A stretch of DNA of 64,000 bases, taken from Sporolactobacillus vineae DSM 21990 = SL153. GTDB lineage: Bacteria; Bacillota; Bacilli; Bacillales; Sporolactobacillaceae. Position 1 is the stretch's first letter; the number at the start of each line of letters is the position of its first letter. This document shows positions 1 through 64,000 of the stretch, piece after piece. The position numbers were made by a program, and so were the translations under genes. The stretch is from NCBI RefSeq assembly GCF_000377985.1, contig NZ_KB899044.1, forward strand, positions 62,001-126,000. The letters are read 5' to 3'. The notes under the pieces are model-generated. The model was given only the letters and a program-made list of their open reading frames with translations, did not search any database and was not told the origin of the DNA.

Positions 1-41
1 TGCAGCAGCAGTTAAGTAAATTTCGGCCCGGGGAGCGCTCG

Positions 42-743
42 TCAGGATCTGAAACGGGTTCCATGATGGCTGCCAAGATCGGTGAACGTCAGGAAAAGCC
101 AGTAACTGAGTAGAATATAGACGGCAAACAGCAGCGAATAGCCGATTGCGTACAGATTAACATGTGACGCCAGCTGTGTGAGCAGGCGGGACGGGTGAAT
201 GATATCCCAGGAGTTAAAGCGCAGAAATCGGCCGATAAACATGGCATAGCCGCTGATCAGACAGATCAGGAAGATGGCCAGATGGGCATGCTTAGTGCCC
301 AGCCGGCGCGTCAGGTGGTCGTGAATAAGTGCCATGGAGAGCAATCCCGACAAGTTGCCGAAGAGGACACCGATACCAATCTGGATCAGGCTCAGCCAGG
401 CGGCCGGATTTTCAGTCATCACAACGCGCGCTCCGGACGCAGCATCCGTAAAGAATGAAACCGCCGACAGGTGTGCAAAATCGGTAATCATATAGGGCGC
501 ATTGGGGAAGAAGAGCAGCCAGAGCATCCCCAGCGGCAGGTTATATCGCCATGAACCGGCAGACGGCGGCCGGAACTGCCAGGCGAAAACCAGCGGCAAC
601 AAGGCCAGAAAACAGTTCCAGATCATCATCAGATTGATCATCCGCTGCGTGATTACAGCGACCGGCAAACTGAAAACGAGGTACAGTACAAAAAAACAGA
701 GAACGGCGTTTTCTGTTGATCGGATGTGACGGACTGGTTTCAA
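42..743 (-). CDS. DUF1361 family membrane protein
   Basis: About 233 residues with roughly six hydrophobic helices. The family hallmark FFPNAPYMITD lies near residue 85, and RFLRFNSWD near residue 175; both are typical of DUF1361 integral membrane proteins, whose function is unknown. The open frame continues upstream to an ATG at 797, but nothing there resembles a ribosome binding site. A GGAGG at 753-757 sits nine bases before a TTG at 743, just ahead of the first membrane helix, so I prefer the TTG start. It is divergent from menF and appears monocistronic within the window. The family call is solid; the start is an inference. Confidence 0.8.
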   Translation of the reverse strand: MKPVRHIRSTENAVLCFFVLYLVFSLPVAVITQRMINLMMIWNCFLALLPLVFAWQFRPPSAGSWRYNLPLGMLWLLFFPNAPYMITDFAHLSAVSFFTDAASGARVVMTENPAAWLSLIQIGIGVLFGNLSGLLSMALIHDHLTRRLGTKHAHLAIFLICLISGYAMFIGRFLRFNSWDIIHPSRLLTQLASHVNLYAIGYSLLFAVYILLSYWLFLTFTDLGSHHGTRFRS

Positions 744-856
744 AGGCACCGACCTCCAGCTGTCCCAATGGACGCATTTAGGTTCCTGTTCCATCATACG
801 GGAAAAATCCGGAATTAGAGCGGTCCGCCGGAATGCCGTTCGGACTCACCTATGTT

Positions 857-886
857 TTGACAATAACGGAAAGAAAGCATTACCCT
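857..886 (+). promoter_or_regulatory. possible sigma-A promoter of the men cluster
   Basis: A consensus TTGACA at 857-862 is followed after 18 bases by a poor -10, TACCCT (881-886). It is the only good -35 in the 190-base gap before menF. The weak -10 makes the assignment tentative. Confidence 0.35.
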
Positions 887-932
887 TAAAAAGGCACAAT
901 TAAAGGACAAGTGGAAACTCAGGGTGATGATC

Positions 933-2339
933 ATGGATACAGAATATGAGACAACATGTCTGAAAATAAATGGTTCCGGCAGGAAAAATTCAGAAGAAAG
1001 GCTGATCAGCCTGACCATCGGAGTTGAAGAGATGGATCCGCTGATTTTTTATCAGACGGGTCAGCCATTGGCAGCAGGAAAACGTTTCTACTGGCAAAGC
1101 CCGTCGGGGGATTTAACACTTACCGGCATTGGTGCGGCGGCTGTGATTCACGCCGGATCCGGGCGGGACAGGATGCTCCGTGTCCAGAAGCAATGGTCGC
1201 AGTTAACCGAACAGGCGGTTCAGTACGGAGATGCCAGTTTGCCGGGAACCGGTCCGATTCTCTTCGGCGGTTTTTCGTTTACTCCGGGAAAAGAGACGGA
1301 TAGACTCTGGGGCCATTTTGTGAACGGACTTTTTCTTCTTCCCAGACTGATGCTGACCGTAAATCATGGGCAGACTTTCCTGTCGGTGAATGCCCTGCAT
1401 CAGCCGGGTGAGTCTTTGGAACAGCTCGTCCGCATGATGAAGCAGCAGGCTGAAGACGTGCAGCAAATGCCGTCCGGCCGGGCAGTGGAACAGAGACCGG
1501 AATTGCTGCAGGCAGATCAGCAGGCGCCGGATGAGTGGCTGACGCTCGTCAACCGGGCCGTCGCCGCGCTGAAGGCAAAACAAATGGATAAGGTGGTCCT
1601 GGCAAGAACGCTCCGGCTGCACTTTAACGGCCACCCGGATGCAGCAGCCGTTCTCCGCAGGCTGAAAGCACAGCAGGCAGGAGATTTTATCTATTGTCTG
1701 GAGGCATCGGGGGATTATTTTATCGGTGCTTCTCCTGAGCGTCTTGTCCGGAAACAGGATTCGATGATTGAATCGATGTGTCTGGCCGGATCGGCTGCGC
1801 GCGGACAGACAAAAGAAGCGGACGATTTGCTGGGAGACCGTCTTTTACATGATGCGAAAAATCGCCGCGAGCATCAGTACGTCGTGACGATGATCCGGCA
1901 AGCGCTCGGCAAGCTGTGCCGTTCGCTGACGGTTCCGGATCACCCGGTTCTGATGAAAAACCGCGACATTCAACATTTATTTACTCCAGTCAGCGGCAGA
2001 TCCGGCGACAATTTGTCCGTTCTCCATTTTGTTGAACAGCTGCATCCCACGCCGGCTCTGGGCGGTCTGCCGCGCGACCGCGCGGTACGATGGATTAGTG
2101 AAAACGAGCCGTTCAGCCGCGGGATCTATGGTGCACCGGTCGGCTGGTGCGACAGGCACGGAAATGGGGATTTCTCAGTCGGCATCCGCTCCGGACTGGT
2201 TCAGGGTCATCAGGCGGTATTATTTGCCGGGTGCGGCATTCTCGAGGCATCCGTTCCGGAACAGGAATATAAAGAAACGAAGACAAAGTTCAGGCCGATG
2301 CTGAACGGACTGGGGGTCGATACAGATGGAGCACAGTAA
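933..2339 (+). CDS. menF: isochorismate synthase MenF
   Basis: Converts chorismate to isochorismate, the first committed step of menaquinone synthesis. The C-terminal chorismate-binding domain is complete, with KVVLARTLRL, SPERLV, AGSAARG, HDAKNRREHQYVV, LHPTPALGG, FSRGIYGAPVGW and the terminal EQEYKETKTKF block carrying the acidic metal ligands. Total length is about 468 residues, close to the roughly 470 of the B. subtilis enzyme. GTG 924, ATG 927 and ATG 933 are all in frame. AGGGTG at 921-926 favours ATG 933. The last 14 bases overlap menD, so the two are translationally coupled. A salicylate-type isochorismate synthase is excluded by the men neighbours. Confidence 0.95.
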   Translation: MDTEYETTCLKINGSGRKNSEERLISLTIGVEEMDPLIFYQTGQPLAAGKRFYWQSPSGDLTLTGIGAAAVIHAGSGRDRMLRVQKQWSQLTEQAVQYGDASLPGTGPILFGGFSFTPGKETDRLWGHFVNGLFLLPRLMLTVNHGQTFLSVNALHQPGESLEQLVRMMKQQAEDVQQMPSGRAVEQRPELLQADQQAPDEWLTLVNRAVAALKAKQMDKVVLARTLRLHFNGHPDAAAVLRRLKAQQAGDFIYCLEASGDYFIGASPERLVRKQDSMIESMCLAGSAARGQTKEADDLLGDRLLHDAKNRREHQYVVTMIRQALGKLCRSLTVPDHPVLMKNRDIQHLFTPVSGRSGDNLSVLHFVEQLHPTPALGGLPRDRAVRWISENEPFSRGIYGAPVGWCDRHGNGDFSVGIRSGLVQGHQAVLFAGCGILEASVPEQEYKETKTKFRPMLNGLGVDTDGAQ

Positions 2340-4071
2340 GGTGATGACGGCTTATCTTACCGCGGTCATCGATGAACTCGTGGCCGGCGGCGTCAGAAAA
2401 GTTGTGCTCAGTCCCGGATCACGGTCAACACCCCTCGCGCTTCTGCTGGCTGCCTGTCCGGAAATACATATTTATCTCGATATTGATGAGCGTTCTGCCG
2501 GGTTTCTGGCACTCGGAATGGCCAAGGCAGAGAGGCGGCCGGTGGCGCTTGTCTGCACCTCCGGAACGGCAACGGCCAATTATTATCCGGCCGTAGTCGA
2601 AGCTTTCTATGCCCGTGTCCCGCTGATCGTGATGACCGCAGACCGCCCGCACGAATTGCTGCACGTGGGCGCACCGCAGACGATTCAGCAGGCAGGTATG
2701 TACGGGAATTATGTTAAAAGTGCATCGGAGATAGACATTCCCGAACAGGACCTAACGATGATCCGGCATGACCGGCTGATTTGCGCGCGTGCCGTCGCAC
2801 TTGCCGTTACACGGCCGTACGGGCCGGTTCATCTTAATTTTCCGCTGCGTGAGCCGCTTGTTCCGCAGATTCCGGAACCTTGGCCAGAGAACCGGTTTGA
2901 TTCAGCAGCAGTTCGTGTCACAGCGGGGGTCAGGACATTGCCCGGGACGGAGGTCGAGGTACTGGCGGCCGGCTTGAAAGGCATCAAGAAGGGCCTGATT
3001 ATTTGCGGTGAACTGGAAGCGGCCGATGCCGGTGCAGAACTGCTCCGGCTGGCGGAAAGACTGGGCTTTCCGCTGCTCGCCGATCCGCTGTCCGGCCTGC
3101 GGCGTCCAGATGCAGGTGCTACCGTGATCTGGAGCTATGACACGTTTCTCAGAGCAGAGCACACAGCAGCGTCTTTTCATCCGGAATTAATTCTGCACTT
3201 CGGTGCCGTTCCGGTGTCAAAAGGACTGAAGCTCTGGCTGAAAGGGCAGACTTGCCCGCAGTTTGTGGTCGACGGCGGCGATGGCTGGCGGGATCCGGAA
3301 GGAACAGCCCGGAAAATGATCTATTGCGATGAAGCCTGGCTTTGCCGCACGCTGGCAGACCGGCTGCCGAGACAAAATGACCGCGAATGGATCGGCCGGT
3401 GGCAGCGTGTCAGCGGCGAGACCGCGAATGCGCTTGCCGATGTGCGCCATCGGCCGCTGCTTGATGAAATGCAGGTTTTTGCCTGCCTGCAGGACTTGCT
3501 GCCGGCTGACGCGCATTTATTTGCCGGCAACAGTATGCCGATCCGTGAACTGGATACTTTTTTAACCGGAGATCATTCGTTCCCGGCGGTCTACGCAAAC
3601 CGTGGCGTGAACGGAATCGACGGGGTCGTGTCGACAGCTGTCGGTGTCAGCCTTGTAAAGAAGCACACGGTTCTTGTCATCGGTGATCTGAGTTTCTTTC
3701 ATGACATGAACGGACTGCTTGCCGCCAGGCAGCATCACGCGGATCTGACGATCATTCTGATGAATAATGACGGCGGCGGCATTTTCTCGTTCCTTCCGCA
3801 GGCTTCGGAGAAGAAATATTTTGAAGCACTGTTCGGTACACCGCATGGCCTTGATTTTGCCCATGCCGCCGCACTGTATGGCGCAGATTATTCTGAAGTC
3901 ACTGAGCTTGCCGGTTTTGAACAGGCGCTAAAGCACGCTTTTCATCGCTCCGGTCTCAAGATTATTGAGGTCCCGGTGAGCCGCAGTGAAAATGTGGCCG
4001 GACACCGCCGCCTCAGGCAACAGATCGGCGATGCTCTTGCCGGTTTTCGTGGAGATGAAACGAATGATTAA
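2326..4071 (+). CDS. menD: SEPHCHC synthase MenD
   Basis: ThDP-dependent 2-succinyl-5-enolpyruvyl-6-hydroxy-3-cyclohexene-1-carboxylate synthase, which joins isochorismate and 2-oxoglutarate. The 581-residue protein has the usual three-domain ThDP architecture: SPGSRSTPLA near residue 30 in the PYR domain, the DERSAGFLALG block near 53-64 with the catalytic-type glutamate, and GDLSFFHDMNGL followed by NNDGGGIFSFLPQ (about 450-485) in the PP domain. Its ATG lies inside the menF end, preceded by a GGGGG at 2312-2316. The stop overlaps the menH start by eight bases. Length and motifs match the family throughout. Confidence 0.97.
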   Translation: MEHSKVMTAYLTAVIDELVAGGVRKVVLSPGSRSTPLALLLAACPEIHIYLDIDERSAGFLALGMAKAERRPVALVCTSGTATANYYPAVVEAFYARVPLIVMTADRPHELLHVGAPQTIQQAGMYGNYVKSASEIDIPEQDLTMIRHDRLICARAVALAVTRPYGPVHLNFPLREPLVPQIPEPWPENRFDSAAVRVTAGVRTLPGTEVEVLAAGLKGIKKGLIICGELEAADAGAELLRLAERLGFPLLADPLSGLRRPDAGATVIWSYDTFLRAEHTAASFHPELILHFGAVPVSKGLKLWLKGQTCPQFVVDGGDGWRDPEGTARKMIYCDEAWLCRTLADRLPRQNDREWIGRWQRVSGETANALADVRHRPLLDEMQVFACLQDLLPADAHLFAGNSMPIRELDTFLTGDHSFPAVYANRGVNGIDGVVSTAVGVSLVKKHTVLVIGDLSFFHDMNGLLAARQHHADLTIILMNNDGGGIFSFLPQASEKKYFEALFGTPHGLDFAHAAALYGADYSEVTELAGFEQALKHAFHRSGLKIIEVPVSRSENVAGHRRLRQQIGDALAGFRGDETND

Positions 4072-4891
4072 AAATCTGCGCGGCGTTCCCTATCATATCG
4101 AAATCAGCGGCACAGGAAAGCCGCTGCTTCTTTTGCATGGCTTTACCGGGAGTCTTAACGCCTGGCGGTTTCTGAAATCATCAATGGAAAAGCATGTTCA
4201 GCTGATCGGGGTCGATATTATCGGACACGGCAGATCCGGCAGTCCGGCAGATCCTCAGCGGTACACCATGGAGGAAACAGCACGGGATCTCCGGGATCTG
4301 ATCGGGCAGCTTCACCTGGCCAGAACGGATGTCCTTGGCTATTCGATGGGCGGTCGGCTCGCGCTCAGCTTCGCCATGCTGCATCCGGAATGCGTCGGCC
4401 GGCTGATGCTCGAAAGTGCGTCGCCCGGGCTCCGGACCCGTCAGGAACGTGAAGATCGGCGGTTGCACGACGGGAAACTGGCAGAAAAAATCCGGATTGA
4501 AGGGATACACCCGTTTGTCGATTTCTGGGAAAATATCCCACTGTTTCAGACGCAGAAAAAGCTGCCTGCCGACAGAAGACAAAGCGTCAGAGACGGGCGG
4601 CTGGCAAATTCTGTTCAAGGTTTGGCCTGCAGTCTGAGGGGGATGGGCACCGGTTCCCAGCCGTCCTGGTGGGATCAGCTGCATCGTTTCACCCGGCCTG
4701 TGCTTCTGATTACAGGCAAGGAGGATGCAAAATTCTGCCGCATCGCCGCGGAGATGGAGAAGCAGCTGCAGTATGCGGCGTGGACGGTCATTCCGAACGC
4801 CGGGCACAATACCCATCTTGAACAGCCTGCCGAATTTATCCGGGCCGTTCATCATTTTCTCCTGGACACGAACGAACTTCCGAAGGTATGA
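4064..4891 (+). CDS. menH: SHCHC synthase MenH (alpha/beta hydrolase)
   Basis: Removes pyruvate from the MenD product to give 2-succinyl-6-hydroxy-2,4-cyclohexadiene-1-carboxylate. It is an alpha/beta hydrolase of 275 residues with LLLLHGFTGS (oxyanion loop, about 19-28), the nucleophile elbow GYSMGGRLAL near 88-97, and the C-terminal histidine in GHNTHLEQP. A longer in-frame start at 3986 would lie deep inside menD. The GGAG at 4051-4054 and the eight-base overlap with menD support ATG 4064. In B. subtilis menB and menE follow this gene; here menC follows directly. The family alone could be any hydrolase, but the context makes MenH secure. Confidence 0.92.
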   Translation: MIKNLRGVPYHIEISGTGKPLLLLHGFTGSLNAWRFLKSSMEKHVQLIGVDIIGHGRSGSPADPQRYTMEETARDLRDLIGQLHLARTDVLGYSMGGRLALSFAMLHPECVGRLMLESASPGLRTRQEREDRRLHDGKLAEKIRIEGIHPFVDFWENIPLFQTQKKLPADRRQSVRDGRLANSVQGLACSLRGMGTGSQPSWWDQLHRFTRPVLLITGKEDAKFCRIAAEMEKQLQYAAWTVIPNAGHNTHLEQPAEFIRAVHHFLLDTNELPKV

Positions 4892-4907
4892 AAGGAGTTG
4901 CCCCGTC

Positions 4908-6023
4908 ATGCAACTGGCCGGTTTCACACTGCGGTTGATTGAAGCGCCGCTTAAAGCACCGTTTATCACGCATCTCGAAACCGTCCGGAAACGGCAGGCG
5001 ATCATTATTGAAGCGACAGACCGTGACGGCCGGACGGGATTTGGCGAAGCGGATCCTTTTTCCAGTCCATGGTATGCAGGGGAGACGATTGACACGTGCT
5101 GGAAGGCGCTGCGCGATTTTCTGCTTCCGCGTGTTCTGGATCACGATCTGCATGGCGCAGCCGCACTTGACACGCTTACCCGTCCGGTCCGCGGCAACCG
5201 GACGGCCAAGGCCGGACTGAGCCAGGCAATCTGGGATTTATATGCCCGGGAAAAAGGATGCACTATCGGTAAGTTGTTCGGGGCAACACGGAAACATGTT
5301 GATGCGGGAGCGGTCATCGCCGCGGAAGGACCCGATCAGGCACTGGCAATGATCGAACAGCTTCTTCCTGCCGGCTATAAACGCTTCAAAATAAAAATCT
5401 CCCGTCACAATGACCGGAAGCTCCTCGACGCAATCCGAAGCCGATACCCGGAACTTCCGCTGATGGCCGATGCAAATTCGGCTTATACCCTCGATGATCT
5501 GGACCACTTGAAAGGGCTCGACGCCTACCGCCTGCAGATGATCGAACAGCCGCTCGGTGAAACGGATCTGGTCGATCATGCGCAGCTTCAGCGTGTCCTG
5601 GCTACGCCGGTCTGTCTTGATGAAAGCATCCGGACCAGCGACGACGCCCGGTCGGCACTCGCACTGGGCAGCTGCCGCGTGATCACTGTTAAGATGGCAC
5701 GTGTCGGCGGCTGGACCGAAGCTGTGCGGATCCATAATCTGTGCCGATCACAGAATGTCCCGGTCTGGTGCGGGGGCATGATTGAATTCGGCATCGCCAA
5801 GGCACACAATATGGCGCTCGCCGCACTCAGCAATTTCACACTGCCCGGTGACCTTTCCCCATCCTCACGATACTGGAGTGAAGATATTATCGAACCCGGG
5901 ATTATGGTCAACCATGGATCGATTAAAGTCCCGGAAGGACCGGGAATCGGTGTCTCAGTCAATCGTAAAACCCTGGATCGACTGACCATAGCGAGGATCA
6001 CACTTAATTCACAAAACGTTTGA
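4908..6023 (+). CDS. menC: o-succinylbenzoate synthase MenC
   Basis: Enolase-superfamily dehydratase that forms o-succinylbenzoate from SHCHC. The 371-residue protein shows the KIKI lysine motif near residue 163, metal ligands in MADANSAY, MIEQPL and CLDESI, and the second catalytic lysine in VKMARVGG, all in family order. AAAGGAG at 4891-4897 is ten bases from ATG 4908, which removes an in-frame extension back to 4725. It is 16 bases downstream of menH. Members of this subgroup can also act as N-acylamino acid racemases, but the operon supports the menaquinone role. The 209 bases after it hold no convincing gene. Confidence 0.93.
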   Translation: MQLAGFTLRLIEAPLKAPFITHLETVRKRQAIIIEATDRDGRTGFGEADPFSSPWYAGETIDTCWKALRDFLLPRVLDHDLHGAAALDTLTRPVRGNRTAKAGLSQAIWDLYAREKGCTIGKLFGATRKHVDAGAVIAAEGPDQALAMIEQLLPAGYKRFKIKISRHNDRKLLDAIRSRYPELPLMADANSAYTLDDLDHLKGLDAYRLQMIEQPLGETDLVDHAQLQRVLATPVCLDESIRTSDDARSALALGSCRVITVKMARVGGWTEAVRIHNLCRSQNVPVWCGGMIEFGIAKAHNMALAALSNFTLPGDLSPSSRYWSEDIIEPGIMVNHGSIKVPEGPGIGVSVNRKTLDRLTIARITLNSQNV

Positions 6024-6232
6024 GGGAGATTCCAGGGCCAAATGATTTCGGGCTGCTGTTTGCACTTGATCCGCCTTTCTATTTTCTCAGAACGGAGCGG
6101 CACATGGCTGGATTTATTGCTGTTTCGCGTGAAATCGTATACATTGTTAGAAGATGGCAAGATCCGATTGCCTGATGCCAATGACGGCAACGGATCCCAG
6201 CCTGTAAAGGCAGCACAGGAGGCGTTCAAAAG

Positions 6233-7120
6233 ATGACCTCGGTTTATCGGAACACGAAAGATGCAGAGAGAAAGTTTCTTGCAGCCTACGACCGGACCCT
6301 TCAGGCCTGGAACATTCCCTTCGATTCTGAATTTGTGATCACGTCCTTTGGGAAAACGCATATTCTTGTTGCGGGAAAGGAACATTCAGAACCTCTGTTT
6401 CTTTTTCACGGATTTGCTTTCAGTTCGGCAAGCTGGATCGACAATATCCCGGCGCTGAGCGAAATGTACCGGGTGTATGCGGTTGACTTTGTCGGCGACA
6501 TTAACCGGAGTACGGCATCCCGGCCGGTCCGGTCGAAAGAAGACTGCGCGCAATGGTTTCGTGAACTGCTCGATCATTTTGAGATCCGGCGAACGCATAT
6601 TGGCGGTCATTCCTTCGGGGGATTTGTTGCCCTTGTTCTGGCAAGCTATGCCCCGGAATCGATCAGCAAGGTGATTGCAATCAGTCCCGCCGGATCCTTC
6701 CGGCGGCAAAGTATCCGATTCTTTTACAAATGCCTGCTTGCCGGACTTTTGCCGTCGACCCGCAGACTGGACAATCTGGTCCGTTATATGACCGGGGCGG
6801 GGCAGACCGTGAACAGGCTGCTGAGTGACCAGTTTATCACAGCGATGCAAAACGCGTTGCCGCGGACCCGGCTTTTCCCTTCGCGTCTGAGCGTCAGAGA
6901 GCTGGGCCGCATTCAGCAACCGGTACTGCTCCTGATTGGCGACAGGGACATCCAGTATGCTCCGGAAAAAGCCATTAAGCGCGCCGAAAGTGCACTCCCC
7001 ATGATTGAAACACATCTGATCAGTAATACCGGTCATGGACTCCCCTTCGAACAACCCGCGAAAGTCAATCAGCTGATGCTCCGGTTCCTGAGTCGTAAAG
7101 AGGCCGAAAAGAAGGCGTGA
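6233..7120 (+). CDS. alpha/beta fold hydrolase
   Basis: A 295-residue alpha/beta hydrolase of unknown substrate. LFLFHGFAFSSASW near residue 57 forms the oxyanion loop, GGHSFGGFVAL near 123 carries the nucleophilic serine, GDRDIQYAPE supplies the acid, and the histidine lies in NTGHGLPFEQP near the C terminus. A strong AGGAGG at 6217-6222 precedes the ATG. It follows menC by about 210 bases with no clear terminator, so it may be read through from the men operon, though nothing links it to menaquinone. The N-terminal 50 residues are a helical lead typical of Bacillus YvaM-like hydrolases; I cannot assign a specific member. Confidence 0.85.
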   Translation: MTSVYRNTKDAERKFLAAYDRTLQAWNIPFDSEFVITSFGKTHILVAGKEHSEPLFLFHGFAFSSASWIDNIPALSEMYRVYAVDFVGDINRSTASRPVRSKEDCAQWFRELLDHFEIRRTHIGGHSFGGFVALVLASYAPESISKVIAISPAGSFRRQSIRFFYKCLLAGLLPSTRRLDNLVRYMTGAGQTVNRLLSDQFITAMQNALPRTRLFPSRLSVRELGRIQQPVLLLIGDRDIQYAPEKAIKRAESALPMIETHLISNTGHGLPFEQPAKVNQLMLRFLSRKEAEKKA

Positions 7121-7192
7121 ACGGCGTCTTTTCCTTGCATTTTAAAAATTCTTTGTTCTCAGAAAAAATTGTGTTGGTCCGGAGCAATTGTT

Positions 7193-7221
7193 TTGATTCT
7201 TCCAAAGAACCGGCATATAAT
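7193..7221 (+). promoter_or_regulatory. sigma-A promoter of acsA
   Basis: TTGATT (7193-7198), 17 bases, then a perfect TATAAT (7216-7221), about 60 bases ahead of the acsA start codon. This is one of the clearest promoters in the window. The predicted transcription start falls inside the adjacent cre-like palindrome. Confidence 0.8.
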
Positions 7222-7223
7222 GA

Positions 7224-7237
7224 TGTAAGCGCTTTAA
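7224..7237 (+). promoter_or_regulatory. cre site (CcpA operator) at acsA
   Basis: TGTAAGCGCTTTAA matches the catabolite-responsive element core TGNAARCGNWWWC at every position but the final C. It begins two bases after the -10 and covers the expected +1, the position at which CcpA represses. The acsA gene of B. subtilis is known to be CcpA-repressed. Confidence 0.75.
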
Positions 7238-7279
7238 TGTGAACATTCTGTGACATTTTATTCGACTGGAGGAATCTCA

Positions 7280-9001
7280 ATGCAGGAACAATTGCTGTTA
7301 CCGGCCGAACACGGAACACATGATCTGGACAATATCGAGAAGCTCAGAAAGTCCTTTCAATGGAAACAGGCGGAGAACTTTTTCAGTTGGAAAAAGACGG
7401 GGAAAATGAACCTTGCTTATGAAGCCATTGACCGGCATGCCGAGCATGGCAGAGGAGAACAGACGGCACTGTATTATTCGGACCAGGTGAGGGATGAAAC
7501 GTACACATTCAATCAATTGAAAAGACTCACCAATCAGGCGGCCAATATTTTGAAAAATGACGCCGGAGTTGAAAAGGGCGACCGGGTATTCATCTTTATG
7601 CCGCGTTCGCCCGAACTCTACATTTTGTTTCTGGGCGTGATCAAGGCCGGGGCGATTGTCGGGCCGCTGTTCGAAGCTTTTATGGAAGGAGCGGTCAGAG
7701 ACCGTCTGGAGGACAGCGGGGCAAGCGTTCTGTGCACCACGCCTGAACTGCTCTCCCGTGTTCCGTATACCGAACTCCCAAATCTGAAAAAAATCATTCT
7801 TGTCGGCGATACGGTGCAGGATGACGGCTACTTTATTGACTATCAAAAGGCCATGGATCGTGCAGAACCGACGTTCCCGATCGAATGGATGGATAAAGAT
7901 GACGGACTGATCCTGCATTATACCTCAGGTTCAACAGGGAAACCAAAAGGCGTACTTCATGTTCATTACGCGATGGTGCAGCATGCGCAGACCGGGCGAT
8001 GGGTGCTCGATCTGAAAAAAGACGACATCTATTGGTGCACGGCTGACCCCGGGTGGGTGACCGGAACTTCTTACGGCATTTTTGCCCCGTGGCTGAACGG
8101 TGCAGCCAATGTCGTCCGCGGCGGCCGTTTCAGCCCTCAGGACTGGTATGAAACGATTGAAAAATATCAGGTGACGGTCTGGTACAGCGCTCCGACCGCT
8201 TTCCGGATGCTGATGGGTGCAGGCAAAGCACTGGCGGATCAACACGATCTGTCCAGTCTGCGGCATGTACTCAGTGTCGGTGAACCGCTCAATCCGGAAG
8301 TCGTGAAGTGGGGCTGGGAAGTGTACCATAAGCGGATTCATGATACATGGTGGATGACCGAGACAGGAGCGCAGCTAATCTGCAATGTCCCGAGCATGAC
8401 GATTAAAGCGGGTTCGATGGGCAAACCGCTGCCTGGAATCACGGCGGCTATTGTCGACAATTCCGGGCATGAACTCCCGCCGAATACAATGGGAAACCTG
8501 GCGATTAAAAAAGGCTGGCCGTCGATGATGCACACGATCTGGAATAATCCGGAAAAATTTAATTCCTACTTTACGCCAAACGGCTGGTATGTATCGGGCG
8601 ATTCGGCGTACATGGACGAAGACGGCTATTTTTGGTTCCAGGGACGGGTGGATGATGTCATTATGACCAGCGGTGAACGAATCGGCCCCTTCGAAGTCGA
8701 GAGCAAGCTGGTGGAGCATCCTGCCGTGTCGGAAGCCGGGGTCATCGGTATCCCGGATCCTGTCCGCGGTGAAATCATTAAAGCTTTTATCTCATTGAGA
8801 GAGGGCTTTACCGCAACCGAAAGTCTGAAATATGAGATCCATCACTTTGTGAAAAACGGTCTGGCCGCGCATGCCGCTCCGAAAAAGATCGATTTTCTTG
8901 AAAAATTACCGAAGACACGCAGCGGCAAGATCATGCGCCGTGTACTGAAAGCCTGGGAACTGAACCTACCCACGGGAGACCTGTCGACCATGGAAGATTG
9001 A
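7280..9001 (+). CDS. acsA: acetyl-CoA synthetase AcsA
   Basis: ATP-dependent acetate-CoA ligase (AMP-forming) of 573 residues, matching the B. subtilis AcsA length of about 572. The AMP-binding P-loop [12 protein letters not shown] is near residue 214, the WWMTETG adenylate motif near 357, [18 protein letters not shown] near 443, and the C-terminal catalytic lysine in TRSGKIMRR near 549. In relatives that lysine is the acetylation site controlled by AcuA and sirtuins. GGAGG at 7268-7272 fixes the start at ATG 7280. It has its own promoter and cre site and a strong terminator. The acuABC genes that neighbour acsA in B. subtilis are absent; a sirtuin gene lies 3 kb downstream. Confidence 0.95.
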
Positions 9002-9029
9002 CTTCTAAACTGATGAAAATGATATCCGG

Positions 9030-9055
9030 CGCCGCAGCCTGGCGGCGTCTTTTTT
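9030..9055 (+). terminator. intrinsic terminator of acsA
   Basis: A six-base-pair GC stem, CGCCGC (9030-9035) with GCGGCG (9042-9047), six-base loop, is followed by T, C and a run of seven T. It lies 30 bases after the acsA stop. Confidence 0.85.
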
Positions 9056-9084
9056 GTCTGTTCGCTGATGCGTTCGGTTATAAT
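9054..9084 (+). promoter_or_regulatory. possible promoter of the YyaL-type gene
   Basis: A perfect TATAAT at 9079-9084 lies 30 bases before the start codon. The best -35, TTGTCT (9054-9059), has a long 19-base spacer and sits in the T tract of the preceding terminator. Confidence 0.4.
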
Positions 9085-9114
9085 AAGGTCAAACAAAAAA
9101 AGGACGTATTAAAA

Positions 9115-11193
9115 ATGAAAGATCGATTCAGTGCAAAATATAACTGGCTCATCAAGGAAAAATCGCCTTACTTATTGCAACATGCCACAAATCCGGTAAA
9201 CTGGCTTCCGTGGACGCCCGCCGCTTTTCAGAAAGCAAAACGGGAGGGAAAACCGGTACTCGTCAGCATCGGCTATTCTGCTTGTCACTGGTGTCACGTG
9301 ATGGCCGGCGAATCATTTGAGGATCAGGAAACGGCGGCACTCTTAAACGAAAATTATGTATCCATCAAGGTGGACCGTGAAGAACGGCCGGATATTGACG
9401 CCGTTTATATGAAGGTCTGTCAGACGCTGACGGGACAGGGAGGATGGCCGTTGAATGTCTTTCTGACGCCGGATCAGACGCCCTTTTACGCAGGTACGTA
9501 TTTTCCCCTCCATGCAGCTTATGGGCATCCCGCCTTCAAGGATGTGCTCCGGGAGCTTAAAAAGCAGTATGATCAGAATCCGGATAAAATCGCTGCGATT
9601 GGATCGCAGATTATGACAGCTCTGGCGAAGCAGAGCAGAAGCGGGCGGAAACTGACAGATGAGACAGTGCGTAAGGCATACGAAGCGCTGTCCGAAAATT
9701 TTGATCCTCGGTTCGGTGGTTTCGGCGATGCACCGAAGTTTCCTGCACCTCATCAGTTGATCTTCCTGCTTCGTTTTGGTTCGCTGACCGGAAAGAAGCA
9801 GGCAATGGATATGGCTGTCCGAACGCTGCGCGCTCTGGCAGAAGGCGGGATTCGTGATCATATTGGCGGTGGATTTTGCCGCTACGCAACGGACAGGCAG
9901 TGGCAGGTGCCGCATTTTGAGAAAATGCTGTATGATCAGGCGATGCTGGCAGCGGCGTTTACCGAGGCGTATCAGGCAACCGGAGAGGCCGCGTTCAGAG
10001 ATGTTGTCGCGACGATCTTCGACTACTGCGAACGTGATTTGCTGAGTCCTGCCGGCGGCTTCTACTGTAGTGAAGATGCGGATTCCGAGGGTGAAGAGGG
10101 CAAATACTATCTCTGGAATCCCGGTGAAGTCCGTGCCGTGCTGGGAGCGGATGCGGGCCTTTTCTGCGAGGTGTATCACATTACAGACGCCGGAAATTTT
10201 CACGGACAAAGCATTCCGCATCTGAGCGGAAGTGACCTCGGCCGTATTGCTGAAGCAAATCATCTGTCACTGCCGGCCCTGAATCAGCAGCTCGCTGCTT
10301 CCCGGCATAAACTATTTGCCGCGAGACAGAAACGTGTCCATCCATTTAAGGATGATAAGATTCTGACCTCATGGAATGCCTTGATGATCGCGGTACTTGC
10401 TGAAGCAGGAAGGGTGTTACATAACAAACATTATGTTAACTTAGCGAAATCTTGCTTTCATTTTATTGACACACACTTAGTTCAGGACAGCACACTGCTT
10501 GCCAGGTACAGGGACGAAGAGGCCAGATTTTCAGCCTATCTGGATGATTACGCTTTTTTAACTCTGGCTTGTGAGGCGATGTATGAGGCGACCTTCGACT
10601 TGACGTATCTGGAGAAGATGAAGGTCTGGGGCGACCGGATGACCGGCCGGTTCATGGACCGGGAGCACGGCGGATTTTTCATGGAAGAGCCGCAGTCAAC
10701 GCTGATTATCCGCAACAAGGAGGCTTACGACAGCGCGGTGCCCTCGGGAAACAGTGCTGCTGTCCTTGCACTGCTCAGACTCTCGGAAAGAACGGGTGAT
10801 CAAAACTATATCCATTACGCGGATCAGGCATTCGCCGCCTTTGCCGATGAGGTTTCCGAATATCCTGCCGGCTATACATTTATGCTCTCTGCACTGATGC
10901 TCCGGCTCTCCGGTCCCAGTGAGCTGGTTGCTCTGCAGGGAGCGAAAGGGGAGGCCGCAGTGGCCGAACTCAGGTCCTCTGATCTTCCTTATCTGCCGGG
11001 ACTAGCCTTGTATGCCGGAGACCCCTGCCGGCTTTCCGCGTTCAATGAAAACATCGGGATCTACTCACCGATTGCCGGAAGGACGACGTACTTCTTCTGT
11101 CAAAATTTTATCTGCCATCTGCCTGTCACCGAATTTGCGAAGCTGAAAACGCAGCTGAATGATGAGGCTCAGAAGACTTCAAAAACGGATTGA
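9115..11193 (+). CDS. thioredoxin domain-containing protein, YyaL/DUF255 family
   Basis: A 692-residue protein close in length to B. subtilis YyaL. The N-terminal thioredoxin-like domain begins [14 protein letters not shown] and carries a CHWC motif at residues 57-60. A glucosidase-like (alpha/alpha)6 barrel follows, with [31 protein letters not shown] and [19 protein letters not shown]. The bacterial function is not established; proposals include redox chaperone and N-acylglucosamine epimerase-like activity. Upstream in-frame codons back to 8998 would run through a terminator, and AGGA at 9101-9104 supports ATG 9115. It lies between acsA and a HAD phosphatase and probably has its own promoter. 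Confidence 0.9.
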
Positions 11194-11234
11194 TGATACA
11201 ATAGAAAAAGAAATCATGGTCTGGGGGAGAGACA

Positions 11235-11891
11235 ATGGAATTCAAAACCGTACTTTTTGATTTTGACGGCACCGTGGCCAACACGCTGCCCTTGTGCATC
11301 CACGGCTTCAAATCGGTTTTCAAAAAATATGATCATCGTTCGATCGATACGGAAGGGATCATCTCGATGTTCGGTCCGACCGACGACGCGATGATCCGCA
11401 AAAATTTGCGCGATCAGGACGCCGTTCCGGAAGCCATCGAATTTTACTATCAGATCTATACAAATGAACATAAAAAATATGTCGGGGATCATCCGGCTAT
11501 TCTCCGTCTTCTAAAAGCGCTGAAGCGCAGACAGATCCAGGTCGGTCTGATTACAGGCAAGAGCCGGCGCGCCTACACGATTTCGGAAAAACTGCTCGGC
11601 TTCGAAGGCTTTTTCCAGAGCGTGATAACCGGAGACGACGTCACGGTGCCGAAGCCCGATCCGCAAGGGATTCTGAAAATGCTGGATCATTTTCACGCAA
11701 ACAAGGAAACAGCGATTTACATTGGCGACAGCAACAACGATATTCTCGCCGGGAAAGCGGCCGGGATCCATACCGCTGCGGTACAGTGGTTCCCGATGTC
11801 TCAGTCCGGTTCCTACCCGGCCGGTCCGGATTATTACTGGACCGACGTGAATGACTTCATTGACCTGCTGCAGCGCAGCAATCCGGTCTGA
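11235..11891 (+). CDS. HAD-family phosphatase, Gph/PpaX-like
   Basis: A 218-residue haloacid dehalogenase hydrolase. Motif I DFDGTVANT starts near residue 9 with both aspartates, motif II is GLITGKSRRA near 102, motif III lysine is in VPKPDPQG near 138, and motif IV is YIGDSNNDILAGKAAG near 157-171. The size and helical cap match phosphoglycolate phosphatase and pyrophosphatase PpaX subfamilies. Similarity to B. subtilis PpaX looks partial, so I leave the symbol blank. GGGGGAGAG just upstream is a good ribosome binding site. It ends eight bases before the convergent sirtuin gene. Confidence 0.85.
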   Translation: MEFKTVLFDFDGTVANTLPLCIHGFKSVFKKYDHRSIDTEGIISMFGPTDDAMIRKNLRDQDAVPEAIEFYYQIYTNEHKKYVGDHPAILRLLKALKRRQIQVGLITGKSRRAYTISEKLLGFEGFFQSVITGDDVTVPKPDPQGILKMLDHFHANKETAIYIGDSNNDILAGKAAGIHTAAVQWFPMSQSGSYPAGPDYYWTDVNDFIDLLQRSNPV

Positions 11892-11899
11892 AACCCTGG

Positions 11900-12631
11900 T
11901 CAGTTCAGGGCAGCATCCGGATCAAAATGGTTGAAGTCGGTTTTGACAAAAGAATCGATACAATCCATCTGCAAAGCTTTCCGGTCATTGATCAGCAAGG
12001 TCGGAACGCCTTGCATTTTTGCGTATAACGGGAGCCTGTTTGCCGGTGTTACGGCAAGCGATGAACCCAGCACGATCAGCCGGCTGGCCCTGCGCACAGC
12101 CTGTTCGGCTTCCTCAAAACCGCGCACGGCTTCGCCGAACAGAACGATGTCCGGTTTCAGAACGGCACCGCAGATGCTCCCTTTGTCTGTTTCGGAGGAG
12201 CAGCGGGGAAAGGCCTGATCACGGATTGATGCCGTGCTGTAGACTTTGCCGCAGCGCGGACAAACCGTCCTGGCGAACGAACCGTGAATTTCAATGACAT
12301 GCGAACTGCCGGCCTGGCGATGCAGCCCGTCGATGTTCTGCGTCATCACGGTCACTTTATGGTGCTTTTCAAGATCTTTAATCCAGAGATGAACCGGATT
12401 CGGCCGGGCAGAGAGCAGAAGATCCGCGTCGAATAAATTCCAGTAAAAGGTCCAGAAATCTTTCGGGTGACTGTGCAGATACGCGATATTCAGGCAGCGC
12501 TCAACGTCGGCATTCTTGTAAAGCCCGTTTGCGCCGCGGAAAGGCGGAATCCCCGACGGAACACTGACACCCGCACCGGTCAGTACAGCCAGAGTATCAT
12601 CAGCAGCGATCAGCTGATTCAATGTCGTCAT
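11900..12631 (-). CDS. SIR2-family NAD-dependent deacylase
   Basis: A 243-residue sirtuin. The NAD-binding segment TGAGVSVPSGIPPFRG is near residue 18, TQNIDGLHRQ near 98, the catalytic histidine is in EIHGSF, four zinc cysteines follow (CPRCG, then PRCSS and SICG), and GSSLAVTPAN is near 190. Sirtuins remove acyl groups from lysines; in Bacillus SrtN reactivates AcsA, whose gene is close by here. An upstream ATG at 12649 is in frame, but GGGGGAAG immediately before ATG 12631 supports the shorter start. Its promoter region is shared with the divergent mrfAB operon and the LexA-like box. Confidence 0.9.
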   Translation of the reverse strand: MTTLNQLIAADDTLAVLTGAGVSVPSGIPPFRGANGLYKNADVERCLNIAYLHSHPKDFWTFYWNLFDADLLLSARPNPVHLWIKDLEKHHKVTVMTQNIDGLHRQAGSSHVIEIHGSFARTVCPRCGKVYSTASIRDQAFPRCSSETDKGSICGAVLKPDIVLFGEAVRGFEEAEQAVRRASRLIVLGSSLAVTPANRLPLYAKMQGVPTLLINDRKALQMDCIDSFVKTDFNHFDPDAALN

Positions 12632-12693
12632 TTTACTTCCCCCAGTCATTCGTTTCTAACCTTATTTTAGGATCACCAACGAACAGAATATAG

Positions 12694-12707
12694 CGAACGT
12701 GTATTCG
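12694..12707 (+). promoter_or_regulatory. probable LexA/SOS box
   Basis: CGAACGTGTATTCG matches the Bacillus LexA palindrome CGAAC-N4-GTTCG with one mismatch (A for G at 12703). It ends seven bases before the -10 of the mrfAB promoter, a position at which bound LexA would block RNA polymerase. Confidence 0.55.
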
Positions 12708-12710
12708 ATA

Positions 12711-12719
12711 TGTTATAAT
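12711..12719 (+). promoter_or_regulatory. extended -10 promoter of mrfAB
   Basis: TGTTATAAT is a perfect extended -10 (TGN then TATAAT). There is no good -35 at 16-18 bases, as expected for an extended -10 promoter. The leader to the mrfA start is about 110 bases. Confidence 0.6.
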
Positions 12720-12834
12720 TATGAGATGAAAAACGAGTTCGATCATGACGCGGGATGCTCATAATCTCTACGCCGATCCGTGAAGTGACGGAAATGACGA
12801 TCATGTTCAGAGAACACAAGAGGGAGGGGTCATA

Positions 12835-15105
12835 ATGAAAGCACGGCAATCGATGGATGAGCTTCTGAGCGATCTGAAAAGGGATCCGAATGTGGTTCAC
12901 TGGCATACGGTACCCGGTCGCGAGGCGGTGTCCGTACCGTTTCCCGAAAGTCTCGACAGCCGTATCTGCCGGGCGCTGAACCATCGCGGCATCAATGCTT
13001 TATATAGTCACCAGGCCGACGCCTTTCAATCAGTCATGGCCGGCAAAGATGTTGTGCTCGTGACGCCGACAGCTTCCGGAAAAACGTTGTGTTATAACCT
13101 CCCCGTATTGCAGCATTTGCTTGACGACCCGACTTCAAGGGCACTGTATTTCTTCCCGACGAAGGCACTGGCTCAGGATCAGAAGAATGAAATGGAACAG
13201 CTGATTCAGGAAATCGGCGTGCCGTTAAAAAGTTATACATATGACGGCGATACCTCCGGCACAATCCGGCAGTCGATCCGTCGTGCCGGGCAGATTGTCA
13301 TGACCAATCCCGACATGCTCCATTCATCGATCCTTCCCCATCATACGAAGTGGGTTTCATTTTTTGAAAATCTTAAGTTTATCGTGATCGATGAACTTCA
13401 TGTCTACCGGGGGGTGTTCGGCAGCCATGTGGCCAACGTGATCCGAAGGCTGGAACGGATCTGCAGCTATTACGGGAGCCATCCGCAGTTTATCTGCACG
13501 TCAGCGACAATCCGGAATCCCCGGGAACATGCGGAAGCTCTTACGGGACGTAAAATGACCCTGATCAACCGGAATGGCGCACCGGCAGTCCGCAAACATT
13601 TTCTGTTCTATAATCCCCCGGTGGTTAATAAACAACTGAATGTGCGTGAGGACGAGATGATCGCCGTGAAAACAATTGCAGCACGCTTTCTGAAGAACCG
13701 GATTCAGACGATTGTGTTTGCCCGAAGCAAATTGAAGGTCGAGCTGCTGGTCAGCCACCTCCAGGAAATCAACAGCGGACGTGACGAGAAAGCGAAAATC
13801 TGTGCCTATCGCGGCGGCTATCTTCCTCTGGAACGCAGACGCATTGAGCGCGGCCTGAGAAACGGCGATATCATGGGCGTGGTCAGTACCAATGCACTGG
13901 AACTGGGCGTCGACATCGGCCAGCTGCGCGTCTGCATCATGACCGGCTATCCTGGAAATATGGCGAGCGTCTGGCAGCAGGCGGGGCGCGCCGGAAGACG
14001 TCAGGGGGATGCAATTATTATTATGGTTGCGTCCTCCAATCCGCTTGATCAGTACATGGCGACGCATCCGGATTACTTCTTCTCGCGGAACCCTGAAGAC
14101 GTCAGAATCAACCCGGATAATCTGATGATTCTTGCCGACCACATCAAATGTTCGGCCTATGAGCTGCCCTTTAAGAAGGGTGAGAAATTTGGCGGTCAGC
14201 CGGCCGACGACCTGTGTGAATTTCTTGCCGATGAGGATCTGCTTCACTTTCAGGCTGGTAAATGGTACTGGATGAACGATGCATTTCCGGCCAATGAGAT
14301 CAGTCTTCGCTCGGCTGTTCAGGATTCATTTGCGATTGTCGATGTGACGGACCGCGGTCATGCCCGGGTTATTGGTGAAATGGACCGGTTCGGCGCAATG
14401 ACCATGCTCTATGAAGACGCCATCTATATTCACCAGGGCGTTCAGTATCATGTTGATCAGCTGGACCTCGACGAGCGGAAGGCTTATATCCGCAAGGTCA
14501 ACGTCAACTACTACACGGACTCTGATCTGGCGGTACAGATGGACGTTCTGGAGACGGACGAGAAAAAACCGCTGCAGGGGCTGGACGCGGATCAGTCGTT
14601 CGGCGATGTTTCCGTCCGTGCACTGCCGACTGTTTTTAAGAAAATTCGATTTGAAACGATGGAAAACATCGGCTGGGGGCATATTCATCTTCCGGAGATG
14701 GAGATGCATACGAACGGGACCTGGATCAGCTTTTCAGAGGCCTGGACCAATCGTTTCGGCAAGGATGTTTTTCAGGGCGTGCTCGCCGGGCTGAGCCATC
14801 TGCTCCGGCATGCGGCGCCGCTCTTTGTCCTCTGCGATCAGTCGGATTTATCGGTGGTCCCGAGAATCAAGGCTACCCATAATGAGCTCCCGACCCTTTT
14901 CATCTACGATAAATATCCTGGCGGGATCGGGCTGAGTAAGAAATTATATGAGGCGATGCCGGATCTGCTCCGCAAGGCGAGAGAAATGGCGGCGGCCTGC
15001 GACTGCGAATCCGGCTGTCCGTCTTGCATCGGCTTTGTCAGCGAAGGACGTGCTGCAAAACAGGCTTTGCTTCATCTGCTGGGAGCGGTTGCACCATGTC
15101 GCTGA
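12835..15105 (+). CDS. mrfA: DEAD/DEAH-box helicase MrfA (YprA)
   Basis: A superfamily 2 helicase of 756 residues, the length of B. subtilis YprA, now MrfA, which acts with MrfB in repair of mitomycin C adducts. Walker A TPTASGKTL is at about 77-85, the DExH box IDELHVYRG near 185, STNALELGVDIGQL and QQAGRAGRRQGDA form the second RecA domain, and a C-terminal DUF1998 region ends in a four-cysteine cluster CDCESGCPSC (about 722-731), a probable metal site. The ribosome binding site is GAGGGAGGGG. It overlaps mrfB by ten bases. A LexA-like box in the promoter fits a DNA damage function. Confidence 0.93.
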   Translation: MKARQSMDELLSDLKRDPNVVHWHTVPGREAVSVPFPESLDSRICRALNHRGINALYSHQADAFQSVMAGKDVVLVTPTASGKTLCYNLPVLQHLLDDPTSRALYFFPTKALAQDQKNEMEQLIQEIGVPLKSYTYDGDTSGTIRQSIRRAGQIVMTNPDMLHSSILPHHTKWVSFFENLKFIVIDELHVYRGVFGSHVANVIRRLERICSYYGSHPQFICTSATIRNPREHAEALTGRKMTLINRNGAPAVRKHFLFYNPPVVNKQLNVREDEMIAVKTIAARFLKNRIQTIVFARSKLKVELLVSHLQEINSGRDEKAKICAYRGGYLPLERRRIERGLRNGDIMGVVSTNALELGVDIGQLRVCIMTGYPGNMASVWQQAGRAGRRQGDAIIIMVASSNPLDQYMATHPDYFFSRNPEDVRINPDNLMILADHIKCSAYELPFKKGEKFGGQPADDLCEFLADEDLLHFQAGKWYWMNDAFPANEISLRSAVQDSFAIVDVTDRGHARVIGEMDRFGAMTMLYEDAIYIHQGVQYHVDQLDLDERKAYIRKVNVNYYTDSDLAVQMDVLETDEKKPLQGLDADQSFGDVSVRALPTVFKKIRFETMENIGWGHIHLPEMEMHTNGTWISFSEAWTNRFGKDVFQGVLAGLSHLLRHAAPLFVLCDQSDLSVVPRIKATHNELPTLFIYDKYPGGIGLSKKLYEAMPDLLRKAREMAAACDCESGCPSCIGFVSEGRAAKQALLHLLGAVAPCR

Positions 15106-16373
15106 AACAGAAACTGGCTCTGTATAAAAAGCAGCTGCATCAGGCACAGCAGGCTGAAAAACAACCGATTCACCGGCAGACCGAAGATCACAGTACTGAG
15201 AACGAATCAGAAATTCTTGTTGCAGCAAATGCCCTTAAATCGGGAATTCGCCGTTTTGAGGACGAGTATGTACTTGTTCATTCCGAGCAGCTTTCTCTGA
15301 CCCACAAGATCGGGCCGTATCGACCGGGAGATCTCTTTCGTACGGTCGCACTCTGGCACGAAGGCCCGAAAAATCATCCCCTTTCCGCGGCAGCACTGCG
15401 TGCAGAAGATCTGCTCTTTTTTGATACGGAAACTACAGGCCTGTCCGCCGGCGCCGGTGAGATGATTTTTCTGATTGGTATGGCCCGGGTCAACCGAAAT
15501 GGTGTCGTGCTGAAACAGTATCTCCTTCCCGGTCCGGGGCATGAAGTGGCTTTTTATGATGCGTTTCTGTCAGACTGCGGTTCACTGAAAAATCTGGTTA
15601 CTTTTAACGGGAAGGCATTTGACTGGCCGCGGGTGAAAACCAGATATCAGTTTGTCCGCGATCAGGTTCCCCGGTTACCGGCTTTCGGTCATTTCGATCT
15701 CCTGCATGCCTCCCGCCGTCTGTGGAAAGACAGACTGGATTCGGTTCGCCTGCAGTCGGTTGAAAAGGCGATTCTGTCGATGGGAAGGACCGATGATGTT
15801 CCTGGAAAAATGGCTCCGTATCTCTATTTTAAGTTTTTGAAACATCCTGATGCCGGACTGATTTCCGGTATTCTGGAGCATAATCGCGAAGATGTTCTGT
15901 CGCTGATTTCCCTTTATATTCATCTTTCCGGTCTGATTCTCGGCGATTTGCCTGCTGATGAAGGCGAATCCTTCCAAATCGGGCGCTGGTTTGCGCAGCT
16001 TGGTGCCGCAGACCGGGCACGTTCACTATTTGAACCGCTGGCCCTGCGCAGCGATGCGTACGGCATCCGGTCAAAAATTTTTCTGGCAAAGTTGTGCAAG
16101 CGGGCAGGGAAGTATGGGCATGCACTGTCGCTGTTCCGGTCGGCGATTGCTGAAGAGAAGGAACCCGACAATCTGCTCTTTATTGAAGCAGCCAAGCTCA
16201 TGGAGCATCAGTTTCGGGATTACTCCGGTGCCATGCACTATACGCAGCGAGCCATTCACGGTCTCAGGGAGCGCGCGAACGCGGAAGATCATTCCGGAGC
16301 AGCCTTGCTGTCGGATTGCCTGAAGCGGCTCAACCGGCTCGATCAGAAAATGCTCAGGGAAAACAATGGCTGA
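15096..16373 (+). CDS. mrfB: DEDD-type exonuclease MrfB (YprB)
   Basis: A 425-residue ribonuclease H-like exonuclease, partner of MrfA. FDTETTGLSAG near residue 108 supplies the first acidic pair, FNGKAFDWPRVKTRY near 168 the third aspartate, and HNREDVLSL near 262 the last H and D. The C-terminal 120 residues look like TPR helices. The family removes nucleotides during repair of mitomycin adducts, with the helicase presumably opening the duplex. The start at ATG 15096 overlaps the mrfA end and has GGGAG ten bases upstream; the open frame back to 15024 lies inside mrfA. A stem-loop terminator follows. Confidence 0.92.
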   Translation: MSLKQKLALYKKQLHQAQQAEKQPIHRQTEDHSTENESEILVAANALKSGIRRFEDEYVLVHSEQLSLTHKIGPYRPGDLFRTVALWHEGPKNHPLSAAALRAEDLLFFDTETTGLSAGAGEMIFLIGMARVNRNGVVLKQYLLPGPGHEVAFYDAFLSDCGSLKNLVTFNGKAFDWPRVKTRYQFVRDQVPRLPAFGHFDLLHASRRLWKDRLDSVRLQSVEKAILSMGRTDDVPGKMAPYLYFKFLKHPDAGLISGILEHNREDVLSLISLYIHLSGLILGDLPADEGESFQIGRWFAQLGAADRARSLFEPLALRSDAYGIRSKIFLAKLCKRAGKYGHALSLFRSAIAEEKEPDNLLFIEAAKLMEHQFRDYSGAMHYTQRAIHGLRERANAEDHSGAALLSDCLKRLNRLDQKMLRENNG

Positions 16374-16419
16374 ATCTTTGGAAATAGTCCGCGTCAGCAT
16401 AGAAATATTCCCCGGGCAA

Positions 16420-16457
16420 GCGCAAAAGGGGTCATAAATCGCCTTTTAGCGCCGATA
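16420..16457 (+). terminator. probable terminator of mrfAB
   Basis: GCGCAAAAGG (16420-16429) pairs with CCTTTTAGCGC (16442-16452) with one bulged A and a 12-base loop. A short ATATTTTT follows. It lies 47 bases after the mrfB stop. Confidence 0.55.
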
Positions 16458-16571
16458 TTTTTACTATTTAAAAGATTTAACGACATTTTTCTCAATTCCG
16501 GACGGTCATTGTGCGAGAACGGACCGGTGAACTTCTTTTTCCTGATGTTGAATAAGAAAGGAAGTGAAACA

Positions 16572-17147
16572 GTGAATCAGGAATCGCTGCTTGTTGCCGG
16601 CTATAAGCCCTACGAGCTGGGCATTCTTTCTGCGGATCATCCGGGTATTCCGGTAATCCGGTACTGCCTGCGGAACCATTTGCAGGAGATGGCGGATGCC
16701 GGTCTGAAATGGGTGGTGATCAGCGGAGAACCCGGCGTGGAGCTATGGGCCGCGGAAGAAACGCTTAAACTGAAGCGAACGTATCCGGAGCTGAAACTGG
16801 CCGTTCTCGTCCCTTTTCTCGGCCAGGAGGAACGTTTCAAGGACTGGGTCCGAACCCAGTATCAGTCTGTTCTTGAAAAAGCTGATTTTACCGGAGCCAT
16901 CAGCAATCGTCCGTATGAAAGCCCGGTGCAGCTGCGCCAGAAGAACGATTTTCTGGTGGCCAAAACAGACGGTATGCTTGCACTCTATGATGAAGAAAAG
17001 GCAGGGTCGCCCCGATACTACCTTGCTGCCGCCCGAAAAAGGGCAAAGCGGGAGAATTATCCGGTCACGCTCATCGATCGTTATGATCTGGAACTCGCCT
17101 CAGAAGATCTGCGGGAGCAGGATCCGGATTACTGGGCGCAGAAGTGA
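16572..17147 (+). CDS. ypsA: YpsA, SLOG/DUF1273 family protein
   Basis: A 191-residue Rossmann-like protein of the SLOG superfamily. GYKPYELGI starts the domain near residue 11, WVVISGEPGVELWAAE near 48 is the glycine-rich nucleotide-binding loop, and KNDFLVAKTDGMLALYDEE near 130 is the conserved second block. B. subtilis YpsA affects cell division together with GpsB, which also follows it here. GTG 16572 is preceded by AAAGGAAG at 16557-16564; the open frame extends to 16509, but ATG 16545 has no such site. The ligand is unknown. Assignment by sequence and by gene order is strong. Confidence 0.88.
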   Translation: MNQESLLVAGYKPYELGILSADHPGIPVIRYCLRNHLQEMADAGLKWVVISGEPGVELWAAEETLKLKRTYPELKLAVLVPFLGQEERFKDWVRTQYQSVLEKADFTGAISNRPYESPVQLRQKNDFLVAKTDGMLALYDEEKAGSPRYYLAAARKRAKRENYPVTLIDRYDLELASEDLREQDPDYWAQK

Positions 17148-17209
17148 TTGACAAGACCGGCTGAATTTGAAAAAATGAGAAACAGATATAATCTGGGGTG
17201 ATGAAGGAC

Positions 17210-17524
17210 ATGGCAGAACAGAAAACAGTCCGGCTGACAAAGAATGATATACTGCATAAAGAATTTAAGACGGCTTTTCACGGCTATCAACCGGATGAAG
17301 TCGATCAGTTTCTGGATATCGTGATCAGTGACTATGAAGTTTTTAATGCGGAAATTCTCCGTCTTCGGGAAGAGAACAAACGATTGAAAGCGGGGCAGAA
17401 CGCTGAGACGGCCGACCATCGCAGCCAGGCTTACTCAGACAATCTCGGTCAGACGAATTACGATATTCTGAAGCGCCTGTCGAATCTGGAAAAGCATGTT
17501 TTCGGCAATCGTCTGGATGAATAA
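17210..17524 (+). CDS. gpsB: cell division protein GpsB
   Basis: A 104-residue DivIVA-like coiled-coil adaptor that shuttles cell-wall synthases, notably PBP1/PonA, between septum and side wall. The N-terminal DivIVA-type membrane-binding motif is ILHKEFKTAFHGYQPDEVD (about 15-33), a coiled coil follows, and the C-terminal trimerisation helix NYDILKRLSNLEKHVFG is nearly invariant in the family. GGGGTGAT seven bases upstream favours ATG 17210 over GTG 17198 or ATG 17201. A TATAAT at 17187-17192 could be a promoter but lacks a good -35. The target ponA is encoded 37 kb away in this window. Confidence 0.95.
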   Translation: MAEQKTVRLTKNDILHKEFKTAFHGYQPDEVDQFLDIVISDYEVFNAEILRLREENKRLKAGQNAETADHRSQAYSDNLGQTNYDILKRLSNLEKHVFGNRLDE

Positions 17525-17543
17525 ACCCGGAGTCAGATAAGGG

Positions 17544-17572
17544 TTGACTCTTTTAATAAACTGGGTTAAAAT
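17544..17572 (+). promoter_or_regulatory. sigma-A promoter of rnpB
   Basis: TTGACT (17544-17549), exactly 17 bases, TAAAAT (17567-17572). Transcription would start around 17580-17586, where the RNase P RNA helix P1 begins. Confidence 0.85.
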
Positions 17573-17585
17573 TACTTCTTGTGAC

Positions 17586-17990
17586 ATTGTTCGTGTTCGG
17601 GTGATCGCTGTATTCCTTAGGGAATATAGAGGAAAGTCCATGCTCGCACGGCCTGTAACGACCGTAGTGTTCGTGCCTGGCGAAGTCATAAGCCAGGGTA
17701 GTCCGGATTTGTCTGGATTAACGGCGGAAGAACGACCTGTGTCCTTCGGGATATGGTCCGGTATTCTGTAAAGTGCCATAGAGACGAGTTCTGCCGGAAA
17801 CGGGAGAAATGGAACGTGGTAAACCCCTCGAGCGGGAAACTCAAACTTGGTAGAGGAACCCTTTGGAAGGAACCAAACGGAAAAAGGGACAGATTTTATC
17901 TGTAGATAGATGATTGCCGCTTTTGTACGAGGAGCCTTGCTCCGTATGAGTGCGAAAGTACAGAACATGGCTTACAGAACATGGATGATG
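17586..17990 (+). ncRNA. rnpB: RNase P RNA, type B (rnpB)
   Basis: The catalytic RNA that matures tRNA 5' ends. Diagnostic conserved blocks are present in order: GAGGAAAGTCCATGCTCGCA near 17630, CGTAGTGTTCGTGCC near 17662, GCGAAGTCATAAGC near 17680, GTAAACCCCTCGAGCG near 17819, and GATAGATGATTGCCGC near 17905. The ends pair as helix P1: ATTGTTCGTGTTC at 17586-17598 with GAACATGGATGAT at 17977-17989. Layout and loops follow the Bacillus type B form. It sits between gpsB and the YpsC gene as in B. subtilis. The ends are set by helix pairing and could shift by a few bases. Confidence 0.96.
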
Positions 17991-17993
17991 CAT

Positions 17994-18021
17994 AAAAAAA
18001 GCCCTTTATGGGCTTTTTTTA
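17994..18021 (+). terminator. rnpB terminator
   Basis: A run of A, GCCC, loop TTTAT, GGGC, and seven T. Complementary A and T tracts extend the stem. It begins a few bases after the RNase P RNA end. Confidence 0.9.
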
Positions 18022-18143
18022 TTATCGGGTCATTTATCCCGGCCGGCTGCACCTGATGTTGATCCACCTGTCATGCAGCTGATGCACGCACTCTTCGGGT
18101 CAGACAGGCAATGAAGTCTGAACCGATTTGGGAGGTCAGAGTT

Positions 18144-19298
18144 ATGGAAAATGAACTTGAGCTGTTTGCTACGACAGCGATGGGTCTGGAAAGCGTAGCC
18201 GCCTCAGAGCTTAAGAAACTGGGTTACGAGCAACTGACTGTTGAAAATGGAAAGATTACGTTCCCTGGAAAATTGATTGATATTAGCCGGACGAATCTGT
18301 GGCTCAGAACCGCCGACCGCATTCGGCTGAAAATCGGATCATTTAAAGCAATGACCTTCGACAGCCTGTTTGAACAGACTAAGGCATTGCCCTGGGCAGA
18401 ATTTCTACCCGCCAATGCGGCTTTCCCGGTGACGGGGAAATCGCATCAATCCCAGCTGCACAGCGTACCGGACTGTCAGGCAATTGTAAAAAAGGCGATT
18501 GTTGAAAGCATGAAACAGCACTACGCGACCGACTGGTTTGCTGAAGACGGACCGATGTTCAAAATTCAGGTGGCGCTGGATAAAGATGTCGCAACGCTGT
18601 CCATCGATACGAGCGGTGAAGGCCTGCATAAGCGAGGGTACCGTCAATTACATAATCAGGCACCGCTCAAAGAAACGCTGGCCAGCGCGATGATTCTGCT
18701 CAGCCGCTGGACACCGGACCGGCCGTTTGTCGATCCGTTCTGCGGCTCAGGCACGCTTCCGATTGAAGCGGCGATGATCGGTCAGAATATCGCGCCCGGA
18801 TTCAACCGGTCGTTTGTATCGGAACAGTGGCCGTTTTTCCACCAGAAAGAATGGGAAAAAGCCAGAGAAGAAGTTGAAGACCTGGCCAATTACCAGCAGT
18901 CACTGATGATTCTCGGCAGTGATATCGATCATCAGATGATTGAACTGTCCGAGCACAATGCGGCGGAAGCCGGATTCAGCGGACTGATCGACTTTAAACA
19001 GATGCAGGTGGCCGACTTTACCACCAGTCAGGAACATGGCTGTATGATCGGCAATCCGCCGTACGGTGAGCGAATGGGCGACCTTGAACAGATTAAGCAG
19101 ATCTGCCGGGATCTTGGGGAATTATTCAGGCGCTATGAAACCTGGTCGTTTTATTTTATCTCTTCTTTTGCGGATTTTGAAAGCTGCTTCGGCCGCAAAG
19201 TCTCAAAGAAGAGAAAACTGTATAACGGCCGCATCCGGACGGATTACTATCAATATTTTGGAAGAAAACATCCATTCACTGACAACACAAAACGTTGA
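18144..19298 (+). CDS. ypsC: THUMP domain 23S rRNA methyltransferase, YpsC/RlmL type
   Basis: A 384-residue SAM-dependent RNA methyltransferase, the same size as B. subtilis YpsC and homologous to the N2-guanine methyltransferase half of RlmL. The N-terminal ferredoxin-like and THUMP regions (about 1-160) include LELFATTAMGLESV. The catalytic domain has PFVDPFCGSGTLPIEAA near 193, GSDIDHQMIE near 262 and the N6/N2 motif NPPYGERM near 310. GGGAGGT at 18130-18136 fixes ATG 18144 over an in-frame start at 18111. It follows the rnpB terminator, so it should have its own promoter, which I could not see. Confidence 0.9.
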   Translation: MENELELFATTAMGLESVAASELKKLGYEQLTVENGKITFPGKLIDISRTNLWLRTADRIRLKIGSFKAMTFDSLFEQTKALPWAEFLPANAAFPVTGKSHQSQLHSVPDCQAIVKKAIVESMKQHYATDWFAEDGPMFKIQVALDKDVATLSIDTSGEGLHKRGYRQLHNQAPLKETLASAMILLSRWTPDRPFVDPFCGSGTLPIEAAMIGQNIAPGFNRSFVSEQWPFFHQKEWEKAREEVEDLANYQQSLMILGSDIDHQMIELSEHNAAEAGFSGLIDFKQMQVADFTTSQEHGCMIGNPPYGERMGDLEQIKQICRDLGELFRRYETWSFYFISSFADFESCFGRKVSKKRKLYNGRIRTDYYQYFGRKHPFTDNTKR

Positions 19299-19344
19299 TC
19301 ATCACGGGAACGAAGTCTGTCACGTTTTGAAAAAACGCTGTTTA

Positions 19345-19455
19345 GCTTCATTGCTGTTTCCCGCTGCAGTTGCTCGCTTTCCACGGGCGATCCGTGAGCC
19401 TCCCTGCTCGCTGTTCCCGAGGAGCCTCACATCTTCCGCTCCAAACAACAAGGTG
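19345..19455 (+). repeat. Bacillales-type intergenic repeat, long copy
   Basis: This region fills most of the 321-base gap between ypsC and the M32 peptidase gene. It carries the pattern CGCTTTCC-ACGGGCG ... GTGAGCCTCC ... GTTCCCGAGGAG ... CTTCCGCTCC ... CAACA. I recognise this style from many Bacillaceae intergenic regions. Positions 19355-19382 match 37605-37632 on the other strand at 25 of 28 bases, so the element is repeated inside this window. It is GC-rich with several internal inverted segments and no credible reading frame. Its function is unknown. Confidence 0.6.
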
Positions 19456-19619
19456 GAAATAAACAACATTTTTTCACAGAGCTCTCAAAAAAAGAAACAA
19501 TCTGTGTCTTTTCAGCAACCGGCAGGATTATTGCTTCCCGGGATGGAAAATAGACAAAGCAGGTTTTTTAGGATAAATTAAATGAACAGTTATTCCTTCT
19601 GAGAAAAGAGTGATTCAGA

Positions 19620-21131
19620 TTGTCTGTGGACGATACGGTTAAAGCATACAAAAAATATGTCAAAAAGATCATGGATTTTAATGAAGCCATTGCTCTGGCT
19701 GGATGGGACATGCGGACCGGTGCTCCGAAAAAGGGCATTTCGCAGCGCTCCGAAGTTGTCGGAACGCTTTCCGACGAAGTCTTCAAACGGTCGACGTCAC
19801 GGGAAATGAAACATTTTCTGGATCAGCTGGCCGACCCTGACGTTCAGGATCAGCTCAGTCCGGTGACCCGACGGATGGTTGAAAAATCCAAGAAAACGTA
19901 TGACCACTATGTAACGATTCCTGCTGAAGAGAATCAGGCTTATGTCATTCTTCAGTCAGAAGCGCAGAGCGTATGGGACGAAGCCAAAGCGAAAAGCGAC
20001 TTCTCCATGCTGCGTCCTTATCTGGAAAAAATGGTTGCTTTTAAACGAAAGTTTATCGGCTACTGGGGCGTAAAAACAAATAAATACGACGCGCTTCTGG
20101 ACCTGTATGAACCGGGCCTGACCGCTGAAACGATCGATCACGTCTTCGGCAGGCTGCGCGATCATATCGAACCGCTCGTCGCGGCAGTTACAGCTTCTGC
20201 CCATCAGCCGAAAAGTGATTTTCTCCATGTCTTTATTCCGGCCGACAGGCAGAAAGCGTTCTGCAAGCATCTGCTGCGCGAGAACGGCTACGATTTTCAG
20301 GCCGGACGGCTGGATGAAACCGAGCATCCGTTTGAGACGACGCTGAATCCCGGTGACGTTCGGGTAACGGCAAACTTTCAGGAACATGATTTTATGTCCA
20401 CTGTTTTAGGCACGATCCATGAGGGCGGCCATGCCTTCTATGAACAGCATATTTCCCGCGATCTTGTCGGGACGCCGCTGTGCGAAGGCACATCGATGGG
20501 CATTCATGAGTCGCAGTCGCTGTTCTTCGAAAACTTTCTCGGCCGCAGCAAAGCATACTGGGAACTGCATTATGACGAACTGAAAAAAATCGCGGACGGC
20601 CAGTTCGACGCGGTGCCGCTTGACGATTTTTACCGTGCGATTAATCAGTCCCATCCGTCGCTGATCCGGACACTGGCCGATGAGCTGACCTATCCGCTGC
20701 ACATCATGGTGCGCTACGATATTGAAAAGGCATTGTTCAACGGCGACCTGGCAGTCAAGGATTTGCCGGGGGTCTGGAACGAGAAAATGAAAGAATACCT
20801 TGGCATTGTGCCGAAAAACGATCGTGAGGGTGTTCTCCAGGATATTCACTGGCCCGGCGGTGATTTCGGTTATTTCCCGTCTTATGCACTCGGTTACGTC
20901 TATGCCGCACAGTTCAGACATGCGATGGCGCGTGACCTGCCGGACGTTGACGGGCTGATTCGCAGCGGCCGGTTGTCAGAAGTGACCGGCTGGCTGAGTG
21001 AACATATTCATCGCTTCGGCAGTCTTAAAAAGCCGCTGGAGATTCTGAACGACGCAACGGGTGAAGGACCGAACCCGGATTACCTGATTAACTATCTGAC
21101 CAACAAATACAGTGAGATTTATCGGCTGTAA
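19620..21131 (+). CDS. ypwA: M32 family metallocarboxypeptidase (YpwA-like)
   Basis: A 503-residue thermostable carboxypeptidase of family M32, matching B. subtilis YpwA (about 501). The zinc motif HEGGH is at residues 267-271, and the third ligand glutamate lies in GIHESQSLFFEN near 298. DLYEPGLTAE and RITANF-type (RVTANFQEHDF) blocks are also conserved. It is cytoplasmic and trims C-terminal residues with broad specificity. The start is TTG 19620, with AAGAGTGAT just upstream; GTG 19626 is a possible alternative. It is preceded by the intergenic repeat and followed by parE after 68 bases. Confidence 0.93.
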   Translation: MSVDDTVKAYKKYVKKIMDFNEAIALAGWDMRTGAPKKGISQRSEVVGTLSDEVFKRSTSREMKHFLDQLADPDVQDQLSPVTRRMVEKSKKTYDHYVTIPAEENQAYVILQSEAQSVWDEAKAKSDFSMLRPYLEKMVAFKRKFIGYWGVKTNKYDALLDLYEPGLTAETIDHVFGRLRDHIEPLVAAVTASAHQPKSDFLHVFIPADRQKAFCKHLLRENGYDFQAGRLDETEHPFETTLNPGDVRVTANFQEHDFMSTVLGTIHEGGHAFYEQHISRDLVGTPLCEGTSMGIHESQSLFFENFLGRSKAYWELHYDELKKIADGQFDAVPLDDFYRAINQSHPSLIRTLADELTYPLHIMVRYDIEKALFNGDLAVKDLPGVWNEKMKEYLGIVPKNDREGVLQDIHWPGGDFGYFPSYALGYVYAAQFRHAMARDLPDVDGLIRSGRLSEVTGWLSEHIHRFGSLKKPLEILNDATGEGPNPDYLINYLTNKYSEIYRL

Positions 21132-21199
21132 ACGTCCGGCGCAGCGAGCGGATTGGATTGGACCGGCCGCTGCCGCCAACGCCGAAGGGAGTTTTCTGC

Positions 21200-23170
21200 T
21201 TGGCAAAGAATGCATCAGCTTACACAGATGATACGATACAAATACTTGAGGGCCTTGAAGCCGTGCGAAAACGGCCGGGCATGTATATCGGCTCAACGGA
21301 TGCCCGGGGGCTGCATCATCTGGTTTATGAAATTGTCGATAATGGCATCGATGAAGCACTGGCCGGATTCGGCAATGAAATCCGGGTCACGATCCATAAG
21401 GACGGCAGCATCAGCGTCCGTGATTATGGACGCGGCATGCCGACAGGGATTCATAAAACAGGAAAACCGACCGTGGAAGTCATTTTCACTGTTCTGCATG
21501 CCGGAGGAAAATTCGGACAGTCCGGCGGATACAAGACCAGCGGCGGACTGCACGGTGTCGGATCTTCTGTGGTCAACGCGCTGTCCGAATGGCTGGAAGT
21601 CACGATCTGGCGTGACGGTGCTGTTTACAGGCAGCGTTTTGAACACGGCGGTCATCCGGTGACCACGCTGGAGAAAATCGGGACAACCCGTGAAACCGGA
21701 TCGCTGGTCTCCTTCAAACCGGATAAGACGATTTTCAGCACAACTTCCTTTCAATTCGAGGTGCTCAGCGAACGTCTGCGCGAATCGGCCTTTCTCCAGA
21801 AGGGCATGAAGATTGTCCTGACCGATGAGCGCAGCGACAGGCAGGAAGTCTATCACTATGAAGACGGGATCAAGGCGTTCGTCGCTTACCTTAATGAGGA
21901 TAAAGATGTGCTCCATCCCGTTGTGGCGTTCGAAGGCAAAGCCAATGAAATGGAAGTGGACGTGGCCTTCCAGTATAACGACGGTTATTCGGAAAACCTG
22001 ATCTCCTTCGTCAATAATGTCCGCACCAAGGACGGCGGTACCCACGAAAGCGGATTCCGGACAGCACTGACCCGCGTCTTCAACGACTATGCCAGAAAAT
22101 CCGGGTTGCTTAAGGAAAAGGATAAGAACCTGGACGGCAGCGACATCCGTGAGGGTTTCATGGGCATCGTCTCCGTCCGTATTCCTGAACATCTGCTCCA
22201 ATTTGAAGGACAGACCAAGGAGAAACTGGGTACGAGCGAGGCGCGGTCGGCTGTCGATACGGTTGTTTCCGAACAATTAGCCTATTTTCTGGAGGAAAAC
22301 CCTCAGATCAGCGAGATGCTGATCCGGAAATCGATGCGGGCGCGTACGGCTCGTCTGGCGGCGCGCAAAGCGCGTGAAGAAGCCCGCAGCGGCAAGAAGG
22401 GGAAGCGCAAGGAGACGATCCTGAGCGGCAAGCTGACCCCGGCATCGTCAAAAAATGCCGACCGCAATGAGCTTTATCTTGTCGAAGGCGACTCGGCCGG
22501 CGGTTCAGCCAAACAGGGCCGTGACCGGAAGTTCCAGGCTGTGCTCCCGCTGCGCGGGAAAGTCATCAATACACAGAAAGCACGTCTCGAAGACATACTG
22601 AAAAACGAAGAAATCAGCACGCTGATCTATGCCATCGGCGCCGGTGTCGGATCCGATTTTTCCATTAAGGACAGCAATTACAATAAAATTGTGATCATGA
22701 CCGATGCCGATAACGACGGGGCCCATATTCAGGTCCTGCTGCTGACTTTTTTTTACCGGTACATGCGGCCGCTGATCGAAGCAGGCAAAGTTTACATCGC
22801 GCTGCCGCCGCTCTATAAAGTCAGCAAGGGGACAGGCAAGCATGAGTCACTTGAATATGCCTGGGACGACAGTGGACTAAAGACCGCCATTCAGCATATC
22901 GGTAAAGGATACACCATTCAGCGCTATAAGGGGCTCGGCGAAATGAATGCCGACCAGCTGTGGGAGACGACGATGAATCCGCAGTCCCGCACACTGATCC
23001 GGGTCCGGATTGACGATCAGGCGTTTGCCGAACGACGGGTGACCACCCTGATGGGGGACAAGGTCGAACCGCGCCGGAAGTGGATTGAATCGCACGTTGC
23101 TTTCGGACTGGATGAAGAGACGAACATACTGGAGAACGAGAACCTGACGGTCGTGAAAGGTGCTGAGTAA
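21200..23170 (+). CDS. parE: DNA topoisomerase IV subunit B (ParE)
   Basis: ATPase subunit of topoisomerase IV, which decatenates sister chromosomes. At 656 residues it matches B. subtilis ParE. The GHKL ATPase motifs [25 protein letters not shown] and [16 protein letters not shown] lie within residues 40-125. TOPRIM follows with [16 protein letters not shown] near 427 and [11 protein letters not shown] near 500. A C-terminal YKGLGEMN block is present. TTG 21200 preceded by GAAGGGAG is the likely start; the frame is open back to 21158 but has no binding site there. ParE rather than GyrB is shown by the missing GyrB-specific features and by parC five bases downstream. Confidence 0.96.
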
Positions 23171-23175
23171 TTTCA

Positions 23176-25620
23176 ATGAGCCAGGAAAAACTGCTGGATC
23201 TGCCGCTTGAAGAAGTCATCGGCGACCGGTTCGGAATATACAGTAAATACATTATTCAGGAACGTGCGCTTCCGGATGTGCGGGACGGATTGAAACCGGT
23301 TCAGCGCCGGATTCTTTACGCCATGTTCCGCGATGGAAACACGAGTGACAAGCCGTTTCGAAAATCGGCGAAAACGGTGGGTAATGTCATCGGCAATTAC
23401 CATCCGCACGGGGACTCATCGGTGTATGAGGCAATGGTCCGGATGAGCCAGGACTGGAAGGTCCGGATGCCGTTGATCGAAATGCACGGAAATAACGGCA
23501 GTCTGGATGGCGACCCTGCGGCGGCAATGCGCTACACGGAAGCCAGGCTGTCGAAAATTTCCGCCGAGCTGCTTCGGGATATGGATGCGGAGACCGTGGA
23601 TTACGTCTCAAACTTTGACGATACGCTGAAGGAACCGATCGTGCTGCCTTCCCGTTTTCCAAATTTGCTGGTCAACGGATCCACCGGGATCTCAGCCGGA
23701 TACGCGACGGAGATCCCGCCGCATAATCTGGTGGAAATCATTGATGCCACAATCATGCTGATGGAGCAGCCGGACTGCACGGTGAAAGATCTGATGACTG
23801 TCGTCAAGGGGCCTGATTTTCCTTCCGGCGGAATCGTTCAGGGTATTGACGGGATTCGGAAAGCCTATGAAACCGGCCGCGGGAAGATCATTCTCCGGGG
23901 CCGGACGCATGTGGACGACCTGCGCGGCGGACGCCAGCAAATCGTTATTACCGAACTGCCTTATGAGGTGAACAAAGCCCTGCTCGTCAAAAAGATGGAC
24001 GAACTCCGGCTGGACCACAAGGTTGAAGGCGTTTCGGAAGTCCGTGATGAGACGGACCGTACCGGCTTGCGGATCGTTATTGAATTGAAGAAAGATGCCG
24101 ATGCAAAAGGCATTCTGAACTATTACTTCAAGAATACAGATCTGCAGATTTCCTACAATTTTAATATGGTCGCCATTGACCATAAGGCGCCCCGTCAGCT
24201 GGGACTGAAACAGATTCTCGAGGCCTATGTCGCGCACCAGAAAGAAGTCGTGACCCGCCGTTCACAGTTCGAACTGCAGAAAAGCAAGGAACGCCAGCAC
24301 ATCGTTCAGGGTTTGATTAAAGCAGTATCGATCCTTGACGACGTCATCCGTGTGATCCGCGCTTCCAAAGATAAGAAGAATGCCAAGCAGAATCTGTCCG
24401 AATCGTTCGGATTTACTGAAGCTCAGGCGGAAGCAATTGTCAATCTGCAGTTGTATCGCCTGACGAACACGGACATTCTGACGCTCCAAAAAGAAGAAGG
24501 CGAACTGGCAAAAATTATCAAACGTCTTGAGGGGATCCTCGGATCCGAAAGAAAACTGGTTTCCGTCATTAAAAAAGAATTAACGGAGATCAGGGAGAAG
24601 TATCAGGATGCACGCCGGACGACGATCGAGTCGAAGATTGAGGAGATCAAAATTGATCTTGAGGTGACTGTGGCTTCCGAAGACGTGATCGTGATGCTCA
24701 CGAAACACGGTTATATCAAACGCGCCAGCCTGAGGTCTTTTGCAGCAAGCAATGATGACGCCGTCGCCATGAAGGACACCGATCATGTGCTGTTTCAGCA
24801 GCAGATGAATACGACCGATACGCTGCTTGTCTTCACGGATAAGGGGCGCTATCTGCTCTTCCCGGTTCACGAGATCCCCGACAAACGGTGGAAGGACCTG
24901 GGCCAGAACGTCACCAGCCTCATTCAGATCGAGCCGGATGAACAGACGATTGCGGCCATTCCAATCAGTGATTTTAACGAAGAGAACAATTATCTCACCT
25001 TTATTACGCGTCATGGAATGGTCAAACGGTCGGCACTCTCTGAATATCAGGCACAGCGCAGGTCAAGACCACTGACCGCATTAAATCTGAAGAAAGGGGA
25101 CATCTGCCTGAATGTCTTCCTGACAGACGGAAAAAGGGATCTGTTTCTCGCAACTTATGACGGGTACGGACTCCGTTTTCCCGAAGAAGAAGCCGGAACC
25201 GTGGGTATCCGCGCTTCAGGCGTTAAGGCCATCCAGCTGAAGGGTGACGATCGGGTGGCCGCGGGCTTCGCCTTTGCCCCGGAGGTTAATCCGGATGTCC
25301 TGATTGCCACCGACCGGGGTTCGGTGAAGAAAATGCGGCTGCTTGCCCAGATGGAGCAGAGCCATCGCGCGCGCCGCGGATTGCTGATTCTGCGTGAATT
25401 GAAAACAAAGCCGCATCATGTTGCTGCGGCTTTACCGGCCGGTCCGACAGATAAAATCCAGTTGCTGACCGACAAAGGAAAAGCCGTATCGCTTTCCGCT
25501 TCGGAAGTGCGCGATTCGGATCGTTACAATAACGGGTCTTTTGTCTTTGATCAGGATGAGGACGGCAGCGTCGTCGATGCCTGGAAAGATCCGGAAAAGA
25601 ATGACGGCGGAACGAATTAA
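23176..25620 (+). CDS. parC: DNA topoisomerase IV subunit A (ParC)
   Basis: DNA cleavage subunit of topoisomerase IV, 814 residues. The active-site tyrosine is Y120 in [10 protein letters not shown]. The quinolone-resistance region keeps the sensitive-type residues S81 and E85 in [10 protein letters not shown] coiled-coil tower (about 370-490) and a C-terminal beta-pinwheel with degenerate repeats (such as [12 protein letters not shown]) complete the subunit. It is five bases from parE, so the two are co-translated. Its stop overlaps the stop of a convergent membrane-protein gene by three bases. The start is ATG 23176 with AAAGGTG 12 bases upstream. Confidence 0.97.
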
Positions 25621-26138
25621 TTCGAACGCTGCCTGAAGGATGACCTGCTTTTTGCAATTTGATTGACAAAATAATGGTAATACAGTAGGGTCAGACTAAG
25701 CACGAACAAATACACAGGAAAAGACTGCAGTAATGTGTAGCCTTTATTGTAGTGATAGACACCTGCCAGCCAGGCTGCCCCCTCAGACAGTATCGAAAAG
25801 ACCGCCCATCCGATGACGTATGCGAATACGCCCAGTCGTGTCTTTCGGATCACTGTCAGACCGGAGAGGTAAATGTAAGTGAATGGTGTGTACATGAAAT
25901 ATGAGAGTAAATCCCATATTGTAAACGAACCACTGTCGTTGACATCATAATAATTAAACGGTGGTTTTGCCAGGGTTTGGTCGAACAGGGTGACAAAATA
26001 AAATCCGATCAGGAACATCGTCAGCCTTTGAGGACGGGTAAACTTTCGCGGAAACAGAGTGATCACAAAAAAACCGGCGATGCTGACGGTCAGGATGAAC
26101 CATTCATTGATTTCCAGTATTTCAGCCAGATAACTCAT
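25617..26138 (-). CDS. small polytopic membrane protein, CBO0543-like
   Basis: About 173 residues with five likely membrane helices. [23 protein letters not shown] near residue 45 and [18 protein letters not shown] near 125 resemble the CBO0543 family of spore-former membrane proteins of unknown function. I recognise the style rather than a specific homologue. The ATG at 26138 overlaps the TGA of the upstream gene (ATGA), so the two are translationally coupled; a longer in-frame start at 26210 would lie inside that gene. It converges on parC with overlapping stop codons. The base composition is more AT-rich than its neighbours. Confidence 0.65.
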
Positions 26139-26599
26139 GGATCTTTGACCGTTTCCATCTGATTTTTTGCCGACCACCGGAAAAGTTGATGAAGCAGCAG
26201 CATCGTGCACAAGTAAAAAGCCGTGAATGCAAAAATGTAAGGGACATGTGTCACGATTGTTAACCGCTCATCGAGTCTAATGTAACTTCCGGTAACCAGT
26301 GAAAACACGGTCAGAAAGAGGATCTGCACAGGCCAATTCCGACGTGTTATCCAACCGATGAACAGAACGGTCAGAAGAGGAAAAAGGAGATTACGATTCA
26401 GGAGGAAAACAGTCTCCTCGCTCATGCCGAACTTCATGTCCGGAGATTGCAGACTCGCTGCCGGAATCGAAAAGAGCAGCATAATAATAATCGAACTGGC
26501 TAAAAAGAGGAACAGCCATTCTTCCTTAGTCAGGCGTCCTGGGAACAGAACCATCAGACTGAGGGTCAGCCAAAGCAAACAAGGGGTAATGGTCAGCAA
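26135..26599 (-). CDS. small polytopic membrane protein
   Basis: A 154-residue protein with four or five hydrophobic helices and short basic loops (FIGWITRRNW, HQLFRWSAKNQ). I do not recognise a family with certainty; its size, topology and coupling to the downstream CBO0543-like gene suggest a paralogous pair. It starts at TTG 26599 with AGGAGAAGGTG nearby, a strong ribosome binding site that makes the gene credible. Like its partner it is AT-rich relative to parC. No enzymatic motif is visible. Confidence 0.6.
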   Translation of the reverse strand: MLTITPCLLWLTLSLMVLFPGRLTKEEWLFLFLASSIIIMLLFSIPAASLQSPDMKFGMSEETVFLLNRNLLFPLLTVLFIGWITRRNWPVQILFLTVFSLVTGSYIRLDERLTIVTHVPYIFAFTAFYLCTMLLLHQLFRWSAKNQMETVKDP

Positions 26600-26828
26600 T
26601 AGTGCAGCACCTTCTCCTGGAGCATCTTGTCTTAATTATCTTGTTCTGATTGGTCAGATTTCATGCGGATGAAAATATCTCCCGGCCGGTTTATTCTTTC
26701 AGTGTTATTTCAGACTTTCGGTTTAGGATGAGGTACAAGAGACAGGCCGGCGGATGCATTGATCATCCGTCGCCGATGTCAGTACGATGGATTCATTAGC
26801 CTGGTGAACAGTTTATGGAGGGATTAAT

Positions 26829-27845
26829 TTGGGAGAAACTCAGGAGCTTTACGATATCACAATTATCGGTGGTGGTCCCACCGGGCTTTTTGCCGCATTC
26901 TATGCCGGTTTACGGCAGATGAAAGTCAAAATTATTGAGAGTCTGCCGCAGCTTGGGGGGCAGCTGGGCACGCTCTATCCGGAGAAAGAAATTTTTGATG
27001 TTGCCGGTTTTCCGAAGATTAAAGCGAAGGATCTGGCAAAAAATCTGATTGCTCAGGCGAAGCAATTCCATCCGGATGTTGTCCTGGATGAACGCGTGGC
27101 TGCACTGGATCGTGACAAAGATCATTTTGTGATCACTTCGGAATCGGGCAACCGTCACCTGACGCGAACGGTACTGATTACTGCAGGCGTCGGTGCGTTC
27201 TCACCGCGTCCGCTGAAAGTTGAAGGCGCGGAACAGTACCAGGATAAGAATATGCACTATTATGTGGATGATATGAACCGGTTCGCCGGTAAGCGGGTCG
27301 TTATCCTCGGTGGCGGTGATTCTGCCGTCGACTGGGCGCTTACCCTGGAGCAGATCGCTTCTGAAGTGGCAATCGTTCACCGCCGGGATCAATTCCGCGC
27401 GCATGAGAAAAGTGTTGAAAAATTGAAACAGTCAACGGTTAAGATTTACACCCCATTTACAGCTAAATCAATCATTGGCGATCAAGACAAGATCGACCAG
27501 CTGGTCATCGGTGAGGTCAGAGGCGATCGGGAAGAAACCCTTCCGCTCGATGATCTGATCGTCAATTACGGTTTTGTCTCCGCACTGGGACCGATTAAGG
27601 ACTGGCCGCTTAATTTTGAAAAGAATGCCATCGTCGTTAATACCAGAATGGAAACAAGTATCCCTGGTATTTATGCTGCCGGTGATATTGCTTCATATCC
27701 TGGTAAAATAAAGCTGATTGCGACCGGTTTCGGTGAAGCACCGACGGCAGTGAATAATGCGAAGCATTACCTCGATCCGGATTCGAGAACGCAGCCGATG
27801 CACAGTTCCAGCTCCGGAGAACTGTTTTCTAAGGAAAATGCCTGA
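26829..27845 (+). CDS. ferredoxin--NADP(+) reductase, YumC type
   Basis: A 338-residue thioredoxin reductase-like flavoprotein lacking the CxxC redox pair, as in ferredoxin-NADP reductase type 2 (B. subtilis YumC). The FAD motif [18 protein letters not shown] is near residue 10, the NADPH motif [15 protein letters not shown] near 156, and the second FAD block [25 protein letters not shown] is split here as [13 protein letters not shown] and IATGFGEA near 280-305. TTG 26829 is preceded by TGGAGGGA. A possible promoter is TTGATC (26759-26764), 18 bases, TACGAT (26783-26788). It transfers electrons between NADPH and ferredoxin or flavodoxin. A terminator follows. Confidence 0.92.
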
Positions 27846-27872
27846 TTCGTGCGTTTTTCAGTATTCTTTGAG

Positions 27873-27906
27873 GCCCGGTATTCTCATTCTGAATGCCGGG
27901 CTTTAT
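27873..27906 (+). terminator. terminator after the ferredoxin reductase gene
   Basis: GCCCGGTATTC (27873-27883) pairs with GAATGCCGGGC (27891-27901) across 11 pairs with one G-T, seven-base loop, then TTTATT. Confidence 0.85.
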
Positions 27907-27977
27907 TACTGCGCTGCGTAATCTGTCTGCATCGCTTTTGTTTCGAACTGAGTATCGTTTTTTCTCCGGCTTTCCCG

Positions 27978-27983
27978 TATAAT
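27978..27983 (+). promoter_or_regulatory. -10 element of the GNAT/methyltransferase pair
   Basis: A perfect TATAAT lies 33 bases before the GNAT start codon. The -35 at 17 bases (TCGTTT) is poor, so only the -10 is supported. Confidence 0.4.
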
Positions 27984-28016
27984 GAGCTTACATAACGAAT
28001 TGATGGAGACGATGGA

Positions 28017-28913
28017 ATGATCATTAAAAAATATGCCCGTCTGAATTCTGAGACAACAGAGGAACTGCGAAAACTTGAAAACGTTTGCCGGACGTATAAC
28101 CGGATACAAAGCGAGCCGGTTTATCTGGATATATCCCTGCATTATGACAAAAGGATCTGTCACACTTTCATTGCATATGAGTCGGGACAGGCAGTCAGTT
28201 TTGTCCACTTATTTCTTCCGACAGCCCGCGAGGCGGAACTGACCGCAATGACTCATCCGGATTATCGCGGCCAGGGCTATTTCACTGCTTTGCTTTTCTC
28301 AGTAGAAGAAGAACTGAATAAATACAGGATTCCTGATCTTTTATTTGTTTCCGATCATGTCCAGTCGGCACAAAATGAAAGCATGCTGGAACATCTTGAT
28401 GCGACCTATGACTTTTCCGAATATGTGATGACCGTTCAGCGTCAGGAATGGAACAATTCGACAACGGACAATGGGCTGATTCTGGAAAAAGCGGAATACA
28501 AAGATCTTGATGACCTGACGGCTCTGAGCGTCGCCGCTTTCAATGACAGTCCCGAAGATGCAAGGAGGCTGGCGGAAAAGGCGCTGCTATCAGGTTCAAG
28601 AGAAGGGTTCAAGGCCGTTTTCAAAGGCAAGGTCGTCGGCATGCTAAGTATCGATTATGAAGAAAAGGACCCCGGAATTTTCGGATTCGCCATTCATCCG
28701 GAGTATCAGAAGAAAGGATTCGGACGCCGGCTAATGTCGCTGATCCTCATCCATTTGTTTGAACGCGGTGCGCTCTGCGTCAAGCTGGAAGTGGACAGTA
28801 AAAATGCTCATGCACTGCATTTGTATCAGAAAATCGGTTTCAAGGCCGTTTCCGGCTATGATTACTATCGAAAGCCTTTGAATAAACACGTGATCGGACA
28901 GGAGATTGAGTAA
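28017..28913 (+). CDS. tandem GNAT acetyltransferase
   Basis: A 298-residue protein with two GNAT folds. The N-terminal one (about 10-145) has the acetyl-CoA loop HPDYRGQGYFTALL. The C-terminal one (about 155-295) has HPEYQKKGFGRRLM and the NAHALHLYQKIGFK tail motif. Both retain the Q/RxxGxG/A loop, so both may bind acetyl-CoA. The substrate is unknown; single-domain relatives acetylate ribosomal proteins, amines or antibiotics. GGAG upstream of ATG 28017 is a good site. Five bases separate it from the methyltransferase fusion gene, implying an operon. Confidence 0.85.
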   Translation: MIIKKYARLNSETTEELRKLENVCRTYNRIQSEPVYLDISLHYDKRICHTFIAYESGQAVSFVHLFLPTAREAELTAMTHPDYRGQGYFTALLFSVEEELNKYRIPDLLFVSDHVQSAQNESMLEHLDATYDFSEYVMTVQRQEWNNSTTDNGLILEKAEYKDLDDLTALSVAAFNDSPEDARRLAEKALLSGSREGFKAVFKGKVVGMLSIDYEEKDPGIFGFAIHPEYQKKGFGRRLMSLILIHLFERGALCVKLEVDSKNAHALHLYQKIGFKAVSGYDYYRKPLNKHVIGQEIE

Positions 28914-28918
28914 GAACG

Positions 28919-30121
28919 ATGAAATCAGCTGATGAATCTTGGGAAAAAGCACTTTTAAGAATTATTTCTTTGCTGAATGACGAAGGTGTTGCGTATACCG
29001 TTTCCGGGGAGACTGCACTTCGGGTCCAGGGAATTCAGGTACCGGATCCTCCTGATAAAATTCAAATTCTGATTCAGTGGGATGCTGCCGACAGTTTGCA
29101 TGAAAAGTTACAGAAATTAGTTTCAGGTGACGTATTAAAAAATTTACGGCACATCAGTTTTTGCCTTAATATCGATCATTTTACTGCTGAACTGACAGGA
29201 GAATATGGCACCGTAATCCGAACGGATCCTGACCGGATTGTGTACCAATTGGACGGGTCGTCTATATATGTCCGATCACCGTACTACTTTTTAAATCGAT
29301 ATAATCCGGAAGATTCCCGTTATCGTGCTGTTAAGCATTATCTGCGCCGGATCCAGCAAACGGATTCCGGTGAAAACAGGCTGGCCTGGAATGAGGAAGC
29401 ATTCCAGGCCTGGGTACGTCGGTTCGGTTCACCGGAACAGGCGGCGGAAAAAATAAGGAGAGATCCGACCGGCCGGCTGGCACAATTAGCACCGTATATC
29501 CATGAAGTCAGGGGGAAGAAGGTGATCAATCTGCTCGGTTCACACGGCGGTAAAGCACTTGCCCTGGCTTTGCTTGGTGCCCAGGTTACAGTTGTCGATA
29601 TCTCGGCGGAGAATGCCGAATATGCCAGGCAGACCGCCGCGGCACTTGATCTCCCGTTGAAGTACATTGTGTGCGATGTGCTGCAGCTTCCTGACGATGA
29701 AAAGACAGCGGACTATGATTTCGTCATTATGGAACTGGGGATCCTTCATTATTTTGTTGACCTTGATCCACTTGCCAAACTTGTTCGGGATTTGCTGAAA
29801 CCCGGAGGTCAGCTGATTCTCCAGGAATTTCATCCTGTATCTACGAAATTAGTCACAACTCATGGAAAGAAACAGGTCGTTTTCGGAAACTATTTTGATC
29901 CGACGCTGAGAACCAGGGAAGTAGCCTACAGCAAGCATCTGAATGCTGCAGAAACACAGGATTTAAAGAGCAAAGTCTATTTGCGCGAGTGGACACTTGG
30001 CGAAATTGTCACTTCTTTTGCCCGTTCCGGATTGCGTATTACACGTCTTGATGAGCAGCCGAATATGAAAATCAGCGATATCGGTCTGCCCAAATTGTTC
30101 ACCCTAATCTGTACGAAATAA
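28919..30121 (+). CDS. fusion: nucleotidyltransferase-like domain plus class I methyltransferase
   Basis: A 400-residue protein in two parts. Residues 15-145 resemble a nucleotidyltransferase fold: YTVSGETALRVQGI is like the GG/S start of such domains, but the expected DxD catalytic pair reads DKIQI, so it is probably inactive. Residues 160-398 are a class I SAM methyltransferase with INLLGSHGGKALALALLGA (about 202-220), VDISAENAEYARQ, CDVLQLP and LKPGGQLILQEFHP. It follows the GNAT gene by five bases and ends at a strong terminator. The substrate is unknown. The methyltransferase half is certain; the first domain is my inference from the pattern. Confidence 0.8.
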   Translation: MKSADESWEKALLRIISLLNDEGVAYTVSGETALRVQGIQVPDPPDKIQILIQWDAADSLHEKLQKLVSGDVLKNLRHISFCLNIDHFTAELTGEYGTVIRTDPDRIVYQLDGSSIYVRSPYYFLNRYNPEDSRYRAVKHYLRRIQQTDSGENRLAWNEEAFQAWVRRFGSPEQAAEKIRRDPTGRLAQLAPYIHEVRGKKVINLLGSHGGKALALALLGAQVTVVDISAENAEYARQTAAALDLPLKYIVCDVLQLPDDEKTADYDFVIMELGILHYFVDLDPLAKLVRDLLKPGGQLILQEFHPVSTKLVTTHGKKQVVFGNYFDPTLRTREVAYSKHLNAAETQDLKSKVYLREWTLGEIVTSFARSGLRITRLDEQPNMKISDIGLPKLFTLICTK

Positions 30122-30130
30122 CCTGTCGTT

Positions 30131-30156
30131 AAAAGAACAGCAATTGCTGTTCTTTT
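30131..30156. terminator. bidirectional terminator
   Basis: AAAAGAACAGC (30131-30141), loop AATT, GCTGTTCTTTT (30146-30156): a perfect 11-pair stem with A and T flanks. It lies between convergent genes and can serve both strands. Confidence 0.85.
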
Positions 30157-30191
30157 GTGCTGCATCATTTATCACCTGCCTGTTCCTGAAA

Positions 30192-31667
30192 TCAGCGGGC
30201 AGGGGAGTCAGACGGTTCGGCCTTCGGTTTCCCGATCCGACCCCGCCCGGCAGAACGGAAATAACGTTCCAGTTCCTCCAGAGAACGCCCGTTGGTTTCC
30301 GGAAGATAATTCCAGACAAAGAACAGGGCGATAATCCCAAACAGGAAGAAAATAAAGAATGTCGTTGATAAACCGATCCAGTCGAGTAATACCGGGAAGA
30401 CAAGACCAATCAGGAAATTCGTGATCCAGAGACAAAAGACAGTTACACCCATGCCGATTCCGCGGAGTTTCAGCGGAAAAATTTCTGAGAGCATCAGCCA
30501 GGTTACAGGGGCGATCGCACCTTGCTGAAAAGCCAGAAAGGTGACCGTCAGGCTGAGGATAACATACGGTAATGCGGGAGTTCCCTGTAACGTTAGCGAT
30601 GCAACTCCGATCATCAGCAGTACTGAAGTTGTACCGATAAGTCCGGTGACCAGCATCGGACGATGATTGGTTCTCCCAAGCAGCCACATACCAAACAGTA
30701 CGGCAACAACGGAAATGATGCCATTGGCTATATTGGCAATCATGGCGACTTCAGTCTGAAAACCGGACTGTTCCAGAATATGCGTACCATAATACATGAT
30801 CGAGTTCACACCGGTTATTTGCTGAACGACGGCGATCCCAATACCGAGAAATACAATCCGGCGAATCCAGGGAATACGAAGATCGCGGAATGTCGCCTGG
30901 ATCGTCTGCTTCTCTTTATCGACTGATTTTTTAATTTCAATCAGCTCAAGATGTGCCCGTTGATGCCGGCGAATTCTGCGAAGGACGTTAAGAGCATTTT
31001 TTAGCATTCCCTGAGAAGCGTACCAGCGCGGACTTTCAGGCACGATCATCATGCCCAGCCAGAGCAGCACCGCAGGAATTGTCGCCATAACCAGCATATA
31101 ACGCCAGACATAACTGGCACCTCCTGCGTAGGCAGCAATGATCGCGTTGAAAACATAGGCGAGCAGCTGACCGCTGACGATCATCAGTTCGTTTTGGGTG
31201 ACAATCCGGCTCCTTTGCTCAGCCGGCGCGACTTCAGCCAGATACGTCGGAACGGTCACCGACGCACCGCCTACCGCAATCCCAAGAAGGAACCGGAACG
31301 TAATCATCATTCCGGCGTCTGGTGCCAGTGAACAGCCGATGGTGGTCAGCAGAAAGACGATGGCGAGATATTTGATTACCCTTTTTCGTCCGAATTTATC
31401 GGCTAGTTTTCCACTGAACACAGCACCGAATGCGGCACCGAGAAGCAGCGAACTGGCGACAAGACCTTCGGCCAGGGCATTAAGATTCAACTGACCTGGT
31501 TGCGCCATTAGCGGGAGCGCGCCATTGATGACCCCGGTGTCGTATCCGAACAGGAGCCCGCCGAAAGTTGAAATAGAAGCAATAATCCGTAGAAATCTTC
31601 GATACTTGTTTGATCGGGGTAATTTCCCGAGGGCATTCTGACTATCTAAGTTAGGACTATTCGTCAT
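30192..31667 (-). CDS. MFS sugar (or myo-inositol) proton symporter
   Basis: A 491-residue transporter of the major facilitator sugar-porter family with 12 helices. FGGLLFGYDTGVINGAL in helix 1, GKLADKFGRKRVI between helices 2 and 3, PESPRW after helix 6, QQITGVNSIMYYG in helix 7 and the terminal PETNGRSLEELE are all family signatures. Relatives include IolT, CsbC and YwtG of B. subtilis, so the substrate may be a hexose, pentose or inositol. AGGAGGAG upstream of ATG 31667 is a strong site; the frame is open to 31751. It is divergent from a MarR regulator, which is the likely controller. Confidence 0.9.
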   Translation of the reverse strand: MTNSPNLDSQNALGKLPRSNKYRRFLRIIASISTFGGLLFGYDTGVINGALPLMAQPGQLNLNALAEGLVASSLLLGAAFGAVFSGKLADKFGRKRVIKYLAIVFLLTTIGCSLAPDAGMMITFRFLLGIAVGGASVTVPTYLAEVAPAEQRSRIVTQNELMIVSGQLLAYVFNAIIAAYAGGASYVWRYMLVMATIPAVLLWLGMMIVPESPRWYASQGMLKNALNVLRRIRRHQRAHLELIEIKKSVDKEKQTIQATFRDLRIPWIRRIVFLGIGIAVVQQITGVNSIMYYGTHILEQSGFQTEVAMIANIANGIISVVAVLFGMWLLGRTNHRPMLVTGLIGTTSVLLMIGVASLTLQGTPALPYVILSLTVTFLAFQQGAIAPVTWLMLSEIFPLKLRGIGMGVTVFCLWITNFLIGLVFPVLLDWIGLSTTFFIFFLFGIIALFFVWNYLPETNGRSLEELERYFRSAGRGRIGKPKAEPSDSPAR

Positions 31668-31694
31668 GATAAGATAACTCCTCCTAAAAAATAC

Positions 31695-31722
31695 ATCATA
31701 CTTACGTTTGAATCGCAGACAA
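31695..31722 (-). promoter_or_regulatory. possible promoter of the MFS transporter gene
   Basis: On the minus strand, TTGTCT (31722-31717), 16 bases, TATGAT (31700-31695), about 30 bases ahead of the start codon. Confidence 0.45.
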
Positions 31723-31842
31723 AACGGCAATAGAATAGAGGTCTTATACATCCATGCGATGGGTTAAGCGTTGAGATCCTGAAACAGGAGAATGAAAAAT
31801 AGAATCATGGAAATCGTAGAGATAAAAAGTTGTGTACAGAAC

Positions 31843-31871
31843 TTTAAACGTAATTACTGATGCAATATAAT
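31843..31871 (+). promoter_or_regulatory. promoter of the marR-type gene
   Basis: TTTAAA (31843-31848), 17 bases, a perfect TATAAT (31866-31871). The predicted start falls inside the inverted repeat at 31873-31888. Confidence 0.55.
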
Positions 31872-31872
31872 T

Positions 31873-31888
31873 AGTTTAGCATTAAACT
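31873..31888 (+). promoter_or_regulatory. inverted repeat, candidate MarR operator
   Basis: AGTTTA-GCAT-TAAACT is a perfect 6-4-6 palindrome placed directly after the -10. Short AT-rich palindromes at this spot are typical of autoregulated MarR genes. Confidence 0.5.
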
Positions 31889-31916
31889 GATCATACGTCA
31901 AAAAAGGTGAAATAAA

Positions 31917-32384
31917 TTGAAAAAAGCGATTAATGAAAAAACAGTGGATAAAGGCAAGAAAAAGGACCGGCAGCTCTGGCAGACACTTTCCCAGACCTAT
32001 CATATACAGTTGCGTTCTTTCGGACGTTTCTTGTTAGAATGGAATTTGTCTGTTTCACAATACAGCGTGCTGAGATATGTTGCTGAGTCAGAGCGGATTT
32101 CGCAGAAGGCACTGGCACAAAAACTGCTTGTTTCGAAAGGAAATGTCACCCAGCTGATCGTGAAAATGGAAAGGTCAGGCTATATTCGGCGAGAGCAGCA
32201 GTGGAAGACAAAGTATATCTCACTGACTGAGAAAGGGTATTCTGTCTATCAACAATTGCTTCCTGAACAGGAAGACTACTTTGCCGGCCAGTTCCAGTCT
32301 CTAACAAAGAAAGAAGAGAAACAGCTGATTAAGCTGCTTCATAAAATCATGCCTGAAGGAGGCGGAAAAAATGAAAAAAAGTAA
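31917..32384 (+). CDS. MarR-family transcriptional regulator
   Basis: A 155-residue winged-helix regulator. The recognition region is ERISQKALAQKLLVSKGNVTQLIVKMERSGYI (about residues 60-92, here quoted in pieces: KALAQKLL, SKGNVTQLI, KMERSGYI), and the wing is REQQWKTKYISLTEKG. TTG 31917 follows an AAGGTGA site. It is divergent from the MFS sugar transporter and carries a palindrome in its own promoter, suggesting autoregulation and control of the transporter. The ligand is unknown. Its 3' end overlaps a 24-codon reading frame with a perfect Shine-Dalgarno sequence. Confidence 0.88.
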   Translation: MKKAINEKTVDKGKKKDRQLWQTLSQTYHIQLRSFGRFLLEWNLSVSQYSVLRYVAESERISQKALAQKLLVSKGNVTQLIVKMERSGYIRREQQWKTKYISLTEKGYSVYQQLLPEQEDYFAGQFQSLTKKEEKQLIKLLHKIMPEGGGKNEKK

Positions 32385-32445
32385 AGCGATAAAGCAAACA
32401 AGTGAAATAAATAAACGTATGTTTAATCTGTTTGTTCGTAAATAA
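32371..32445 (+). CDS. 24-residue small ORF overlapping the marR end
   Basis: The frame encodes a 24-residue basic peptide, MKKSKAIKQTSEINKRM then FNLFVRK. It starts inside the last codons of marR. A perfect AAGGAGG (32356-32362) lies eight bases before the ATG, a better site than most real genes here have. It could be a micropeptide, or the preserved start of a lost second operon gene, since MarR genes often precede an efflux pump. No homologue comes to mind. Confidence 0.35.
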   Translation: MKKSKAIKQTSEINKRMFNLFVRK

Positions 32446-32462
32446 AGTAAAAAAAGAATGAG

Positions 32463-33251
32463 TCAGTGCAGCAGCTGCTCTAAAATGACCGCCACACCAT
32501 CCTCATCATTGGAACGTGTGATCAATGATGCACTTTGTTTCACCCGCTCAATCGCATTATCCATCGCCACCGGAACGCCGCAGGTATGGAACAGTGCAAG
32601 ATCATTGGTATCATCTCCGAAAGCCATGACCTCGCTCATGCTGATTTTTTTCATCCGGCAGATTCGATCCACGCCCGAAGCTTTAGACACGCCTTTTCTC
32701 ATCATCTGAACCAGACTTCCTCCATCCGTCACAACAAAGGATGTTTCCTTCCTGTACTTTTCGATCACCGGCAGTCCCGTTGTAAAGTGAGAAACCAGAA
32801 TTTTATTTGCCGGAATTTTTACGAGTTCCTGAAAAGACATTGTTGAAGGTGTGAAAAGGAAACGCTGGCTGTGAATGATCTCTGGCGGCATTGTTGTAAA
32901 CAGGTGATCTTCGGATTCTACTGAAAGATAAGCCTGATTCACGTTCTTCCGCACATCGTTCAGAATCCGGACCGACAAGGAAGAGGGAATCCATTCACTG
33001 TGGCTATGGCCCAGCGTATCGAACGTCAGTGCTCCGTTATAGCAGACAAGTTCGACACGATGAAGTATATCCGGCGGCAGGAATTGCCGGACTGAACGCG
33101 GCGGCCTTCCGGTAGCAATGATGACGATGATACTCCGTGACAGACAGGCCCGCAGAGACGCAATGCTCCGCGACGACAAGCGCTTTTTTGAGTTCAGCAA
33201 TGTACCGTCAAGATCAAGGGCAACGGCTTTAAGGTCTTGCTTCAGTTCCAT
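32463..33251 (-). CDS. Cof-type HAD-IIB sugar phosphatase
   Basis: A 262-residue HAD hydrolase of the Cof/IIB subclass. Motif I is ALDLDGTLLNS near residue 11, motif II IIATGRPPRS near 44, the lysine of motif III is in KGVSKASGVD near 200, and motif IV is AFGDDTNDLALF near 221. The large alpha/beta cap between motifs II and III marks type IIB, usually active on sugar phosphates or pyridoxal phosphate. GGGAGAAG precedes ATG 33251. It is convergent with the marR unit. The exact substrate cannot be read from sequence. Confidence 0.9.
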   Translation of the reverse strand: MELKQDLKAVALDLDGTLLNSKKRLSSRSIASLRACLSRSIIVIIATGRPPRSVRQFLPPDILHRVELVCYNGALTFDTLGHSHSEWIPSSLSVRILNDVRKNVNQAYLSVESEDHLFTTMPPEIIHSQRFLFTPSTMSFQELVKIPANKILVSHFTTGLPVIEKYRKETSFVVTDGGSLVQMMRKGVSKASGVDRICRMKKISMSEVMAFGDDTNDLALFHTCGVPVAMDNAIERVKQSASLITRSNDEDGVAVILEQLLH

Positions 33252-33373
33252 TTCTTCTCCCTCAATTCCATAAAAAAATACTTGTGTCCACTATAACATG
33301 TTTTACTCAAAAGCTTATGCCTGAATGTCTACGTACAATCATGCGTATAATATGTCGGAAAATATATGATAAA

Positions 33374-33428
33374 TATACATATAAAATACTGTATTTCCAC
33401 GTATAGTTCCGCTATATTTATATGTATA
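33374..33428 (+). repeat. AT-rich inverted repeat upstream of the EXLDI gene
   Basis: TATACATATAAA (33374-33385) is exactly repeated in reverse complement as TTTATATGTATA (33417-33428), 31 bases apart. The surrounding 130 bases are much more AT-rich than the genome. A TATAAT lies at 33346-33351. It could be an operator pair or an RNA hairpin in the leader of the next gene. Confidence 0.5.
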
Positions 33429-33470
33429 AAGCAAATAGATCAATCGAATGGAAGGAAATGGGGACGCCTT

Positions 33471-34007
33471 ATGCCAAACAAAACCATCTACGTACCAGAT
33501 GCTGATCTTGCGGTTTTTGACCATGCGCAGAATGTTTCCGGAAAAAACTTGTCCGCAACCATTGTTCAGGCACTCAGATATTTTATTAAGATTGGTGAAG
33601 GGAAAGGCTTCGAACACGTAGAAGTTGCTGAAGGCGAGAAGGGGTTTTATAAACGGAAGCGGTTCATCGGCAGGGAGCTGGCATCGGCAACCGTGACCGA
33701 CGGGGAAAGTTCGGTTACGACAGATTATACCGTTTACGAGACCGTCCACGGCCGGTTCGCGGTTTATAAAACCATTGCAAAAAAAATTCCTTTTGAACAG
33801 TCGATTGAACGCGAACTCGAAAAACGGATCATGGAAAAGATCGGGGCAGAAAATGTCACGACTTTTCAGCCTGCTGAGGATGATGAAGAGTTCGATGTAT
33901 GCAAACTTGAGGTATACGGGTCGCTCGACTTGCTTTCAGGGCATGTGCCCGGAGATTTGTTCCGGACACTCCATGAAATTAGAGACGGGGATTTTTTGGA
34001 TATTTGA
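33471..34007 (+). CDS. EXLDI family protein
   Basis: A 178-residue soluble protein that begins PNKTIYVPDADLAVFDHAQ and ends HEIRDGDFLDI. The terminal DFLDI with the preceding acidic residue matches the EXLDI family, named for this C-terminal motif; its function is not known. The N-terminal 50 residues look like a ribbon-helix-helix-type segment (TIYVPDADLAVFD then SATIVQALRYF), which suggests DNA binding. ATG 33471 is preceded by GGGGA. An in-frame extension to 33366 would cross the AT-rich palindrome and is rejected. CorA follows after 72 bases. Confidence 0.75.
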   Translation: MPNKTIYVPDADLAVFDHAQNVSGKNLSATIVQALRYFIKIGEGKGFEHVEVAEGEKGFYKRKRFIGRELASATVTDGESSVTTDYTVYETVHGRFAVYKTIAKKIPFEQSIERELEKRIMEKIGAENVTTFQPAEDDEEFDVCKLEVYGSLDLLSGHVPGDLFRTLHEIRDGDFLDI

Positions 34008-34079
34008 CCGACAGTAGCGCAGGAGAAAAATTGATGAGCACGATAAAATGCTGCAGATTGGGAAAAGGAGTATCGTCGT

Positions 34080-35039
34080 ATGATCCGGATTCTGGCCAAG
34101 ACCGGGGAGGAAACACTGAATGATCGGATGAATCTGAACGAGCTTGAAGCCGCCGATGCCGAATGGTACTGGGTGGACATCAGTGAACCTGAGCAAAATG
34201 AAACAGATCATTTCTATCAACGTTTTCCTGCAGCCCGGTCACACCTGAAAAATGAACACCGCTACTCAAAAAGGCCGCAAATGAAAATCTCAAGTGACTA
34301 TTATTATCTTTCGGTTCAGGCGGTCAGCCCAAGCACGATGAAACCGCACGAGCTTCAGCTGTGTATCGGTAAAAATTACTTTTATTCCTTCCATAATGAT
34401 AATTTGAAAGCAGTTAACGATGTATGGCATGCAAGCCGGATGAACGACAAGATTGATGAAAAAGCAAAAAGCGCTAATGAGATTCTTCAGCACTTGTTCG
34501 ACCGACTGATTGAACAGTATTTTATGGTCGCCAATCAGCTGGAAGACAAGATTGATGCCTTAAATATGAATGCCAAGCATGAATCCATTCACATCATGAA
34601 TACGAAGGTCTTTCAGTTAAGAAGTGAACTGCTTGGATTCCGCCGTGCGGTGACGCCTTTGCTGGACATCTTGCAGCGGATGGTCGGGTCGCCTTATATC
34701 CCGACCAGTGACACGGACAATCTCTATCTGAATAATCTCTGTGAAAACCTGTCGCGTCTTACCCATATGATCGAATCCAACATGGAGATCACCTCGGACA
34801 TCCGTGACAGTTATTTGTCACTGACATCCTACAGGACAAACAGTATCATGCAGACGCTGACGGTGATTACAACGATCTTTATGCCGCTGACGTTCATCGC
34901 CGGAATATATGGAATGAACTTTAAATATATGCCTGAATTGAACTGGAGAGATGGTTATTTTCTGGTGCTGGGGCTGATGCTTGGCATCGCGATTGTCATG
35001 TATTTCTGGTTCCGTAAAAAAGGTTGGTTTGATCAGTGA
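34080..35039 (+). CDS. corA: CorA-family magnesium/divalent cation transporter
   Basis: A 319-residue CorA channel. The long cytoplasmic N-terminal domain and stalk helix precede two C-terminal membrane helices, with the selectivity motif YGMNF at about 278 in AGIYGMNFKYMPE and a basic tail FRKKGWFDQ. The family imports Mg2+ and in some members other divalent ions. AAGGAG lies about ten bases before ATG 34080. It probably shares a transcript with the EXLDI gene and ends at a strong terminator. An M-box riboswitch was not seen upstream. Confidence 0.92.
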   Translation: MIRILAKTGEETLNDRMNLNELEAADAEWYWVDISEPEQNETDHFYQRFPAARSHLKNEHRYSKRPQMKISSDYYYLSVQAVSPSTMKPHELQLCIGKNYFYSFHNDNLKAVNDVWHASRMNDKIDEKAKSANEILQHLFDRLIEQYFMVANQLEDKIDALNMNAKHESIHIMNTKVFQLRSELLGFRRAVTPLLDILQRMVGSPYIPTSDTDNLYLNNLCENLSRLTHMIESNMEITSDIRDSYLSLTSYRTNSIMQTLTVITTIFMPLTFIAGIYGMNFKYMPELNWRDGYFLVLGLMLGIAIVMYFWFRKKGWFDQ

Positions 35040-35041
35040 AA

Positions 35042-35076
35042 AAGGGACTGCCGCATGGGCAGTCCCTTGATCTTTT
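35042..35076. terminator. bidirectional terminator after corA
   Basis: AAGGGACTGCC (35042-35052) pairs perfectly with GGCAGTCCCTT (35058-35068), five-base loop, then GATCTTTTT. It lies between corA and a convergent gene. Confidence 0.85.
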
Positions 35077-35084
35077 TGCACACA

Positions 35085-35732
35085 TCATGATAAATTTTTA
35101 ACGATATCGATAACTTTCGCCGGATCGGTCCGCTCTTTATAGTCCGAGCTGACATGGGCGAAGGTGATTTTTCCGGTTTTATCGAGAACAAATGTAGCCG
35201 GCTTGGGTAATTCCCACTTGTCATTCCCGTTTCTCGTTTCAAGATCAATTCCTGACTGTCTGTAGCTTTGAATCAGATAATCGGGAAGCTTGAAGATCAG
35301 ATGGTAACGATCGGCGATTTTACCATCCTGATCACTCAACACAATGAATTCCAGTTCATCTTTTTCCTTAGTCGACAGACTGGCATCCGGTGTCTGCGGA
35401 CTGACCGCAATCAGTTGTGCCCCGGCTTCCCGGATCTGCGGAAGCGCACGCTGATAGGCTCTTAATTCAAGATTGCAATAGGGGCACCAGCCGCCGCGAT
35501 AGAATGAGAGAATGACCGGACCTTTTTTCAATTCCCCGGAAAGCGCAATCTCTTTTCCCGTGGCGTCCGGCAGAGTAAAATCCGGGGCCTGATCACCTGT
35601 TTTCAGTCCTGGCGCCAGTCCCGATTTCTCCAGTTCCTCAATGGCACGGGCGTTCAGGCGCTGTTTTTCGGGTGACGATTTCTTTTTTGATTCAGCTTGA
35701 TAAGCATCTATTTCATCAGTCAGCGATGACAC
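35085..35732 (-). CDS. peroxiredoxin-like AhpC/TSA family protein
   Basis: A 215-residue thioredoxin-fold protein. After a charged helical N terminus, GDQAPDFTLPDATG opens the domain near residue 46, and the redox site is SFYRGGWCPYCNLELRAY with a CxxC near 83-86. This arrangement is that of the peroxiredoxin-like/AhpC-TSA subgroup with a CPYC-type motif, probably a thiol peroxidase or disulfide reductase. An ATG at 35750 is open, but the AAGGAGG inside its first codons is eight bases from GTG 35732, which I take as the start. It is monocistronic between two terminator-like or promoter gaps. Confidence 0.85.
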   Translation of the reverse strand: MSSLTDEIDAYQAESKKKSSPEKQRLNARAIEELEKSGLAPGLKTGDQAPDFTLPDATGKEIALSGELKKGPVILSFYRGGWCPYCNLELRAYQRALPQIREAGAQLIAVSPQTPDASLSTKEKDELEFIVLSDQDGKIADRYHLIFKLPDYLIQSYRQSGIDLETRNGNDKWELPKPATFVLDKTGKITFAHVSSDYKERTDPAKVIDIVKNLS

Positions 35733-35816
35733 AACAACTGCCTCCTTCATTGATGAACACTTTAATTATAGAAAAATAGTTTCATGTTTCCTAATCTTTA
35801 GCTCAGATCCGGAAAG

Positions 35817-36746
35817 TCAGACAGACCGGTCAGTTTTCTTTTTTAAATTAGGTTCGACATGAACACTGATTGCCAGAACGTGAAAAGTCTCGGTGAGGTA
35901 TTTTTCCACTCGCGTCGCAATCGCATCAGCTTCACGCAGACCAAGAACCGGATCGACAAGAATGACCATTTCCAACGCCGTATTATTGCCGTATTTTCTT
36001 GCCCGGATTGAAGCAACACCTTCAACGCCGTCCATTTTCCCGACGGCGTCCGTGTAATCGGCGATCTGTTTATCATCGAACCCGTCGGACAAATTGAACG
36101 CCGCTTCTTTAAAGATGTCCCAGCCGGTTTTACAAATCAGCAAGCCGACTATAAAAGCGGTTACAGTATCCAGCCAGGCAAAATTCAGCTGGGCGGCAAA
36201 AATACCGGCAGCGGTGCCGAAACTGACCCAGGCATCAGAGAGATTGTCTTTGGCGGCTGCCAATACTGAGGAGCTGTTGATCTTCTGCGCCAGACGCTTA
36301 TTATAACGGTAGACAAAGTACATCGCGGTTCCGGCACAAATACCGACCCATGCAGCCATAACATCCGGTTTCTGATCATGCCCCTGAAACAGGGTCGACA
36401 GCGCATCATACAGCACATTCAATCCGACGGCAAACATGATCAATGAAGCGATCAGCGAGGAGATCGTTTCACTGCGCCAGTGCCCGTAGGGGTGGTCGCT
36501 GTCGGCCGGGCGGCGTGAGATTCGAAGCCCGATCAGCACCGCGATTGACGCTACGATATCTGTCGCATTGTTCAGACCGTCGGCGCGCAGTGCCTGAGAT
36601 CCTGTCGACAGGCCAATGACCAATTTACATACAGACAGTACAATATAGGCTGCGATACTGATCAAGGCACCGCGTTCACCTAATTTTAGATTCTCATATT
36701 TATCCTGGATCAAATCTTCACCTTCTTCCGGCAATAAATTAATCAT
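35817..36746 (-). CDS. cation diffusion facilitator, manganese-type
   Basis: A 309-residue CDF exporter with six membrane helices and a C-terminal cytoplasmic ferredoxin-like domain. The helix 2 site reads DGLNNATD and the helix 5 site DNLSD, giving the DxxxD-type pattern seen in manganese exporters such as B. subtilis MneP and MneS rather than the HxxxD of zinc CDFs. HPYGHWRSE follows helix 2. GGAG lies upstream of ATG 36746. It is divergent from xpt; the 203-base gap shows no riboswitch I can name. Mn2+ preference is an inference from the motifs. Confidence 0.88.
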   Translation of the reverse strand: MINLLPEEGEDLIQDKYENLKLGERGALISIAAYIVLSVCKLVIGLSTGSQALRADGLNNATDIVASIAVLIGLRISRRPADSDHPYGHWRSETISSLIASLIMFAVGLNVLYDALSTLFQGHDQKPDVMAAWVGICAGTAMYFVYRYNKRLAQKINSSSVLAAAKDNLSDAWVSFGTAAGIFAAQLNFAWLDTVTAFIVGLLICKTGWDIFKEAAFNLSDGFDDKQIADYTDAVGKMDGVEGVASIRARKYGNNTALEMVILVDPVLGLREADAIATRVEKYLTETFHVLAISVHVEPNLKKKTDRSV

Positions 36747-36949
36747 AACAAGCGACTCCGCTGTGTGTCTACAGCAACCTTATTGCCGGAGAACAGAGAG
36801 ATGAAGGCTGAGAAAAACAGTTAGCCGAAAGAAACATATACCTTTTTTTACAGCTGCCGGGTAGTTTCTCATTCTGTTCCAGTGTATACTACTTAGCAAA
36901 AGCCGGGTGTACCGGATATAAGAGAAAAAGTGAGGGATAATGAACAATA

Positions 36950-37525
36950 ATGAAAGAATTGAAAAGACGGATACTTGAAGATGGCCGAGTGATCGGAACG
37001 GATATCCTGAAGGTCGACCATTTTCTCAATCATCAGATCGATCCTGTTCTGATGCAGACAATCGGAAATAAATTTGCTGATATCTTTAAAAAGGATCAGG
37101 TCAGTAAAGTGATCACGATTGAATCATCCGGAATCGCACCGGCGCTGATGACCGGACTCGCACTCAAGGTGCCGGTGATTTTCGCCCGCAAGAAAAAGCC
37201 GGTGACCCTGAATGAGGGAAGCCTTGCCACTGAAATTGTTTCGTTCACCAAGCATGTCCGGAATACCGTTTACATTGAAAAAGACATGCTTCAGACCGGT
37301 GACCGGGTCCTGATTATCGATGATTTTCTGGCAAACGGGGAAGCCTCACTGGGACTGGCACGGCTGATTGAGATGGCCGGCGCCGAAGTGGCAGGCGTCG
37401 GTATCGTGATCGAAAAATCGTTTCAGGAAGGCCGGCGCAGACTGGATCATGCCGGCTACCGGGTTTGTTCACTGGCCCGAATTGCCTCACTGGGCAATGG
37501 TAAGGTTGAATTTGTGGACAAATGA
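36950..37525 (+). CDS. xpt: xanthine phosphoribosyltransferase
   Basis: Salvages xanthine to XMP using PRPP. At 191 residues it aligns with B. subtilis Xpt (194) over its whole length: LKVDHFLNHQIDP near 21, TIESSGIAPALMTG near 53, and the PRPP loop VLIIDDFLANGEA near 119-131. The start is ATG 36950; an ATG at 36940 is out of frame. In B. subtilis xpt is followed by pbuX and preceded by a guanine riboswitch. Neither is present here: the leader lacks the purine aptamer loops, and the next gene is a recombinase on the other strand. Confidence 0.95.
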   Translation: MKELKRRILEDGRVIGTDILKVDHFLNHQIDPVLMQTIGNKFADIFKKDQVSKVITIESSGIAPALMTGLALKVPVIFARKKKPVTLNEGSLATEIVSFTKHVRNTVYIEKDMLQTGDRVLIIDDFLANGEASLGLARLIEMAGAEVAGVGIVIEKSFQEGRRRLDHAGYRVCSLARIASLGNGKVEFVDK

Positions 37526-37594
37526 GCAAATGGTGCATACATAAAAATAGTTATGTTAACTAATAAATCTCTGTTTAAACTTAAACTTAAAACG

Positions 37595-37634
37595 GTTGTT
37601 TTCCGGAAAGCGAGCACCCGCAGCGGCAAACAAC
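37595..37634 (-). repeat. Bacillales-type intergenic repeat, short copy
   Basis: The segment 37605-37632, read on the minus strand, matches 19355-19382 at 25 of 28 bases. Its flanks form an imperfect stem, GTTGTTTTCCG (37595-37605) with CGGCAAACAAC (37624-37634). It lies between the convergent xpt and xerS genes, where the hairpin might also act as a terminator. Confidence 0.6.
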
Positions 37635-37658
37635 ACCCGGATTAAGAAAGCCTCAAAC

Positions 37659-38753
37659 TTAGTTCCCATCCGGGGCAACAAAATGATCATCCATATGATC
37701 GACCGCTTTTTTCAGCTCTTCATTCGACAGATGTGTGTAGATCATTGTTGTCTGGATCGATGAGTGGCCCAGCTGGCGGCGAAGTTTCGGTATATCGTTG
37801 TTTTCTGCCTGATAGCGTGTTGCAAACGAATGGCGCAGTTTATGGACAGAGAGGGCAGGCTTTCCAAAAGCGACGGCATATTTTTTAACCAGATTTTCTA
37901 TCGCACGCGGACTGAGTCTCCGGGTCGTCCGGTGCGGGCCCATCGACGCGGCAACGAATAGTGCTTTATTAGACGGAGGCAGCTGATATTTTTTCGCACG
38001 GACATCGAGATAGTCCGCAAGGTCAAGTCCGGCCTGTTCGCTGAAATAAACATATTGCTCCTTATTTCCTTTACGAAGAACGCGGACCATTCGTTTCTTC
38101 AGATCAACATCGCTGAGATCAAGTCCGACCACTTCGGAAAGCCGGAGCCCCGAACCGAGAATCAACGAGATGATGGCTGTGTCGCGCTCGGCATTCTGCT
38201 GATGAAAATTCAGCAGTTTTTTATTATCTTTCACCGTCTCGCAGTAGTCCTCCGCAACGAACTGGCGAAAGGCATCGTATTCATCGTTCCAGAGGATTTT
38301 ACCGGCCATCTTCTGAGCTACCGTTTCCTGGTCTTCTTTTATCTTGTTGAAAGCGATCTTGGCCATGACGTTTCGCACGAGATAAGGCTTGAGATCGCTC
38401 GTTTCAGCTACATTTTGTAAATAGTTAAACAGTGATTTGAGTGAGGACAGTTTTCTGTTGATCGTAAATCGGTCATTATTGAGCCGGAAGTGAAGGTAGG
38501 ACAGAAAATTTTCGATCTGCTGCGGCGTCAGTTTCTCCAGACAGCTGAGAGGGACATCCTGACGTTTTCCATTATAAAAGCCTTCAGTGAGCAGCCAATT
38601 GAAGAAAATCAGATAATCGTGACAATAATTGAGCAGGGAGCGGGGGGACATCGTGCGTCTTTTTTTGTCCACATATTCGCCGACATACCAGGGAAGTTCC
38701 GCAGTTTTTTCATCAATTCGATCGAGAAGTTCCTGCTGGCGATAGTCATCCAT
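37659..38753 (-). CDS. xerS: XerS-type tyrosine recombinase
   Basis: A 364-residue tyrosine recombinase. The opening LPWYVGEYVDKKR and the long SAM-like N domain match the XerS group described in streptococci, where one protein resolves chromosome dimers at a dif site next to its gene. All catalytic residues are present: R in GSGLRLSEVVGL, K in LRKGNK, HxxR in HKLRHSFATR, H in LGHSS and Y in MIYTHLS. GGAGGGA lies seven bases before ATG 38753. A TTGACA-N17-TACACT promoter and dif-like palindromes lie upstream. A phage integrase is less likely because no phage genes or tRNA are nearby. Confidence 0.85.
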   Translation of the reverse strand: MDDYRQQELLDRIDEKTAELPWYVGEYVDKKRRTMSPRSLLNYCHDYLIFFNWLLTEGFYNGKRQDVPLSCLEKLTPQQIENFLSYLHFRLNNDRFTINRKLSSLKSLFNYLQNVAETSDLKPYLVRNVMAKIAFNKIKEDQETVAQKMAGKILWNDEYDAFRQFVAEDYCETVKDNKKLLNFHQQNAERDTAIISLILGSGLRLSEVVGLDLSDVDLKKRMVRVLRKGNKEQYVYFSEQAGLDLADYLDVRAKKYQLPPSNKALFVAASMGPHRTTRRLSPRAIENLVKKYAVAFGKPALSVHKLRHSFATRYQAENNDIPKLRRQLGHSSIQTTMIYTHLSNEELKKAVDHMDDHFVAPDGN

Positions 38754-38792
38754 GATTCAATCCCTCCGTAGGTGTTAATATTTACCATCTTT

Positions 38793-38821
38793 AGTGTAAC
38801 TCAGAAGATTTGCGGTGTCAA
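38793..38821 (-). promoter_or_regulatory. sigma-A promoter of xerS
   Basis: On the minus strand, TTGACA (38821-38816), exactly 17 bases, TACACT (38798-38793), 40 bases before the start codon. The -35 abuts the palindromic element at 38821-38837. Confidence 0.75.
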
Positions 38822-38838
38822 TATTTTACGCAGTAATC
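38806..38838. other. dif-like imperfect palindrome, copy 1
   Basis: The right half ATATTTTACGCAGTAAT (38821-38837) is shared, with one change, with 39214-39230. The left half is a degenerate mirror (GATTTGCG then GTGTCAA). It lies about 55-85 bases upstream of the xerS start. In streptococci the XerS target site is located just upstream of xerS. It could instead be an operator for xerS, since it touches the -35. Confidence 0.45.
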
Positions 38839-39020
38839 TCAATTCTTATGACACAAGTACAAAGGTTGGTACAAATCATGTGCATCGGGGACTTTTAATG
38901 AACAGAAATAGAAAACATAAAAAATAAGCGGAAACTTAAAAGATTACGCCAAGATCAGCCGGAAAATTGATTACCCAGATGAAAATGCACGTTCCGGTGC
39001 CAAAGTGAGCCGCTCAAATC

Positions 39021-39080
39021 GGAGTTTATCAGCCAATTTGAGAATATATCAGCCGAAATCGAGATTTATCAGCCAACCAG
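39021..39080. repeat. three tandem 20-base repeats
   Basis: Units 39021-39040, 39041-39060 and 39061-39080 each carry TATCAGCC at the same phase, with flanks alternating GGAGTT, GAATA and GAGATT. The period is exactly 20 bases. This is in the 539-base gene-free stretch 38754-39292, which otherwise holds only the xerS promoter and the two palindromes. Confidence 0.7.
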
Positions 39081-39196
39081 AATGCTGAAGCGTGCATGTA
39101 GAATTGGAAGACAATCCAGAAGGAATCAATTAAGACGGCGAAAGTGCTGAACGTTTTTTAAACTGCAGCAAGAGCACCTTCAGAGAATCAAAACAG

Positions 39197-39230
39197 ATTA
39201 CTTCGTCAAAATTATATTTTACGTAGTAAT
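39197..39230. other. dif-like palindrome, copy 2
   Basis: A 34-base near-perfect palindrome: ATTACTTCGTCAAAAT on the left mirrors ATTTTACGTAGTAAT on the right around TAT. Outer nine-base arms TTACTTCGT and TTACTACGT differ at one position. The size and AT-rich core resemble Xer recombination sites. Its right half is the 17-base element also found next to xerS. Confidence 0.45.
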
Positions 39231-39292
39231 GTCCAGAGCTGAAATGACCTCCTCTTTTTGTGATCGTCATGATAAGTTCATCAGTTCATCCA

Positions 39293-39823
39293 TTAATCAA
39301 TTTCACCGAAAAATTTCAGTACATCATTCCAGCTGTTCATTCGGTTCTCCGCTTTTTCGTAATAATTATGCGGCGATGAAAAAAGTAAACCTTTGCCGGA
39401 AAAATGTGTGAAATGACGGCTGTTGTCATCAATCAGGTAATCTGCATGAATAATCCGTTTATCCCCGCAGAAAACATAATTTAGTTCCGGGATAAAATCA
39501 AAATATCTTCTCAGCCAGTTGTACTTATCAGTCACGCTGTTCGGAAATTCCATGGCCGCCGTCGTAATAAAAATGTTATGGTGCCGGGATAGTTCACGGA
39601 CGACTTGCTGCGCATCCGGAATGACCTCCAGATCCGCAAAATAGCCATTTGTATTTCGCAAATAAAGCAGAACATCGCTGAATTCAGGTTTTAACTGACG
39701 CAGGCTGGTGCCTCTCAGATCATCTCGGGTCACGGATTCGTGAAACAAACGATTGAACAATTTTAGCTCCTTACCGACAAAGTCGGCGATTACTTCATCC
39801 ATATCGACAGCGATTGCAGCCAT
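39293..39823 (-). CDS. 5'(3')-deoxyribonucleotidase-like protein (NT5C family)
   Basis: A 176-residue HAD-like phosphatase of the 5' nucleotidase C family. IAVDMDEVIADF at the start carries the two catalytic aspartates, ITTAAMEFPNSV near 100 corresponds to motif II, and HADYLIDDNSRHF near 143 supplies the last acidic pair. The family dephosphorylates pyrimidine deoxynucleotides. GGGGGAT upstream favours ATG 39823 over an open frame to 39934. The next gene upstream on the same strand is the dioxygenase-like gene, and a short transcript of both is possible. Confidence 0.82.
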   Translation of the reverse strand: MAAIAVDMDEVIADFVGKELKLFNRLFHESVTRDDLRGTSLRQLKPEFSDVLLYLRNTNGYFADLEVIPDAQQVVRELSRHHNIFITTAAMEFPNSVTDKYNWLRRYFDFIPELNYVFCGDKRIIHADYLIDDNSRHFTHFSGKGLLFSSPHNYYEKAENRMNSWNDVLKFFGEID

Positions 39824-39940
39824 CTGCCATCCCCCAGTCCGGATCAGAAGAATTGGATTCACTTTTACTATTGTAAACGATCGCGCGCCATTCTGATAGA
39901 AAAAAACCGGGATCATTCTACTGGTCCCGGACATTGCTCA

Positions 39941-40795
39941 TCATTCATTCACGTGCAGGATTATATCGATCCTGGAAGGATCCGTGATCCGGACCCCTCC
40001 CTTCTCTTCAGAAACCGGAAACCCCATCTCCTTGACGCGCGCAATGGCTTTTGCCCGCGTGGCTGAATCAGGATACTCAAGGGTAAAATCTTTCATACCT
40101 GCTGTAAGCGCACTGTCTGCCGGGCGGCCTTTGCTCATCCAAACATTCAATCCAATATGGTGGTGGTAACCGCCTGTTGAGAGAAAGTCTGCCTGATCCC
40201 CATATTGGGCAACCAGCTGAAAACCGAGACCTTGGCAATAAAAGCGCTCCGCTGCATTCAGATCGGCCACCTGCAGATGAATGTGCCCCATGATCGTGTT
40301 TTTCGGCATCCCGCTCCAGCCTCTTTCATCACGTTCATCGAGAATGTGTTCGTCGATCGCATCGGTCGTCATGTAAACTCTGCCATTCTCCCATTTCCAT
40401 TCTGCCGCCGGACGGTCGCGGTACAGTTCAATCCCGTTTCCATCCGGGTCGGCCAGATAAACCGCTTCACTGACAGCATGATCCGAACCGCCCTGAAGCG
40501 GATAGTCTTCTTTCAGTATGCGGTAAAGGAGTGTTGCCAGGTCCCTTCGCGACGGAAGCAGCAATGCGAAGTGATAGAGACCGGCCTGTCGGGAACGGTG
40601 CGGCTGAATCCCTGCAGGCTGTTCCAGCGTGATCAGCGGATCGGTTCCGTTCGCTGAGAAAGTGATCGTTCCCTGTTCCTTTTTCAGAACACGGAAACCA
40701 AGCAAATCCTGATAAAATATTTCAGATCTCTGAAGGTTCATGACGCTCAGATGAATCTGACTGACATATCTATTCGGTGCAGTATGAAATGACAT
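39941..40795 (-). CDS. catechol-2,3-dioxygenase-like VOC protein (CatE-type)
   Basis: A 284-residue protein of two vicinal-oxygen-chelate modules, the same length and architecture as B. subtilis CatE. Module 1 has SQIHLSVMNLQRSEIFYQD and YHFALLLP with ADPDGNGIELYRDRP; module 2 has GHIHLQVADLNAAERFY and GGYHHHIGLNVW. The histidines and glutamate expected to bind iron are visible. CatE opens the catechol ring and is quinone-inducible in B. subtilis; no such regulator is adjacent here. AGGAC lies just before ATG 40795; an upstream ATG at 40837 has weaker support. Confidence 0.85.
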   Translation of the reverse strand: MSFHTAPNRYVSQIHLSVMNLQRSEIFYQDLLGFRVLKKEQGTITFSANGTDPLITLEQPAGIQPHRSRQAGLYHFALLLPSRRDLATLLYRILKEDYPLQGGSDHAVSEAVYLADPDGNGIELYRDRPAAEWKWENGRVYMTTDAIDEHILDERDERGWSGMPKNTIMGHIHLQVADLNAAERFYCQGLGFQLVAQYGDQADFLSTGGYHHHIGLNVWMSKGRPADSALTAGMKDFTLEYPDSATRAKAIARVKEMGFPVSEEKGGVRITDPSRIDIILHVNE

Positions 40796-40869
40796 GGCGC
40801 GTCCTCGCTCTCCTCTCTCACTCCACAGAAAACTCATTATTTAAGTAAGATGACGTAAGTCAATATATA

Positions 40870-41112
40870 TTAATAAGCGCGGGACGTCCAATAATCGTTC
40901 TCGAGTGCCCGGATTATTCTTGATCCATTCAGGTCATTCATCGTTATTGCCGGAACGAGTTCATTCTGGAAAAGATTATACGTTTTCGAGTTGTCGCTCA
41001 TGATTCCTGTGAAAAGGGCCTTCTGTTCCTTTGTCACCATATAGGGCTGAACCGCTTTCTCGGACCGGGTCAGTTGCAGCTGTGCGGCTGAATACTGTCG
41101 GGCTTGCTTCAA
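40870..41112 (-). pseudogene. possible gene remnant or 80-residue hypothetical
   Basis: The frame encodes 80 residues, rich in polar and charged residues, ending ENDYWTSRAY. It starts only at TTG 41112 with a weak site, and the frame is open a few codons further before a stop. I recognise no family. It lies in a 422-base gap between the dioxygenase-like gene and scoB, and may be the 3' fragment of a lost gene. A second overlapping frame (40976-41179) is no more convincing. Confidence 0.3.
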
Positions 41113-41217
41113 GGCACTTTTTGTGAAAATTATGTAAATCCAGATTTATAAACGCTAAGAACCGGATGGATCGGTCCATCCGGTTGTATCCTTTCGCATT
41201 ATTGAGCCAAGAGCCGT

Positions 41218-41868
41218 TTATTTTCCGGCGAGCAGCTGTTCGCCGATTGAAAAGTTCGCTTCGGTTTTCGCCTGGACCTCTTTAAGCGAAGCTCCGGGCT
41301 GCAGTTCGACCAGTTTGAGCTGTCCGTCATCCAGGTGGAATACGGCAAGATCAGTAATCAGACAGTCGACAACACACTTTCCTGTGAGCGGCAAGGTACA
41401 GGTTTTTCTAATTTTCGGTGTGCCGTGCTTCGATACATGGTCCATAATGACCACCGTCCGTTTTGCCCCCTGGACAAGATCCATGGCTCCGCCCATACCT
41501 TTGACCATCTTCCCCGGAATCATCCAGTTTGCCAGGTCCCCCGACTCCGAGACTTCCATACCGCCAAGAATCGCAAGATCAATATGTCCGCCGCGGATCA
41601 TGGCAAATGATTCAGCACTGTCAAAAAATGAGGCGCCTTTAATTGCCGTTACGGTTTCCTTTCCGGCATTGATCAGATCCGGATCCACCTCAGTTGTGTG
41701 CGGATAAGCGCCAATGCCCAGCAGACCATTCTCGGACTGTAGCATGACATGGCTGTCGGCGGGGATTCGGTTAGCAATCAGTGTGGGCATACCGATGCCA
41801 AGATTCACATACATCCCGTCTCTGATTTCCTTCAGCGCACGGCTCAGTATAAGTTCCCGATTTCCCAT
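41218..41868 (-). CDS. scoB: 3-oxoacid CoA-transferase subunit B
   Basis: Beta subunit of succinyl-CoA:acetoacetate CoA-transferase, which activates acetoacetate. It has 216 residues, as in B. subtilis ScoB. The catalytic glutamate is E46 in [10 protein letters not shown], and [12 protein letters not shown] precedes it. GGGGGAG seven bases upstream supports ATG 41868; an ATG at 41883 is also open. The scoA stop is 19 bases upstream. With scoA, the permease, thiolase and dehydrogenase it completes a route from 3-hydroxybutyrate to acetyl-CoA. Confidence 0.93.
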
Positions 41869-41887
41869 GCAGTGCTCCCCCATTCAT

Positions 41888-42583
41888 TTAGTTTTCAGCA
41901 ACGGTCAACCGTTCAATCCGTTTCTGATAATCGGATCCGGCAAAAACGCTCTGAATATAAACCCCTGGAGTATGGATCTGATCAGGATCAAGCGCTCCTG
42001 AAGGGACAATCTCTTCTACTTCGGCAAAGGTGATCTTACCGGCTTTTGCCGCCAGCGGATTAAAATTCTGCGCTGTTTTTCGGTATATCAGATTCCCGTC
42101 CGGATCGGCTCTCCAGGCTTTCACAAGACCGAAATCGGCTTTGATTGCCTTCTCAAGGATATAGGTCCGGCCATCAAACACCTTCTCCTCTTTTCCCTTC
42201 GCAACCTCCGTGCCCACGCCTGTTGCCGTATAGAATGCGGGAATGCCGGCACCGCCGGCTCTCAGCCGTTCGGCCAGTGTACCCTGCGGAACGAGCTCGA
42301 CCTCCAGTTCACCACTCAGAAACTGCTGCTCAAAGCGTTTGTTTTCACCGACATAAGAGGCAACCATTTTACGGATCTGTTTATTTTCCAGGAGCAGTCC
42401 CAGCCCCCAGTCGTCAATACCGCAATTATTGCTGATGACGGTCAGATCGCGCACCCTGCTTTCCCGCAGGCCGAGAATCAGTTTCTCAGGGATGCCGCAC
42501 AGGCCGAAACCGCCGGCGATCAATGTGGCGCCGTCATGGATTTGTTCGATCATTGCGGCGACAGAACCCGTTACTTTTCCCAT
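41888..42583 (-). CDS. scoA: 3-oxoacid CoA-transferase subunit A
   Basis: Alpha subunit of the acetoacetate CoA-transferase, 231 residues. The signature IAGGFGLCGIPEKLI is near residue 22, followed by SNNCGIDDWGLG and the glycine-rich GAGIPAFYTATGVGT. These motifs define the CoA-transferase subunit A family. GGAGGAAAG lies upstream of ATG 42583, 17 bases from the permease stop. The order permease-scoA-scoB is that of the B. subtilis yxjC-scoA-scoB operon, whose fourth gene yxjF corresponds to the divergent dehydrogenase here. Confidence 0.94.
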   Translation of the reverse strand: MGKVTGSVAAMIEQIHDGATLIAGGFGLCGIPEKLILGLRESRVRDLTVISNNCGIDDWGLGLLLENKQIRKMVASYVGENKRFEQQFLSGELEVELVPQGTLAERLRAGGAGIPAFYTATGVGTEVAKGKEEKVFDGRTYILEKAIKADFGLVKAWRADPDGNLIYRKTAQNFNPLAAKAGKITFAEVEEIVPSGALDPDQIHTPGVYIQSVFAGSDYQKRIERLTVAEN

Positions 42584-42600
42584 TTTTGACTTTCCTCCGA

Positions 42601-43986
42601 TCAGAAAAAGAATGAACTGCCGATCGCCAGCAAGAATACGGTGGCCGTTTTCAGAATGGTAATCATGAAGATATCCTTATAGGACTGCCGGTGCGTCAGT
42701 CCGGTGATCGCCAGCAAGGTGATGACCGCCCCGTTATGCGGGAGCGTATCCATACCGCCGGAAGCCATTGAGGCGATCCGATGCAGCAGTTCCGGATTGA
42801 TGCCCATGGCGTGTGCTGCCTGCAAATACTGTTTGCTCATCACTTCAAGAGCAATTGACAGACCGCCTGACGCAGAACCTGTGATTCCCGACAGCACATT
42901 GACCGAAACCGCTTCTGAAATCAGGGGATTGCTGCTGGCATTGAACACGTGATGCTGAATAGCTGAAAATCCGGGCAGTGTTTTAATCACATTGCCGAAC
43001 CCGACTTCCGAAGCGGTATTGAAGATCGCCAGCAGCGCCCCGGATGCGGCGATCGTCAGGCTGGAAGTGAGTTTCACTTTAACAGTCCGGAACCGGATGG
43101 CCAGAGCCACAAGGATGCCGAGTGACAGCGCGACAACCAGTGACCAGGACGACACCACTTTGCTGACGTCCGCAATGGCAAAGACTTTATTCAGCATGGC
43201 GGCACTGTACCAGTCTTTTGCCGACAAGGCAGTCCGGCTGAAGATAAAATTAAAGACGATCACGACAACAAGCGGAGAAACAGCCAGCCAGAAATTCGGG
43301 AGCTTATCACCCAGATTTGCGTCAGGTTCATTGATGTGGCCGGTGCCGTAGCCTTCATTCTTCCTTGCTGCCTGACGCCGCCGGTGTTCCAGCCAGAGCA
43401 AGCCTCCGATAAGCACAATGATCGAGCCGATGATGCCGACGATCGGCGCGGCATAGGTATCGGTTCCAAAATAACTGGTGGGGATAATGTTCTGAATCTG
43501 CGGCGTGCCCGGTAGTGCATCCATCGTGAATGTGAACGCGCCGAGTGCGATCGCCCCGGGAATCAGCCGTTTCGGAATGTCTGCTTCCTTGAAAATGGCT
43601 GCCGCGAACGGATAAACGGCAAAGGCCACGACGAATAGTGAAACACCGCCGTAAGTCAGAATGGCGCAGGCCAGGACAACAGAAAGCATGGCCCGTTTCG
43701 AGCCGATTCCTCTGACAATCGTATGGGCAATCGATGCGGCGGCACCGCTCATTTCCATGATTTTTCCGAAGACCGCGCCGAGCAGGAAGATCGGAAAGAA
43801 GTTCTTCACATAGGTTGCGGCATTGGTCATGAAGACTTCAGTATAAGTCGGGAGCAAATGCCCTCCCGACAGGAGCACAGCAAATAGGGCCATCAGCGGG
43901 GCAATGATAATAACCGGGTAGCCGCGATAGGCAAGAAGCATCAGAAGGCCAAGGGCCAGAATAATCGCCAGAATCTGTAAAGCCAT
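42601..43986 (-). CDS. GntP-family permease (YxjC-like)
   Basis: A 461-residue transporter with about 12 hydrophobic helices. TYGGVSLFVVAFAVYPFAAAIF near 113 (split by family as TYGGVSLF and VYPFAAAIF), SGITGSASGGLSIAL near 365 and SGGMDTLPHNGAVITLLAITGL near 408 (SGGMDTLPHNGAVI) are GntP-type motifs. Position beside scoAB, as for B. subtilis YxjC, suggests uptake of 3-hydroxybutyrate or acetoacetate with protons. GGGGAG lies before ATG 43986, and a cre site is 33 bases upstream of the start. Substrate is inferred from context. Confidence 0.88.
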   Translation of the reverse strand: MALQILAIILALGLLMLLAYRGYPVIIIAPLMALFAVLLSGGHLLPTYTEVFMTNAATYVKNFFPIFLLGAVFGKIMEMSGAAASIAHTIVRGIGSKRAMLSVVLACAILTYGGVSLFVVAFAVYPFAAAIFKEADIPKRLIPGAIALGAFTFTMDALPGTPQIQNIIPTSYFGTDTYAAPIVGIIGSIIVLIGGLLWLEHRRRQAARKNEGYGTGHINEPDANLGDKLPNFWLAVSPLVVVIVFNFIFSRTALSAKDWYSAAMLNKVFAIADVSKVVSSWSLVVALSLGILVALAIRFRTVKVKLTSSLTIAASGALLAIFNTASEVGFGNVIKTLPGFSAIQHHVFNASSNPLISEAVSVNVLSGITGSASGGLSIALEVMSKQYLQAAHAMGINPELLHRIASMASGGMDTLPHNGAVITLLAITGLTHRQSYKDIFMITILKTATVFLLAIGSSFFF

Positions 43987-44018
43987 AAATCATCTCCCCA
44001 TTTCGGTTTAAAATTTAT

Positions 44019-44033
44019 AGTAACCGCTTACAT
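44019..44033 (-). promoter_or_regulatory. cre site upstream of the permease-scoAB genes
   Basis: On the minus strand, ATGTAAGCGGTTACT matches the CcpA consensus WTGNAARCGNWWWCA at all but the last base. It lies 33 bases before the permease start and just upstream of a TATAAA that may be a -10. Its last base touches the thiolase stop codon. Confidence 0.65.
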
Positions 44034-45220
44034 TAATCCGGTACTTCATTGTTCACAATGACGGCCGTCCCCTGACCACCGCCGATGCAAAGAGCGGCCA
44101 GACCGGTCTTTGCGCCGGTCCGCTTCATCCCGTAAAGCAGAGTACAGAGAATACGGGCACCTGAGGCCCCGACGGGATGACCCAGTGCGATCGCACCCCC
44201 GCTGACATTTACCTTATCCGGATCCAGTTTCAGATCGCGGATGACAGCGATTGACTGCGCAGCAAAGGCTTCATTAATTTCCGCCAGATCAATGGCGCCA
44301 ATATCCAGATTGGCCTGATGCAGCGCTTTCTTGACTGCCGGAACCGGTCCGTAACCCATGATCTGCGGATCCAGTCCGGCACTGGCATAGGAACGGATCG
44401 ATGCGAGTACAGTCAGTCCGGCCTCCCTCGCTTTCTGGCGCGTCGTCAGGACAAGCATGGCGGCCCCGTCGTTCAGTCCGGAGGCGTTGCCGACGGTCAC
44501 CGTCCCGTTCTTCCGGAACACAGGTCGCAAACCGGACAGGGTCTCCAGTGTCATGCCATGCCGGGGATGCTCATCCTGACGGACCTCGGATTTCTTCTTC
44601 TTTACCGTCACTTCAACCGGAACGATCTCTTCATCAAAATAGCCGAGAAGCTGCGCCTTCTCTGCTTTCAGCTGACTGTTCAGGGCGAATGCATCTTGCT
44701 CTTCCCGGCTGATGTGCCACTGTTCGGCGATGTTCTCCGCCGTCACACCCATGTGAACGTGACTGAACGCATCGGTCAGGGCATCCATAATCATCGAGTC
44801 CTCGATCTGTCCTTCGCCCATCCTTTTTCCCCAGCGATAATCAGTGAGCAGATAGGGTGCACGGCTCATGCTCTCCGTTCCCCCGGCCAGAATAAAGTCG
44901 GCATCACCGGCACGAAGCGTCTGAACTGCCTGGATCACGGCACGAAGTCCTGATCCGCAGAGCATATTGATGCCGACCGCCGTCGAGCTATCGGACATCC
45001 CGGAATGAAGCGCGATCTGCCGGGCAATATTCTGCCCAAGCCCGGCCGACAGAATATTGCCGATCACGGCTTCATCAATGTGGTGTGCCGGGACACCGGA
45101 GCGCCGGATAGCTTCCCTGGCGGCTGCAGTTCCAAGAGCAACAGCTGAGACTCCGGATAAGGCGCCGCCAAATGAACCGACCGGTGTTCGTGCAGCGCCG
45201 ACGATCACAACCTCTTTCAT
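44033..45220 (-). CDS. acetyl-CoA C-acetyltransferase (thiolase)
   Basis: A 395-residue thiolase that cleaves acetoacetyl-CoA to two acetyl-CoA, or makes it in reverse. The acylated cysteine is C88 in [25 protein letters not shown] follows near 117, and the C-terminal catalytic blocks [20 protein letters not shown] and CIGGGQGTA are intact. GGGGGAGG just before ATG 45220 sets the start; the open frame to 45328 crosses the intergenic promoter region. It is first of the minus-strand run thiolase-permease-scoA-scoB. It is absent from the B. subtilis sco operon. Confidence 0.94.
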
Positions 45221-45291
45221 CAGACCTCCCCCTTTATCAGGTAACTGAGAATAACGGTAGGCTGCGTTCAATTTTCGGTGAATCATAGCTC

Positions 45292-45308
45292 TGTGACCGT
45301 TTTGTGAC
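45292..45308 (+). promoter_or_regulatory. direct repeat TGTGAC, 11-base period
   Basis: TGTGAC occurs at 45292-45297 and 45303-45308, one helical turn apart, in the 269-base gap between the divergent thiolase and dehydrogenase genes. Such spacing can mark an activator or repressor binding on one face of DNA. No dedicated regulator gene is adjacent. Confidence 0.3.
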
Positions 45309-45489
45309 AATTCATTGTATTGGTGCATTTCGAGAATTATGTGAACAATCTACTGGTCTAATTCTGAACACAGGACTTATACATTTATTAGGACCTCCTC
45401 TGTCTGCTTCGCTTCTGAAATCGTTGGACAGTGACAAGTCAGGAGCAGGCAGTCAAGAGAATATGGACAAAGATGCGGAGGAAAACAGA

Positions 45490-46266
45490 TTGGTCAGAGG
45501 GAAAACAGTTGTGATTACAGGCTCGGCCCGGGGAATCGGTTTCGAAATTGGCAAATCATTCGCTCAAAACGGAGCAAATGTTGTGCTTTCCGATATTAAC
45601 GCATTATCCCTTGCTGAAGCGGAGCGCACGATTACGGCTCTTGGCGGGACGGTAACTGCCGTTGCCGCGGACGTCACTAAAGAAGATCAGATTCAGAATC
45701 TGATCGATCAGGCAGTGAAGACCTATGGTGGTGTTGATATTCTCATCAATAATGCCGGGCTGCAGCATGTCGCACCGATCGAAGACTTCCCCTCGGAAAA
45801 ATTCGAGCAGATGATCCGAATTATGCTGATTGCCCCGTTCTATGCGATTAAGCATGTACTGCCGGTCATGAAAAGCCGGAAATACGGACGGATTATTAAT
45901 ATCGCATCAATCAACGGCCTGATCGGCTTCGCAAATAAAGCGGCGTATAACAGTGCCAAACACGGCCTGATCGGCCTGACTAAAGTCGCTGCACTGGAAA
46001 GTGCGGCATACGGCATCACGGTAAATGCCCTCTGCCCGGGTTACGTTGATACGGCGCTTGTCCGCGGCCAGCTGAAAGATGTTGCGGCGACACGTAACGT
46101 GCCGGTTGAGGCGGTTCTCGAAGAAGTTTTTTATCCGCTTATTCCACAGAAACGCCTGCTCGACGTTCGTGAGATTGCCGATTATGCCTTGTTCCTGGCA
46201 GGCGATAAAGCCCGGGGCGTCACCGGCCAGGCGGTTGTTCTTGACGGCGGCTACACCGCACAGTGA
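45490..46266 (+). CDS. 3-hydroxybutyrate dehydrogenase (YxjF-like SDR)
   Basis: A 258-residue short-chain dehydrogenase that interconverts 3-hydroxybutyrate and acetoacetate with NAD. The cofactor motif TGSARGIGFEIG is near residue 10, NNAG near 87, and the catalytic set is S140, Y153 and K157 in NIASINGLIGF and AAYNSAKHG. The frame is open to 45304, but GGAGGA at 45477-45482 is seven bases before TTG 45490, giving the B. subtilis YxjF length (about 257). It is divergent from the rest of the ketone-body genes and ends at a terminator. Confidence 0.9.
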   Translation: MVRGKTVVITGSARGIGFEIGKSFAQNGANVVLSDINALSLAEAERTITALGGTVTAVAADVTKEDQIQNLIDQAVKTYGGVDILINNAGLQHVAPIEDFPSEKFEQMIRIMLIAPFYAIKHVLPVMKSRKYGRIINIASINGLIGFANKAAYNSAKHGLIGLTKVAALESAAYGITVNALCPGYVDTALVRGQLKDVAATRNVPVEAVLEEVFYPLIPQKRLLDVREIADYALFLAGDKARGVTGQAVVLDGGYTAQ

Positions 46267-46318
46267 CGGCTTCACGGTACATCATCCCTGGTCTCTAGCG
46301 TTTCTATCCTATTGATAG

Positions 46319-46351
46319 AAAACCGGTCATCGTCAGATGCACCGGTTTTTT
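46319..46351 (+). terminator. terminator after the hydroxybutyrate dehydrogenase gene
   Basis: AAAACCGGT (46319-46327) pairs with ACCGGTTTT (46341-46349), extended by CAT/ATG in the loop, and ends in a T run. Confidence 0.85.
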
Positions 46352-46474
46352 CACACATATTCATACCTTTCAATTCTATTAAACTGAAAAGAATCTTTAA
46401 AAAAAGTAGTCTATCTCCTCCTCCTCGCGTCATAGAGTTAGAGAGATGAAGCGATTCTCAGAGGAGGGACAAGC

Positions 46475-47551
46475 ATGCACGGAATGAAACGGCGGCGAAC
46501 GCGGGTAGTCAATCTTATCATCACTTATCTGTCCGTCTTAATCGCTTTCTTTGTGCTTGCTGCAGCGGTCACCGTCAGCCAGGTCCGGATCCTTTCGATA
46601 GAAAATGCGCTCCAGAAGGCAACATGGCCGGCTGAAACACTTCTTTCTCAGACTTTCGGGAATGAAAATGCCGCCTTTCTTCACGTCCTCCGCAGCACGG
46701 ACCGGCCGAAGAGCCTGGGCCATCTGGCATTTGAATCGATGACCGATCTCCGTTTTGACGACATTCGAAGTCTGTTCGGATCGGAAATTCCCGGATTTTC
46801 GATTTATAATACAAAGATCTTTGCTGCCGGAGAAGGCCTGAATTTTAATAACCTCCCTCAGGACAATCCGCCGCAGATAAAAATTGAAGCGCCGAAAAAG
46901 CCGGCCAAAGTACCCGGCAAGACCCCTGTCGCTGAAAATAAGCTGACCAAAAAAGTCCTCCTTTACCAGACACATTACTGGGAATCCTATAAACCGGCAA
47001 ACAACGGTCTGGATGCCAATACGACCAACCCGAATGTCGGCGTTTTCCGCGCCGGCAATGAGGTTGCCCAGGTCCTTCTGAATAACGGGATCGGTTCCCT
47101 TCACCCAGATCCGCGCAACTGGGGAGCCAATACAGCCTATGCAAGTTCCAGACAGCTGGTCCGGAGCATGCTGAAACAGAATCCGTCACTGACTTATCTG
47201 ATCGATATTCACCGGGATTCTCTTGGCCGTTCCGTAACAACAATGAAGCGTAACAGCAACACGTATGCCCGGATCAGCTTCATCGTCGGGGAAACCAATC
47301 CGGGCTACACCGCCAATCTATATTTTGCGAAACAGCTGAAAGCGATTCTGGACAAGCACTACCCGGGAATCGTCCGCGGCATCGTCGGCAAAACGAAGTT
47401 TGACGGCAATGGGATTTATAATCAGGATTTATCTAAAAATGCAATTCTGATTGAAATCGGCGGCGTCGACAACACACTGGCCGAAGTGGACCGCTCTTCC
47501 AAAGCCGTCGGCGAAGCGCTGTCCGAATATATTAAAAGTGCGAAAAAGTAA
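46475..47551 (+). CDS. SpoIIP-family sporulation protein
   Basis: A 358-residue membrane-anchored cell wall hydrolase of the SpoIIP family, which with SpoIID degrades septal peptidoglycan during engulfment. One N-terminal helix (about 14-36) is followed by a linker rich in P and K and the catalytic domain: LLYQTHYWESYK near 160, IDIHRDSLGR near 242 and IEIGGVDNTLAEVDRS near 325, containing the expected metal-binding H and E. GGAGGG precedes ATG 46475. The usual upstream gpr is missing, so it may be a paralogue such as the YxeB/SpoIIP2 type. CATAGAGT at 46431-46438 loosely resembles a sigma-E -10. Confidence 0.85.
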   Translation: MHGMKRRRTRVVNLIITYLSVLIAFFVLAAAVTVSQVRILSIENALQKATWPAETLLSQTFGNENAAFLHVLRSTDRPKSLGHLAFESMTDLRFDDIRSLFGSEIPGFSIYNTKIFAAGEGLNFNNLPQDNPPQIKIEAPKKPAKVPGKTPVAENKLTKKVLLYQTHYWESYKPANNGLDANTTNPNVGVFRAGNEVAQVLLNNGIGSLHPDPRNWGANTAYASSRQLVRSMLKQNPSLTYLIDIHRDSLGRSVTTMKRNSNTYARISFIVGETNPGYTANLYFAKQLKAILDKHYPGIVRGIVGKTKFDGNGIYNQDLSKNAILIEIGGVDNTLAEVDRSSKAVGEALSEYIKSAKK

Positions 47552-47559
47552 AATAACGG

Positions 47560-47588
47560 TTGTAGAATTTAGTATCAGGTATTAATAT
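47560..47588 (+). promoter_or_regulatory. possible promoter of the mbcS-type gene
   Basis: TTGTAG (47560-47565), 17 bases, TAATAT (47583-47588). The leader carries a small stem, TCACGC with GCGTGA, between 47614 and 47637. Confidence 0.45.
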
Positions 47589-47659
47589 GTAATTATAAAT
47601 TCTGATAAAAAAGCTCACGCAGGATGGACTGAGCGTGACGAAAATGAGGTGCATTAATA

Positions 47660-49258
47660 TTGGAACTGAAAGATCTTATTGCTCCGGACACATATAATCT
47701 AACCAGTGAAATCGACCGGTTCGATTCAGAACGGATCGCGCTGCGCTGGGAAAGTGACAAGGGAGAAAAAAAGACGATCACGTATCATCAGCTGATTCAG
47801 CGGGGAAAACAGTTTGCCAATGTCTTGTCCGGCCTTGGCCTGAAAAAAGGCGACCGGATCATGACCATCGTTCCAAGGATCATCGATGCCTATGTCATCT
47901 ACCTTGGTGCGCTGCGCGCCGGCATCGCCGTCATTCCGGGTTCCGAAATGCTCCGGTCGGCCGACATTGCGCTGCGTCTCAGCCAGGGCGAAGCCAAGGC
48001 AATCGTCGCTTATCGTGATTACACCAGCCAGGTTGACGGGATTAAAGAAACTTTGCCCGCATTAAAATATAAAATTTCCGTTGATGGGGAGACGGACGGC
48101 TGGCTGTCGATGAACCGGCTGGTCAGTGAGGCATCCGCAGACTTTACAACGGTCCGGACGAGCAAAGACGATATGGCTTTTCTGACGTACACATCCGGCA
48201 CATCCGGCACGCCAAAGGCGGTCATTCACAGTCACGGCTGGGCATACGCGCATCTGAGGATCGCGCCCTCCCGCTGGCTCGACATTCATGACGGCGATAC
48301 GTTCTGGGCGACAGCCGGACCCGGCTGGCAGAAATGGATCTGGAGCCCTTTCCTATCTGTCCTTGGGAAAGGTGTTACCGGTCTCGTTTACTTTGGGCGT
48401 TTCCACCCGGAGAAACAGCTGCAGCTGCTTCAGGACTATCGGGTGAACGTGCTTTGCTGTACACCGACAGAATACCGGCTGATGGCCAAGGTTAACAATC
48501 TTGGCAAGTATGATCTGTCGCATCTGCGCAACGCCTGCTCTGCCGGAGAGGCATTGAACCGGGAAGTGACCGATATCTTTAAAAGGACCTTTGATATTCA
48601 GTTGAAAGACGGTTATGGGCAAACTGAGAGCACACTGCTGATCGGTACAATGGTCGGCGATCAGATCCGTGTCGGTTCGATGGGCAAAGCGATACTCGAC
48701 CCGTTTATCACGGTTATTGACGAAGAAGGCCACCCGGTACCGGACGGGACAGTCGGAAACATTGCCGTCAGGCGTGATTTTCCTGCACTGTTCCGCGGCT
48801 ACTTCCATCAGGAAGACCGCTACGAAGCAGCTGTTCGCGGCAACTACTTCCTGACTGGCGACCGTGCGGCGAAAGATAAAGACGGTTACTTCTGGTTCCA
48901 TGGACGGCGCGACGATGTGATCATCAGTTCAGGTTATACCATCGGACCGGTGGAGGTTGAAGATGCTCTGTTGAAATCCCAGGCTGTTAAAGACTGCGCT
49001 GTTGTCGGAATACCGCACGAGATTCGCGGGAATATCGTGAAAGCATTTGTGATTCTCCGCGACGGGTACGAACCGTCACAGGATTTGATTCACGAACTGC
49101 AGACTTTTGTGAAGAAAGAAACAGCGCCGTATAAATATCCACGGGAAATCGAGTTTGTTCAGGATCTTCCAAAGACCATTTCCGGAAAGATCAAGCGCTC
49201 GGCACTCCGCGACCTCGAAGTACGCCGTGCCCGTGAAAAAGGCATGAACGTCGAATAA
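47660..49258 (+). CDS. acyl-CoA synthetase, MbcS (YtcI) type
   Basis: A 532-residue AMP-forming acyl-CoA synthetase. The P-loop TYTSGTSGTPKAVIHSHG is near 176, DGYGQTES near 313, TGDRAAKDKDGYFWFHGR near 400 and the catalytic lysine in TISGKIKRS near 509. Length and motif spelling resemble B. subtilis MbcS, which activates isobutyrate and 2-methylbutyrate. It is clearly distinct from the AcsA encoded at 7280. TTG 47660 follows a GAGGTG site. It likely recycles branched-chain or short fatty acids; exact specificity is inferred. It ends at a bidirectional terminator facing the ykoC gene. Confidence 0.85.
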   Translation: MELKDLIAPDTYNLTSEIDRFDSERIALRWESDKGEKKTITYHQLIQRGKQFANVLSGLGLKKGDRIMTIVPRIIDAYVIYLGALRAGIAVIPGSEMLRSADIALRLSQGEAKAIVAYRDYTSQVDGIKETLPALKYKISVDGETDGWLSMNRLVSEASADFTTVRTSKDDMAFLTYTSGTSGTPKAVIHSHGWAYAHLRIAPSRWLDIHDGDTFWATAGPGWQKWIWSPFLSVLGKGVTGLVYFGRFHPEKQLQLLQDYRVNVLCCTPTEYRLMAKVNNLGKYDLSHLRNACSAGEALNREVTDIFKRTFDIQLKDGYGQTESTLLIGTMVGDQIRVGSMGKAILDPFITVIDEEGHPVPDGTVGNIAVRRDFPALFRGYFHQEDRYEAAVRGNYFLTGDRAAKDKDGYFWFHGRRDDVIISSGYTIGPVEVEDALLKSQAVKDCAVVGIPHEIRGNIVKAFVILRDGYEPSQDLIHELQTFVKKETAPYKYPREIEFVQDLPKTISGKIKRSALRDLEVRRAREKGMNVE

Positions 49259-49286
49259 GTTCCGATTATCAGAAAGCAGCAAAAAA

Positions 49287-49321
49287 GCACGTCTTCCGAC
49301 GAAATGGAAGACGTGCCTTTT
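49287..49321. terminator. bidirectional terminator between mbcS-type gene and ykoC
   Basis: GCACGTCTTCC (49287-49297) pairs perfectly with GGAAGACGTGC (49306-49316), eight-base loop, with A6 before and CTTTTT after. Confidence 0.9.
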
Positions 49322-49339
49322 TGCTGTTTATCCAATGGT

Positions 49340-50143
49340 TCAGTACCCGTCGATGACATTGGTATACGGCGTCAGCGGAATCCAGCGGGACAGAAGAAAT
49401 CCGGAGACGACCGTGACTGTCATGACCGAGAGAAAGATGAGATCTTTCCTGCTCCATCCGATCTGGTAATAAAATGTCCGCTTTTCTTTCATCGAAAAAC
49501 GTTTGGCTTCCATAGCAACTGCAGTCCGCTGCGCCCGGCGGATGGACTGTACAAGGATGCCCAGGGCATAGTGCAGAAATCGCTCGTAGAACGCCCGCAG
49601 TCCCTTCTGTCGCGACATACCGCGGACTTTCATCGCCTGACGGATGTGTCCGAGCTCTTCCGCCATCATCGGCAGCATCCGGAACGCAGCAAGACAGCCG
49701 TAAGCATAGCGTACGGGTACCTTCAATTGTTGCATGAGTGAATAAAAGAAAGGCACCGGCGGCGTCGTGGACGCGAACAGAACACCGAGCAGACCGAACA
49801 CAAAGGTTCTGAGGCCTAGCTGGATCCCGCGGGCCAGGCTCTCCTCTGTCGTCCGAATCAGAAACCACTGAAAAAGTACGTGTGAGCCCTTACCATAAAG
49901 GATCATCGCTGAAGCACTGAAAAAAGAAACAATAAAGGTCATCAGAAAAAATCCGACCGACCATTTCCGGGGCAGTCCGTTCGCCCAGAGCGTCACAATG
50001 GAAAAAGCGACAGTGGTCCAGATCATCGTATTCAGATTCTGCACGGACAGGTAGAGAATGAACAAAAAGGCGAAACAGATCAGTTTCAGCGACGGATTGA
50101 CTTTAAAGAATAATTTACTGGTGTCTGTGATAACGGGATCCAT
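49340..50143 (-). CDS. ykoC: ECF transporter T component YkoC
   Basis: Transmembrane coupling subunit (EcfT-like) of the YkoEDC thiamine/HMP transporter, 267 residues. Several helices lie in the N-terminal half, and the diagnostic Ala-Arg-Gly-type coupling motif appears as KVRGM near 180 with AMEAKRFSM near 217. GGAGACCG lies before ATG 50143, which overlaps ykoD by 29 bases. Last gene of the TPP riboswitch-controlled unit. Confidence 0.88.
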   Translation of the reverse strand: MDPVITDTSKLFFKVNPSLKLICFAFLFILYLSVQNLNTMIWTTVAFSIVTLWANGLPRKWSVGFFLMTFIVSFFSASAMILYGKGSHVLFQWFLIRTTEESLARGIQLGLRTFVFGLLGVLFASTTPPVPFFYSLMQQLKVPVRYAYGCLAAFRMLPMMAEELGHIRQAMKVRGMSRQKGLRAFYERFLHYALGILVQSIRRAQRTAVAMEAKRFSMKEKRTFYYQIGWSRKDLIFLSVMTVTVVSGFLLSRWIPLTPYTNVIDGY

Positions 50144-51590
50144 TTTCGGTCTCCTCTCCCCGCCCGGATGCGGGAACCCGGCTGTCCCCGATCAGGCGGC
50201 CGTCCGCGACGGTCAGGACACGTGTCGCAAATCTGCGGACAATCTCCATCTCATGAGTGACCATAATGACAGTTGTGCCTCCGTCTACCAGCGACTGGAA
50301 CAGATCAAGCAGGGCAAATGTATTGCGGGCGTCCTGGCCAAACGTCGGCTCATCGAGGATCACCGCCTGCGGCCGGTCAATCAGCGAGGCAGCGACACTG
50401 AGCCGGCGTTTCTGACCGACCGACAGTTGATACGGATGTGTCGTCCGCTGCTGTGTCAGGGCAAATTGCTCCAGACTACGGGTCACCAGCTTCTCGATCT
50501 CTGAAACAGGCAATTTATTCAGCTTCAGACTGAAACCGAGTTCATCTTCCACTTTGTCGGTGACAAACTGATATTCAGGATTCTGGAAGACAAAGGAAAC
50601 ATCCTCTTCCTTGTGATCCAGGTACCAGTGCATGATCCCTTCATGGCGGACCAGACTGCGGATGCCTTCGACCATTGTGCTCTTTCCGGCCCCGTTCTTA
50701 CCGATCACAGCCACCCATTCCCCGCGATACAGGTGCAGTTCAGGAACGGTGAAACACTTCGTCCGCCCATGATAGACTGAGAAATTCTTCAGATCCAGAA
50801 TCGGCTCTTCATGTTTCTGCCGGCGTATCGGCACGGGACGGCGCCGCTCATAGGCCGGCCAGGCATCCGGATGCCAGATTCCGTAGGCATCGAGTTCATC
50901 ACGATATTGCTCCAGCACCTGGTCTTTAGGCCCGTCCGCTAATATGCGGCCGTCCGGATCAAACAGAACGATACGTGCTACCAGATCAAGGATCCGGCTG
51001 ATTTTGTGTTCGACGATGAGCAGCGTCCGGCCCTTACTGATCCGGCGAACGGTCTCCCAGAGCTGCTCCGTGCCATCCGGATCGAGAAGCGCCGTCGGTT
51101 CATCAAGAAACAGGACCTCCGGCTCAAGCGCAAGCACACTCGCAATGGCGAGCCGCTGTTTCATCCCCCCCGACAGCGTGCGGATCAAACGATGCGGATC
51201 GGAAAAGTCGAGCCCGGTAAGCTTCAGGTAATCGTGAATCAGTCCCGGCATCTTTTTCGGATCGATTCGACGGTTTTCCAGGACGAAGGCAATTTCTTCA
51301 TCGACATAGGGCATGCAAAATTGTGTATCGGGATCCTGAAAAATAAAACCCCAGCTTTTCGGGATCGACAGCTTCTCCGTATGCACCGGCAAGGGGACAC
51401 TTTTAGGAATCAGCCCTGACAGAACCTGAAGCAGTGTCGATTTGCCGCAGCCCGACGGCCCGAGAAACAGAATTTTCTCACCCTTTTGATAATTGAAACT
51501 GAGATCCTTAAAAAACATGTCCTTTTTTTGAGGAAATGCCAGCCTTAAATCAGTGACGCCCCATACGGGTTCGTTACTTTTTAAGCACAT
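50115..51590 (-). CDS. ykoD: ECF transporter double ATPase YkoD
   Basis: A 491-residue fusion of two ABC ATPase domains, as in B. subtilis YkoD. Domain 1 has Walker A GPSGCGKST near 46, signature LSGGMKQR near 146 and Walker B VLFLDEPTALLD. Domain 2 has GKNGAGKST near 298, signature LSVGQKRR (second residue pair changed from GG to VG) and AVILDEPTFGQD. It energises uptake of a thiamine precursor with YkoC and YkoE. AAGGAAG upstream supports ATG 51590, overlapping ykoE by 17 bases. An ATG at 51620 is open but lacks a site. Confidence 0.92.
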   Translation of the reverse strand: MCLKSNEPVWGVTDLRLAFPQKKDMFFKDLSFNYQKGEKILFLGPSGCGKSTLLQVLSGLIPKSVPLPVHTEKLSIPKSWGFIFQDPDTQFCMPYVDEEIAFVLENRRIDPKKMPGLIHDYLKLTGLDFSDPHRLIRTLSGGMKQRLAIASVLALEPEVLFLDEPTALLDPDGTEQLWETVRRISKGRTLLIVEHKISRILDLVARIVLFDPDGRILADGPKDQVLEQYRDELDAYGIWHPDAWPAYERRRPVPIRRQKHEEPILDLKNFSVYHGRTKCFTVPELHLYRGEWVAVIGKNGAGKSTMVEGIRSLVRHEGIMHWYLDHKEEDVSFVFQNPEYQFVTDKVEDELGFSLKLNKLPVSEIEKLVTRSLEQFALTQQRTTHPYQLSVGQKRRLSVAASLIDRPQAVILDEPTFGQDARNTFALLDLFQSLVDGGTTVIMVTHEMEIVRRFATRVLTVADGRLIGDSRVPASGRGEETENGSRYHRHQ

Positions 51591-52167
51591 CGTAATCTTC
51601 CTTGGTGACCGGGCGAACAAGCTGGGTCACACCGGTCTTCTCAAGTGCTTTGACCAGAATATAAGGAAGAAATCCGGCAAGGATAATCGCGCTGATGAAT
51701 CGGAAAACGATATTCAGTGTCAGGTTCCAGCCGACCAGACCGGTCAGATAGCCATACGGAATATCAAGAATAAACGAACCGATCGAAGCGGCAACGCCGG
51801 ACAATATAGCGGTAAGAAGCGTAAACCTCTTATAAAGAAATGCAGCAAATACAGCTTCGGAGAATACCCCCTGGATCAGTCCATAATAAACGTTGATGAT
51901 ACCGCCGCTGCCGGCAAACAGCAGTTCAACTGCCGCCGCCGCGGTTTCTGCAAGAAATGCGACCCCCGGTTTGCGGATCAGCAGGGCTACGAACGGTCCG
52001 GCAATAAACCAGATACCGTACGTCAGCATTTCCAGCTGAAGGCCGAACGGCTTTAATAAGTCATAGACCGGCCCCATCAATCTGAAGATCAGTCCGAAAA
52101 CCAGTGAAGCGACAATCGTGACCAGAATATCGGTCAGATTCAGTTTACCAATCTTTTGTTCAGCCAT
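51574..52167 (-). CDS. ykoE: ECF transporter substrate-binding component YkoE
   Basis: The S component of the thiamine/hydroxymethylpyrimidine ECF transporter, 197 residues with about five or six helices. LTYGIWFIAGPFVALLIRKPG near 52 (LTYGIWFIAGP) and AGSGGIINVYYGLIQG near 90 are typical YkoE blocks. GGGGGA lies about eight bases before ATG 52167. A TPP riboswitch and terminator precede it, so it is off when thiamine pyrophosphate is plentiful. The accessory ykoF gene of B. subtilis is missing. Confidence 0.92.
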   Translation of the reverse strand: MAEQKIGKLNLTDILVTIVASLVFGLIFRLMGPVYDLLKPFGLQLEMLTYGIWFIAGPFVALLIRKPGVAFLAETAAAAVELLFAGSGGIINVYYGLIQGVFSEAVFAAFLYKRFTLLTAILSGVAASIGSFILDIPYGYLTGLVGWNLTLNIVFRFISAIILAGFLPYILVKALEKTGVTQLVRPVTKEDYDVLKK

Positions 52168-52231
52168 TGCAATTCCCCCTGATGTCGCCCGCCCGCCATG
52201 ATGCGAATGCTGCCGGTTGATGCCGGAAAGC

Positions 52232-52270
52232 AAAATTAAACCGCTTCCTTTGAGCGATAGAAAGCGGTTT
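52232..52270 (-). terminator. riboswitch-controlled terminator of ykoEDC
   Basis: On the minus strand, AAACCGCTT (52270-52262) pairs with AAGCGGTTT (52246-52238), then AATTTTG. It lies between the TPP aptamer and ykoE, as an expression platform should. Confidence 0.75.
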
Positions 52271-52288
52271 TTGTATTTCCTATGAGTA

Positions 52289-52370
52289 CCACTTTCCTAC
52301 GCTGGCATTAACCAGATCAGGTCCAAGGGTCGGAGCCCAAACTCCTCTCAGCAAAACGCACCCCTAGTGG
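52289..52370 (-). promoter_or_regulatory. TPP riboswitch (THI element)
   Basis: On the minus strand the conserved aptamer reads CTGAGAGGA near 52350, GGACCTGATCTGG near 52323 and TAATGCCAGCGTAGGAA near 52307, closed by P1 CCACT/AGTGG (52370-52366 with 52293-52289). Binding of thiamine pyrophosphate should favour the terminator downstream and switch off ykoEDC. Confidence 0.95.
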
Positions 52371-52396
52371 ACAGGCATATTCTTTTTTACCTCTTA

Positions 52397-52425
52397 AATG
52401 TACACCATCGCCGGGGAATCTTCAA
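52397..52425 (-). promoter_or_regulatory. sigma-A promoter of the TPP riboswitch unit
   Basis: On the minus strand, TTGAAG (52425-52420), exactly 17 bases, TACATT (52402-52397), about 25 bases before the aptamer. Confidence 0.65.
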
Positions 52426-52541
52426 GAATCAGAAGACGGAACATCCGCTACTTACTGAAAACAGTGGACAGACATTCATAATTTATCAGGACAAGCCATA
52501 TCTTTTGATAGAGCCATTTTCCTAAGGAGGAAACAGAAGAT

Positions 52542-52748
52542 ATGGAAAAAATCGTCCCTGTCATCCCGAAAACAAGACGCGCCCTTCTGTTTGAGAGAGT
52601 CACCCGTTATTTCCGCAAATTTGACCGGCTGTCTGCAGAAGATTGTTTCGAGGCGCTGACAGCCGTCATGTACCGGCTCATTTTGTTTTTAGGCGTCCCC
52701 TATCTCGTTTTCCAGATTGTCCGCTTTCTATTTCTTCCCGGAAACTGA
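52542..52748 (+). CDS. 68-residue small membrane protein
   Basis: A basic N-terminal half (KTRRALLFERVTRYFRKFD) is followed by a single hydrophobic helix, MYRLILFLGVPYLVFQIV, and a short tail. A perfect AAGGAGG lies 11 bases upstream of the ATG, which is strong support for translation. I recognise no family. It converges with yppE and overlaps its 3' end by 21 bases. A small single-pass regulator or spore protein is possible but not shown. Confidence 0.55.
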   Translation: MEKIVPVIPKTRRALLFERVTRYFRKFDRLSAEDCFEALTAVMYRLILFLGVPYLVFQIVRFLFLPGN

Positions 52749-53138
52749 TCCTTCCGCGGTATTCTTACGGTCGGCATCCAGTTGTGTCAGCAATGTATCC
52801 AGAACAAAATCGATGGCTTCGATCGTCTCGATAAACCGGCGTCGCCGCGTATCCTCCTGGAAGGCGGTGACACAGACAATCTGAAGGTTTTCGCAAGTTG
52901 CCTTGATTTGCTCAGGGTGGACATATCTGGGCTTCCGCTTCCGGACCCAGTCCCCGGCCATGGGTTTCCAGGCATTTACGGCTGACTGCATCAGATCTGC
53001 AAACGGCTTGACCCTGCCCTGGAAATCAACCTGATAACCCGGCAGCGTTGTCACGTTCATAAACTGGTCGCAAGCTTTCTTATTCAGCATTTTCAGCTCT
53101 TTCGTCGTCTTTCTGAGTCGATCGGTCGGATTGTTCAT
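52728..53138 (-). CDS. yppE: YppE family protein
   Basis: A 136-residue helical protein of the YppE/DUF1798 family. The block YQVDFQGRVKPFADLM near 35, RKRKPRYVHPEQIKAT near 65 and the C-terminal helix RRRFIETIEAIDFVLDTLL match its four-helix pattern. The function is unknown. GGAGGAAG precedes ATG 53138. In B. subtilis the ypp genes adjoin recU-ponA divergently, as here. It lies 41 bases after the stop of the preceding 106-residue gene, so the two probably share a transcript. Confidence 0.75.
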   Translation of the reverse strand: MNNPTDRLRKTTKELKMLNKKACDQFMNVTTLPGYQVDFQGRVKPFADLMQSAVNAWKPMAGDWVRKRKPRYVHPEQIKATCENLQIVCVTAFQEDTRRRRFIETIEAIDFVLDTLLTQLDADRKNTAEGSVSGKK

Positions 53139-53179
53139 CTGTATCTTCCTCCATGGCTGCAGCAGTCTTTCCTGCTCCC

Positions 53180-53500
53180 CTAGTTTACCATGGTTTGAGA
53201 ACGATGAAACGGCGGGGCCTCTTCACGTACCTGCACCGGTACATCATTTGTGCCATGTCCGCCGGCTTCCGCATGCCGAGCCGGCAGAGGGTCAAAAAGT
53301 GTGCTGTTTCGTTCGAGACTGAGGAGGCGCCGGACCGACCGGAGCAGGAGTTTCCTGTATTGGCCCCGATAATCCCCGGTTTCGTCGATCAGCCGGCGCT
53401 GACACTTCTTCTGAAGCTGTTCGACGTCAAAGATCATACCGGTTAATTTTTCATCGATCTGTTCCCTTGTAAGGCTTCCGGAGTCGTGCCGAACTGTCAT
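53180..53500 (-). CDS. 106-residue hypothetical protein upstream of yppE
   Basis: The first 70 residues form charged amphipathic helices (SLTREQIDEKLTGMIFDVEQ, then QLQKKCQRRLIDE), and the tail is polar and unstructured. No family recognised. AAGGGAA precedes ATG 53500, a fair ribosome binding site. Position between yppE and divergent recU suggests it belongs to the variable ypp set of Bacillales, but no match to yppC or yppD is claimed. Confidence 0.55.
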   Translation of the reverse strand: MTVRHDSGSLTREQIDEKLTGMIFDVEQLQKKCQRRLIDETGDYRGQYRKLLLRSVRRLLSLERNSTLFDPLPARHAEAGGHGTNDVPVQVREEAPPFHRSQTMVN

Positions 53501-53696
53501 GACAGTTCCCTTCTTTCCTTATTATTTATCTGTTAAAACATTCGCCCGGCAGATGCGGAACTCCTTTATGGATGACAAAAGTGGTGCCACGCCGACAAAA
53601 CTAGTGTTCTGTCGGCACCTTCAGAAACCGGATCCGCCATATTTCCGATTTACAGAGGTTCCAGGGAGACAGGTGTTCCCGTTACTACAGGATTTT

Positions 53697-53705
53697 TGGT
53701 ATACT
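53697..53705 (+). promoter_or_regulatory. extended -10 promoter of recU
   Basis: TGGTATACT is an extended -10 (TGN plus TATACT), 42 bases before recU. No clear -35. A small dyad, GCCGACA (53591-53597) with TGTCGGC (53610-53616), lies upstream in the 247-base divergent gap. Confidence 0.5.
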
Positions 53706-53747
53706 GTTAACGACCGCCCGCTTGGTCTGTGAAGGGAGACTGGGAGA

Positions 53748-54353
53748 ATGACCATCAACTATCCGAATGGACAGCCTTACGTAGCGAACGGAATGCACCG
53801 GAATACCCCGGCAGAGGATCATGTCGAATACGGGCATCGCGGCATGACGCTCGAAGACGATCTCAACGTCTCGAACAAATACTATCTTCAGACGGATCAG
53901 GCCGTCATTTATAAAAAACCGACGCCGATTCAGATTGTTCACGTGGACTATCCGAAACGGAGTGCAGCGAAAATCACCGAGGCGTACTTCCGGAAAGCTT
54001 CGACAACAGATTACAATGGGGTATTCAAGGGCAAATATCTGGATTTTGAAGCAAAGGAAACGACATTCGCCAATTATATCCCTTTGAAGAATTTTCATGC
54101 CCACCAGGTGGCGCATATGCAGCGGATTCAGAGACACGGAGGAATCGGATTTATTATCGTTAAATTCACCAAAACCGGTGAAGTCTTTTTCCTTGATGCC
54201 CGGTATCTGTCGGAATGCTGGTCGGCATCGCTAAAAACGGGCGGAAGGAAATCAATTCCGAAAACACTTTTTCAGGATCAGGGGTACCTGATTCCTAAGC
54301 ACTATTTACCGCGAATTGATTACCTTTGTGTTGTAAATGATGTATACTTTTAA
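53748..54353 (+). CDS. recU: Holliday junction resolvase RecU
   Basis: A 201-residue resolvase that cleaves Holliday junctions and modulates RecA. GHRGMTLEDDLNVSNKYY near 29 (quoted as RGMTLEDDLN), KPTPIQIVHVDYPKR near 57, the catalytic block DFEAKETT near 100 with E and K, and IVKFTKTGEVFFL near 139 are all in place, so the type II nuclease site is intact. GGGAG motifs precede ATG 53748. It is followed by ponA after 82 bases, the conserved recU-ponA pairing. Confidence 0.95.
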   Translation: MTINYPNGQPYVANGMHRNTPAEDHVEYGHRGMTLEDDLNVSNKYYLQTDQAVIYKKPTPIQIVHVDYPKRSAAKITEAYFRKASTTDYNGVFKGKYLDFEAKETTFANYIPLKNFHAHQVAHMQRIQRHGGIGFIIVKFTKTGEVFFLDARYLSECWSASLKTGGRKSIPKTLFQDQGYLIPKHYLPRIDYLCVVNDVYF

Positions 54354-54435
54354 GCTAGTCAGAATTTCTGATTATCTGCGAATAGTCTAGCATCGCGGAT
54401 TGTTGGTTTTGTGTCTGGAAAGGTAGGAATGATCT

Positions 54436-56862
54436 ATGACGGAATATCGTACGAGGATGGAAAGGCGTCGCGCGTCCGAACTGGAGAGCCAGTCGGGAGA
54501 CGGCCACAATGGGAAACACGCAGCGCCTAAGTCATCCGGCGGCGGGCATAAAAAAAGAGGCTGGTTCAAGCGATTGCTGATCATCTTTTTCCTGGTCCTT
54601 CTCTTCTTTATCCTTGCCGGAACGATCACTGTTTTCGCAATTATAAAGAATGCTCCGGCACTGAATGAAAATGAACTGAAGAACCCGGTTTCTGCGGTAC
54701 TCTACGACCAGAGCAACCGGAAAGCCACATCCCTGGACACTGGCGTCAGCAGGCAATACGTAAGCATCAGCCAGATCCCGCTTGTCGTTCAGGACGCTTA
54801 TATTTCAACTGAGGATACACGATTCTATCAGCATTTCGGTATTGACCCGGTACGTATCCTTGGGGCCGAGGTTGCGCAGTTTACGAAGGGCTATAAATCG
54901 GAGGGTGCCAGCACGATTACCCAGCAGGTGGTCCGTAATGCGATGCTGAGCCAGAATAAGACGTTTACACGGAAGATTCAGGAGATGTATCTGGCCGTCC
55001 AGGTCGAAAAAAAATATACCAAGAAACAGATTCTGGAGATGTATCTGAACCAGATCTATCTTGGGAGCGGTCCCACTTATGGCGTTGCGGCAGCTTCCGA
55101 GCACTATTTTGGTACGAATATTAAGAACATTACTCTTCCCCAGGCCGCCATGCTTGCGGCGATGACCCGGAATCCAAGTTACTACGACCCGATTCTTCAG
55201 CCGGCCCATGCCAGGCAGCGGCGTGATCTGGTGCTTGACCTGATGGTAAAAAACAAGGCCATTACACCGGATCAGGCAGCGCAGGCTAAAGCCGTCTCAA
55301 TGAAGACGATGACCCGGGGCCACAGAGCCGTTCCTGTCAGCAACCGGAAATACGGTGCATTTGTCGATTATGTACGGCGCGCCATTCTGAGCGATAAAAG
55401 TCTCGGTATCACCGAGAAGGATCTGAATTCGGGCGGACTGAAAATATATACGACACTGGATCAGTCGATTCAGCAGCAGACGCAGAACACCCTGAACAAC
55501 AAGGCCAACTACCCCAATGTTCAGCGTAATTTTAATGCCGCGGTTTCTGTTGTCGATACACAGACCGGAGCCATACGGGCACTTGGCGGCAGCCGGAATT
55601 ACAGTTATGGCGATCTGAACTTCGCCGACAGGGAAAGTCGGAGTATCGGTTCGACGTCAAAGCCGATTGTCGACTATGGTCCGGCCATTCAGTATTTGAA
55701 ATGGCCGACCGACTATACGGTGGACGACAAACAGGGAACAAGTTATACAAGGGGTCCGACAGTCGATGACTGGGACGGAAAGTTCATGGGCCAGATGACG
55801 ATGCGCAAAGCGCTCTATCTCTCTCGAAATGTTCCGGCGGTGCGTACGCTGCAAACACTGGATAATTCAGTCGGTTCAGGCAGTGTGATCCGTTTTGCCG
55901 GAAAGCTGGGGATACATTTGCCGCGGAACGATTTTAATGAATCCTTTGCCATTGGCTCATTTGGTGCGACACCGCTTCAGATGGCCGGCGCCTATGCGGC
56001 TTTCGGCAATAGCGGTATTTACAACCAGCCATATGCCATACGAAAGATCGTTAAACCGGACGGCGAGACGCTTTATTTTAAGCATACCCGTCATGCGGCG
56101 ATGAGCGATTCGACAGCATACATGATTACAGATATGCTTCGAGATGTCATGACTAAGGGAACCGGTGTCCGCGCGAATATCCCCGGAGTTGCCCTGGCAG
56201 GTAAGACCGGTACACAGAACATCGATTCGAAATTTGCTGAGAAGTACCATATCTCCCAGGCCGGCGTCAATACCGGTGCAACGGATTCCTGGTTTGTCGG
56301 CTATACAACAAGACTGACGGCTTCGGTCTGGACAGGCTATGTCGACGTGAATAAAAGCCTTAAGAACCCGAAGCTCTACGGTTCCTACCTTGGGCCGGGC
56401 GAACAAGGCTATGCTCAGTTTATCTTCAAATCAGTCATGCAAAACTTTATGCCCGGGTCGCCTGATTTTGTTCAGCCCAGCTCCGTCATCAGTTTGAGCG
56501 GCGGCGAACTGGCTGTGCGGAATTCAAATGTTTCCAATCATTTTAACACGAATCGTTCGTCGTCTTCAGCACCGGCTAGCAGTGCTTCAAGCAGCAGCTC
56601 AAGCAGCAGTTCAGCTCCGGCCAGCAGCTCAAGCAGCAGCAGTATCAGCAACTCCAGTGCTTCGAGCTCAGCTCCGGCCAGCAGTTCTGCACCGGCATCG
56701 TCATCGTCATCGTCATCAGCTCCACCCTCTTCACCGACAGGCGGAACGACTTCGACGAGCAGTTCCAGTGCGAACCCAACCCCGGCACAGAATCAAAACT
56801 CGAATTCAGGACAGGGGTCGGGCGGCAATCAGAGCAGCCAGAACAGCCAGAACAGCCAGTGA
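54436..56862 (+). CDS. ponA: penicillin-binding protein 1A (PonA)
   Basis: A bifunctional class A PBP of 808 residues. After a basic tail, one membrane helix (about 45-70) anchors it. The GT51 domain has EDTRFYQHFGIDP near 122 and GASTITQQVVRN near 155, then EMYLNQIYLG. The transpeptidase has SIGSTSKP near 400 (SxxK), the SRN motif in LSRNVPAV near 463, and GKTGTQ near 588. From about residue 705 to the end the protein is a low-complexity tail of Ser, Ala, Pro, then Asn, Gln and Gly. GpsB, encoded in this window, is its expected partner. A strong terminator follows. Confidence 0.96.
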   Translation: MTEYRTRMERRRASELESQSGDGHNGKHAAPKSSGGGHKKRGWFKRLLIIFFLVLLFFILAGTITVFAIIKNAPALNENELKNPVSAVLYDQSNRKATSLDTGVSRQYVSISQIPLVVQDAYISTEDTRFYQHFGIDPVRILGAEVAQFTKGYKSEGASTITQQVVRNAMLSQNKTFTRKIQEMYLAVQVEKKYTKKQILEMYLNQIYLGSGPTYGVAAASEHYFGTNIKNITLPQAAMLAAMTRNPSYYDPILQPAHARQRRDLVLDLMVKNKAITPDQAAQAKAVSMKTMTRGHRAVPVSNRKYGAFVDYVRRAILSDKSLGITEKDLNSGGLKIYTTLDQSIQQQTQNTLNNKANYPNVQRNFNAAVSVVDTQTGAIRALGGSRNYSYGDLNFADRESRSIGSTSKPIVDYGPAIQYLKWPTDYTVDDKQGTSYTRGPTVDDWDGKFMGQMTMRKALYLSRNVPAVRTLQTLDNSVGSGSVIRFAGKLGIHLPRNDFNESFAIGSFGATPLQMAGAYAAFGNSGIYNQPYAIRKIVKPDGETLYFKHTRHAAMSDSTAYMITDMLRDVMTKGTGVRANIPGVALAGKTGTQNIDSKFAEKYHISQAGVNTGATDSWFVGYTTRLTASVWTGYVDVNKSLKNPKLYGSYLGPGEQGYAQFIFKSVMQNFMPGSPDFVQPSSVISLSGGELAVRNSNVSNHFNTNRSSSSAPASSASSSSSSSSSAPASSSSSSSISNSSASSSAPASSSAPASSSSSSSAPPSSPTGGTTSTSSSSANPTPAQNQNSNSGQGSGGNQSSQNSQNSQ
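56560..56862 (+). repeat. low-complexity Ser/Ala/Pro-coding tract in ponA
   Basis: Short in-frame tandem units of AGC, TCA, TCG and GCTCCGGCCAGCAG-type blocks encode the serine-rich tail. At 56697-56719 the units become TCG/TCA runs (TCATCG repeated). Such tracts are prone to length change by slippage. Confidence 0.7.
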
Positions 56863-56882
56863 TCCATTTCTCAGCAAGCAGC

Positions 56883-56924
56883 AAAACCCCGGAAAACCAG
56901 TCAACTGGTTTTCCGGGGTTTTTT
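56883..56924. terminator. bidirectional terminator between ponA and ypoC
   Basis: A long perfect stem: AAAACCCCGG then AAAACCAGT (56883-56901) pairs with ACTGGTTTT then CCGGGGTTTT (56904-56922), flanked by T. It serves both converging genes. Confidence 0.95.
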
Positions 56925-57348
56925 AATGGTCTCTTCGACTCCTGGCAACGGCTATTTTTTTAGTGAGTTCATCCTCGAGCAGATTCAGCTGGATATATGA
57001 CGTATAGCGGTCGGGCTGACGGGCAATATAGTCGATCCGCTCATCAAGATTAAGCGGAGCAAAAGCCATCCGGTTTAATTCAGAGGACAGATGACGCTTA
57101 GCAAGACCATCAACGGGTCTTCCTTCCTCCCAGAACATGCGCTCAATAAATTCTGCCAGTGCACCGATCATTGATTCCCGGATCAGGAATGACTTTTGTC
57201 TTCGATGAAACACGTCCTGAATTAACCGGCGTCGCTGATCCCAGCGCCGTTTCAGCGTATCATCAGGTTCAGCCCATGGCCAGGCAGTCCGAGCATCCGG
57301 CTGCACGACATAAAGAATATCATAAAAAAACGGGTACTCTTCACTCAT
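56923..57348 (-). CDS. ypoC: YpoC-like protein
   Basis: A 141-residue, mainly helical soluble protein. FWEEGRPVDGLAKRHL near 80 and PLNLDERIDYIARQPDRYTSYIQL near 102 (PLNLDERIDYI) match the YpoC family in Bacillales, whose function is unknown. AAGGT lies seven bases before ATG 57348; an in-frame start at 57447 would sit within nth. It is the last gene of the dnaD-nth-ypoC run, as in B. subtilis, and ends on the shared terminator. Confidence 0.75.
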   Translation of the reverse strand: MSEEYPFFYDILYVVQPDARTAWPWAEPDDTLKRRWDQRRRLIQDVFHRRQKSFLIRESMIGALAEFIERMFWEEGRPVDGLAKRHLSSELNRMAFAPLNLDERIDYIARQPDRYTSYIQLNLLEDELTKKIAVARSRRDH

Positions 57349-57430
57349 GGTTCGGACCTTATCGAGCTGAATCGACGACCGGGGTGCATAGAAAGGTGAT
57401 ACACAGAATGAACCGGGAACAGAAAATACT

Positions 57431-58102
57431 CTATTTTCGGGCGGCAATGAAATCCCCCCTGCTTTTCATCCGCTTCTGCCCTTCCCGGCAGAGATCAAGC
57501 AGCGGGCACTCCGGACAATTCGGATTGGCCGCTTTGCAATGGTAGCGGCCAAAAAAGATCAGGCGGTGATGTGTCAGCGACCATTTCTCGCGAGGCACCC
57601 GTTTCATCAGCGTTTTCTCGACTTCAAGCACGCTGTCTTTCCAGCGGCAAATGCCCAGGCGTTTCGTCACACGTTCAACATGGGTATCGACAGCGATTGC
57701 CGGCTGGCCAAAAGCAACAGACGCAATCACATTCGCTGTCTTCCGTCCGATTCCAGGCAATTTAACCAGCTCGTCGCGTGTCTCCGGCAATTGACCGTTG
57801 TCATCTTCAATCAGACAGGCGCACATCTGGCGGATGTGTTTCGCTTTGGTGCGAAACAGTCCGATTGAGCGGATATCGCGCTGCAGTTCCTCGACCGGCA
57901 CCGCCAGATAATCCTCCGGTTCATGATACTTTTCAAAAAGAGCGGGGGTCACCCGGTTCACAAGTGCATCCGTGCACTGGGCCGAGAGCATGACTGCAAT
58001 CGCCAATTCAAACGGATTCCTATGATTCAGCTCACAATGTGCGTCGGGAAACATGCGGGCAATGGTTTCCATAACATAATCAATCTGTTTCTGGTTGAGA
58101 AT
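57431..58102 (-). CDS. nth: endonuclease III (Nth), apparent AUU start
   Basis: DNA glycosylase/AP lyase for oxidised pyrimidines, 223 residues with the upstream start. The helix-hairpin-helix LPGIGRKTANV carries the catalytic lysine, AVDTHVERV the aspartate, and the C-terminal CKAANPNCPECPLLDLC binds a 4Fe-4S cluster. The first ATG (58072) has no ribosome binding site and drops ten conserved residues. An ATT at 58102 aligns with Met1 of the B. subtilis protein (ILNQKQIDYVMETIARMF against its MLN start) and has AGGAGG nine bases upstream. I therefore place the start there. It lies 23 bases after dnaD. Confidence 0.92.
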   Translation of the reverse strand: MLNQKQIDYVMETIARMFPDAHCELNHRNPFELAIAVMLSAQCTDALVNRVTPALFEKYHEPEDYLAVPVEELQRDIRSIGLFRTKAKHIRQMCACLIEDDNGQLPETRDELVKLPGIGRKTANVIASVAFGQPAIAVDTHVERVTKRLGICRWKDSVLEVEKTLMKRVPREKWSLTHHRLIFFGRYHCKAANPNCPECPLLDLCREGQKRMKSRGDFIAARK

Positions 58103-58125
58103 CGGAATCAGCCTCCTGTCTCCGG

Positions 58126-58824
58126 TCAGTCCTGGTCAAGCCAGTCATAGTCCGGCTTTTTCTCCGTGTGATCTGCAGTACCGGGCTTTACCATACGGCC
58201 TGCCGGCTGGCGCCGCCGGATCTGGTCACCGTGTGCCTTGGCCTGTGCCGCCGTTTTGATCCCGTTTTTCTTCCATTCAAATAATATCCGGTCGATATAT
58301 CTGAAGTTAAGTTTTCCGGAGACTACGGCTTCACGCAAGGCAGCTTTAATCATTGCTGGTGACTGGTGGTCGTCGTCCGTCCACATCGCCAGCGTTTCAC
58401 ATTCGATCGGCGACAGCGGCCGGCCGAATTCAGTTTCGAAAAGTGTATACAGCGTCTTTTCCGTGGCCTCCGGAGCAGACGAAGTCTGTTCCCGGTAAGC
58501 GAAACGGATCAGCTTTTCCCAGAGCGGCTGAAGCGAATAAGCTTCTGTATACAGCTCGTTTTCCGTTTTCTGCACAATTGACAGAAAACCATGCTGCACC
58601 ATATCATGTAGCATATCGGCGCATTCGGTTTCACTTAAGGTCATTCTGGCAGATAAATTTTCAAATGTCGGGAATTCGTCTCCATGAGTGATGAATGAAT
58701 GCACTTCGATCAACAGCATACATTCTTGTTCGTTCAGGCCGATTTCATTATAATGTTCAATCAAGAGTGACGGTATATTCAGCTGACTGTCCATCATCAG
58801 TCTGGTTAAAAATTTAGCATCCAT
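58126..58824 (-). CDS. dnaD: primosomal DNA replication protein DnaD
   Basis: Acts with DnaB and DnaI in helicase loading. At 232 residues it equals the B. subtilis protein. The N-terminal winged-helix domain (about 1-100) includes IPSLLIEHYNEIGLNEQE, and the C-terminal DnaD domain has FETEFGRPLSPIECETLAMW near 135 (FGRPLSPIECETL), and YIDRILFEWKKNGIKT. GAGGTG lies about eight bases before ATG 58824. Although asnS is next upstream on this strand, a terminator and a fresh promoter separate them. It leads the dnaD-nth-ypoC operon. Confidence 0.96.
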   Translation of the reverse strand: MDAKFLTRLMMDSQLNIPSLLIEHYNEIGLNEQECMLLIEVHSFITHGDEFPTFENLSARMTLSETECADMLHDMVQHGFLSIVQKTENELYTEAYSLQPLWEKLIRFAYREQTSSAPEATEKTLYTLFETEFGRPLSPIECETLAMWTDDDHQSPAMIKAALREAVVSGKLNFRYIDRILFEWKKNGIKTAAQAKAHGDQIRRRQPAGRMVKPGTADHTEKKPDYDWLDQD

Positions 58825-58844
58825 GTCCTGACACCTCAAAAAAT

Positions 58845-58853
58845 AGTATAACA
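58845..58853 (-). promoter_or_regulatory. extended -10 promoter of dnaD
   Basis: On the minus strand TGTTATACT (58853-58845) is an extended -10, about 20 bases before the dnaD start codon. The -35 is weak. Confidence 0.55.
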
Positions 58854-58905
58854 TGACTGACCCTGTCGTTTCTGACGGATTCAAACCGGCATGGCAATGT
58901 GAAAG

Positions 58906-58931
58906 AAAAACAGCCGGTGAGAAACCGGCTG
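58906..58931 (-). terminator. terminator of asnS
   Basis: CAGCCGGT (minus strand 58931-58924) pairs with ACCGGCTG (58918-58911), five-base loop, followed on the minus strand by TTTTTCTTTC. It lies 28 bases after the asnS stop. Confidence 0.85.
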
Positions 58932-58959
58932 CCGAAAGTCCTGTTTATTTGACCCTTGA

Positions 58960-60252
58960 TCACGGATAAATCCGATTCAGCAGTCTTGGGAACGGGATGG
59001 CTTCGCGGATGTGTTCCAGTCCGCAGATCCAGGCAATCGCCCGCTCCAGTCCGAGCCCGAAACCGGAATGCGGTACAGAGCCGTACTGACGAAGTTCAAG
59101 ATACCACTTATATGAAGGATCATTCAGATGATATTGTTCGTAACGTTTCTTCATCAGTTCGAGGTCATCAATTCTCTGACTGCCGCCGATGATTTCACCG
59201 TACCCTTCCGGAGCAAGCAGATCCGCGCAGAGTACCACTTCTTCCCTGTCGGGATCCGGTTTCATATAAAAAGCCTTGGCTTTCGCCGGATATTCGGTGA
59301 CAAAGACAGGCACATCAAAATGTTCGGCGATTGCCGTTTCATGCGGCGCGCCGAAATCATCACCCCATTTGATATCATCAAATCCATTTTTGTTCAGAAA
59401 GCGGACCGCTTCGTCGTACGTTATCCGCGGGAAGGGGGCTTTGATCTTTTCCAGTTTCGATGTATCCCTGCCGATGACCTTCAGCTCCGGCTGGCATTTC
59501 TTCAGCACACGCTGAACAAGACAGGCAATATAATCCTCCTGAATCTTAAGGCTCTCTTCATGGTCACAGAAAGCCATTTCCGGTTCAATCATCCAGAATT
59601 CGATCAGATGACGGCGCGTTTTCGACTTTTCTGCACGAAAAGCAGGTCCGAATGAGAATACTTTGCCGAAAGCCATTGCCGCCGCTTCCATATAGAGCTG
59701 GCCGCTCTGCGACAGATACGCATCGCGGTCAAAATACTTCGTATGAAAAAGGTCGGTCGTTCCCTCCGCGGCACTGCCTGTGAGCAGGGGTGCGTCGACT
59801 TTGATAAAGCCATGGTCGTAAAAATAGTCGTAGGTCCCCTTAATGACTTCGTTGCGGATTCTCAGAATGGCGTGCTGACGGCTCGACCTCAGCCACAGAT
59901 GACGATGATCCATCAGAAACTCAACCCCGTGTTCCTTGGGTGTAATCGGATAATCGTGCGCTTTCTGAATAAGCTTCAGACCGGAAACCGTTAATTCATA
60001 GCCGGATGGTGCCCGCTTATCCTCGCGAACTAAACCGGTTACATAGAGCGAGCTTTCCTGCGTCAGTTCTTTAGCTTCTTCCCAGTCCGCCTCATCAACC
60101 TCATTTTTGAGGACGACGCCCTGAATAAAGCCGGTTCCGTCACGTAGTTCGAGGAACTGTATCTTGCCGCTTGACCGTTTATTTGCGAGCCATACGCCGA
60201 TCGTAACTTCACTTCCGACATGACTGCTGACTTCCGAAATTGTTGTTCCCAT
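58960..60252 (-). CDS. asnS: asparaginyl-tRNA synthetase
   Basis: Class II synthetase that charges tRNA-Asn, 430 residues, identical in length to B. subtilis AsnS. The N-terminal OB-fold anticodon domain spans about 15-100 ([15 protein letters not shown]). Class II motif 2 is [19 protein letters not shown] near 210 (FRAEKS then [10 protein letters not shown]) and motif 3 is [15 protein letters not shown] near 405. GGGGGT precedes ATG 60252. It is 40 bases downstream of aspB, with which it shares a transcript, as in B. subtilis; the pair links Asp formation and Asn-tRNA charging. Confidence 0.96.
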
Positions 60253-60292
60253 GCTTCAATGACCCCCTGATCGATCAACCTGACGATAAGTT

Positions 60293-61477
60293 TCAGTTTG
60301 TATGTTTCTTAATAAAATGTTCAATTCTGTCCAGCGCCGTTTGAAATTTCTCAAGCGAAGTCGCATAGGACAGACGAATATGTTCCGGAGCACCGAATCC
60401 TGCACCGGGAACGACAGCGACTTTCTCCTCCTCAAGGAGCGCAGCCACCCAGTCGGTCACCGTGTCAAAGCCGCAGGCCTTGCTTGTCTTCGCGATATTC
60501 GGGAACAGGTAAAAGGCGCCTTGCGGTTTAATGCAGCTTACCCCGGACAGACCGACCAGCCGCGGATATACCGTATTCAGCCGTTTCTCAAATGCCTGAC
60601 GCATCTTCTCGACGCTGTCCTGCGGTCCGTTGTACGCTGCAATGGCCGCGTACTGAGACGCCGAGGCGGGATTCGATGTACTGTGACTGGCGATGTTCGT
60701 CATTGCTTTGATCAGTACTGCATCGCCGGCCGCATAGCCGATCCGCCAGCCGGTCATGGCATGTGATTTGGATACGCCATTCACAACAATTGTATTCTTC
60801 TTGACGGCATCTGAAATCTGGGCAATCGAGTAAAATGTGTTGCCGTTATAGATCAGCTTTTCATAAATTTCATCCGAAATAATCAAAATATCGTGTTTCA
60901 GGCAGAAGTCGGCAATCGGCTCGAGGTCTTCCTTTTCATAGATCACACCGGTGGGGTTGCTCGGCGAGTTAAGGATCAGCGCTCTTGTCTTCGGTGTCGC
61001 TGCCTGTTCCAGATCCGCGACGTTAATTTTGAAATGCTGCTCCTGAGTCGTTTGAATCGGCACAGGAACGCCGTCGGCCAGCTTTACCTGTTCCGGATAA
61101 CTGACCCAGAACGGTGCGGGAATGATCACCTCGTCACCGGGGTCAAGCAGCGCCTGAAACAACAGATAAAGAACATGTTTCGCACCGTTACCGACAATGA
61201 TCTCAGAAGGCGTGTAGTCAAAACCCTGATCCCGCTTCAATTTATCAATAATCGCCTGTTTCAGTGCAGGCAGCCCGGCCGTCGGCGTATATTTGGTATG
61301 TCCTGCTTTCAGTGCCTCAGTGGCTGCATCGATAATAAATTCAGGTGTATTAAAGTCCGGCTGACCGGCACCCAGTCCGATCACATCAAATCCCTGTGCG
61401 GCCAGTTCACCGGCTTTAGCGGTAATTGCCAGTGTGCTTGACGGCGTAATTGTGGCAACGCGTTCTGCTAATCGCAT
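60293..61477 (-). CDS. aspB: aspartate aminotransferase AspB
   Basis: PLP-dependent class I aminotransferase of 394 residues making aspartate from oxaloacetate and glutamate. The PLP lysine is K237 in NGVSKSHAMTGWRIGY. GAGQPDFNTPEFI near 37, NSPSNPTG near 170 and the final substrate arginine in HIRLSYATS are conserved. GGGGAGATCA lies before ATG 61477. It follows ypmB by 45 bases and precedes asnS, the conserved ypmB-aspB-asnS order. Broad substrate use by the Ib subgroup cannot be excluded. Confidence 0.95.
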   Translation of the reverse strand: MRLAERVATITPSSTLAITAKAGELAAQGFDVIGLGAGQPDFNTPEFIIDAATEALKAGHTKYTPTAGLPALKQAIIDKLKRDQGFDYTPSEIIVGNGAKHVLYLLFQALLDPGDEVIIPAPFWVSYPEQVKLADGVPVPIQTTQEQHFKINVADLEQAATPKTRALILNSPSNPTGVIYEKEDLEPIADFCLKHDILIISDEIYEKLIYNGNTFYSIAQISDAVKKNTIVVNGVSKSHAMTGWRIGYAAGDAVLIKAMTNIASHSTSNPASASQYAAIAAYNGPQDSVEKMRQAFEKRLNTVYPRLVGLSGVSCIKPQGAFYLFPNIAKTSKACGFDTVTDWVAALLEEEKVAVVPGAGFGAPEHIRLSYATSLEKFQTALDRIEHFIKKHTN

Positions 61478-61522
61478 AACTTGATCTCCCCTGTCTGTGA
61501 GCCGAGCCTGGCTGAAGCAGGC

Positions 61523-62008
61523 TCAGATATTTAACATCCGTTGGACTTCCCTGCCTGTATCAAAGTTGAATGAGACGTAGTTAAAACTGTTATGGCTGTT
61601 TTTAAACGTGATTTCCCACACCGGCTGATTCTGAATGGCACCGAGCCGGACAGAGACAATCGACCGGACATCCAGATGCAGCGCAGCAAGTTTTTGGAGC
61701 GCCTGGCTGCGTGTCAGACCATTCTTCACCGGACGGGCCAGATAGCCGGCTGCTTTACTTGGTTTATCAGGTACCCAAATGTACATCGCGACACCGTTTC
61801 GGGTTCCGCTGACGACTTCGTAAGCCTGCGTCCCATAATAGGCGGTCACCGAACCGGTCTTCTGCAGCTGATCGTGTGCCGTCGCTTTTGCTGCGGCAGT
61901 CTGAGCCGCGGCATTCGCAACATTCATGTTGCTCCTGTATAGATACCAGGATCCGGATAACAAGACAAGCAGGAGGATCAGGATCCCGGTAATAACCCAG
62001 TTTTTCAA
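61523..62008 (-). CDS. ypmB: YpmB-like membrane-anchored PepSY/DUF5590 protein
   Basis: A 161-residue protein with one N-terminal helix (about 5-25) and an extracytoplasmic domain. VAMYIWVPD near 75, GLTRSQALQKL near 97 and PVWEITFKNS near 129 resemble the PepSY-like fold of B. subtilis YpmB, of unknown function. It starts at TTG 62008 behind AAGGTGA. In B. subtilis dinG and ypmA lie just upstream; here birA does. A TATAAT on the minus strand at 62138-62133 could promote it. Confidence 0.82.
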   Translation of the reverse strand: MKNWVITGILILLLVLLSGSWYLYRSNMNVANAAAQTAAAKATAHDQLQKTGSVTAYYGTQAYEVVSGTRNGVAMYIWVPDKPSKAAGYLARPVKNGLTRSQALQKLAALHLDVRSIVSVRLGAIQNQPVWEITFKNSHNSFNYVSFNFDTGREVQRMLNI

Positions 62009-62105
62009 AAAATCACCTTACCAAGCTCAATTTTTCCGAAGAATCGGTTCCTCAGGTCAGCCGCTTCTTCATCGAAAGTTTATGTACTACCGCCATTCGG
62101 GCAGA

Positions 62106-62138
62106 CGGAGCGATTGCTCCGCAGCACTCTCTATTATA
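62106..62138 (-). promoter_or_regulatory. possible ypmB promoter with leader hairpin
   Basis: On the minus strand a perfect TATAAT (62138-62133) is followed by a small hairpin, CGGAGC/GCTCCG with a four-base loop (62121-62106). No good -35 is seen. The leader to ypmB would be about 115 bases. Confidence 0.4.
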
Positions 62139-62197
62139 TCAAATAGAAGGCGCCTTTTCGCAGTAAAATGCATGATTCACGAAACAGTTTGCCGCGC

Positions 62198-63193
62198 TCA
62201 GGTCCATTCAATATCGGCTGAATAGATCTTCCTGATGGTTCCGCTGCCGTCCTGCAAAAGCAGAACGCCACTGTCGTCAATCCCAAGCGCTGTTCCTTCA
62301 AGGATCCGGCCTTCAGGACGCCGGACACGGATGTGTTTACCCAGGCTGACGGCCCGCTTTTCCCAGAGCGGTTTGATGGACTTGAAACCATCTTTCAGAT
62401 AAAGCTGATACAGATGCTCAAAATGAAGCAGAAACAGCTGGACGAATTCGGCCAGATTATATTTTCTCCCGGTCAGACTGTAAAGTGACGCGGCTGTTTT
62501 CTTCAGTTCGTCCGGTACTTCCGCCATATCGGCATTGACATTGATGCCGACACCGATGACCACGGCTTTCACGAAACTGGCCTCTGCCTGCAGTTCGGTC
62601 AGGATACCGACCAGTTTGCGGCCGTGATAAAGAATGTCGTTGGGCCATTTAATCCCGCAGGAAAGGCCGGTGATCTCTTCGATCGTATCCGTTGCGGCAA
62701 CCGCCGTGAGCAAAGTCAGCTGCGGTGTCTGATCTATCGGCAGGTCCGGGCGCAGGATCAGGCTCATCGTCACCATGACGCCGCGCTGTGATTTCCAGTT
62801 GTGGCCCATTCGCCCTCTGCCGGCTGTCTGTTCATTGGTGATGACCAGTGTCCCATCGGCTGCACCTTCATCAGCCAGTCGCAAGGCTTCTTTTTGAGTC
62901 GACCCGATAGAATCGTAGAAAATGATCGATCTCCCCAGTTTCTCAGTGCGCAGTCCGGCAGTGACCGCTGCCTCACTCAAACCTTCCGGCGTTCCGGCAA
63001 GCCGATAGCCTCTTTTCTGAACGGCATCGATACGATACCCTTCGTGCTCCAGTTCGCGAACATGTTTCCAGACAGCTGTCCGCGAGCAGCCGATGAGCCG
63101 TGAAATATCCTGACCGGAAAGATATTCATGCTGATGCTGATAAAGCATTGTCAGTATTTTTGTTCGCGTGCTGCCGGCTGCTCCATGAACCAT
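62198..63193 (-). CDS. birA: bifunctional biotin ligase/repressor BirA
   Basis: Attaches biotin to carboxylases and represses biotin genes. The 331-residue protein has the N-terminal winged helix (LSGQDISRLIGCSRTAVWKH, about 25-44) typical of the regulatory form. The ligase centre has TNEQTAGRGRMGHNW near 118 and GIKWPNDILY near 180, and the C-terminal SH3-like domain follows. A perfect GGAGGTGAT seven bases before ATG 63193 lies inside the cca end; the genes overlap by 43 bases. In B. subtilis panBCD follow birA; here ypmB does after 190 bases. Confidence 0.95.
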   Translation of the reverse strand: MVHGAAGSTRTKILTMLYQHQHEYLSGQDISRLIGCSRTAVWKHVRELEHEGYRIDAVQKRGYRLAGTPEGLSEAAVTAGLRTEKLGRSIIFYDSIGSTQKEALRLADEGAADGTLVITNEQTAGRGRMGHNWKSQRGVMVTMSLILRPDLPIDQTPQLTLLTAVAATDTIEEITGLSCGIKWPNDILYHGRKLVGILTELQAEASFVKAVVIGVGINVNADMAEVPDELKKTAASLYSLTGRKYNLAEFVQLFLLHFEHLYQLYLKDGFKSIKPLWEKRAVSLGKHIRVRRPEGRILEGTALGIDDSGVLLLQDGSGTIRKIYSADIEWT

Positions 63194-64000
63194 GTCTTGA
63201 TCACCTCCGTTCTGTTCCGGACTGCTCCTTCAACGACAGATTTTTCAAGCGTGCGGATCACTTCTGCCAGCCAGGGCCCGGGTTTTCTTCCGGACCAGCG
63301 GATCAGGTCGCGACCGGTAACCGCCAGATCGCTCCGGCTGTGAATCGGCAACCCGGCCCATAGACTGCCGGCTGCTTTCAGACGATTCTCCAGTGTATCC
63401 CGGCGGAACGTACCGCCGGCGGTCAGAAAGCGTTCGACGGATGCCGCACATTGGGGTCCCGCCTGATAGACAGACATCCGGCTCCAGCTGCCGGCTCTGC
63501 GGATTTTTCCAAAAGCAAGGATCGCCGTCACACGCTTCTTCAGTTTGCCGGACCATTTCCATGCCCGGGCGAAAGCGGCAACATCGCCGACCCCCGTACC
63601 GTCCAGAAAAGCTGCCCAGCGTTCTGCATCATCTTCAAGCAAGGGCAGCGCGACGGGCGGATCCGGCAAATCAGCTTCTTTAAGCAGCGGCAGTGCGCGA
63701 AAACATCCGGTTGCGAAGAGTAATCCGATTGCCCGATTTGCTGCCGGTCCGGCAAGCAGCCGGGTCATTTCCTGATCCAGACGCTCTACAGAAATTTTTT
63801 TTAAAAGCCCGGCCTGCGCCTGAAAAGCGGCAAATTCCCGGTCTCCAAGTGTAAACTCCAGCTCGGACACAAACCGGATGCCGCGCATGATCCGCAGGGG
63901 ATCCTCGTGAATCCGTTCTTCCGGTGCGCCGACCATCCGGATTCGCCGTTCAGCCATATCCTTCCTGCCGCCGAATAAGTCGATGATTGCCCCGGATCGA
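63151..64000 (-). CDS. cca: CCA tRNA nucleotidyltransferase, 5' part beyond window
   Basis: Adds or repairs the tRNA CCA end. About 282 C-terminal residues are present, from AIIDLFGGRKDM at the window edge, through RIRMVGAPEERIHEDPLRIMRGIRFVSEL (IRMVGAPEERIHEDPLRI), the class II neck block. The helical body and tail follow (SVERLDQEMTRLLAG). The catalytic head with GxGxxDxD lies outside the window. A 268-residue frame starting at ATG 63957 is only an internal start. It is translationally coupled to birA. Confidence 0.93.
   Translation of the reverse strand, partial: RSGAIIDLFGGRKDMAERRIRMVGAPEERIHEDPLRIMRGIRFVSELEFTLGDREFAAFQAQAGLLKKISVERLDQEMTRLLAGPAANRAIGLLFATGCFRALPLLKEADLPDPPVALPLLEDDAERWAAFLDGTGVGDVAAFARAWKWSGKLKKRVTAILAFGKIRRAGSWSRMSVYQAGPQCAASVERFLTAGGTFRRDTLENRLKAAGSLWAGLPIHSRSDLAVTGRDLIRWSGRKPGPWLAEVIRTLEKSVVEGAVRNRTEVIKTWFMEQPAAREQKY

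Follow-up and report, generated by a model that had tools for sequence, protein, structure and literature searches.

A probable LexA operator in the mrfAB promoter of Sporolactobacillus vineae and its conservation among the Bacillales

We argue that a 14-bp element in the promoter of the mitomycin-repair genes mrfA and mrfB of Sporolactobacillus vineae is a true LexA operator. We hold this with high confidence, binding by LexA being what the sequence and its conservation point to. Most likely LexA represses mrfAB until the DNA is damaged; we are less sure of the size of the operator's effect on these genes. Judging from the boxes found before mrfA in other genomes, SOS control of mrfAB is probably widespread in the Bacillales and probably extends to B. 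subtilis; several families lack it or have lost it. A LexA site conserved in this way would make mitomycin-specific repair by MrfAB part of the general response to DNA damage, also in B. subtilis.

The structure of MrfB and its mitomycin-specific repair route are presented in PMC11194089, and the available parts of its main text do not mention SOS or LexA. As far as the excerpts go, PMC12458937 treats the YprA family and PMC6051672 presents a screen for damage sensitivity in which yprA and yprB appear. The accessible portions of these three papers, and of PMC1976550, PMC12345164, PMC9578287, PMC2248561, PMC8270828, PMC4551915, PMC9380542 and PMC11442139, do not name mrfAB (yprAB) as a LexA target. 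Nor did our literature search, based on such partial texts and not extending to the original catalogue of B. subtilis SOS genes, find any paper naming the operon as LexA-controlled; a prior report is possible. That catalogue is reportedly the one of Au et al. 2005.

The operon and its promoter

The window is the stretch of 64,000 nucleotides of S. vineae DNA analysed here. In it mrfA (yprA; 12835..15105, plus strand) starts with an ATG at 12835 and encodes a DEAD-box helicase with an MZB domain, while mrfB (yprB; 15096..16373, plus strand) encodes an exonuclease of the RNase_H_2 family and has its ATG inside the end of mrfA, an overlap of 10 bases. MrfA carries the Pfam domains DEAD, Helicase_C, WHD_HRQ1 and MZB (MrfA Zn-binding) and matches YprA of PDB 6znp, which we take to be the B. 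subtilis protein, over residues 4-750 with an E value of 0. MrfB carries RNase_H_2 and matches the solved core of MrfB in PDB 8un9 (E 1.7e-77). We recognize a MrfAB pair by this arrangement, a helicase with an MZB domain and downstream of it an RNase_H_2/DEDDh exonuclease, the ends of the two overlapping. Among named relatives S. shoreae has the closest MrfA, at 86% identity. A SIR2-family gene (11900..12649, minus strand) runs divergently from mrfA; it is identified by Pfam SIR2, and its best models, a NAD-dependent deacylase, score below their cut-offs.

The predicted operator, CGAACGTGTATTCG, lies at 12694..12707. It agrees with the consensus CGAACRNRYGTTYG at 13 of 14 letters, the single mismatch being A in place of G at position 10, and apart from this it has the inverted half-sites CGAAC/GTTCG and four-base spacer that mark an SOS box. 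The sequence on its 3' side reads A-TATG-T-TATAAT and ends at 12719. Within it we predict an extended -10 for mrfA, TG-T-TATAAT (12711..12719, plus strand), whose TG starts four bases past the end of the box, a placement that puts the box in contact with the core promoter. A sigma-70 scan of this region of the window found no plus-strand -35/-10 pair, as one would expect if mrfA has an extended -10 promoter. The LexA (DinR) operators of the B. subtilis SOS regulon (CGAACN4GTTCG) are like the window box in their half-sites, four-base spacer, contact with the core promoter and DNA-repair targets; they differ in that the window box has one ATTCG half-site.

The leader between the predicted promoter and mrfA (12720..12834, plus strand) is 115 bases long and contains a likely ribosome-binding site, GAGGGAGGGG, at 12820-12829. 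It is about 45-60 bases longer than in the relatives of the genus, the box standing at -141 against -78 to -96. A structured leader or riboswitch was considered and rejected: the fold of 12726-12840 is no better than that of shuffled sequences (z 1.46), and an Rfam search of the leader gave no match above the gathering score, with one sub-threshold match on the other strand.

LexA and the other SOS boxes of the genome

The genome encodes a LexA of its own. The protein scores 265.9 bits against TIGR00498 (cut-off 110.95), has the LexA_DNA_bind and Peptidase_S24 domains, and contains AG, GESM and VKRF, which we take to be the cleavage site and the Ser-Lys dyad. This LexA would have operators of its own in the same genome, for SOS-like boxes stand before recA (TIGR02012), upstream of a Y-family polymerase gene (NF002848) at a distance of 40 bp, and at three places between lexA and a LysM-domain gene resembling yneA. 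In the lexA/yneA-like divergent region (G000:C3:13876-13953; L152-L154) the three boxes have GGAACGTATATTCC alongside. Another SOS-like box, CGAATGACTGTTCG, is flanked by genes for a metallo-beta-lactamase-fold protein and an M24 peptidase (L151:1501-1514).

The A at position 10 is found in the recA box, the polymerase box and one lexA/yneA box as well. It is also found outside the genus: the SOS box of S. aureus recA is CGAACAAATATTCG, according to the available part of a review (PMC11442139), which makes the ATTCG half-site a documented form. As given there, the S. aureus box is of the same class as that of the window, CGAAC-N4-ATTCG, and differs in controlling recA and not a mitomycin-repair operon. 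The same 14-mer is identical to boxes in several Fictibacillus mrfA promoters. Since this A is common to three kinds of box in the genome and to S. aureus recA, we do not believe that it is a defect.

Conservation beyond the genus

Two patterns were searched within 200 bp of mrfA, a strict one (CGAACN4RTTCG) and a relaxed one (C[GA]AACN4[AG]TTC[GT]). Among the best 80 of 213 named relatives, a sample that leans to close kin, the strict pattern occurs in 35 and the relaxed in 43, one box each. The four-base spacer behind these 43 stands against at most 1 for spacers of 0-3 and 5-12 bases. In 300 single-base shuffles the strict pattern averaged 0.013 (maximum 1) and the relaxed 0.083 (maximum 2), and the strict count of 35 therefore places the position and conservation of the mrfA box far beyond chance.

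The class sample was built from the 30 loci nearest to the solved YprA and 41 rows picked to add genera. Through these new loci 71 of the 204 matching genomes, among the matches listed, were examined, with the window's genome and G014 besides, and 68 were counted. The count omits L146 and L147, whose orientation is ambiguous; both show CGAACATCCATTCG. A box precedes the mrfA orthologue in 40/68 genomes and 30/57 genera, against at most 3 for the other spacers from 0 to 9.

The geometry of operator and promoter takes two forms. In most of 33 rows from outside the Sporolactobacillaceae a predicted -10 (TAAAAT, TACAAT) starts about one base after the box, and the positions -8 to -6 are T-rich. 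Read as a -35, these would leave a 17-bp spacer to the -10, and the box would thus fill the promoter spacer. In the 10 box-bearing rows of the Sporolactobacillaceae the -10 hexamer is displaced by another five bases from the box and is usually preceded by TG. In either geometry LexA would be expected to collide with RNA polymerase. The mechanism we propose is that in the undamaged cell a LexA dimer would sit on the 14-bp operator, directly upstream of the extended -10 in the window and between -35 and -10 in most relatives outside the family, and would limit transcription of the mrfA-mrfB operon. Upon DNA damage RecA loaded on single strands would bring about the self-cleavage of LexA, the operator would be emptied, and the helicase-exonuclease pair would be made together with the other SOS genes.

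Bacillus and B. subtilis

Of 44 genomes of the genus Bacillus, 38 have mrfA, and in 37 of these a box stands before it. One of them, G442, encodes an MrfA that shows 100% identity with the solved YprA along 744 residues, and on this ground we take the genome to be B. subtilis. Its mrfA has CAAACAAATATTCG at -51, which agrees with the consensus at 12 of 14 letters. The identical box is found in 30 of the 38 genomes, seven others have CGAACGGACATTCG or CGAACTGACATTCG, and in the sole boxless one (L233) the right half is broken. When 29 of the 30 rows are aligned, CTAG.CA before the box and GTA.ACT after it are invariant too and the sequence further out varies; the Bacillus box is therefore part of a longer conserved promoter. 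MrfA and MrfB of B. subtilis are homologous to those of the window and the box is at the same place, but both half-sites are variant there whereas the window keeps one perfect half-site. On sequence, then, the version in the B. subtilis group looks weaker and yet is invariant.

The initial annotation had read the box as a LexA operator in the mrfAB promoter and had suggested that SOS control in this lineage would be a regulatory difference from B. subtilis. Conservation lends strong support to the first part of this interpretation. The second part has to be given up: boxes occur in 37/38 Bacillus genomes, G442 with its identical MrfA included, and across many further genera, so the site is not confined to Sporolactobacillus.

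The alternative that survives best accepts a conserved LexA site with little effect on the output of mrfAB, whether through weak repression or a leaky promoter, so that the genes would be near constitutive. It shares LexA binding with the explanation we prefer and the odds of the two overlap; as a separate account we consider it rather unlikely. Of the 43 named relatives with a box, 42 have A for G at position 10, and this could mean modest affinity, as could the two departures from the consensus in the B. subtilis form. However, the same A in the boxes of the genome's recA, polymerase and lexA/yneA-like region and of S. aureus recA is no mark of a dead site, and one would not expect 30 Bacillus genomes to keep an ineffective operator unchanged, although other promoter bases are invariant there too.

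Returning to repression by LexA, we can go one step further on a point where the chances seem to us evenly balanced. MrfAB may be an old core SOS function of the Bacillales that was missed in B. subtilis through drift of its operator to the double-variant, invariantly kept CAAACAAATATTCG; this may be a weaker or earlier-released LexA site that tunes the repair of mitomycin adducts within the SOS response. LexA targets that come to light in a comparison across genera can escape a strict consensus cut-off.

Conservation within Sporolactobacillus

The genus set consists of 15 genomes, every one with an mrfA match. The box CGAACN4ATTCG is present before the orthologue in 14, and its first base lies 78-141 bp upstream of where the mrfA homology begins. 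In 13 of these 14 rows (L021 was left out) aligned on the box, CGAAC....ATTCG and TATG.TATA.T are invariant, at equal spacing from each other, and the four central bases vary; over 60 bases upstream and 40 downstream the only other invariant position is a T three bases before the box. The initial annotation had described the element as one mismatch from the Bacillus LexA palindrome and directly upstream of an extended -10, which the sequence confirms, and had held that a palindrome not conserved in relatives would speak against it; the relatives keep it. Two named Sporolactobacillus from outside the set (L036 and L041) have the box as well, L036 with TGTG for TATG. The exception within the set, L014, has no box and no sirtuin; by eye, the frame directly upstream of its mrfA resembles the gene at 11235-11891 of the window. 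In two of the 15 genomes, G006 (L019/L020) and G011 (L018/L021), mrfA is split over two frames, either a frameshift or an assembly error, and in both the SOS box is intact.

These rows also bear on the idea, which we think improbable, that the operator is there chiefly for the divergent sirtuin gene or is shared by the two genes. A weak candidate promoter for that gene (ATAACA, 18, TATATT; 12687..12716, minus strand) agrees with the consensus at 9 of 12 letters and holds the LexA box in its spacer. The scan gives 2 such sites in the region against 0.7 expected, which is not evidence of function. The box is nevertheless kept in L009, L015 and L016, where the upstream 1,500 bp contain no sirtuin match, and it therefore belongs to mrfA and not to the sirtuin gene. 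Among the 80 named loci tblastn (E 1e-10) finds the sirtuin in 5, all Sporolactobacillus, against a box in 43.

The motif count

The motif taken alone is too common to identify an operator. The window has 147 matches within three mismatches of the consensus against 173 expected, and two places with one mismatch, at 12694 and 23014. Genome-wide, CGAACN4GTTCG is matched with at most one mismatch at 76 places and the reversed control pattern at 70, and we reject the count by itself as proof. The tighter pattern CGAAYRNNYRTTYG does better: its 8 forward and 13 reverse matches fall on 13 distinct places, and the reversed control has 4 in each direction. Six of the 13 precede SOS-type genes or mrfA (recA 1, Y-family polymerase 1, lexA/yneA-like 3, mrfA 1); of the other seven, four fall within open reading frames (L004, L156, L158, L159) and three lie at other positions (L149, L151, L157). 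The near-control loose count is what speaks for a chance palindrome, or for the site of another regulator with a similar operator, but this is scarcely credible when the half-sites are kept with a variable centre and a spacer fixed at 4 in 14/15 genomes of the genus and 30/57 genera of the class sample, and when the same half-sites are found before lexA, recA and the polymerase gene of the genome itself.

Genomes lacking the box

Within 200 bp of mrfA the relaxed pattern is absent in 37 of the best 80 of 213 named relatives: all 25 loci of Lysinibacillus, Ureibacillus and Kurthia, four of Domibacillus, which carry AGATCGTTTGTTCG in its place, two of Parageobacillus, Tuberibacillus and five others. 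It is absent in 28 of the 68 class-sample genomes too, where the boxless families are those coded f18 (10 genera), f44 and f5 (3 each), and f31 and f32 (2 each). Three near-boxes that the relaxed pattern does not count agree with the consensus at 13 of 14 letters each: CGAACGTTTGTTTG in Caenibacillus (L044), CGAACGTATTTTCG in L087 and CGAACGTCCTTTCG in L234. L044 and L087 belong to the five others just named.

In the Lysinibacillus, Ureibacillus and Kurthia loci (L090-L114) mrfA follows within a few bases of another open frame, of 121-145 codons, and has no box. By eye this frame resembles YppE/DUF1798. A replacement SOS box upstream of this operon, AGAATGCTTGTTCG in 8/25 loci, was rejected because by eye it lies within the apparent end of the upstream coding sequence.

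In a FastTree phylogeny of 113 MrfA proteins, which leaves out L147 (a short frame), the presence and absence of the box needs 7 changes against 33.6 for shuffled labels. Such a figure fits a trait that is inherited and has been lost several times; gains are also possible, as the root of the tree is not known. Copies of mrfA on plasmids were found in 67 records, all below 60% identity.
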